28,992 nt of DNA from a virus, in the IMG/VR virus record IMGVR_UViG_3300033141_004873, positions 1-28,992 of that record; one strand, given 5' to 3'. The notes beneath the pieces are model-generated. The model saw nothing but the letters and a program-made list of their open reading frames with translations. It did no database searches and was not told where the DNA came from. A program made the translations under genes and the position numbers. Shown in pieces: positions 1 to 28,992 of the stretch; positions within the stretch are counted from its first letter, which is position 1; every line of letters begins with the position of its first letter.

Positions 1-1125
1 GTCGGAACCTGTCTTCAAAACCACAACTTGATCTGTCGGGCTCAAGTCTGTGTTATAATAAAAGTGCACCAGAATACCCTCGTTGTTCTGGACAGCATCT
101 TCGTGGGTGAAACTGGAATTAGTCAGCCCAAAGAAGTTTACAGAGGCGCCAATCCCGGAAGCCGCGGAGCAAGTCGCTTCAAACTGAATCTCAAAATCTC
201 CGAAATGGCTGGCGCCAAAATCCTTGTGAACATAAGAAACCGCGTCCCGCCGCATGGTGTCCACATCGATCTCATTAGTGTAGACTGTTATGTCATTGTC
301 TTCGTCGACTTCCGTGTATGTCGTGAAATCCTCATATGCCGGAGGTGCAGTAGTAATTGTCGTCGAGGCCGAGGAACTCGTTGTATTCGTACCGGTCGCC
401 GTCGTTGTCGTGGAAGAAGAAATAACAGTGGTGGTCGTCGAAAACGTCACGGTGCTGCTCGTAGTGCTGGTAGTGGTAGTCGTGGTAGTGGTCGTGGACG
501 TGGTAGGAACCTCGAACGGAAGCAGTGTGAAACTCAGCTCCACCTCAGCTACATCGGCAGAAGAATACCTGATCTCGAGCTCGTCCTGGGAAAATCTTAC
601 AAGGTATACAAAAGATACCATCAGGGAAGAAAGTTCCGCGGCGCTCACTGAATGTCCTATTGGATTTTCCAGCACGATCGTTGTTGAGTCCGGGGCCGAC
701 ACCACTTTCCGATACTCACGGGAGCCGTCCGGAAACTGGAACATCAGGAAACGCCCCTCCATCTCACTCGAAATCCAATAATCATCGTACCCTATATCCT
801 GGATGGCCAGGGATTTGTCGGTCGCCGAGAAAGCCGCCGTAACCACCACGTCCTCTTCCCAGCTCGGCAGCCAGAACGTCTCAAACGCTCCCTTCTTACT
901 GTCAAAGAAAGAGATCAGGTCGTAGATGTCCTCTTTCGTCTCGCACAGTACCGCCAACTTCCTTTTCTCGGTCGCGGTACCGAGGTGCGCATATGTCCTC
1001 GCTACCGCGATGCCGGAGAAGACATCGACGATCTTACCGAGGGATGCGCCAGGCGTATGTTCCCAGTTCGGAAGCATTGCCAGAACATCGCGGCCCCGGT
1101 AAGTGTCTATAACGACTGAACTCAT
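1..1125 (-). CDS. Phage tail protein with Thr/Ser-rich linker and C-terminal add-on domain (partial)
   Basis: The frame is open from ATG 1125 (SD TAGGAG just upstream) through the window edge, giving 375 codons without the C-terminus. Residues 1-207 look like a distal-tail protein, with a segment around FFDSKKGAFETFWLPSW typical of proteins encoded after the tape measure. Residues about 208-259 are almost only Thr and Ser, encoded by mixed ACN and TCN codons. The remainder is beta-rich and resembles a lectin-like or jelly-roll add-on, suggesting a receptor-binding or displayed domain. Its start is 8 bases downstream of the preceding gene's stop, so it belongs to the tail operon. The tail-protein call is inferred from position and style; the function of the last domain is unknown. 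Confidence 0.7.
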   Translation of the reverse strand, partial: MSSVVIDTYRGRDVLAMLPNWEHTPGASLGKIVDVFSGIAVARTYAHLGTATEKRKLAVLCETKEDIYDLISFFDSKKGAFETFWLPSWEEDVVVTAAFSATDKSLAIQDIGYDDYWISSEMEGRFLMFQFPDGSREYRKVVSAPDSTTIVLENPIGHSVSAAELSSLMVSFVYLVRFSQDELEIRYSSADVAEVELSFTLLPFEVPTTSTTTTTTTTTSTTSSTVTFSTTTTVISSSTTTTATGTNTTSSSASTTITTAPPAYEDFTTYTEVDEDNDITVYTNEIDVDTMRRDAVSYVHKDFGASHFGDFEIQFEATCSAASGIGASVNFFGLTNSSFTHEDAVQNNEGILVHFYYNTDLSPTDQVVVLKTGSD

Positions 1126-1133
1126 CCGCTCTC

Positions 1134-1748
1134 CTATGCTGTCGTGGTCGTTGTACTCGAACTGCTCGACGTCGTGGTGGCCTCGAACGACTCCTGCACG
1201 CTGAAAGAGAACGTGCCGTACCCGCTCGTTCTGCTCGTGATCTCCGGATCCCCCTCCACGCGGGCCGGCAGAAGCGGATAAACCATTGACCCGGCAGGCC
1301 AGGTGTTCGCCAGGTTCGCTGTCAGGGTAATCGAGGTATCGTCGAACGAGCTTACTTCTCCGAGCTCGTAGCTTTCGATATCATCCGGGTCCAGGATCAC
1401 CACCATCCTCCCGGACTCGAACTCCTTGTACTGCGTGCTGTCCACGTTCAGGACAGCCTGGCCGGAGTTGGCCTGGGAACTCAGCTCCGCCGAGTCTACC
1501 CAGTACGGAACGCCCAGCAGTTTCGCCAGCCCGAACTTCAGGACCCTTTTAATGTATGCCGTCTCTGCCTGTGAGAGGGAATCAACCAGGAACCGCATCC
1601 CGCGAACCGGGAAAGTCCTCAGCGCGGTCCTCATCTCGCGTCCTGTCTTTGACCTGAAAAGCGTCGTCCTCCAGGACCGCGTAACCGAAACCTGCTGGCT
1701 CCAGTTAGGCGGAACCAGGAACACCATTTCTGGACGTTTCCATCTCAC
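1134..1748 (-). CDS. Phage tail protein following the tape measure, Ser/Thr-rich C-terminus
   Basis: The product is 204 residues, starting at GTG 1748 and overlapping the tape measure stop as GTGA. The segment RTFPVRGMRFLVDSLSQAE, then a region containing LLGVPYW, resembles tail-tip proteins of siphoviruses that sit between the tape measure and the central hub. The last 15 or so residues are only Thr, Ser and Ala (TTT, SSSSS, TTTTT, A). This is the same kind of tail as on the tube and decoration proteins. Position in the operon suggests a distal-tail or tail-completion role. The exact family is not certain. Confidence 0.7.
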   Translation of the reverse strand: MRWKRPEMVFLVPPNWSQQVSVTRSWRTTLFRSKTGREMRTALRTFPVRGMRFLVDSLSQAETAYIKRVLKFGLAKLLGVPYWVDSAELSSQANSGQAVLNVDSTQYKEFESGRMVVILDPDDIESYELGEVSSFDDTSITLTANLANTWPAGSMVYPLLPARVEGDPEITSRTSGYGTFSFSVQESFEATTTSSSSSTTTTTA

Positions 1749-4186
1749 GATGAGAGCGCCCTTCGTACCGACTCCCGTCTCTCGGAGATGACATTGATAA
1801 CGGCGTCCTGCCCGCGCGCTGTCAGCAAAAACCGCGCAAACTCGTCAACATCGTAAAAATTCGCTATGACGATATCGCGACCCCTCTCGATGCCCGCAGT
1901 CCCGCTAACGGCGCCTCCGCCTGCAAAGGCTGTGCGCGGCGCCTGAAAGGCAGGCGTGGGCACGGAAAAACCCGCCAGCACCTCCCGGGGTACAAGCTTG
2001 TTCTTCAATGCCTCCATTGCCTTCAGCCCGTAATACTTTACCGTGTCAACGGGGTGGATGTACTCGCCCGATGTAACGGCTACGAGCTTGTCATCGGCCT
2101 TTGAGTGCGGGGATACTCCAAACACCAGCCCGCCGGAAGCAAGCTGTTGCGCCGTGATCTTTGCAATTTGCATGGAGCCCTTGGCGCCGATCACGGCTGC
2201 CTGGGCCATGCCCCAGATCCCGCCCTGGGCCAGGGCCTTGGTGATGGCCTGGCTGGTGTTGATTATGGCCTCTGCGAGCGCCGCAGCCTTGGCCAGATAG
2301 AAGAATTCCTTGCGTTTCTTTCCCGAAATCTCATAGACCTCGTTGAATACGTCTGCCATACCTTTTGCCACATCGCTGGCCAATTGTAGGCGATATTCAT
2401 ACAACCTGCGTTCCTGGTCTGCCGCGAGCTTGTCCTTTTCCAGCTTTTGTTGTCTGTATGCTTCGTCAAGTTCCGCTTTGGTAGCATTTAGTTCCCTGAG
2501 GCGCTGTATTTCCTCCTGGTGCCTGCGATCGAGCTCACCCATCTCCTTGGCGAATTGAGCCGCGAGGTTCCCGGCCGCATCTTCGACTGCTCTCGCCTTC
2601 AGGGCTTCCAGGATCTTGCGCCGCTCGAGCTCCTTCTCCTCGAGCTGCTTTTGCTTTTCGGCCCGGTCTTCCTCAAGCTTGATCAGTTCCCTGTTTAATT
2701 GCTCGCGAAGCGCGAACACCTTGTTATTGAGCTGTATCTTCTTGGCTGGGTCGGCCTCCCTTTCAGCGGCCTGCTCCGCCAGCTTGATCTCCTCTTCATA
2801 TTGCTTGACGATCAGGGCCTTTCGCCGTTCAAAGTATTCGTTTAGCTTCACTTCGCCATGCTTGTAGGCACGCTCTAGGATTAGCAAGGCCGTCTTGGTG
2901 GTCTCCTTGAGCCGGGCCACGTAAGCTTCTTGCTGGGCTTGGATGGCCTTTGTATCAACGGGTGCCGGCGGTTTGAGCGTTATGCCTTCTTTCTTTCCCT
3001 CTTTCTCCTGCACCTCGCCGAGCTCTTGGGCCTTATCCTTGACGTCCTCGATGAATTGTCCGACCCCTTTCCAGTATTTGCCTTGCTTTTTTGCGAGCTC
3101 GATCATCCTTTTCGCTGATTTATCCATCTCCTTGGCCGCCACTTGGCTAGCAGAGCGGAAACCTTCCGAGATCCCCTCTAGGCGCCCTGCGACACCCTTC
3201 AGGCCTACAAAGCGTGCCAATTTCCCCAGGCCGCCCGTGATCTTTTCTACCAGTTTCGAAAAGACGAGGACTATGGCGTTGAGGATAAACTTGATACCCT
3301 CAAAACCCCTCTTCATGAGCGTTATCGCCTCAAGCACTGCTGCAAATCCCCTGATGATCACATTGATGGCCACGAGAACCTTTTTTGCCATGCCTTTTGC
3401 AAATTCATCCAGCCGCCCCTCTGTCTTGAGTCGTTTCAAGAAGCCGAGAAATGTTCCGACAAGGGCCTTGATGTAATCAAAAAGGCCCGCCTCCATCACC
3501 AGGGTCCTAAACTGAAACCAGGCGTCCGACAGCATGGAAAGCATGCCGCTCCAGGTCTTCCCCAGTTCCCCTGCTGCTCCCCTGAATTGTGACGCGGGGT
3601 CCTTCCAGGCCTCCATGAGTTTCTTGCGGGTCTCTTCCGCGGAATAGGAAACCCCAGCCTGAAACCCCAGCATCGCCAGGACACCGCGCTCGCGGAACAT
3701 GTCTGCCGAAGCAGCGCCGGCGCTGTACATCCTGATCACCTGGCCCGTGGTCTCCTCGATGGACATGCCCGTCGCGGCAGCCAGGTCCCCGATCAGGGGC
3801 ATCCATTGTTTGACCTCGTCGGTGCCCCCTTTCATGACGCCCGCGAGATTCGTGGCCGCTCCCATGATCTCCTCGTAACGGAAAGAGACCTTTCCCGCAT
3901 AATCGGCCATCTCCTGGAACAGGCGGTTCCCCTCCTTGCTCGATCCCAAAAGGACCCTGAGGCGCGTCTGGTATTGCTCGGCACTCGATGCAGCATCAAT
4001 GAACTGCTTCGCGGTCAATCCCAGGCCCAGGCCCGCGAAAGCCGTCTTCAAGTTAAAGATCATTTTCGGAAGGCTGTTCAGCGTGCCGCGCACCGCTTTC
4101 AGGGACCTGTTGACTACAGCAAGCTCACCGCTCGCGGCATCTTTTGCCTTTATGATCAGCTGGAGTGTCTCGCTTTTTGCGGCCAT
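1745..4186 (-). CDS. Tail tape measure protein
   Basis: The 813-residue protein is the longest in the tail block and sits right after the tail chaperone, as tape measure genes do. It sets tail length and is probably threaded through the tail tube. Residues 1-230 resemble the conserved N-terminal tape measure region, including the AAATGMSIEETTGQVIRMYS stretch. A hydrophobic region follows at about 230-320. A long charged coiled coil (rich in EEKELERRK-like runs) covers about 410-610, followed by an Ala-rich segment near QAITKALAQGGIWGMAQAA. It starts at ATG 4186 with SD AAGGAAG. A siphovirus tape measure of 813 codons would predict a tail of ordinary length, roughly 120 nm by the usual rule of thumb. 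Confidence 0.93.
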   Translation of the reverse strand: MAAKSETLQLIIKAKDAASGELAVVNRSLKAVRGTLNSLPKMIFNLKTAFAGLGLGLTAKQFIDAASSAEQYQTRLRVLLGSSKEGNRLFQEMADYAGKVSFRYEEIMGAATNLAGVMKGGTDEVKQWMPLIGDLAAATGMSIEETTGQVIRMYSAGAASADMFRERGVLAMLGFQAGVSYSAEETRKKLMEAWKDPASQFRGAAGELGKTWSGMLSMLSDAWFQFRTLVMEAGLFDYIKALVGTFLGFLKRLKTEGRLDEFAKGMAKKVLVAINVIIRGFAAVLEAITLMKRGFEGIKFILNAIVLVFSKLVEKITGGLGKLARFVGLKGVAGRLEGISEGFRSASQVAAKEMDKSAKRMIELAKKQGKYWKGVGQFIEDVKDKAQELGEVQEKEGKKEGITLKPPAPVDTKAIQAQQEAYVARLKETTKTALLILERAYKHGEVKLNEYFERRKALIVKQYEEEIKLAEQAAEREADPAKKIQLNNKVFALREQLNRELIKLEEDRAEKQKQLEEKELERRKILEALKARAVEDAAGNLAAQFAKEMGELDRRHQEEIQRLRELNATKAELDEAYRQQKLEKDKLAADQERRLYEYRLQLASDVAKGMADVFNEVYEISGKKRKEFFYLAKAAALAEAIINTSQAITKALAQGGIWGMAQAAVIGAKGSMQIAKITAQQLASGGLVFGVSPHSKADDKLVAVTSGEYIHPVDTVKYYGLKAMEALKNKLVPREVLAGFSVPTPAFQAPRTAFAGGGAVSGTAGIERGRDIVIANFYDVDEFARFLLTARGQDAVINVISERRESVRRALSS

Positions 4187-4189
4187 AGC

Positions 4190-4516
4190 TTATTTTCTTC
4201 CTTTGCCCCTAAAGAAATGGTATCCCGATTTCATGGCCCTCCCGGGTGTGCGGCCAGGGCCGAACATGCGCTGCCATAAATTCTTGTCCCCCGCCATGCC
4301 GAGGCGCACTGCCGTGGCCATGTTTCGAATGGTGTCCATATCGTCCTTATGTGCCTCCCGAAGGGCCAGCTCGAAAAAGGAGAACCCATATTCCCAGACC
4401 CTTATGTGCCCTCTGTGAATGAGCCGGCAGCAAGCTCTAAAAAGTCCTTCAGCAGTGCTGATTTGAATCGTCCCAGGAGGTGGCCCAGCCCCAGGCGCTG
4501 GGCCGCGTCGAAAAAA
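4190..4516 (-). CDS. Tail assembly chaperone frameshift extension (GT-type, -1 frame)
   Basis: After the stop of the upstream chaperone gene (4402-4404) a good coding frame runs to a TAA at 4190-4192. It includes RVWEYGFSFFELALREAH and later LWQRMFGPGRTPGRAMKSG, about 70 residues. This frame has no start codon at its head and is in the -1 register relative to the chaperone. It stays open back through the chaperone gene past a U UUU UUC heptamer at 4510-4516. This is the G/GT arrangement known from lambda and many tailed phages. The frame between the heptamer and about 4405 looks like shadow sequence (Pro/Gly-rich), so slippage may occur later, for example at C UUU UUA near 4440. A short independent gene from an ATG at DMDTIRN is the alternative. 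Confidence 0.6.
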   Translation of the reverse strand, partial: FFRRGPAPGAGPPPGTIQISTAEGLFRACCRLIHRGHIRVWEYGFSFFELALREAHKDDMDTIRNMATAVRLGMAGDKNLWQRMFGPGRTPGRAMKSGYHFFRGKGRK

Positions 4517-4779
4517 ACGCTGTTGACTTCCCTGAAGGCGTCAACGATCTGCTTGATTTCGGATGGGGCCATGCCTTTGAAATCATCGATCTTGGCATCG
4601 GTCGCCTTGACCAGGTGCTTCTCCACTAGGGCCTTGAGGTCTTGGATCTGGTCTATCGGCCCGCCCTCATCACTTCCGCTGCCGCCAGCCTCGTCCAGGA
4701 TCTCCAGGATCTCTTTCACGGTCAGTTCTTTGACCGTGAATTCCCTGTCATCGATCTTGATTGTCTTGCGTTTCCGCAT
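4402..4779 (-). CDS. Tail assembly chaperone (G-like)
   Basis: The product is 125 residues from ATG 4779, chosen because GAGGAGG lies six bases upstream; the frame extends further but without a better start. It begins with RKRKTIKIDDREFTVKELTVKEILEIL, a pattern common in siphovirus tail chaperones encoded between the tube and tape measure. The remainder is helical. Together with its -1 frame extension it would coat the tape measure during tail assembly. It is spaced 25 bases from the tube gene, and the gene order tube, chaperone, tape measure is conserved. Confidence 0.8.
   Translation of the reverse strand: MRKRKTIKIDDREFTVKELTVKEILEILDEAGGSGSDEGGPIDQIQDLKALVEKHLVKATDAKIDDFKGMAPSEIKQIVDAFREVNSVFFDAAQRLGLGHLLGRFKSALLKDFLELAAGSFTEGT
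4510..4516 (-). promoter_or_regulatory. Candidate -1 ribosomal slippery heptamer U UUU UUC
   Basis: In the chaperone frame the codons read GTT TTT TTC, so the last T of GTT plus the next two codons make a canonical X XXY YYZ heptamer inside a seven-T run (minus strand). The -1 frame from here is open to the stop at 4190. A second, weaker candidate is GAC TTT TTA close to the end of the gene. No downstream pseudoknot was worked out. Confidence 0.4.
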
Positions 4780-4804
4780 CCGATGCCTCCTCAACAGCAC
4801 AAGC

Positions 4805-5368
4805 CTATGCCGTCGTGGTTGTAGTCGTGATCGTAGTAGTCGTCGTGGTCGTGCTGTATCGGACATCAAAGTACGGAGACGTGGGATGATTCGCCGTGTC
4901 CGCCAGCCCTTCTGCCAGGTGAGGCAGGGTCATGTACTCTTCGCCGATGAGCGAAAGGGCACCGTTGGGCTTGATCTTGCACTTCCAGAACTCCCACGTG
5001 CCTTGCGGGCCTTCCGGGTTGTTGCTCTTGAACTTGATCGCATACTCCCTTTTTACTCCCGTATCGCTTAGAGCATGAATGGTATTGCCTTCCTTGGTGC
5101 CCATCAGCATCATTTCCAGGTTTTTCAATCCCATTTCCGAAAGGTCGAAATTGATACGATAGCCGCGTTCTATAATCGTATCCTTCACGAGCATCTTGGA
5201 AGACTGCCTGCTGCTGTAATAGGGCAGGGATTCGATTGTCAACTCCACGTTGAAGGCGGGCGCCTCCCCCACGTCCCGGTATTCCCCGGGCAATCCCCCG
5301 GACCATTCGGCCACGCTCACGATGCCTTTGCCCAGGGTGATAAGCTCTGTGCTCGGACTTTCTGGCAT
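4805..5368 (-). CDS. Major tail tube protein with poly-Thr C-terminus
   Basis: The 187-residue protein starts at ATG 5368 with SD GGAGGAAAG. It lies just before the tail chaperone, where the major tail tube subunit is found. Predicted beta strands and a typical N-terminus (ITLGKGIVSVAEW) fit a gpV-like tube fold. The last residues are seven Thr, Ile, six Thr and Ala. The Thr codons vary (ACG, ACC, ACT, ACA), so the tract is kept at protein level and is not just a DNA repeat. As the tube subunit is present in many copies, the tail would be displayed repeatedly along the tail surface. A glycosylated or linker-like function for it is inference. Confidence 0.82.
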   Translation of the reverse strand: MPESPSTELITLGKGIVSVAEWSGGLPGEYRDVGEAPAFNVELTIESLPYYSSRQSSKMLVKDTIIERGYRINFDLSEMGLKNLEMMLMGTKEGNTIHALSDTGVKREYAIKFKSNNPEGPQGTWEFWKCKIKPNGALSLIGEEYMTLPHLAEGLADTANHPTSPYFDVRYSTTTTTTTITTTTTTA

Positions 5369-5395
5369 GATTTCTTTCCTCCTGTCTCCGGCGGC

Positions 5396-5839
5396 CTATT
5401 TGACCGCCTTGGTTTCGTAGATCGCCTCATAGAGGCAAATATCGGACCCGGGCGCGTACACCAGGGGTGCTTCGCTCGTCACGATCAGCGGCGCCCAGCC
5501 CTTGAGCAATTTCTTGTTGTGAAGCCGGGACCTGGCCAGCTCGAGCAGGTGATATACGCCCGGGCTGGATGCGTCTCCTCTCGTGGCCGCGACGCTCCCG
5601 CGAACGTTGCGGTCTCCGATGATCAACGTGACTTGCAGCCTGTAGTCCAGGTACCTGGCGCGGTCCCTGAGCTCCAGGGGCCCTGCGAGGACGAACGTGC
5701 ACGGGAAAAGTATGGTCATGTCCTGGACCCTCTCCACGTCGAGCTGCCCGGCATATGCCTCCAGGAGCTTCAAGCCCTCTTCCTTGAGCGGTTCCAGCTC
5801 CGCAATTACCGCGTCTTCCCATTGTTCGAACTCGTGCAT
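5396..5839 (-). CDS. Mu gp37-like protein (DUF1834 family)
   Basis: The product is 147 residues from ATG 5839, one base after the upstream stop. A TTG ten codons earlier is possible but would overlap the neighbour and has no clear SD. The sequence (MTILFPCTFVLAGPLELRDRA..., VTLIIGDRNVRGS) resembles the Gp37/DUF1834 family of transposable phages. It is encoded directly after the gp36-like gene as in Mu. The family is thought to act at the head-tail interface or in tail completion; its molecular role is not settled. Confidence 0.75.
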   Translation of the reverse strand: MHEFEQWEDAVIAELEPLKEEGLKLLEAYAGQLDVERVQDMTILFPCTFVLAGPLELRDRARYLDYRLQVTLIIGDRNVRGSVAATRGDASSPGVYHLLELARSRLHNKKLLKGWAPLIVTSEAPLVYAPGSDICLYEAIYETKAVK

Positions 5840-5840
5840 G

Positions 5841-6278
5841 TCAGTATTTGTCCATTGTCGTCTTGTCAAAGGCCTTTGTCCTGGTATCTACCTGGCTCGC
5901 CCCCTCGTAATCCCCGCTATCCGGGGGATCCGGCGGCGGTTGGCTGCCGATGCTCACTTCGCCCCTGGCTAGTTTTTCCAGGAAGCGCACCGCGTTCTGG
6001 TACCGGTCCTTGCGGATTTCCGGCATTTGCTCCTTGACACGGCTGTAAAGGTTGTAAACAGCCATGTCCACATTCAGCTTCCCCAGGATCGGCGGCGCGG
6101 AAGAGAGCGGCAGGTCATACCTGGCACCCAGATATGTATCAATCTCCTCCGCCGCGGACTCGATTGCCTCCGTGACCCTCTCATCGTTGACTGCGCCCGT
6201 GCCCTCGTCATCTGTCAGCCTGATGAGCTGGCTATACGGCAGCATTTTCAGGATATCCGCCTTGGTGCAGTACGCCAT
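5841..6278 (-). CDS. Mu gp36-like head-tail connector protein (DUF1320)
   Basis: The 145-residue protein starts MAYCTKADILKMLP and has IDTYLGARYDLPL with AVYNLYSR, the signature layout of the DUF1320/gp36 family (compare the N-terminal xYxTxxDL and the YLxxRYxLPL segments). Members are head-tail connector or adaptor proteins bound under the portal. The start at ATG 6278 has SD AAGGGAG. It lies between the capsid gene and the gp37-like gene, the conserved order in Mu-like phages. The C-terminus is Pro-rich (PPPDPPDSG). Confidence 0.85.
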   Translation of the reverse strand: MAYCTKADILKMLPYSQLIRLTDDEGTGAVNDERVTEAIESAAEEIDTYLGARYDLPLSSAPPILGKLNVDMAVYNLYSRVKEQMPEIRKDRYQNAVRFLEKLARGEVSIGSQPPPDPPDSGDYEGASQVDTRTKAFDKTTMDKY

Positions 6279-6298
6279 CGCGTCTCCCTTCTAAAGTG

Positions 6299-7309
6299 CT
6301 ATACTACCTTGGCGTAAACCACCGCGCCCGGCCTTTGAAGCACGGGCAGGGGTCTGGTCTCCGCCTTGATCCACCTGCCGCTCGGATCCTTCTCCTTCCA
6401 GCTCTTGGAAAAGTAAAGCACTCCGTTGCCGTCAGGCCCGATGTTTCCCACGCCTCCGGGAGCATCATCGTCCACGATCGGCGCATAGGGCACGTCCACC
6501 AGGTCATCGCAAATGCCGACCAGCAGGAAGTAGTTCTCCGGGATGTAGTATTGCCGGTTGCCTTTCTCGTCGAGGAAGCTGTCGTTGTATTCGATCAGTT
6601 CCACCTGCGCCAGGCGCTCGATCTTGCCGTTCTCGGCTAGTTGGCTGCCCTTGCCGTATCGGAGCAGCTCCCGGACCTTGCTATGGCCAAGCAGAGCGTC
6701 CATGACGTTGCCGGCCATGAAACCGACCCAGCCTGTTATCCCGGTATAGGCGTCCTTTTCGATGAGCTTCTTCCACGCCCTGAGCCTGTTCACCGGATCG
6801 GAACTCGCGCTGGACCAGAGGTTGGTGCCCGTAAGGGTCACCTTGTGGCTGGAGTCCACGTTGTAGTCCACGAGCTCGGTCGTCATGTCGGAGTCATAAA
6901 TCGTTCCCTTGAGAGCGTTAACGGCCCAGAACTCGAGCGTCCGGTCCATGATGGAGCGCATGTCCTTCTGTTCCCTGGCGATCCTGGTGCTCATCATCTC
7001 GGTTCCCACTTGCTGGCCGTAAGCCCTGAGCGCGTTCAGCTCAGCCGTATGGATGAAACGCTTTTGCGCCAGGCGCGGAGCCGTGAGCGTGATCACTTTT
7101 CTTCCCGTCTTCTCCGTTACCGTGGCCGGCGCATAGACGTTGATACTCTTGAGCACCTTTTCCGAGCCGCTGATCACCTCGAAGGCGAGGCGGTCGGATG
7201 GTTCCAGGTGCTCCTTGCCACGGAAGATCCTGTTGTAGACCTTCATTCCCGGGGTAAGCATTTCGTTGATCGCGGTCGTTAGGACCCTGATTTTGAAAAG
7301 ATCGTCCAT
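6299..7309 (-). CDS. Major capsid protein (gpE-like family, HK97 fold)
   Basis: The 336-residue protein starts at ATG 7309 with SD GGGAGGATACG. The N-terminal part (MKVYNRIFRGKEHLEPSD, then VYAPATVTEKTG) and the segment YIPENYFLLVG near residue 254 match lambda gpE-type major capsid proteins. It is preceded by a lambda-D-like decoration gene and a protease/scaffold gene, the usual capsid trio. It builds the icosahedral shell around the portal. No Thr-rich tract is present here, in contrast with its decoration protein. Confidence 0.87.
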   Translation of the reverse strand: MDDLFKIRVLTTAINEMLTPGMKVYNRIFRGKEHLEPSDRLAFEVISGSEKVLKSINVYAPATVTEKTGRKVITLTAPRLAQKRFIHTAELNALRAYGQQVGTEMMSTRIAREQKDMRSIMDRTLEFWAVNALKGTIYDSDMTTELVDYNVDSSHKVTLTGTNLWSSASSDPVNRLRAWKKLIEKDAYTGITGWVGFMAGNVMDALLGHSKVRELLRYGKGSQLAENGKIERLAQVELIEYNDSFLDEKGNRQYYIPENYFLLVGICDDLVDVPYAPIVDDDAPGGVGNIGPDGNGVLYFSKSWKEKDPSGRWIKAETRPLPVLQRPGAVVYAKVV

Positions 7310-7347
7310 TTCGTATCCTCCCTTTTTTTTCCACGCCGAACCGCGGA

Positions 7348-7788
7348 TTAGGCGGTGGCCGTGGTCGTGCTTGACGAGGTCGTGGTCGTAGTAGTCGTAG
7401 TCGTGGTGGTCGTGGTCACTGCAAGGATCGCCTCGTCTATAATGATCCCCCTATCCTGAAGCGCCACGATGGCCGTGCGCTTCTCGACCGTGGTGATGCC
7501 CTCTGGCCAAATGAGGTCCTCCTCCCTGTACTTGCCCACGAAGTAGGCCTGGGCCTTCTGCGTAGACGCACTGTCTGTGACGTCCTGGGCGAGTATGGCC
7601 CGCGCATTTGCCGCTGTGGCCAGCTGTTTCCAGGTGCCCGCGGCCGCGCTGACCATCTCGAGCACCGTGCCGCGCTTGAGGTCTCCGCAGTCGGCCTTGA
7701 GCGTGATCTCTCTCTGGATGTGCATATCCGAGGCGATCAGCTGGCTCAACTCGGTCCCTTCCGTTTCCGTGATTCCGTGTACTGCCAT
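7348..7788 (-). CDS. Head decoration protein (lambda D-like) with poly-Thr C-terminus
   Basis: The 146-residue protein starts at ATG 7788 behind SD GGAGG. The pattern LKRGTVLEM, then LATAANARAILAQDV and a hydrophobic end near ALQDRGIII, fits the lambda gpD/head decoration family. Such proteins form trimers on the capsid surface at three-fold positions and stabilise it. The last 23 or so residues are a run of about 13 Thr, then SSS, TTT and ATA. Codons for Thr are mixed (ACC, ACG, ACT), so the residue is conserved while the DNA is not a perfect repeat. On a capsid exterior this would make hundreds of exposed Thr-rich strands. Confidence 0.82.
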   Translation of the reverse strand: MAVHGITETEGTELSQLIASDMHIQREITLKADCGDLKRGTVLEMVSAAAGTWKQLATAANARAILAQDVTDSASTQKAQAYFVGKYREEDLIWPEGITTVEKRTAIVALQDRGIIIDEAILAVTTTTTTTTTTTTTSSSTTTATA

Positions 7789-7814
7789 TGCTTTTACCTC
7801 CTATCTTTTTCTGG

Positions 7815-8336
7815 TCATTTTTGCGCCGCCGGGCTCACCTTGGCAGCGATCTTCTTGCCCAGTTTGGCATCTGCCTCGGCCTCGGCGAACTGGCCCGAAT
7901 CCCCCGCCTTTTCCTTGGTCGCGATCTCCTTGAAAAGATCCGGCTTGCCGAAACCGCCCAGGAACTCCTTGAACCATTCGAGCTTTGATTGCTTCTTTTC
8001 CTCTGAAAACTGGATCTCGCTCTCCCCGTCCAGGGCCTGCATGAACTGGACCAGGCCGGCGTCTTTCCAAGCGGGCGGTATCCTGCCTTCCTTGATGATC
8101 CCATCTACGAACCCGGCGATCTCCCTGTCCCGCGCGGCTTTCCTCGCTTTCTTCTGCTCCTCCGCGAACGCGGCCTCTGCCTCCCTTTTCGCTGCTTCCG
8201 CTGCTTCCTGTTTTGCTCTTTCCAGGTCCGCCTCGCTGAAGCCCTTGTCCTTGTTGTCCCCGAAGCCTAGGTCAGGATCTTTCTCGATCTTTTTCCAGAA
8301 CTTCAGGAACTCCAGAAACTCCATGAATTTTTCCAT
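7815..8336 (-). CDS. Nested scaffold protein (in-frame internal start)
   Basis: ATG 8336 inside the protease gene is preceded by GGAGG with seven bases spacing, a much stronger ribosome site than is expected inside a gene. From there 173 residues in the same frame make a helical, charged protein starting MEKFMEFLEFLKFW. This matches the nested scaffold genes known in lambda (C and Nu3) and in Mu (I and Z). The scaffold would fill the procapsid and be degraded by the longer product's protease domain. The second product is inferred from the SD and family precedent. Confidence 0.7.
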   Translation of the reverse strand: MEKFMEFLEFLKFWKKIEKDPDLGFGDNKDKGFSEADLERAKQEAAEAAKREAEAAFAEEQKKARKAARDREIAGFVDGIIKEGRIPPAWKDAGLVQFMQALDGESEIQFSEEKKQSKLEWFKEFLGGFGKPDLFKEIATKEKAGDSGQFAEAEADAKLGKKIAAKVSPAAQK

Positions 8337-9215
8337 CTGTGATCCTCCTGTAAAATTGTTTTTCTTGAACTGTCCTATGCCGAATTTCTTCCTGAATTTA
8401 TCCAATCGCTCGCTTATGATCGAGCGTTCCTCGGGTGTGTATTGGGCCTGGTTGTCTTTCTGCCCCCAGTAGCTCGCCGCGGCCCTGGTTTGATCCGCGC
8501 TGGGACAGGGATAGCGGTAATTGACCGGGTCCAGGAACTGCTCGTCGGGCACGTCCTTCCACTCCGCAGGCTTGCTTACGTGCCCCCCTTCCTTGATGCC
8601 GATGCCGTACCTTTTCGAGCGTTTTTCCTGTGCCTCCCTGGCCTCTTCGCGCGAGGCGAACTCGAACACGATGCCCTCTTCCTTGAAGCCGATATCCTGA
8701 AGGCCCTTGACCGCGGGCGGCGCTGCGCCCAGAAAGCCGACATGGCGCAGCCTGCCGTCCGGATAAAAGCTCGCCGAACGCTTCTTGAAAAGTCCCTGCT
8801 CCACCATCTGCGCGAATTCCGGCACCACTTGCTTGAACCTTGCCAGAAGAACTTTCACCCCGTCCCTGACCGTGGTCGCCAGCCCTTCCACCCAGCCGTA
8901 CGCGGGCGCGTTCTCCCTCGGGTGACCTATTACCAGGGGCGGCTCGTGCGCGCGGGGATCGAAGGTTGCCACGGCCTTCTCGATCAACTGGTCGCCGTCG
9001 TGTTCGCGGCCTTCGCTATCAGTCTGTTTGCCTCCCCGGAAAATTTCTATCCAGTCGTCAAAACCCTTGAATTTCATTGCTTCCTCCCACTGCCTGATGC
9101 ATATCGCGTAGCGCTGCTTCTCGTCCGGATACTCGGAAACCATGATCCCGTCGGCCATGCATCTTTGCAGGAAATTGTCGCGTTTTTCATTGCCCTGTGG
9201 CTTAGGAATCGGCAT
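7815..9215 (-). CDS. Head maturation protease with scaffold domain (Mu gpI-like)
   Basis: The 466-residue protein has at least three parts. Residues 1-45 carry a CMADGIMVSEYPDEKQRYAIC element often found on prohead proteins. Residues about 48-195 resemble the Mu I protease (GGKQTDSEGREHDGD, then HEPPLVIGHPRENAPAYGWVE). Residues about 200-285 hold a small domain with DPVNYRYPCPSADQTRAA, then a helical, Glu/Lys/Ala-rich scaffold from about 294. It cleaves scaffold and capsid subunits during maturation. Start ATG 9215 has SD GGGGAG. An internal in-frame start encodes the scaffold alone. It lies directly upstream of the decoration and capsid genes. Confidence 0.85.
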   Translation of the reverse strand: MPIPKPQGNEKRDNFLQRCMADGIMVSEYPDEKQRYAICIRQWEEAMKFKGFDDWIEIFRGGKQTDSEGREHDGDQLIEKAVATFDPRAHEPPLVIGHPRENAPAYGWVEGLATTVRDGVKVLLARFKQVVPEFAQMVEQGLFKKRSASFYPDGRLRHVGFLGAAPPAVKGLQDIGFKEEGIVFEFASREEAREAQEKRSKRYGIGIKEGGHVSKPAEWKDVPDEQFLDPVNYRYPCPSADQTRAAASYWGQKDNQAQYTPEERSIISERLDKFRKKFGIGQFKKNNFTGGSQMEKFMEFLEFLKFWKKIEKDPDLGFGDNKDKGFSEADLERAKQEAAEAAKREAEAAFAEEQKKARKAARDREIAGFVDGIIKEGRIPPAWKDAGLVQFMQALDGESEIQFSEEKKQSKLEWFKEFLGGFGKPDLFKEIATKEKAGDSGQFAEAEADAKLGKKIAAKVSPAAQK

Positions 9216-9221
9216 ATAAAT

Positions 9222-9794
9222 TCATCTCCCCACGATCGCGAGCGCGTCGAGCACGGTCTCCTTGATCTCCTCCCAGTCCTCGTCCTGCACCACCATGAAC
9301 GGCCTTGCAGGGATATCTCCCCAGGGCAGGACCATTTTTCGCGTATGCTCCCGCACGGCAATTACCTTCGGCTCGATCACTCTCCCAAATGCCTGGGTGA
9401 TTCGCCTCGTGTGCGCCGGGATTCTGACCTCCACCGTACCGAAACTGCCCCTTTTGGCCCCGAACTGGTGCACCGCCGCATAGACCTTGTTTGTGCCTAT
9501 CTCGGCCCGGTCCCTGTATCCCCTGCCGTGAATGGATCCCATTAGCCCTCCTGCGAATCCCTGGCGCCGGAGTATCGGGTGCGCCCGGCCGCGCAACTTG
9601 ACCGTAACCGGGGAAAGCCCTGCCCAGGGCCTTGGCCTTCCCTCTTTCTCGAAAGTCCGCACCACGGAAGTCCTGACCACGTCTGCGACGGCACTCATCA
9701 CCGGCGTCAGGTTCGCCATGCGCCTCTGGAGGCGCTGAAGCAGTCTCGTCACTTCCTTATCCTTGACCTCTATCTTGAGCCCCACTCCCGCCAT
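9222..9794 (-). CDS. Phage virion morphogenesis protein (Mu gpG-like)
   Basis: The 190-residue protein begins with a short variable part and continues RLQRRMANLTPVMSAVADVV, then the segment GRPRPWAGLSPVTVKLRGR and later VHQFGAKRG and IPARPF. These match the gpG/virion morphogenesis family (compare W..LS..T...R and QFG). In Mu-like phages the gene lies after gpF, as here, and is needed for tail or head completion. Its ATG 9794 directly follows the TAA of a 43-codon gene (TAAATG). Confidence 0.85.
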   Translation of the reverse strand: MAGVGLKIEVKDKEVTRLLQRLQRRMANLTPVMSAVADVVRTSVVRTFEKEGRPRPWAGLSPVTVKLRGRAHPILRRQGFAGGLMGSIHGRGYRDRAEIGTNKVYAAVHQFGAKRGSFGTVEVRIPAHTRRITQAFGRVIEPKVIAVREHTRKMVLPWGDIPARPFMVVQDEDWEEIKETVLDALAIVGR

Positions 9795-9926
9795 TTACTT
9801 GACAACTCCGGAAACTGTGCTAAAATCAGCCTTAACGATGGTTCCGGTACGAGCCGCAGCCTCAATAGCCGGAGCCTGGCGATCCGGGTTGCTGCGGACC
9901 CGAGATCCTTTTATTCCCGTGCCCAT
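9795..9926 (-). CDS. Small hypothetical protein between gpF and gpG (43 aa)
   Basis: An open frame of 43 codons starts at ATG 9926, overlapping the 3' end of the gpF-like gene by 16 bases, with AGGA eight bases upstream. It ends with TAA at 9795-9797, immediately before the gpG start. The product begins MGTGIKGSRV and is basic at the N-terminus and Ala/Val-rich at the C-terminus. The tight packing on both sides and the SD support translation. I do not recognise a family. Confidence 0.55.
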   Translation of the reverse strand: MGTGIKGSRVRSNPDRQAPAIEAAARTGTIVKADFSTVSGVVK

Positions 9927-11191
9927 ATCAGCTTTCCTGCCCTCTGGTTGTTTGCATACCCAAGCTTGCTCGTCGGGATCATTGTCCAGGCCTCCATGAT
10001 GCCCGATCTTACCTGTGCGACCATCACAATGGCCCGCTGCCTGTCCAATCTTACAGCCTTGACAGTGCGCTGCCTGAGTTCATATTTTCCGGTGCCCTTG
10101 TGCCTTTCGAAGCTGAGCCATACTTCAAATGGCTCTTCGAGCGCCTCCCGGATGAACGGCACGAAGGCAGAGCGATCCAGGGGCACGTGCTCCGCAAGCG
10201 TCTCAGCGTTTGCGAGGATATCGTAGCGAAATTGCCCGCTCCGGAATGAAAAGACTCTCTCCTTTGCACCCAGGATTCTCTCAAGCTCTGACCTCAATGC
10301 GGCTTTGGAGGCCAACATGGGCCCGATCTTGGCCCTCGGCTCGTCAATCCGGATCCTTTCCGGTCTGCCGTAGGTCTCCCAATCACCTGGGGTAAGGCGC
10401 TCCCATGCCTTTGTCCCCTGCGCCCGCCACTTGCTCATGACGTCCTGGGAAAGTTTCCTGCCCCACGCCGCCTCGCCCGGATTGTAGTCCCAGCCCGGGT
10501 CTATCCCCTTGGGCACCCTGTATATCTCGCCCGTATCCTTGTTCGTCCATTCATAATATTCCTTTCGCGGCGCCTTCTCCCTGATCGGGAACTCGCTATC
10601 TGCGAGCTCTTTGTGCAATCTTTCGACCTCACGGGCCGAATGTGATACGATGCCGCATTTTCACCCCCAACCGTTCGGCGGTGTGTGTGTCTTCCAGAAC
10701 TCGTGATCCCAGGGAAGCACGATGTTGTACCATGCCATGTGCTCTTCCCTGGGCTCTGCGGACCTGGAGGCCACGTAGCGCAAGTAGGGCCGAAGCTCGC
10801 GCGCCAGGGGATCGTTCATCTGCTGCCAGTGTCCCGCAGCATAGGCCGTGCTCAGGTTCGTGTTGAAGATCACGGCGGTGCGCCAGCCCCGCTTTCCCCT
10901 GTATTGCCAGCCGTGGCGCTGGACGATGCGGTCAAAGTCCTTCCTGAACTCCTCCAGGGTCGTTCCTTCCGCGATCCCTCTGTCCACGGCTGCCCGCAGG
11001 TCGCTCAAAAGCTCCGTCTTCATGGCCCCTGCTACCACAAAGCCCCTGGAGTGCATCCCCTGCCGCAGGTCCCGCCACGTCCTGGTCGGCAGGTTGACCT
11101 TGCTGCGAAAGAACTCGATCGCCTCTTCAAAGGGAACGTTTATGTATTGCGCGCTTCTCGTCATAAAGTTCAAAATCTCGTCACTCGTCAC
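9911..11191 (-). CDS. Head morphogenesis protein, Mu gpF-like, with in-frame TGA at a conserved Cys position
   Basis: Two open segments, 10661-11191 and 9911-10660, lie in one frame and together give 426 residues, the usual gpF length. The first (176 residues) contains FNTNLSTAYAAGHW and ends EFWKTHTPPNGWG; the second continues KCGIVSHSAREVERL and later has PKGIDPGWDYNPGEA. In the Mu gpF family PPNGW is followed by x-Cys-x-Cys, so the TGA at 10661-10663 sits exactly at the first Cys. A SECIS-like hairpin follows. It may be a nonsense mutation, a sequencing error or a selenocysteine codon. Start is GTG 11191, overlapping the portal stop; ATG 11164 is possible. The protein is a minor head protein linked to the portal. 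Confidence 0.8.
10622..10640 (-). promoter_or_regulatory. SECIS-like hairpin downstream of the in-frame TGA
   Basis: On the minus strand TTCGGCC pairs with GGTCGAA (seven pairs, one G-U) around the five-base loop CGTGA. The loop begins 27 bases after the TGA, and a G is the second loop base. Published bacterial SECIS models need a stable upper stem, a small loop with a G in the first two positions and a spacing of roughly 16-37 bases, and this hairpin fits. Such hairpins also occur by chance. Confidence 0.35.
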
Positions 11192-11205
11192 TCGTCACTC
11201 GTCGC
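11178..11205. repeat. Heptamer tandem repeat at the portal/gpF junction
   Basis: On the plus strand three perfect copies of TCACTCG occur at 11181-11201, with degenerate flanking copies. On the minus strand this is (GACGAGT)n and covers the portal stop codon and the gpF start, so the GTGA overlap is written by the repeat. A seven-base unit shifts frame if copy number changes. Confidence 0.85.
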
Positions 11206-12714
11206 TCCTTGCATTGCATCGAACCTCCCGGCCAGCTCGGCAAGGGTCATGGCCCGGCTCATGAGGTTGCCCAGTTCCTCCGGGTCCATGTCCTGGTATA
11301 TATCCAGCAGCCCGTCCCTGAATTCCTCCAGGGTGGCGGAGCGTTTGAGAAGGTCTTCGATCGGCGCCATCAGGGCGTCGAATCGGGCTGAGGACGCAGT
11401 TTTTTCTCCCAGTGCATATAAGATGTCGGCCGGAGAGTCGTCTTTCGCTCCAGGGCCGGATTTGAAAGCCTCGGCAAAGCCTCCGGGGGCCTCCGGGGAC
11501 GGTTCGCCCAGGTCGAAATCCCCCTCCTGGAGATTGTAGACCCGGCGGTAATAATCCCTGGTGAAGCGCAATCCCTGTTCGGTCAGGGTCTTGTCCCGCT
11601 CGGCCCGGTCTTTCTGGATGTCCTCTTCCTGGTAAAAGGTGAAGGCGGGCGCAGCGGCCCCCGCAAAATTAAGCTCCACCACGTATTTGAACAGCGTGTT
11701 CATGACCTGGCAGACCATGCGCTTGTCCATGTCCACGATGTCCTGGCGAACCTCCAGGTGCCCCTCGGTCGCTGCGTAAGATCCGCCCTTGTCGAGCTCG
11801 GTGGAAAGCGTCTGGCCCAGCACTGCCTTTGAGATCTCCCTGTTCGCCGCGGACACGAGCTTCTCGTAAATACCTGCACTTGATGCCTTAAATGCAGACT
11901 CTTTAAGTTCCACGCTCTCGTCGTCGTTGATCACGGCCACCGCGTCCTGCACCATGCTGACAAGCCGCGTGAGCAGCGCGGAGCGCTCCGTCTCGTTCGT
12001 TGCCCTCGGGACCTTTCCGATGAGCCAGGGCATGCCGTATTTTTCCGTGAATATGGCCCAGAACTTGAACCCGCCCTTTTTGAACGCAACGGGCCAGAAA
12101 CACCTTGCCAGGACCCGCTCGCCGTAAGGATTCTGGTAGCTTGCATGGTGCCGGGCCAGCAAGAACTTCCGTTTCGGCAGCTCTTCCCCCTGGATCATGT
12201 TGTCCCGGGAGAGGAACCTGAGCTTGTTTTCCGTGCTGAACACGAACCACTCAGGCGGCTTTCCTTCGACCCGCTCCGGCAGCCACAGCCCGTCCGAATG
12301 TGACCAGATTACTTCCAGGGCCGAGATCCCGAAAAACGGTGCGTCCAGGACTTCGCTGATGATCTGTCCCACGTCGATGCGGGAGAGGAGCCCCTCGATC
12401 GCCTCAAGGGCGGCCCTGTTGGCCCGCTTCGATCCTTCCTTTGCTTCCCCTATCTCCCATTCCTGGTTCAGGGTCCCGGATTTGCGAGACATGTAACAGC
12501 TCCACACGTGCGCGTCGGAAAGAAGCTGGCGGTACACGGGGAGGGTCTGGCCCAGTTTTTCGAGCACCGGGTCGGGATCCGGCAGATACGCGTAAAAACC
12601 CATCCAGTCGATGGTCCTCGAGCGGACCGCTATCTCACTGACCAGGCTTTCCGTTTCGCCCGGTTTTCTCTCGTCAAGCTCGATGAAGCGATTCTCGTTC
12701 AGCCAGAGTCTCAT
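11188..12714 (-). CDS. Portal protein (Mu gp29-like, DUF935)
   Basis: The 508-residue protein matches the DUF935 portal family of Mu-like phages. It has an N-terminal segment DPDPVLEKLGQTLPVYRQLLSDAHV, then WEIGEAKEGSKRAN, FFGISALEVIW near residue 126, and FTEKYGMPWLIGKVPRAT near residue 223. The C-terminal third (about 405-505) is less conserved. Portals form a 12-subunit ring at one capsid vertex through which DNA is packaged. The gene follows the terminase and precedes gpF in standard order. Start ATG 12714 has SD GGAGACC. The stop lies in a heptamer repeat. Confidence 0.92.
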   Translation of the reverse strand: MRLWLNENRFIELDERKPGETESLVSEIAVRSRTIDWMGFYAYLPDPDPVLEKLGQTLPVYRQLLSDAHVWSCYMSRKSGTLNQEWEIGEAKEGSKRANRAALEAIEGLLSRIDVGQIISEVLDAPFFGISALEVIWSHSDGLWLPERVEGKPPEWFVFSTENKLRFLSRDNMIQGEELPKRKFLLARHHASYQNPYGERVLARCFWPVAFKKGGFKFWAIFTEKYGMPWLIGKVPRATNETERSALLTRLVSMVQDAVAVINDDESVELKESAFKASSAGIYEKLVSAANREISKAVLGQTLSTELDKGGSYAATEGHLEVRQDIVDMDKRMVCQVMNTLFKYVVELNFAGAAAPAFTFYQEEDIQKDRAERDKTLTEQGLRFTRDYYRRVYNLQEGDFDLGEPSPEAPGGFAEAFKSGPGAKDDSPADILYALGEKTASSARFDALMAPIEDLLKRSATLEEFRDGLLDIYQDMDPEELGNLMSRAMTLAELAGRFDAMQGATSDE

Positions 12715-12729
12715 AAGGTCTCCATCTTC

Positions 12730-14265
12730 TCAGTAAGCCCCGTAATTTGCCCTGCCGTAATAGCTCATGACCTCCGCTGCAACACTCCTGGAGCCGGCAC
12801 TCATCACCGCCGGCACGCCTGCATTGCCGGCCATCTCGTAGATCGCGTAGCACGCCATCGCCCCTGCTATGGCGGAATCTCCATGCCGTTTTTGCTTCTT
12901 CTTGTCCTTGCTCGCGCTTCGCAGATCAGGCACCTTGGCCACTCCCTTGATAACCCTGATCGCCCGGTGGTCCTGGATGATGTCCGCGTCCCTGGGGAGC
13001 AGGATGGTGCGGTCCTCGAACATGGCCTTGTACCTGGGCATGTAGTCCCTGTACCAGGCCTCGGTCGCCATGACCTGCTGGATCCGGTTCGCTCCGTAGC
13101 GCTGCATGGCCACTTCGGCCAGGTACTGGCCGTTCCCGCGGGCATCGAGCGCCCCCCCGGAAAAATGGGGCAACCGGTCGACTACGTAGAAAAGTATCTG
13201 CTTTTGCTGCTCGAACGGTATATTCCACAGCTCCAGCACAAAGGGCGCCCGGAAGCTCGCGTTTTGCTGCTCCAGCAACGGCATGATCACCGTCAAATCT
13301 CCAAGCCTTCCGAAATCCTCCCCGAAATATGAGACCCTGCGTGAGTCAACCGCCTCGAGCAGCGGTTTGAGCATCTCCTCGCACCAGTCCCTGACTTCCG
13401 CCCTGCGCAGATGTTCAGGCAGCTCGGCAAAGCTCGCCTTTTGCTCGTATCGAATGACCGGTATTTCCGGCGACATGCACGCCTCGATCAATGCCCTGGA
13501 AAGGTAGACCCCGGTCCCCTGGCTCGGGACAACGAAGAGCTCCTCGTCCGCGTCATCGCCGTAAAAATCAATCACTTCCTGGCGCCAGGCCCGCTCCGCC
13601 TCTTCGGACCACTCGCGCTTGAGAACCTCGCAGATCCTGCGATAGAGACCCTGCTCCAGGGCCTCGTCAAAGTCCGTCCTGTGCAGGCTGTAGGGTATCC
13701 TGCCTGCCCGGATGTCGTTCACCAGCGCGTTGAACTCGTTGTCATCCCCGTTGTGGGTGGAGATGATCCTCACGTCCCCGCCCCAGATGAGGAGCGCCAT
13801 CGCGGCCTTTATCAGCCCGGGCAGGTCGTCGTGAAACGCCGCCTCGTCCAGCACGACCCGACCCTGCTTGCCGCGCAGGTTGGTAGGCCTGGAGGAGAGG
13901 GCGGTTATGCGGTTGCCGGACGCAAAATCGATCCTGAACGACTTGATCTCCCGCTCCCCGTCCTCGAATACGAACTCCTTCACTTCGGAGGCCGCGAGGT
14001 CGTAAGCCCTGGCCCAGTTGGCGCAATCGTTGATGAACTCCAGGGCCATGTCCTTGTTGTAGCCGACATACCACACGTCATCCCCTGATTCGGACGCAGC
14101 ATAGAGGGCATCGTCCGATGCCTCGGCCCACGAAATCCCGATCCGGCGCGATTTCTCGTACACCTTGACCTTGCTCTTGTCCGCCACCCAGGCCTGCTGG
14201 TAAGGAAGCAGGATCCCGCCCGGTGTCTTTCGCGCCTCTTCGAAGTCTTTCTGCGTCCCCGTCAT
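12730..14265 (-). CDS. Terminase large subunit (Mu gp28-like)
   Basis: The 511-residue protein has the ATPase motif KSRRIGISW (about residues 38-46), a variant Walker A typical of this family. The Walker B VVLDEAAF is at 137-144 and a motif III-like IIST at 167-170. The nuclease half carries DFGRLGDLT (Asp317 and Asp324), LDARGNG (Asp374) and HGDSAIAGAM (Asp463), acidic residues expected for the RNase H-like nuclease. It drives DNA packaging and cuts the concatemer or, in Mu-like phages, host-flanked phage DNA. Start ATG 14265 overlaps the small-subunit stop as ATGA. Confidence 0.93.
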   Translation of the reverse strand: MTGTQKDFEEARKTPGGILLPYQQAWVADKSKVKVYEKSRRIGISWAEASDDALYAASESGDDVWYVGYNKDMALEFINDCANWARAYDLAASEVKEFVFEDGEREIKSFRIDFASGNRITALSSRPTNLRGKQGRVVLDEAAFHDDLPGLIKAAMALLIWGGDVRIISTHNGDDNEFNALVNDIRAGRIPYSLHRTDFDEALEQGLYRRICEVLKREWSEEAERAWRQEVIDFYGDDADEELFVVPSQGTGVYLSRALIEACMSPEIPVIRYEQKASFAELPEHLRRAEVRDWCEEMLKPLLEAVDSRRVSYFGEDFGRLGDLTVIMPLLEQQNASFRAPFVLELWNIPFEQQKQILFYVVDRLPHFSGGALDARGNGQYLAEVAMQRYGANRIQQVMATEAWYRDYMPRYKAMFEDRTILLPRDADIIQDHRAIRVIKGVAKVPDLRSASKDKKKQKRHGDSAIAGAMACYAIYEMAGNAGVPAVMSAGSRSVAAEVMSYYGRANYGAY

Positions 14266-14786
14266 TTGCTGATACCCAGGATTTTCTTGCGGATCTCTTC
14301 CGCGGTCTCGTCGCTCAGGCCCTTGGCCCTCGCTACTTTTCCGACCTCCTCGGCGGTCTTTTTCACCCGGTCGGCAAATTCTTTTTTCAGCCGCTCCCGG
14401 AGCACGGTGCTGGCCTGGAGCCGCGCAAAGTCGCTGATGATCCGCGGCAGCTTGGTCACTTTGATCTTGCCGCTCATCTGGGCCTCCAGGATCAGTTGAG
14501 CAAAGAGCTTGCTCGCCGCCTCCTCGAGCACCATGCCGTCCCCGCCCGCCTCGGAAACCAGTGCCTTGCTCTTGTCCTCAACCATCCGGAGCTGCTGGTA
14601 GACGCTCAAGAAATCCTTGCCGTACCTGCCGATCGCGCTCCTTGAGATGTCATAGCCTTTGTCGGCCAAATACGCCTTGATATCGTCATAGGTCACCCCA
14701 GGTTCGATCAGAAGCCGGTCCACTTCCTCCCGGACTTCCGGGGGCAGCTCATCCCGAACCCGGCCGTGCTTGCGCCTAGTCTTCAT
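14262..14786 (-). CDS. Small terminase-like protein (Mu gp27-like, DUF3486)
   Basis: The protein has 174 residues from ATG 14786; the TTG one codon earlier is less likely. MKTRRKHGRVRDELPPEVREEVDRLL, then GVTYDDIKAYLADKGYDISRSAIGRYG, is the DUF3486/gp27 pattern, a helix-turn-helix that recognises the packaging site. The C-terminal half is helical. It overlaps the gp26-like gene by 11 bases and the large subunit by four, so the three are probably translated in series. Confidence 0.87.
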   Translation of the reverse strand: MKTRRKHGRVRDELPPEVREEVDRLLIEPGVTYDDIKAYLADKGYDISRSAIGRYGKDFLSVYQQLRMVEDKSKALVSEAGGDGMVLEEAASKLFAQLILEAQMSGKIKVTKLPRIISDFARLQASTVLRERLKKEFADRVKKTAEEVGKVARAKGLSDETAEEIRKKILGISK

Positions 14787-15033
14787 CAACGCCCAGCTCC
14801 TTCTTGATCTCGCCGATCTCGGCGCTCAACCGGTCGTACCTGCGTTTCACCCTGTCCAGTTCCGCCATGAGCTCGAGGGCCTCCCCGGTCCTGAGCTCGC
14901 CGAGGGGCGTGACGGGCGCGGGCTGTATGATCATCTTGATGGAACGGATCAGGCCCTGGGCCTTTGTCGCCAGCTTCATGCGCTCCATCTTCTTCTCTTG
15001 GAGCGTCCCTTCCAGTATCAGCCGTTCGCTCAT
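14776..15033 (-). CDS. Mu gp26-like small coiled-coil protein
   Basis: The 85-residue protein is helical with two charged stretches, KAQGLIRSIKMIIQP and ELDRVKRRYDRLSAEIGEIKKEL. In Mu the small gp26 gene sits just before gp27, as here, and similar proteins are found in this position in many Mu-like prophages. Its function is unknown; a role in packaging or lysis is possible from context. It shares ATGA with the membrane gene upstream. Confidence 0.65.
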   Translation of the reverse strand: MSERLILEGTLQEKKMERMKLATKAQGLIRSIKMIIQPAPVTPLGELRTGEALELMAELDRVKRRYDRLSAEIGEIKKELGVDED

Positions 15034-15371
15034 TGCGCATCTCCGTGCCGTATCTTGATCTCTCCCCTTACCGCGGGGCAGAATTGGTTCTTTTCAATCC
15101 CGTCGGCTGCCTTCTGCCATGCCTGGGTGTTCATGATGACCACGTCGCGCAAGTCCTTTGCCACGGCCTCGTATTTTTCCACCAGCCGCACGTTGGACTC
15201 GTACATGTCCACCACTTCTTCGAAGCGTTTCTTCTGCGCCTGGGCGATGAATATCGCCATCACCCAGGGCCCCACCACGATGAAAAACACGAGCACCCCG
15301 AAAGGCCACGAGCTGAAGGCCTTCAGCACCGAGACCAGGGCGGTCAAAATCGAAATTTGCTCTGGCGTCAT
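15030..15371 (-). CDS. Membrane-anchored coiled-coil protein of the lysis cassette
   Basis: The 113-residue protein has one hydrophobic segment at about residues 23-42 (WPFGVLVFFIVVGPWVMAIF) followed by a charged helical region (about 46-97). This architecture resembles inner-membrane spanins or small accessory holins of phages. It lies between a holin-like gene and gp26-like gene, and starts at ATG 15371 with AAGGAAG. No signal peptidase or lipobox motif is seen, and no outer spanin partner is evident. The name rests on location and topology only. Confidence 0.55.
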   Translation of the reverse strand: MTPEQISILTALVSVLKAFSSWPFGVLVFFIVVGPWVMAIFIAQAQKKRFEEVVDMYESNVRLVEKYEAVAKDLRDVVIMNTQAWQKAADGIEKNQFCPAVRGEIKIRHGDAQ

Positions 15372-15383
15372 GTCTACTTCCTT

Positions 15384-15863
15384 TCAATTGACGTTGGCCA
15401 CGGCCTTCTCCTTCGATCTCTGCCGGTACCCGAAGAAAAAGTAAATGATCACCGCAACCAGGCTGTCCACGAGCGGGTCGCGCTCGATATAGGTCCACTT
15501 GAAGCCCGGGACCAGGTTCATCATGACCTGGCCCCAGAACTTGTCCGTAAGGTACCCGATCGCTATGAATCCGCAAAAGGGCCTGTATATGGCGTTCATG
15601 AACCGGGCCACCCAGGGAACCTTTTGGGTCCGGAGAAAGGTCATCCACATCTCCCTGGCCTTATTGACGTCTTTTACCTCGATATCAGCCTGGGCCGTTT
15701 CAAGGGCAAGTACGTCCTTGACCTTTTCCCACTTCTCTGCCTCGCTCATCTTCCTCGGCGCAAAGCGATCCAGGATATTGCTGGCCGCACCGCCCACGGC
15801 CTTGAGAGTTTCCTTCATCGCGCCCCCACCAAGGGCGCTTGCGATCCATGCGGGCAATGGCAT
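15384..15863 (-). CDS. Holin-like membrane protein (3TM-type)
   Basis: Start ATG 15863 is preferred because GGAGG lies five bases upstream; GTG 15869 overlaps the amidase stop. The product is about 159 residues. It has a charged N-terminal region (SEAEKWEKVKDVLALETAQ), then a segment AIYRPFCGFIAIGYLTDKF and a last hydrophobic segment LVDSLVAVIIYFFFGYRQR. The Arg-Pro and the final short cytoplasmic tail fit 3TM phage holins. Holins form the membrane lesion that releases or activates the endolysin, here the amidase encoded just upstream. Confidence 0.7.
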   Translation of the reverse strand: MPLPAWIASALGGGAMKETLKAVGGAASNILDRFAPRKMSEAEKWEKVKDVLALETAQADIEVKDVNKAREMWMTFLRTQKVPWVARFMNAIYRPFCGFIAIGYLTDKFWGQVMMNLVPGFKWTYIERDPLVDSLVAVIIYFFFGYRQRSKEKAVANVN

Positions 15864-15865
15864 GT

Positions 15866-16330
15866 TCACCTCCTCAAGAGACCTTCTGGCAGCACCTTTT
15901 CCTGCCCTCCCAGCAACGACCTAAACCGGCTCATGTCCCACAACCTGCCGGGGCAAGACTTGTACGTTGCAAGCTCCCGGTGCCCGAGCACATGATCCGC
16001 CGCAATGTTGTATGAATCCATCAAAAAGCGGGTGAGCCTCAAGCATGCCTCCCATTGCGCATCCGGAGGCCTCCGCAAATCGAAATTGCCCACGCAGCAG
16101 ACGCCGAGGCTCATGCGGTTCATGCCCCTTTCCTTGCAGTGGGCCCCGACTTCATTTGGCAGCCGACCCATTAATATCTCGTAGTGCTCCCCTACGAGCT
16201 CGATGCCAAAGTGGTACCCGATGTCGCGCCAGCCAAGGGTTTGCGTGTGATATCGCCTGATCGCTCCCCAGGAGACGGTGGCGCCGTCTTTAGTCAGGCT
16301 GTGATGGATGATGATGTACTCTGGTCTCAT
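15866..16330 (-). CDS. N-acetylmuramoyl-L-alanine amidase (endolysin, Amidase_2)
   Basis: The 154-residue protein begins MRPEYIIIHHS, the first zinc-ligand region of the type-2 amidase fold. The second and third ligands are expected in VLGHRELATYKSCPG (His117 and Cys126). Tyr39-His40 and Lys124 are at positions of catalytic residues in T7 lysozyme-like amidases. It cleaves the bond between muramic acid and the peptide stem of peptidoglycan. No signal sequence is visible, so a holin is needed, and one is encoded next to it. Confidence 0.92.
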   Translation of the reverse strand: MRPEYIIIHHSLTKDGATVSWGAIRRYHTQTLGWRDIGYHFGIELVGEHYEILMGRLPNEVGAHCKERGMNRMSLGVCCVGNFDLRRPPDAQWEACLRLTRFLMDSYNIAADHVLGHRELATYKSCPGRLWDMSRFRSLLGGQEKVLPEGLLRR

Positions 16331-16499
16331 TATTTTCTCTATCTAGCGCAGCCTCCATCTTGATGCACCGGCGCCGGATTTCCTCGAATGCCGCGTCCTG
16401 GCTCATTTGGCCCCGCTGGATCTGGAGGCACAGGCCCCGGATCACCAGGAGCCCGTTTCTGACCTGATGAACCATCTCGTCTCTTTGCGCCTTCCCCAT
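16290..16499 (-). CDS. Small hypothetical protein at the head of the lysis operon
   Basis: From ATG 16499 the product is 69 residues, MGKAQRDEMVHQVRNGLLV at the N-terminus, helical in the middle and ending in a His-rich tail (VHHHPSQPD) encoded where it overlaps the amidase start by 41 bases. A GGGGAA lies about nine bases before the start. An earlier ATG at 16556 would put the terminator stem inside the coding region and is unlikely. I recognise no family. Confidence 0.55.
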   Translation of the reverse strand: MGKAQRDEMVHQVRNGLLVIRGLCLQIQRGQMSQDAAFEEIRRRCIKMEAALDRENNETRVHHHPSQPD

Positions 16500-16524
16500 T
16501 TGGCATTTCCCCTGCAGACCCCGG

Positions 16525-16590
16525 AAAAAACAAAAAGGCCGGGCTTTCTGCTGCATAGCCGACTTGGCAACAGAAAATCACTCGGCCTTT
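16525..16590 (-). terminator. Nested stem terminator or attenuator before the lysis operon
   Basis: On the minus strand the outer stem AAAGGCCG/CGGCCTTT (16583-16590 and 16534-16541) encloses a ten-pair inner stem TTTCTGTTGC/GCAGCAGAAA (16567-16576 and 16545-16554). TTTTTGTTTTTT follows. A competing hairpin GCCGA/TCGGC (16582-16586 with 16558-16562) would break the outer stem. It is therefore either a plain terminator of the early operon or a switchable attenuator of the lysis operon. Confidence 0.65.
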
Positions 16591-16682
16591 GGTCCTGCCC
16601 CGGGCAGCTTACGACTACGGGCTGCCCTCTAATTTTCAATTAAGACAATGTTAACAAATATCAAATAAAAACGCTAGCAATA
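16591..16682 (-). promoter_or_regulatory. AT-rich promoter-like stretch and leader hairpin
   Basis: 16628-16682 has a sudden AT-rich composition with TTGATA and TAATTG-like hexamers 16 bases apart on the minus strand, weak for a promoter but the best candidate before the lysis genes. Just downstream GGGCAGC (16621-16627) pairs with GCTGCCC (16602-16608), and the latter could instead pair with GGGCAG at 16595-16600. Mu-type late promoters need an activator, so a poor match to consensus is expected. Confidence 0.4.
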
Positions 16683-16940
16683 TTATGCCCGAAGATGTCG
16701 CTTGCGCGCGAGCATTGTTACGACCGTTCCGGTCATCTCGTCCACTTTTAAAATCATATTTTCTCTTGGAGACCAGAAAATTGCAAGTTGTTTGTATGGT
16801 GTTCCATCGTCCGCCCTTAGAAGAGCTCTCGTTTGCTGCACCTGGACGGCTTCTCGTATGATCTGCCTTACTTTTTCTTTCTTGGGTTCAGCGCCGAAAG
16901 CTTCTTTCCAGCGTTCCTCGAATGTCTTTGATAAACGCAC
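16683..16940 (-). CDS. DUF4258-like (RelE/BrnT-fold-like) protein, paralogue of 21168-21473
   Basis: The 85-residue protein starts at GTG 16940 with SD AAGGAGG. It shows the series FEERWKEAF, KVRQIIREAVQ, YKQLAIFWSP and LKVDEMTGTVVTMLA. The same order (FIERWREYF, VLQILKRS, IQLATYWHPE, IKVDWLENKVVTVIT) is found at 21168-21473, so the two are paralogues. The layout resembles DUF4258 or BrnT-type small folds related to RelE ribonucleases, but no partner antitoxin gene is apparent. Function is unknown. Confidence 0.65.
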   Translation of the reverse strand: MRLSKTFEERWKEAFGAEPKKEKVRQIIREAVQVQQTRALLRADDGTPYKQLAIFWSPRENMILKVDEMTGTVVTMLARKRHLRA

Positions 16941-16975
16941 TTCTGGCCTCCTTTGTCGTTATATTCCTGCTATTG

Positions 16976-17263
16976 TCAAGTGCTTTTCTGCCCCCCTCCG
17001 GCTGCTGACTGCTTTCTGCTCACCTCGTCCTTTAATGATTCCAAATTATCCGTCAGATCCCAAACATACTCAGCACCACAGACCTTACATTTTGCCCGGC
17101 CAAAGCTATTGACGTTGCCCGATTCGTGAACCCAAGTCACATCGACCTCATCTTCGCTAAGAACGCGACCGTAACAGCTTTGATTATAGCATCGGCAATA
17201 TTGGGTTCCCGGACGGATATCCCATGCCAAACCGGGCGTGACATGTTTGCTAATATACGGCAT
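16976..17263 (-). CDS. Small zinc-ribbon-like protein
   Basis: The 95-residue protein has CRCYNQSC near residue 23 and CKVC near residue 59, four or five Cys spaced as in a treble-clef or ribbon. WDLTDNLESLK follows and the last 25 residues are low-complexity. The start ATG 17263 has an excellent SD (AAGGAGGG). The 3' end, SRKQSAAGGGQKS, is encoded by a heptamer-like repeat (17000-17023) that also occurs after the glycosyltransferase gene, so the C-terminus may have been extended by repeat sequence. A DNA- or RNA-binding role is possible. Confidence 0.7.
   Translation of the reverse strand: MPYISKHVTPGLAWDIRPGTQYCRCYNQSCYGRVLSEDEVDVTWVHESGNVNSFGRAKCKVCGAEYVWDLTDNLESLKDEVSRKQSAAGGGQKST
17000..17023. 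repeat. Heptamer-like repeat copy 1 in the 3' end of the zinc-ribbon gene
   Basis: The minus strand reads GCAGAAA GCAGTCA GCAGC, heptamers of form GCAGNNA. The same 23 bases occur at 17311-17333 after the glycosyltransferase stop. Here the tract is translated in frame as part of the C-terminus. Confidence 0.8.
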
Positions 17264-17306
17264 TTAGTCCCTCCTTCTTGGGTGTTCTGGCTTATATGTT
17301 TTTCCT

Positions 17307-17345
17307 CTGCTCGCTGCTGACTGCTTTCTGCTCACTGCTCACTTC
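17307..17345. repeat. Heptamer repeat copy 2 at the glycosyltransferase stop codon
   Basis: The minus strand shows AGTGA GCAGTGA GCAGAAA GCAGTCA GCAGCGA GCAGAGG, a degenerate seven-base period. The TGA stop of the glycosyltransferase gene (17339-17341) is part of the tract. The unit is of the same style as the other heptamer tracts in this window. Confidence 0.85.
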
Positions 17346-18634
17346 CTCGCCCCTGCCTCCGCCAGCACGGGCGCGTAATATTGCGCATACAGGCTGTCCC
17401 AGTTGTACCGCTGGCGCATGAAGGTCTTCGCTCTCACTGCCTCGTTCTGGGCCATGCGGCCCAGGATAATTAATGCGATATCGTGGTAATACTTTCGCTC
17501 ATCGTCAATATTATGGGCCCTGTGATGGCTCCCGAAGTCAAAGTAAAGCCCCGTGCCCCCGCTGATCTCCACCTGCATGTCCAGGCTCTTGTTGAGCACC
17601 AGCAGCACCCCTCCAGCCAGGGCGGCCTCTGGCACCACCAGGCCGAAGGACTCCTCTCTGGTCGGGAAAACGAAAAGGTTCGAGCACTGGAAAAGCTCCC
17701 GGACCACCGCCCTGCTCACCCCGGCTTCCCATTCCGGCTTGAGCTCAGAGGTGAAAACGAGCTCTTCTCCAGGCTTGAGCCCGGCCTCCATTGCCAGGGC
17801 CTTGTAGCGGCCCAGGGTCTCCTTATGCTGCCGGCTCGTGGCCCACTGATTGGCAATCACGAGGCATACGGTTCGCCTGAATCGCTTGATCCAGGAAAAA
17901 ATCAGGATCACCTCCCTGACCCTCTTGGCGCTCAGCCGGTCCACGCTCGCAGGTAGAAGCTGCACGATATCTGCCTGCATGATGCTTGGCACCCGGTCGA
18001 TTACCCAGCAACTCTCCGCGCAAAAGTCGAACCAGGAGCGGAGGTCCTTGATGTGCGGAATCACCCTGACATGCTCGATGAATCCCCGGTATTGTTCCGC
18101 CACCCTGAGCCGGTCGCTTTCATTCGGGTAGACTAGGTAGTGCTGCGGACCGTAATTCCTGATGGTCCACCAGTCCCGCATCCCGCTCGGAACGCTGTGG
18201 ATCCAGTGAAACCAGGGGAGCCCGCGCAGCTTTTGTGATGCCTGAACTATTCCCAGGCAATAAGGTAGGTTCCAGCCCGTGAACATAAAATCATGCGTGA
18301 ATACCGCGTCGCATCCCTTGAGCTCCTCGCCCAGGATTGTCGCGGCTTTTGTTGCGATCATACGGTGATCCGCCGTGATCTCCTCCTTGCTCTGGTAGTC
18401 TTTGAGATGTGTAAAAGGGATCAGTCTGCGTATCTCGAGCCTCCCGGCAGGCCCGCCTACCCCGCACGTGGCCGGCGCCGGCTGCTCATGGCTGCCGGGG
18501 TTATATTGCTCGTTCACGAATAGATCCACGTCGTGGCCATATCTGGTCAACATGGTGATCTGGTCCTTGACTATTCCCGTGAGCGAGTAGCCCGGATTAA
18601 ACTCCATGAAGGTTGTCAAAATGCCGATCTTCAT
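17339..18634 (-). CDS. Glycosyltransferase, GT4-like
   Basis: The 431-residue protein (start ATG 18634 chosen for GAGGAG upstream; the frame continues eight codons further) has a GT-B type layout. Residues 2-12 ([11 protein letters not shown]) form the first strand, with an N-terminal domain containing [13 protein letters not shown]. The C-terminal half has [13 protein letters not shown], then [17 protein letters not shown], containing the E-x7-E motif (about residues 328-336) characteristic of retaining GT4 family enzymes. It would transfer a sugar from a nucleotide-sugar donor. The acceptor is unknown; Thr-rich virion proteins, host envelope glycans and DNA are candidates. It is on the phage operon strand and overlaps the upstream zinc gene by 38 bases. 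Confidence 0.85.
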
Positions 18635-18794
18635 CTTCGCTCCTCTTTTCGGATGCAATGGCCGACCGTTTCGCCCTGTAAGCGCCTAGCATCGCTGCCA
18701 TACACGGCCCGCAAATCCCGTGCGTCAGCTCGCCTTTCGGGCCGCGGCGCCCTCCTAGATCTTTTCTACACCATGCGCATTTCGCCCTCATCAT
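18597..18794 (-). CDS. Small zinc-finger protein (CxxC...CxxC)
   Basis: The 65-residue protein, starting ATG 18794 and overlapping the Gam stop as ATGA, has CAWC at residues 6-9 and CGPC at 28-31, preceded by GELTHGI. This pattern (CxWC... HGxCxxC) is shared by many small phage proteins, some linked to host takeover. The C-terminal part is charged ([11 protein letters not shown]). The function is not known. Confidence 0.75.
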
Positions 18795-19240
18795 CGTGCC
18801 TCCTTCAGCTCGTAGCTGAATACTTCCTTTTCTTTCCGGTCCGCACCTATAAGGATAAGCCTTTCAAGGGGCCACTTCTCCACAACGCCACGGTCAACAC
18901 TTTTTGCGACCTTAACGGCCTCCGTCCATCCCTGGGCCTCGATCCTCTGCAACGCGTCCCTGGGGATCCTCACTTTATCTTGCGTTCCATGAAGCAGTAT
19001 TCCCGCTTCGAGCTCGACCTGGTCGGTGCCGTCGAAGATGACGGCGCGCTTTTCTTTCATCAGCCCTAGAAGCTTGCTCTCGCTGGCTTTCAGCTCCTGC
19101 CGGAGCTCCTCGAGGTGGGCCGAATACCTTTTCTTGACAGCCTCGATCTCGCGCTGTGCCCGGGCCTCCCACTCCGAGAGCTGCCCTTTGCAGGACCCTA
19201 TTTCCAGGAGCAGCTCGTTCGCTCTTTCAAGCTCTTTCAT
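18791..19240 (-). CDS. gam: Host-nuclease inhibitor, Mu Gam-like
   Basis: From ATG 19240 the product has 149 residues. A long helical coiled coil (ELERANELLLEIGS..., AQREIEAVKKRYSAHLEELRQELK) is followed by KRAVIFDGTDQVELEAGILLH and RIPRDALQRIEAQGWTEAVKVAKSVDRG. This is the Mu Gam layout, with the VDR/VDK near the end of the core. Gam binds linear DNA ends and blocks host exonucleases; it is related to Ku proteins. The frame extends upstream but the extra sequence is Ser/Cys-rich and unlikely to be translated. The gene sits in the early/middle region as expected. Confidence 0.85.
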   Translation of the reverse strand: MKELERANELLLEIGSCKGQLSEWEARAQREIEAVKKRYSAHLEELRQELKASESKLLGLMKEKRAVIFDGTDQVELEAGILLHGTQDKVRIPRDALQRIEAQGWTEAVKVAKSVDRGVVEKWPLERLILIGADRKEKEVFSYELKEAR

Positions 19241-19619
19241 TTCCGCCGCCTGCCGCCTTTCCCCTGAGTGATAACTGCATTTGCCCCAGCAGCTCGGGTA
19301 GCCCCACTCGCTGCATGCGGGCCACCATGAGCAGCTTTCTGAGCGCCTCTCTTTTCCGCTTGTCAAAGAAGCGGTTGAGCTCATGTACCGAGCGCGCGAG
19401 GAAATAGCCGCCTCCCGCGCTGCTCCTCGTCTCGCCGATCAGGGCGCCACTGTAACGAAGCTCGGTGATCACCTTTCGCAGGGGCCGAGTGTCATTGATC
19501 TTGTTTTTCCAGGCTTTGCCGTATACGCGCTCATAGAGCTCGCCCATGCTCACCGCCTTCTCCTCCCCGATGTGCCGCGACAGGATGACCATGACCTTAC
19601 CCGCAAGTCCTTGATCCAT
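19227..19619 (-). CDS. Winged-helix-like hypothetical protein
   Basis: The 130-residue protein has GELYERVYGKAWKNKINDTRPLRKVITELRYSGALIGETRSS followed by a GGYFLARS hairpin. This helix-helix-strand-strand order is a winged helix, suggesting DNA binding. The C-terminal part is basic and helical. It overlaps Gam by 14 bases, and starts at ATG 19619 with GGAGGG upstream. No named family is assigned. Confidence 0.65.
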   Translation of the reverse strand: MDQGLAGKVMVILSRHIGEEKAVSMGELYERVYGKAWKNKINDTRPLRKVITELRYSGALIGETRSSAGGGYFLARSVHELNRFFDKRKREALRKLLMVARMQRVGLPELLGQMQLSLRGKAAGGGNERA

Positions 19620-19645
19620 GCCTGGTTACCCTCCTTTCAGCTCAC

Positions 19646-19843
19646 TCATTTCTCTCCCTTTACTTCAGCGTCTTCGGTAAGCTCAACGTCCCACCTGAAT
19701 TCAGGGCAGCACTGCATCCACCAGGCCCCGTCTAGGAAGCAATGCCCGGAGCCGGCAAGTCCCATGCCCGCATAGCATTCTACAAAATCACATTTGATCT
19801 TGTTCTCGATCAAACAGTAGCTTCCACCACACCAGATTCTCAT
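19646..19843 (-). CDS. Small Cys-rich protein
   Basis: From ATG 19843 (SD AGAGG eight bases upstream) the product has 65 residues, with Cys at WCGGSYC, KCDFVEC, HC and QCC, seven or more in all. This suggests a zinc- or metal-binding fold, but no standard pair spacing is certain. The C-terminus is acidic. GTG 19852 is a weaker start. It ends 27 bases before the winged-helix gene. Confidence 0.6.
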   Translation of the reverse strand: MRIWCGGSYCLIENKIKCDFVECYAGMGLAGSGHCFLDGAWWMQCCPEFRWDVELTEDAEVKGEK

Positions 19844-19867
19844 CGGATTCACCTCTTTTCAAGTTTC

Positions 19868-19899
19868 TAATCTCTAGTCTCTAGTCTCTAGTCTCTAGA
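19868..19899. repeat. Heptamer tandem repeat, arm 1
   Basis: The plus strand has four TCTCTAG units at 19871-19898, (GAGACTA)n on the minus strand. A second, degenerate and inverted set lies at 20036-20096. The two flank a 140-base stretch with no gene. Confidence 0.9.
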
Positions 19900-20035
19900 A
19901 TGGTCCCTCCCTGCAACCTCCGGGCATCGGCACCATGCCCGAAATTCCCAGGGATTCGCCTGGTGCAGCACCCTTTTTAACGTTCAGGTTTTCCCTCGCT
20001 TTTTGTCCCTCTGCCTTTCTGCCCGGCTAGGGCCG
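19900..20035. other. Non-coding stretch with a hairpin between heptamer arms
   Basis: No credible gene is seen between 19853 and 20100. A seven-pair hairpin, CGGGCAT/ATGCCCG at 19921-19941, has no U-tract and is not a clear terminator. The stretch sits between two heptamer tracts of opposite orientation. Confidence 0.5.
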
Positions 20036-20096
20036 ATCTAGAAACTAGAGACTAGAAGCTAGAAACTAGAATTTCGAAATCTGGTCTCTAGTCTCA
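20036..20096. repeat. Heptamer tandem repeat, arm 2 (degenerate)
   Basis: The plus strand has CTAGAAA, CTAGAGA, CTAGAAG and CTAGAAA units, then TCTCTAG-type units near 20086-20096. The last abut the stop codon of the gene ending at 20101. The variation shows decay of an older array. Confidence 0.8.
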
Positions 20097-20100
20097 GGCA

Positions 20101-20625
20101 TCACTCAATCCCTTTACCGATTATTCCGGCCAGGCTCTCAACGCCTGCGCGCCGCTTGAACTCCTCTGCGCTCATCGCTCGTCCGTCCCCGCTCACGCCT
20201 TTCCTCAGCCTCTCCTCCCTCTGCTTCTGCTCCCGCTCAGCCGCATCCCTGGCTTCTTTCCTCTCCCGTTCACTGATCCCGATCATTACCTTCTTGAGAT
20301 AATTGTGATTCTCCAGGGGCTGCTCGAAATGCTTGTTGCATACAATCCGCAATGCCTCCCAAATGCCCGGCTCGCTGATGTGATACTCCCTTCGCTGGTA
20401 GCGGAACGAGCCGGTCCGGAGCAGGGCTGACACGTCCTGGAGCAGGCGCAGGATCTTCTTCCCTTTCATGCGCAATGGGAGGACCCCGAAAAGCTCCACG
20501 TACTCAAACGCAAGCCTGGCATGGCTTCCAAACGCAGGGAGCAACCTGATAATCTCGCCCCACTCCATGTCCATGAGCGCCTCGTGGCCGTCGAATTGCC
20601 TCCCACAATGTGGACACCTGATCAT
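20101..20625 (-). CDS. Hypothetical protein with N-terminal zinc-finger motif
   Basis: The 174-residue protein starts MIRCPHCGRQFDGH (CxxC), continues with helical segments (LAFEYVELFGVLPLR, LLQDVSALLRTGSF, YHISEPGIWEALRIVCNKHF), then a charged coiled coil (ERERKEARDAAEREQKQREERL). The centre might be a winged helix or primosome-like domain. It is in the early/middle operon; no family is recognised. Its SD is weak. A terminator-like hairpin lies 15 bases upstream. Confidence 0.65.
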   Translation of the reverse strand: MIRCPHCGRQFDGHEALMDMEWGEIIRLLPAFGSHARLAFEYVELFGVLPLRMKGKKILRLLQDVSALLRTGSFRYQRREYHISEPGIWEALRIVCNKHFEQPLENHNYLKKVMIGISERERKEARDAAEREQKQREERLRKGVSGDGRAMSAEEFKRRAGVESLAGIIGKGIE

Positions 20626-20639
20626 TATTCTAGTCTCTC

Positions 20640-20669
20640 AAAAAATGGTGGAGGTTGCCCAAGCCTCCT
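20640..20669 (-). terminator. Possible intrinsic terminator
   Basis: On the minus strand GGAGG (20665-20669) pairs with CCTCC (20651-20655) with a nine-base loop. ACCATTTTTTT follows. The stem is short, so it may be weak; it lies between the genes at 20803 and 20101. Confidence 0.35.
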
Positions 20670-20802
20670 ATCTTATTGTTAGGCGATCCACCAGGCACGG
20701 CTTTTGGCTTTAGGAGGGGCGGGCCACCCCAACACTATCCCCGGCTCCCCGTGCTCCCCCGGGATGCCACACCCTCTGGTACGCGATCGCCTTTCGTTGG
20801 GG
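20670..20802. other. Intergenic stretch, no gene seen
   Basis: The spacer between the zinc-ribbon gene at 20803 and the gene starting at 20625 is GC-rich and shows a GCGATCGC-type palindrome and several short G/C runs. Neither strand carries a frame with a good start and SD. Confidence 0.4.
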
Positions 20803-21003
20803 TCAAAATTCACTGCCCCCGTATATGCGGGCATCCTCGCGCTTTAGAATTTTCTTTATGTGCCCGAAATATACCTTCTTGCTCTCGGGCAGCGCGATCC
20901 ACATCTCAATCCACGCACCATGCGTACCGCCGCACGCAGGGCACGTCTTCCCGCCATACACCTCATCACAGGTCGGACACCATTTGGCCTCGTTAATTTT
21001 CAT
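20803..21003 (-). CDS. Small zinc-ribbon protein (two CxxC)
   Basis: The 66-residue protein has CPTC at residues 9-12 and CPAC at 21-24, separated by DEVYGGKT, a rubredoxin-like knuckle pair. IEMWIALPESKKVYFGHIKKILKRED follows. The start ATG 21003 has GGAGG seven bases upstream, which is also the stop region of the preceding small gene. It may bind nucleic acid or regulate transcription; function unknown. Confidence 0.75.
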   Translation of the reverse strand: MKINEAKWCPTCDEVYGGKTCPACGGTHGAWIEMWIALPESKKVYFGHIKKILKREDARIYGGSEF

Positions 21004-21007
21004 TGAT

Positions 21008-21163
21008 TTACCTCCTCGCCTTTATTTTTTTGTCCAGCTCTATCATGCGCCGGCGCCATGAGAGCCTGCCGGATCGGAGCTTTCGCTCCGCTTCCAACGC
21101 CTCGCGAAACATCTTCTCGTAAAGTTCCTGGCTCTTATTGAATGCCTCGTGCCTATTGCTCAT
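21008..21163 (-). CDS. Small basic helical protein (51 aa)
   Basis: A 51-codon frame runs from ATG 21163, four bases after the stop of the DUF4258-like gene, to TAA at 21008-21010. The stop codon follows the AGGAGG used as SD for the next gene. The product (MSNRHEAFNKSQELYEKMFREA at the start and RRRMIELDKKIK near the end) is helical, basic and coiled-coil-like. Tight packing and shared SD support it. Family unknown. Confidence 0.65.
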   Translation of the reverse strand: MSNRHEAFNKSQELYEKMFREALEAERKLRSGRLSWRRRMIELDKKIKARR

Positions 21164-21167
21164 GCCA

Positions 21168-21473
21168 TCACTCTCTTCTGTGCTCCTGGTTTTCCGCGCC
21201 CCTTTTTCTGCTCTGGGGCGTGATCACCGTGACCACTTTGTTCTCCAGCCAGTCGACCTTGATCACCACCTTTCGCTCCGGGTGCCAGTAGGTCGCAAGC
21301 TGTATGTGCGGGTTGCCCTGTTCATCGAACAATCGCCTGTATCCCTGTATCCACTTCGACCTCTTAAGGATTTGCAGCACATGATAGATGCTCGGGCTCT
21401 CCTTGAAGTATTCCCTCCATCTCTCGATGAAATGGTCTGATAACCTCAATTCGCCCATGTTTCCCCCGCTCAT
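21168..21473 (-). CDS. DUF4258-like protein, paralogue of 16683-16940
   Basis: The 101-residue protein (ATG 21473 overlapping the gp16 stop as ATGA, or ATG 21458 with GGGGGA upstream) carries LRLSDHFIERWREYF, VLQILKRS, HIQLATYWHPERKVVIKVDWLENKVVTVIT. It is clearly related to the protein at 16683-16940. The pattern resembles DUF4258/RelE-like small proteins, in which the last strands contain viT. It ends in a basic tail. No antitoxin-like neighbour is evident; function unknown. Confidence 0.7.
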   Translation of the reverse strand: MSGGNMGELRLSDHFIERWREYFKESPSIYHVLQILKRSKWIQGYRRLFDEQGNPHIQLATYWHPERKVVIKVDWLENKVVTVITPQSRKRGAENQEHRRE

Positions 21474-21910
21474 GCCTCTCCCCTTGACTTGATCTTGCCT
21501 ATCACCGCAAGCAGCCTCTTGAGCCTGTCCGGATCGTTGCAGAAGCGCAAATCATCTACCCTGCAAACCTTCCTTACCAGGCCCCGGAACCTGGCCGGGG
21601 TGAGATCCGAGTGAAGCACCTCCTGCCCGACCCGCTCCTTGAGCGCGTCGATTTGGGCCCTTGTGCAGCCTGTGTTCGCTGTTTTGCTCTGCCAGCCCTT
21701 ACTTTCGAACCTCTTCACCAGCGACTCGAGCTCGCTCAGCATAAGGGCGGCCGCTGTTTCGACACCAAACTCCTCGCGCAGAATCATGCGATAAAGTCCC
21801 TCGTCAATCCCGAGCTCTTTTTTCGCAATATGCACCTTTGCGAGCAATCCATTGCGCTGCTTCTGGAGCCGGTCCGGCAACTTTTTGCCTTTGCCCCTGA
21901 TCGCCCTCAT
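21470..21910 (-). CDS. Mu gp16/GemA-like regulator (DUF1018)
   Basis: From ATG 21910, which overlaps the upstream stop as ATGA, the product has 146 residues. It has NGLLAKVHIAKKELGIDEGLYRMILREEFGVETAAALMLSELESLVKRF, the hallmark of the GemA/gp16 family of transposable phages. In Mu, GemA changes host gene expression and DNA topology. A C-terminal part (PARFRGLVRKVCRVDDLRF) is also family-like. It sits downstream of transposition genes as in Mu. The frame extends 14 codons upstream but those codons overlap the neighbour. Confidence 0.9.
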   Translation of the reverse strand: MRAIRGKGKKLPDRLQKQRNGLLAKVHIAKKELGIDEGLYRMILREEFGVETAAALMLSELESLVKRFESKGWQSKTANTGCTRAQIDALKERVGQEVLHSDLTPARFRGLVRKVCRVDDLRFCNDPDRLKRLLAVIGKIKSRGEA

Positions 21911-22104
21911 TCCACTTCGTACACCTCCAGGCCTTCGTGCATGACGAACCATTCCTGGACCGTTATAGTCTTCTCATCAAGGTCCGGAATTCCGCTTACG
22001 CTCTGAGGTATCCATATCGCCCTGTCGTCAAACACGAACAGGGTCGCTCGCTCCGTCTGCGCCCGTATCTCGTCGTACACAAGCCTCATGTATCGTCTTG
22101 CCAT
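21907..22104 (-). CDS. Small conserved phage protein
   Basis: The 65-residue protein (MARRYMRLVYDEI..., ATLFVFDDRAIWIPQSV..., ITVQEWFVMHEGLEVYEVE) resembles small proteins often seen in early phage operons. Its ATG 22104 overlaps the upstream stop by one base (TAATG). The pattern xWIPxSx...VxEWFxxxxGL suggests a compact beta fold. Function unknown. Confidence 0.7.
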   Translation of the reverse strand: MARRYMRLVYDEIRAQTERATLFVFDDRAIWIPQSVSGIPDLDEKTITVQEWFVMHEGLEVYEVE

Positions 22105-22562
22105 TATCCGCCTCCCTGATGCACGTACTCCTTGTAAAACCTGTCCCTGTCCTTGACCCGGAACACTGCGACCGGCCTTCCTTGGATCCGCCGCGTGCCC
22201 ATCTGTTCGATCTCGGAGTGGTTCTTGAGCTTGCGAATCAGGCTCCGTACATAACTGCCGTCCGCATCGCTTAGGAACGAGATCTCCGTGGCAGTGAACA
22301 TACCTTTCACGTGCATGGCCCGGTATACCCTTTCCGCCACGTCGCTTTTCCTGCCGTCAGACACCCCCTCGACATATTGATAAACGCCGCGCTCGATGCT
22401 CGCTATTTCTCCGCTCTTGCGCATGTCATGTATGACCGAGCGAAGCTTCTTCATGCCCTCGTAAGTTTGAATCTTGAGGGCCTCTGAAATCCCCGCCGCC
22501 GTGAACGTGCCGAGGTTCCTGGCCGCCTGCCGGAGTTCGCCCGTGAAGCTACCCTTTGCCAT
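22104..22562 (-). CDS. Tandem winged-helix-like DNA-binding protein
   Basis: The 152-residue protein appears to contain two similar helix-turn-helix units. One is at about residues 10-65 (TFTAAGISEALKIQTYEGMKKLRSVIHDMRKSGEI) and one at about 78-140 (MFTATEISFLSDADGSYVRSLIRKLKNHSEIEQM), each followed by a beta hairpin. It is likely to bind DNA, perhaps as a regulator or replication accessory. It overlaps MuB by 14 bases. Internal duplication is an inference from the aligned FTA...IS motif. Confidence 0.7.
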   Translation of the reverse strand: MAKGSFTGELRQAARNLGTFTAAGISEALKIQTYEGMKKLRSVIHDMRKSGEIASIERGVYQYVEGVSDGRKSDVAERVYRAMHVKGMFTATEISFLSDADGSYVRSLIRKLKNHSEIEQMGTRRIQGRPVAVFRVKDRDRFYKEYVHQGGG

Positions 22563-23238
22563 TGGCCACCTGATTGATTATTGCCCCGGTGATGTTCTTG
22601 AGCCCGCTCGCCCTCATGTAGCGCTGCACCGCCAGGGCGTCTTTCACCACTGTGCGGAAATCCCCTTCGCTGTGCCTGACCAGGGCCGCGGCCCAGGCAG
22701 GTTCCAGGGATTGCTCCAGCGCCTTTCGGTAATAGACCACAAGGTCTTCCTGGGCCACCGGCTCGAACACAAGATGCTGCCTCACGCGGGACTTGATTCG
22801 GCGCTCCATCCTGAGGCGGTTATTCAGCGGCTCCTCCCCGATCAGCACGACCGGCACGCTGCAAAGATCATGCAGGTCCCGGAGGGTGTTCAAGTGCTTG
22901 AGGCTCATCCGGTCAGCCTCGTCAACGAACAGGATCGGGCTGCGCCGCTCGATCTCTTCCCTTATGATGTCAAAACAATCCTGCGTGTTCCTGGGCCGCT
23001 CTCCGCCCAGGGCGAACGCCACCTCCCGGAGCAACCCTACCGGCGAGAACCATTGCTGGAACCTCAGGTATATCCCTCGCCGGTCCAGTGTCATAATCCG
23101 TTGAGCCGCGGTCGTTTTGCCCCGGCCCGCCTGGCCTACGACCGCTGCCATCTCGATCCCGTAGCGGTTCTCCTTGAGTTCGTCATGAAGCGCCTGGAAT
23201 CGCTGGAAATTCGCAGTCGAAATGAATATTTCCTTCAT
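22549..23238 (-). CDS. MuB-like transposition ATPase / target-site selector
   Basis: The 229-residue protein is an AAA+ ATPase with Walker A GQAGRGKT (residues 35-42), Walker B PILFVDEAD (about 101-109) and VVLIGEE as sensor I (about 130-136). MuB binds DNA as filaments, delivers MuA to target sites and gives target immunity. It is shorter than Mu B (312 residues) because the N-terminal HTH part is absent. The start ATG 23238 overlaps the transposase stop as ATGA, with SD GGAGG. Confidence 0.92.
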   Translation of the reverse strand: MKEIFISTANFQRFQALHDELKENRYGIEMAAVVGQAGRGKTTAAQRIMTLDRRGIYLRFQQWFSPVGLLREVAFALGGERPRNTQDCFDIIREEIERRSPILFVDEADRMSLKHLNTLRDLHDLCSVPVVLIGEEPLNNRLRMERRIKSRVRQHLVFEPVAQEDLVVYYRKALEQSLEPAWAAALVRHSEGDFRTVVKDALAVQRYMRASGLKNITGAIINQVANGKG

Positions 23239-25427
23239 CGTTGCGCACCTCCTTGTCTTTTGAGCCCGATCCCTTCCTTGTAGATCTCCCAGTACATCTT
23301 CGCGTCCTCGTCCATCCCGGCCTCGTATTCGGCCATAAAGGCCGCGTCATCCTCGCTCGGCTCCCTGCCTCCGTAAAGCTCGTCGAGCAGCCAGCGGTAG
23401 CGGTCCCTGGCCGTGCTGAAAATCGGCCTGCACTCCTGCGTCGCGCTCTCAAGCGTTGAAACCCTGGCCCCCAGCTCCTCGGGCGTCAATTCCCTGCACC
23501 GCTCTGCGATCTCCTTCCTTTTCCTCCTTTGCTCCTTGCTGATCACCGCAGCAGCCCTGGAGGCCTCCGGCGCCTGGCTGTACGCCAGGAAATCCGGCAC
23601 CGCTGAGGTGAGCTTGCGGTACTCGATAATAAATCCCTTGCGCTTTCGCGCCTTTTCCTCGATCTTTCTCCCCGCTTTGTCCAGATCCTTCATGGATGAG
23701 TATTCCGCAGGCCGTGCAAGGCAGAGAAATTCCCCGTCCCTGAACACGGCCACCCAGTCGCGATCCAGCGGATCGAAACGGATCTCGACCCTTGTCCCGC
23801 TCGCGATCTCGACCAGGGCCTCATGCTCGTAATACTGATTGCGGAAGACGATCCTGCCCCGGTCTATCGCCCTGGTCTGCCTGGGCAGGAAAATGACATC
23901 AATCGTCTCGCTCGACATGCGGACGGGCTTCCAGCCTTCAGCGTGGCAGGCCCTGAGGCAATCCATCGGGGTGGCGCGTTTAGGTTTCGGCTTCCAGGCC
24001 CACTCGCGCAAAACCCCCCGGTGAGGCTTGTCCTTGTTGTAGTAGTCCATCGCCCGGAAGACCGTTTCCACGAACTCCCAGAAGGTAAGGAGCTTCCCGG
24101 CCCCGGCCAGGGCCTCGATCTCCGCCTGGTCGATCTCGTTTTCCTCTTTCGGCCCCCCGAGTTTTTTTACCTGACCCGGCACCCTGAACACGCTGCGCAA
24201 AATGCCCTCCAGGGCCTTGAACGTCCCTTCCATCATCTTGGCTTTTGCGTTGCGCACGATCGCTTTTCGGTGCGTTCCCGGCATCAGCACCATCGGGTTG
24301 ACTACCTCGCCGTCCTTGAAAATCTCCCCTGGAATGTCCACCTCTTTTCCGATATTCAGCCCGACCGCCCGCATGTCCTTCAGGATGCCCATGATGTATC
24401 TGGACAGTTCCGGCTTGCCCCAGTCCGTATAGATCTGCTCGAATGGGCCGAAGATACGCAGGCCCATGCGAAGGGCCAGGCCCATGAGGTAAGCGTCGTA
24501 TTTCGTGTCCAGGGCCCCTCCGTAAAAACACCGGGTTCGCAGGTCCTGCCAAAAATACCCCTCCGGCCTGAAAACCTGGCCGCTCTCATCGTCCACGACC
24601 CAGAAATCGAACCTGTGCTGATCGCCCACCAAGATCTCGAAGGGATTGAGGTCCGAATAATCACGCAGTATCGGCGGGAGCGTGTTGTCCAGCGCACGGA
24701 CCCCCCCTCGCTGAAGCGCGAGGAGCTGTGGCGTCACCCGCTTCTTATGCCACCAGTACGCTGAGCTGCGCGATCCGATCCTCCAGCCCTGCCTGAGCGC
24801 CTCTTCCCTCAGGATCGCGTACAGACGCGTCTTGTCTATGTGCCTGTGCTCTCTTTTAAGGCAGAGCCCGATCCACCAGTCCAGAGCCTCCGGCGACCAG
24901 GCCTTTGGTTGTTTCTTTGTGGATTTTGTATGCTTCAGGCCGGCCAGGCCCTTTTTCTCGTATTTGTTGAGCCAGCGATAGACAGTCTGGAAGCTCACGT
25001 TATGTTTGACTGCCACGGCCTGGACCCACTTGCGCTTTTTCCAGCCCTTGGGAACCTGCTGTGCCTCCTGCACGATCTTGACGATCCTGCCTACCCTGGG
25101 ATCCCTGATAACTTCCGGGCCGATCATGTTCTCCCCGCACCAGGCCCCCACGCTGCTATCCTTATTATATAAGGATGCGCTCGATAGCCTTTCCGCAGCC
25201 GCCAGGGCCGCCTCAGGCGCCAGGTCCGGGAGCAGGGCAGGGGCAATATCCGTATTGGCCACAAGCGCCTTTTGCACGTCTGCCGGCAATGCCCCGAGCA
25301 TGTATTCCTTTGTCTTGTTTCGCCCAGGGATGTAGCGCCAGCCTTCCTTGTCTGCCCGCCTTAATACACTGCTTTTAACTACGCCTAAAACCTCAGCGAT
25401 TTCTCGCGCCGTATAAATCTCTTTCAT
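23235..25427 (-). CDS. MuA-like DDE transposase
   Basis: The 730-residue protein begins with an HTH/Mu-repressor-like DNA-binding domain (TAREIAEVLGVVKSSVLRRADKEGW), then a helix-turn-helix (VKHNVSFQTVYRWLNKY, about residues 140-157). The RNase H-like core has D269 (VGDQH), D335 (TDWGKPE) and E400 (AKMMEGTF). MuA itself uses D269, D336 and E392, so the spacing is close. A C-terminal beta-barrel region follows (RAIDRGRIVFRNQYYEHE). It binds both phage ends, nicks them and joins them to target DNA. It is 67 residues longer than MuA (663). Confidence 0.96.
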   Translation of the reverse strand: MKEIYTAREIAEVLGVVKSSVLRRADKEGWRYIPGRNKTKEYMLGALPADVQKALVANTDIAPALLPDLAPEAALAAAERLSSASLYNKDSSVGAWCGENMIGPEVIRDPRVGRIVKIVQEAQQVPKGWKKRKWVQAVAVKHNVSFQTVYRWLNKYEKKGLAGLKHTKSTKKQPKAWSPEALDWWIGLCLKREHRHIDKTRLYAILREEALRQGWRIGSRSSAYWWHKKRVTPQLLALQRGGVRALDNTLPPILRDYSDLNPFEILVGDQHRFDFWVVDDESGQVFRPEGYFWQDLRTRCFYGGALDTKYDAYLMGLALRMGLRIFGPFEQIYTDWGKPELSRYIMGILKDMRAVGLNIGKEVDIPGEIFKDGEVVNPMVLMPGTHRKAIVRNAKAKMMEGTFKALEGILRSVFRVPGQVKKLGGPKEENEIDQAEIEALAGAGKLLTFWEFVETVFRAMDYYNKDKPHRGVLREWAWKPKPKRATPMDCLRACHAEGWKPVRMSSETIDVIFLPRQTRAIDRGRIVFRNQYYEHEALVEIASGTRVEIRFDPLDRDWVAVFRDGEFLCLARPAEYSSMKDLDKAGRKIEEKARKRKGFIIEYRKLTSAVPDFLAYSQAPEASRAAAVISKEQRRKRKEIAERCRELTPEELGARVSTLESATQECRPIFSTARDRYRWLLDELYGGREPSEDDAAFMAEYEAGMDEDAKMYWEIYKEGIGLKRQGGAQR

Positions 25428-25446
25428 CTTCCGGATCCCTGCTTGC

Positions 25447-25539
25447 CTACCAGCTAAGAACCTGCACTATCAGCCACAGGAACACTCCGCACACAATGCC
25501 CATGACCGCTCCCCTGCAAAACTCTTTAGCCTTTCCCAT
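25447..25539 (-). CDS. Small single-pass membrane peptide (30 aa)
   Basis: A 30-codon frame starts at ATG 25539, overlapping the 3' end of the upstream gene by 14 bases, and ends with TAG at 25447-25449. It contains a short basic N-terminus (GKAKEFCRG) and a hydrophobic segment (AVMGIVCGVFLWLIVQVL). Position before the transposase and coupling overlap support it. Function unknown. Confidence 0.45.
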   Translation of the reverse strand: MGKAKEFCRGAVMGIVCGVFLWLIVQVLSW

Positions 25540-26026
25540 GTCTTGCCCTCCCTTCAATCTCCCGCAGGAACATTAGCCTCTTGCGTTTCCTGGCCTGGGC
25601 CGCCTTGATCTGCTCGTCCAGCCTTTGAATCTCGGCCCGCAACGCCTCCGGTCCCGGCAGGACGAACGCCCCTGCAATCTCTCCCATTATTTCGATGGGG
25701 CCATTGTCCCTGGTCACGATGCAAAAGGCCGGCAAGTATTCCGCTGGAATATGCCTTGCCGGCCTTTTGTTCGTCTCGTCCGACTCCCTGGTCCAGGAAT
25801 CTATCTGCTCCTTGGTGATGCTCTCGTTAAGGAGATGACTCATCTCCCCCGCGATCTGGTGCCTGGATAAGGGGGAGCTCTTTATGGCTTGCCGGAGGCT
25901 CGCCCTCAGCCTTTCAATCACCCTGGCCTTGCCCTCTGTGGGGAGATCCTCTCCGGCGGTATATTCCTTAATGAGGTCAAATATCGTGCTCTGTCTCTTG
26001 TCTGTTTTTCTTCGTGACTTAGACAT
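25526..26026 (-). CDS. Transposable-phage regulator-like protein
   Basis: The product is about 166 residues from ATG 26026 (GTG 26032 is an alternative). The middle has SRHQIAGEMSHLLNESITKEQIDSWTRES, a HTH-like pair, followed by RHIPAEYLPAFCIVTRDN. This arrangement is common in an early gene of transposable phages, lying between Ner and the transposase. The C-terminus is a charged coiled coil (EALRAEIQRLDEQIKAAQARKRK). A DNA-binding role in early control is likely but untested. Confidence 0.7.
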   Translation of the reverse strand: MSKSRRKTDKRQSTIFDLIKEYTAGEDLPTEGKARVIERLRASLRQAIKSSPLSRHQIAGEMSHLLNESITKEQIDSWTRESDETNKRPARHIPAEYLPAFCIVTRDNGPIEIMGEIAGAFVLPGPEALRAEIQRLDEQIKAAQARKRKRLMFLREIEGRARHGKG

Positions 26027-26064
26027 TGACACCGCTTCTTTTATCCTGTAGGTTTATATCTAAA

Positions 26065-26289
26065 CTAAGCCGCCTTGCGGCGCCGGCTCTTGCCGAAATA
26101 GTATTCCGGGAAAACGGCCCTGTGGTCTTCCCCGATCCCCCTTGCGACCGCCTTCATGATGCGGTCCGAGACAGAGGATTTGTTGATGACCTTGGATACC
26201 GCCACCTCGGTTACCCCGAGCTCGTCAGCGATCTCTTTTTGGGTTATCCCCCGTTTCTTGAGCCGGGCTTGTATGTCAGCCGGATGCAT
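26065..26289 (-). CDS. Ner-like DNA-binding regulator
   Basis: The 74-residue protein contains a helix-turn-helix (GITQKEIADELGVTEVAVSKVIN, residues about 14-36) and an end VFPEYYFGKSRRRK. Ner in Mu is a small HTH protein that represses the early and repressor promoters during lytic growth. The gene is the usual one upstream of the transposase. Start ATG 26289 has SD AAGGAG. Confidence 0.85.
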   Translation of the reverse strand: MHPADIQARLKKRGITQKEIADELGVTEVAVSKVINKSSVSDRIMKAVARGIGEDHRAVFPEYYFGKSRRRKAA

Positions 26290-26318
26290 GTATTTAGCTC
26301 CTTGCCGATGAGGCTAAT

Positions 26319-26540
26319 ATGAAATGGATCGAAGTCCGCGATTATCATTGCCCTAAAATGGGCTGGCACGTTAGCCTGAGCATTGAAATCAACCGGCACC
26401 GTTCCGGGCTGAAAGAGGTCCGGTCAGTGATAGCGTGCTCTGAGCATACACGTTGCGATATCGCAACCGAGAAAAAGCCAGGTTCCTTCACGTTTAAATG
26501 GCCGGAGTGTCCGGCTTGGTGCGCTTTTCAACGCAAATGA
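26319..26540 (+). CDS. Small Cys-containing hypothetical protein, opposite to the early operon
   Basis: The 73-residue frame runs against its neighbours. It has GAGG six bases before ATG 26319, and Cys pairs at HCPK, ACSEHTRC and CPAWC. It resembles small metal-binding proteins but I do not recognise a family. Its 3' end overlaps the convergent gene at 26494-26697 by 47 bases. It could be a real cargo gene or a chance frame; early transcription from 26755 would run antisense through it. Confidence 0.45.
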   Translation: MKWIEVRDYHCPKMGWHVSLSIEINRHRSGLKEVRSVIACSEHTRCDIATEKKPGSFTFKWPECPAWCAFQRK

Positions 26541-26697
26541 TCAGGTTTACGATATCGCATTCACGAATGTGCTCGTCATCGAGCTCGAATGAAAATAGCG
26601 GTGGATAAAGCTCGATCGTTCCATCTGCATTCATTTTCTCGCCATAGACGTTAATTTCGAGGCCGTCTTGCGCGTCAACAAATAAACCCTGTGGCAT
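26494..26697 (-). CDS. Small acidic hypothetical protein at the start of the early operon
   Basis: From ATG 26697 with GGAGG ahead, the product has 67 residues: MPQGLFVDAQDGLEINVYGE, then IELYPPLFSFELDDEHIRECDIVNLIICV. It is acidic and beta-rich. It is the first gene after the near-consensus early promoter, so it would be made early on induction. No family is recognised. Confidence 0.6.
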   Translation of the reverse strand: MPQGLFVDAQDGLEINVYGEKMNADGTIELYPPLFSFELDDEHIRECDIVNLIICVEKRTKPDTPAI

Positions 26698-26754
26698 GTT
26701 TTTCCTCCGGTGGAACAATTATTTTCATTTTTTTGGTTTGGTTATGATCTAAAG

Positions 26755-26783
26755 TTTATATGCGCTTTTTTCTGGGTTGTCAA
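26755..26783 (-). promoter_or_regulatory. Early promoter, near-consensus sigma-70
   Basis: On the minus strand TTGACA (26778-26783) and TATAAA (26755-26760) are separated by exactly 17 bases. Transcription would start near 26748 and read the small gene at 26697, ner and the transposase. This fits the Mu early promoter in position and direction. Confidence 0.85.
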
Positions 26784-26825
26784 GCAAAAAACAACGCACC
26801 ACTTGAATTTTTAACGTTCTATTCT

Positions 26826-26851
26826 AGGTTAGGTTAACCATCTGTTATAAC
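26826..26851 (+). promoter_or_regulatory. Candidate repressor-promoter region and operator palindrome
   Basis: AGGTTA is repeated in tandem at 26827-26837 and merges into the palindrome GGTTAACC (26832-26839). TATAAC at 26846-26851 is a possible -10 box for the plus-strand repressor, though no good -35 is seen. These lie between the divergent early and repressor units. Confidence 0.35.
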
Positions 26852-26875
26852 AATATGTTTTACTAAACCGTCTTT

Positions 26876-26903
26876 GCAACACCGAATGCAACACCAGTGT
26901 TGC
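26876..26903 (+). promoter_or_regulatory. Operator-like half-site and palindrome before the repressor
   Basis: GCAACAC at 26876-26882 is followed at 26888-26903 by the perfect palindrome GCAACAC-CA-GTGTTGC. The pattern fits dimer binding by an HTH protein, perhaps autoregulation by the repressor. It lies inside the coding frame if the repressor starts at ATG 26886, or in the leader if it starts at GTG 26922. Confidence 0.5.
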
Positions 26904-26921
26904 GCAAAAAACAAGGTTTTC

Positions 26922-27428
26922 GTGAAGGATAAAGCGTTCGGAGAAAGGTTAAAATTACTTAGAAATCGGCTTCACCTGACGCAAGTTGAAGCAGCCAAAC
27001 GGGTTGGTGTGAGTCATAAGGCGCTCCAAGATCATGAGTCTGGTAGGCTGCCAAACGGTAGTAACCTTCAAAAATACTTGATTTTTTACAATTGTGATCG
27101 GAATTGGCTCTTGACCGGGGAAGGGGAGCCGTTTCCGGGTGCCAGAGAGAAGCATTCGGAGGTGTGCAGGGAACCTTATATAAATAAGGATAGGGGAACA
27201 GATGAGGATCCCGCTGTGGCGGAGCTCCTTGAGCTGGCCAGGAAGGTATTAAAAAGCGGAAACCGTGTTGCCTGTGAGGCGCTTGAACGTAACATCAGGT
27301 ATTTTGCCCATGCGATCGAAGTGGAAGAACGATTCCGGCGCCTGGAGTCGCGCCTTTCAGCCCTGGAGGAACGACTCAGGGTGGCTCAACCCGGCGAGGA
27401 ACGATTAAGAAAGTCAGCGGCAACATAA
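26922..27428 (+). CDS. XRE-type repressor, probable lysogeny repressor
   Basis: The protein has an N-terminal helix-turn-helix (LKLLRNRLHLTQVEAAKRVGVSHKALQDHESGRLPN) and a coiled-coil C-terminus (VEERFRRLESRLSALEERLRV). GTG 26922 is preferred since AAGG precedes it and the HTH starts soon after; ATG 26886 and TTG 26874 extend the frame over the operator. The opposite orientation to ner and transposase and the position at the phage end fit Mu repressor c, though the sequence is of the XRE/cI-like class rather than Mu c. There is no peptidase domain for self-cleavage. The GDNWLLTGEGEPF-like stretch (RNWLLTGEGEPF) is common in XRE repressors. Confidence 0.85.
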   Translation: MKDKAFGERLKLLRNRLHLTQVEAAKRVGVSHKALQDHESGRLPNGSNLQKYLIFYNCDRNWLLTGEGEPFPGAREKHSEVCREPYINKDRGTDEDPAVAELLELARKVLKSGNRVACEALERNIRYFAHAIEVEERFRRLESRLSALEERLRVAQPGEERLRKSAAT

Positions 27429-27476
27429 TCTACTTATCTTTTTGTTAATTCTAGGAGGAAGAAAGGAGGGGGTGTT

Positions 27477-28505
27477 GTGCCGCCTAAATACGAGATAAAT
27501 GCAAAAAATCGAATAAAGACCTTCTTAAAAAAGTTCGCTGATGTAGTGAAAAGAGCTGAGGATGCTGGGTTTAATGAAAGCGACACACGCACTCTCGTTC
27601 TTGAAGTGCTTACCTCGGCTTTGGGTTATGACAAATTCTTTGAGATAACTGGTGAATTTGAGATTAAAGGTAGGTATGCCGATTTTGCTATACGGCTGGA
27701 TAATAAAATTAGATTCTTTGTTGAGGTAAAAGCCATCGGGTCGAAGTTGTCAGGGAAGGACTTATTCCAGATACAAAGTTATTCTGCAAGCCACAATCTC
27801 GTTTGGATGATCCTTAGCAATGGTCGCATGTGGAAATGTTATCACCTCTCTCAAGGTAATCCACCAGAGATAGAAGAGGTTTTTAATGTAGATCTTGTCG
27901 GTGTAGATTTAATTAATATTACTGAAAAAATGTACCTTTTAAGTAAAGAGGCTATCTGGAGAGATGCTCTTTCAGACTTTTGGGAAGTGGCTAGGGCTAG
28001 CAGTCCCACATCAATAGGACAGTGCCTTATTAGTCCTAGGGTAATAGATGAAATTAGGAGAGAAATTTATAGAACCATGAAACAAAAGCTTGATAACGAT
28101 ACTATACGTGAAATTTTGACGACTCAAGTTATCAAAGGTAATATTCTTTCTCAAATAGATATAGATTCGAAACCCGCTAAAAAGGACTCTGATAAAACTA
28201 ATGAGGCATCCAAGAAAAAGGGGCTACCAGCAGTCTGTTTCGCGTATGTCCCTGATGATGCGAAGCCCTCGACTTGGAAGCTGAGGTACAGAAATCCTGA
28301 CGGAAGTGTTTCTTCTTCTCATCTCGCTGCCGCTGTTGCCGCTCTTTCTCCTGGCGGATTTAGGGGTAGGAGAGTAGAAATTCCCTTGGAACACATTACC
28401 GATGTAAAACGAAGATTATTTCAGGCTTATAAGGAAATAGGTACTACAGAAGACCAAATTCCACCGGAGATCAGGCATTATTCCCCGGTTGACTCTAGCA
28501 CTTGA
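27477..28505 (+). CDS. Standalone HsdR-N-like nuclease with extra C-terminal domain
   Basis: The 342-residue protein starts at GTG 27477 with AAAGGAGG seven bases before it. Residues 40-120 match the N-terminal nuclease domain of type I restriction enzymes: E43, D69 (GRYADFAI), E83-V-K85 (FFVEVKA) and Q98-x-Q-SYS, a PD-(D/E)xK site. No helicase follows. Residues about 240-325 (FAYVPDDAKPSTWKLRYRNPDGS..., DVKRRLFQAYKEIG) look like a small domain found in phage head proteins. The gene is visibly AT-richer than the phage, suggesting recent acquisition. It lies between the repressor and phage end, a favoured place for cargo, and may act in defence or superinfection exclusion. Confidence 0.75.
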   Translation: MPPKYEINAKNRIKTFLKKFADVVKRAEDAGFNESDTRTLVLEVLTSALGYDKFFEITGEFEIKGRYADFAIRLDNKIRFFVEVKAIGSKLSGKDLFQIQSYSASHNLVWMILSNGRMWKCYHLSQGNPPEIEEVFNVDLVGVDLINITEKMYLLSKEAIWRDALSDFWEVARASSPTSIGQCLISPRVIDEIRREIYRTMKQKLDNDTIREILTTQVIKGNILSQIDIDSKPAKKDSDKTNEASKKKGLPAVCFAYVPDDAKPSTWKLRYRNPDGSVSSSHLAAAVAALSPGGFRGRRVEIPLEHITDVKRRLFQAYKEIGTTEDQIPPEIRHYSPVDSST

Positions 28506-28563
28506 CCCTAGCATCAGATTCGCGCTTCCACCGCCTCCCACGATCGACTTTTCCCTTTGTAAA

Positions 28564-28718
28564 TTGTCGCATGTTTTATTCAAATATGGGCCGTTTTCAT
28601 TACAAGAGAAATGCGACAAAATTTTTCTCATCCCCTATCTCCTCGTCCCTTAACCCCTCGTTTCCTCTGCCCTTTTCCCGCAAAATCCCAGCAAATCCCG
28701 CCAAATCCCCTTGTCGCA
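28564..28718. repeat. Three TGCGACAA sites near the phage end (possible transposase-binding sites)
   Basis: TGCGACAA occurs on the minus strand at 28711-28718 and 28564-28571, and on the plus strand at 28612-28619, each preceded by A/T-rich bases. Two of them form an inverted pair with nine-base arms. Three copies of one octamer within 155 bases are far more than expected and fit end-binding sites of a Mu-like transposase. Confidence 0.5.
28681..28710. repeat. Ten-base direct repeat, three copies
   Basis: CAAAATCCCA, GCAAATCCCG and CCAAATCCCC follow each other directly, about one helical turn apart. They lie between two TGCGACAA sites and may help assemble a transpososome or position a host protein. 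Confidence 0.55.
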
Positions 28719-28734
28719 AAATAACTTCCAACCA

Positions 28735-28744
28735 ACACAGGAGC
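28735..28744. other. Candidate phage left end and target duplication
   Basis: Reading inward on the minus strand the sequence TGTGTTGG begins at 28739, about 20 bases before the first TGCGACAA site; ends of Mu-like elements commonly start with TGT. GGAGC at 28740-28744 would then be the five-base target duplication. The integrase stop codon is 21 bases outside. Confidence 0.3.
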
Positions 28745-28760
28745 AAAAATTGTTTGGGTG

Positions 28761-28992
28761 CTATGGAACTTCACTTACCTTTTCCCCAGCATAGGAATCG
28801 TCCAGTGCATCCACCTCAGCCTTCTTGCTTCCTGGCATCCAATGATAATAAATATCCAGAGTAAGTTTTATGCTATGGTGTCCAAGCTGGTTTGAAACAT
28901 CAGCTATGTTGTCACCCTTAGAGATCCTTAAAGTGGCGTATGTATGCCTCAAATCATGAATTCTGATCTTCCTGAGGCCTGCTTTCTCCAGG
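28761..28992 (-). CDS. Tyrosine recombinase/integrase, C-terminal part
   Basis: The frame enters from the right edge and ends TAG at 28761. It contains IHDLRHTYATLRIS (the H-x-x-R box), LGHHSIKLTLDIYYHW with the second His and the nucleophile Tyr, then a short tail. It is a site-specific recombinase of a different class from the phage's transposase, so probably belongs to a host island or another prophage next to which this phage inserted. The catalytic end appears intact. Confidence 0.9.
   Translation of the reverse strand, partial: LEKAGLRKIRIHDLRHTYATLRISKGDNIADVSNQLGHHSIKLTLDIYYHWMPGSKKAEVDALDDSYAGEKVSEVP

Follow-up and report, generated by a model that had tools for sequence, protein, structure and literature searches.

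The window, by which we mean the whole stretch of DNA analysed here, is a complete IMG/VR virus record of 28,992 bases without attached host sequence. Profile searches placed a Mu-like head module on its minus strand, comprising genes for the small terminase, large terminase, portal (PF06074), gpF, a virion morphogenesis/neck protein (PF05069), protease, decoration protein, major capsid protein (PF03864), and tape measure, with a Mu-type transposase and a DNA transposition protein encoded further along. Within this module the gpF gene lies directly downstream of the portal gene, its GTG start overlapping the portal stop by 4 bases (Table 1).

A minor head protein gene with one in-frame TGA

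The gpF frame carries a single in-frame TGA (codon 177 of 426, in the context PPNGWG-U-KC) and is otherwise open, such that readthrough yields a 426-residue protein. A sequence-only reading of this DNA had already taken the segments on either side of the TGA to be one gpF, and the readthrough product bears this out, matching Phage_Mu_F (PF04233), the nuclease-like PBECR2 domain (PF18810), and, over residues 5-425, phrog_220 (minor head proteins). Among NCBIfam models only a general gp7 model was relevant, and the window gpF scores below that model's cut-off. The UxC motif formed by the TGA and the following Cys codon sits near the end of the Phage_Mu_F domain, and gpF coding is conserved on both sides of the UGA. 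The PBECR2 domain is encoded beyond the UGA and would be produced only with UGA readthrough or a restart of translation.

The proposal that this TGA occupies a Cys codon of a C-x-C motif was confirmed by an alignment of 45 proteins (the window read with Cys, together with 44 Cys-type relatives), in which both Cys177 and Cys179 are invariant. Arg148, His151, Trp166, and His169 are invariant in the same alignment. Elsewhere in the window TGA acts as an ordinary stop, again as first read: it terminates 14 of the 22 minus-strand ORFs examined, and gpF alone among these has an internal stop, from which we conclude that the genetic code is standard.

Table 1. Coordinates of the gpF gene, its neighbor, and the features discussed in the text
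Feature	Position	Strand	Details
Mu-type portal protein (PF06074)	11188..12714	-	directly upstream of gpF
gpF/MuF minor head protein gene	9911..11191	-	426 codons, GTG start at 11191, TAA at 9911, one TGA
Phage_Mu_F (PF04233)	10649..10999	-	residues 65-181; 54.4 bits against a cut-off of 29.6
In-frame TGA, proposed Sec (U177)	10661..10663	-	first position of U-x-C
TGC, Cys179	10655..10657	-	second motif position; TGA in CxU and UxU relatives
SECIS-like hairpin TTCGGCC-CGTGA-GGTCGAA	10622..10640	-	7 bp stem, loop CGTGA at +28 from TGA
PBECR2 (PF18810), nuclease-like C-terminal domain	9923..10261	-	residues 311-423; 59 bits against a cut-off of 27.1

Recurrence of TGA at the C-x-C codons

We gathered 80 relatives by protein similarity alone, giving 64 distinct segments including the window and 18,451 codons in total. 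These segments contain 11 in-frame stops, eight of which are TGA at one of the two C-x-C columns, either column 177 (the window, L035, L036, and L045) or column 179 (L017, L031, L033, and L061); the other three lie at alignment ends. Homologues with Cys and homologues with TGA at the site, both of which had been suggested as worth seeking, are thus both on record. Exact pattern scans of a viral contig collection returned 31 matches to PNGWG-TGA-x-Cys (UxC), 21 of them in the gpF frame, and 16 to PNGWGC-x-TGA (CxU), of which 14 are in gpF. A scan for TGA-x-TGA (UxU) gave six matches, three in gpF. As controls in the same contigs, TAA or TAG at the first Cys gave seven matches and at the second Cys two, none of them in gpF, while a TGG-to-TGA change at the Trp two codons before the Cys, which takes a single transition, gave 25 matches, likewise with none in gpF.

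In each of the three UxU genes (L300, L301, and L302), the second in-frame TGA starts six bases from the start of the first. Over the region compared L300 resembles L302, and L301 apparently belongs to a clade distant from L300.

An ordinary nonsense mutation, a decaying prophage, or a sequencing error had been judged an equally simple explanation for the window's TGA. The contig does come from a public virus collection without reads, and one decayed gpF copy with a frameshift and a TAG is known elsewhere. However, the same codon is TGA, and only TGA, in dozens of contigs, a pattern that neither mutation nor error would lead one to expect, with no TAA or TAG and no Trp-to-TGA change in any of the gpF genes; the remainder of the window gpF is open, and the TGA is associated with a hairpin, described below. 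Recurrence of TGA alone at the two C-x-C codons, in company with the hairpin and in dozens of related genes that come from many different samples, removes the tie. Recurrence refutes mutation or error as a general account, and we hold it to be highly improbable. The decayed copy (L251/L271, G055:C6:114252-115437) has its gpF split between frames and its TAG at a non-Cys codon, with CKC intact; it is a decayed prophage and a useful contrast.

The downstream hairpin and its association with UGA

The seven-pair hairpin that had been noted downstream of the TGA, with loop CGTGA and G as the second loop base, is present. Taken alone it is modest, with p = 0.11 against a synonymous-codon null and dinucleotide-shuffle z scores of -2.16 for the local 26-mer and -0.70 over 49 nt, and on that account it is convincing only via the family. 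We searched the 51 nt after the codon for unbroken stems of at least 4 bp with loops of 3-7 nt, accepting only those whose loop starts 16-37 nt past the codon and has G at its first or second position. The distance and G rules follow published bacterial SECIS models. At E <= -6 kcal/mol, such a hairpin occurs in 20/21 UxC and 8/9 CxU genes and in 3/47 CxC genes (Mann-Whitney against CxC, p = 9e-11 for UxC and 5e-6 for CxU). With two distinct UxU genes included and a cut-off of -5.5, it occurs in 30 of the 31 distinct TGA genes versus 6 of 47 Cys genes, the Cys rows being scored at the better of two registers. As a caveat on these counts, the Sec rows and the Cys rows share ancestry and were not gathered in the same way. 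Together with the recurrence of TGA, this difference supports the earlier suggestion that the window gpF is a possible selenoprotein, and about 40 other sequenced relatives have UGA and a matching hairpin at the invariant-Cys site.

Loops in the TGA genes start at +17 to +28, and for several clades the hairpin is stronger than expected from synonymous-codon nulls (p = 0.005-0.03). Stem sequences vary by clade (e.g. L088, L089, L109, and L112). In the window's own register there are 11 distinct stems, among which three pairs show compensatory change (C-G to G-C or U-A); one of these changes is found in the window and another in L190. L001, which is the Cys relative closest to the window on the tree, has a nearly identical stem whose closing pair is mismatched and whose loop differs; the Cys relatives L003, L021, L024, and L030 each have the hairpin minus one inner pair. 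Such loss of pairs in close Cys relatives is as expected if the hairpin serves the UGA. Close relatives with an intact Cys codon and no conservation of the hairpin had been named in advance as a result that would tell against selenocysteine; Cys relatives of this kind do exist, and what they have lost is one or more of the hairpin's pairs.

In the UxU genes the hairpin lies at +22 (L300) or +20 (L301) from the second UGA and at +28 or +26, respectively, from the first. Since these distances fall within the single-UGA range, one hairpin might serve both UGA codons. By our search rules, the hairpin following the UGA is merely weak in one UxC gpF gene (L108/L045); it may represent a bulged SECIS or a hairpin that is being lost.

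We built a tree of 76 gpF proteins with both motif residues masked. It requires at least 15 changes between Sec and Cys, five of them forced by well-supported branches, and UxC, CxU, and CxC forms appear as close neighbors, for example L190 (UxC) with L030 (CxC) and L093 (UxC) with L114 (CxU). Only five phylogenetically independent pairs fall on supported branches; these run approximately 3:0 in the expected direction, which is not significant, and the association of hairpin with UGA is never reversed in them.

The UGA might alternatively be a programmed site of termination or readthrough, where the 176-residue product, a product restarted at TTG 10618, or both would be functional and the hairpin would modulate termination. 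The restart had been offered as another option in the sequence-only reading; the GAGGT seven bases upstream of the TTG is indeed present, although it overlaps the hairpin loop and 3' arm, and the downstream nuclease-like domain could be separately expressed. Against this, the TGA falls within the conserved Phage_Mu_F domain and not at a domain border, relatives that match only residues ~10-240 carry TGA too, and the alternative TGA two codons later in CxU genes, along with the lack of TAA and TAG, fits an amino-acid role. We give programmed termination very little credence.

Host machinery and a proposed selenoprotein form of gpF

A UxC scan of a collection holding one genome per bacterial or archaeal species gave 105 matches, only three of which are in gpF: one in Desulfobacteraceae (L190), one in Bryobacterales, Acidobacteriota (L223), and one in Nitrospirota (L232). 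Whether hosts possess sel genes had been raised as a check, and the answer is a partial one: selB and tRNA-Sec score above curated cut-offs in all three assemblies holding a UxC gpF, but the window phage's own host is unknown, and selA was sought only in the window, where there was no match. We do not treat the three sel-positive hosts as an enrichment. The gene selB is common in Acidobacteriota (104 of 149 sampled), and its presence is therefore a necessary condition and not a discriminating one. The phylum to which the Desulfobacteraceae host belongs was also scanned for CxU; 395 genomes yielded two matches (L246 and L247), both outside gpF frames.

On the Nitrospirota contig (L248 8637-16692, G003:C85), which comes from a MAG, a Mu-like prophage adjoins selB, and the gpF on this contig (L232) has UxC. 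This selB has host metabolic genes as neighbors and immediately borders the left end of the prophage, where genes for a repressor-like HTH protein and then an AAA protein of the MuB kind are found. We considered and rejected a phage-borne selB, as its neighbors place it beyond the prophage end, in the host's own DNA; its position does put phage and selB on one chromosome.

The UGA could also be read as Cys, through a suppressor tRNA-Cys(UCA) or a misacylated tRNA-Sec, leaving gpF an ordinary C-x-C protein. The other homologues always have Cys there, and some bacteria are known to have a tRNA-Cys with the anticodon UCA. Yet TGA is the normal stop of most window genes, and no other gene examined has one in frame; a suppressor needs no hairpin, whereas nearly every TGA gene has one; and tRNA-Sec is found in the three hosts. 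No tRNA gene was found in the window, and neither a tRNA-Sec nor a suppressor tRNA was found in 26 related loci. Reading as Cys thus appears very unlikely to us.

We consider it very likely that the window encodes the Mu gpF/MuF minor head protein in a selenoprotein form, with selenocysteine (Sec) at the UGA, a conclusion drawn from sequence and without protein-level evidence. Decoding as Sec is inferred from three observations, namely that UGA recurs at the C-x-C codons alone, that the hairpin accompanies it, and that selB and tRNA-Sec are present in the three host assemblies. Decoding by the host's Sec machinery is likewise an inference, given that neither a tRNA gene nor a selA match was found in the window. 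In the proposed mechanism, host SelB with Sec-tRNA(Sec) would bind the hairpin that closely follows the UGA in phage late mRNA, and the ribosome would insert selenocysteine at residue 177 in place of a stop. The predicted product would be a full-length gpF in which U-x-C replaces the usual C-x-C; the actual insertion of Sec remains inferred. As PBECR2 lies downstream of the UGA, production of this nuclease-like domain would depend on Sec insertion. Control of the nuclease is not the general reason for the UGA, given the TGA in relatives that match only residues ~10-240.

The function of the U-x-C pair is clearly less certain than Sec decoding; we infer that the two residues act together in redox chemistry or in binding a metal, within a minor head protein bound to the portal. 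Sec may replace one Cys, the other, or both, which points to thiol/selenol chemistry, and on this ground we regard a selenenylsulfide/disulfide-type couple as most likely; a metal site with the invariant His151 and His169 is possible as the main alternative. Searching the PDB by sequence and by fold, with a predicted model of mean pLDDT 78 and pTM 0.56, gave no informative match. Calling the protein a virion selenoprotein would rest by analogy on the portal-bound gpF/gp7 of other phages. SPP1 gp7, a MuF protein, is present at one or two copies per capsid, bound to the portal; the same source describes the MuF domain as one of unknown function (PMC5576092). We also hypothesize, tentatively and with less than even confidence, that Cys has repeatedly been swapped for Sec, even to UxU, in phages of Sec-using bacteria, that the pair acts as a selenenylsulfide/diselenide switch, and that assembly depends on host selenium.

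Bacterial selenoproteins with Sec/Cys pairs include the thioredoxin-like Sec.1 (CxU) and Sec.2 (UxC) and HesB-like proteins (PMC9312934). The gpF genes resemble these in having an in-frame UGA at the Cys of homologues, a hairpin within the coding sequence shortly after it, sel genes in the three host assemblies that hold UxC copies, and both UxC and CxU motifs. Unlike these cellular proteins, which are mostly presumed redox enzymes, gpF is a phage morphogenesis protein and may have Sec at either or both positions of one motif. In its profile score above cut-off, its gene directly after the portal gene, its C-x-C near the domain end, and a nuclease-like C-terminal extension as in MuF polymorphic toxins, it agrees with the Mu gpF/SPP1 gp7/MuF superfamily (PF04233; PMC5576092), in which, however, we found no Sec-containing protein in the literature searched. 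The glutathione peroxidases of the poxviruses molluscum contagiosum and fowlpox are also virus-encoded selenoproteins using host Sec machinery (PMC8310308), but these are captured eukaryotic antioxidant enzymes with a eukaryotic SECIS, whereas gpF is a head protein of a bacterial virus.

A search for reports of a phage selenoprotein (phage, prophage, Mu-like, head) found none, most subscription papers and preprints lying outside the search. Phages and viruses are absent from a 2022 list of prokaryotic selenoproteins (PMC9312934) and from a 2026 review, and the Sargasso and GOS papers make no mention of them. Novelty is likely but not proven, because coverage of the literature was partial. Lists of prokaryotic selenoproteins have been built from cellular genes, and no phage was found there. 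If our interpretation is correct, a phage structural or morphogenesis protein joins the known users of Sec, bacterial viruses borrow the host's Sec machinery, and standard gene calling splits gpF in two in such phages. The UxC, CxU, and UxU forms of an invariant C-x-C would provide a natural series with which to probe the role of the gpF/gp7 cysteines. The nuclease-like C-terminal domain, the CxU and UxU variants, and the wide spread of the feature lay beyond what had been seen in the sequence-only reading.
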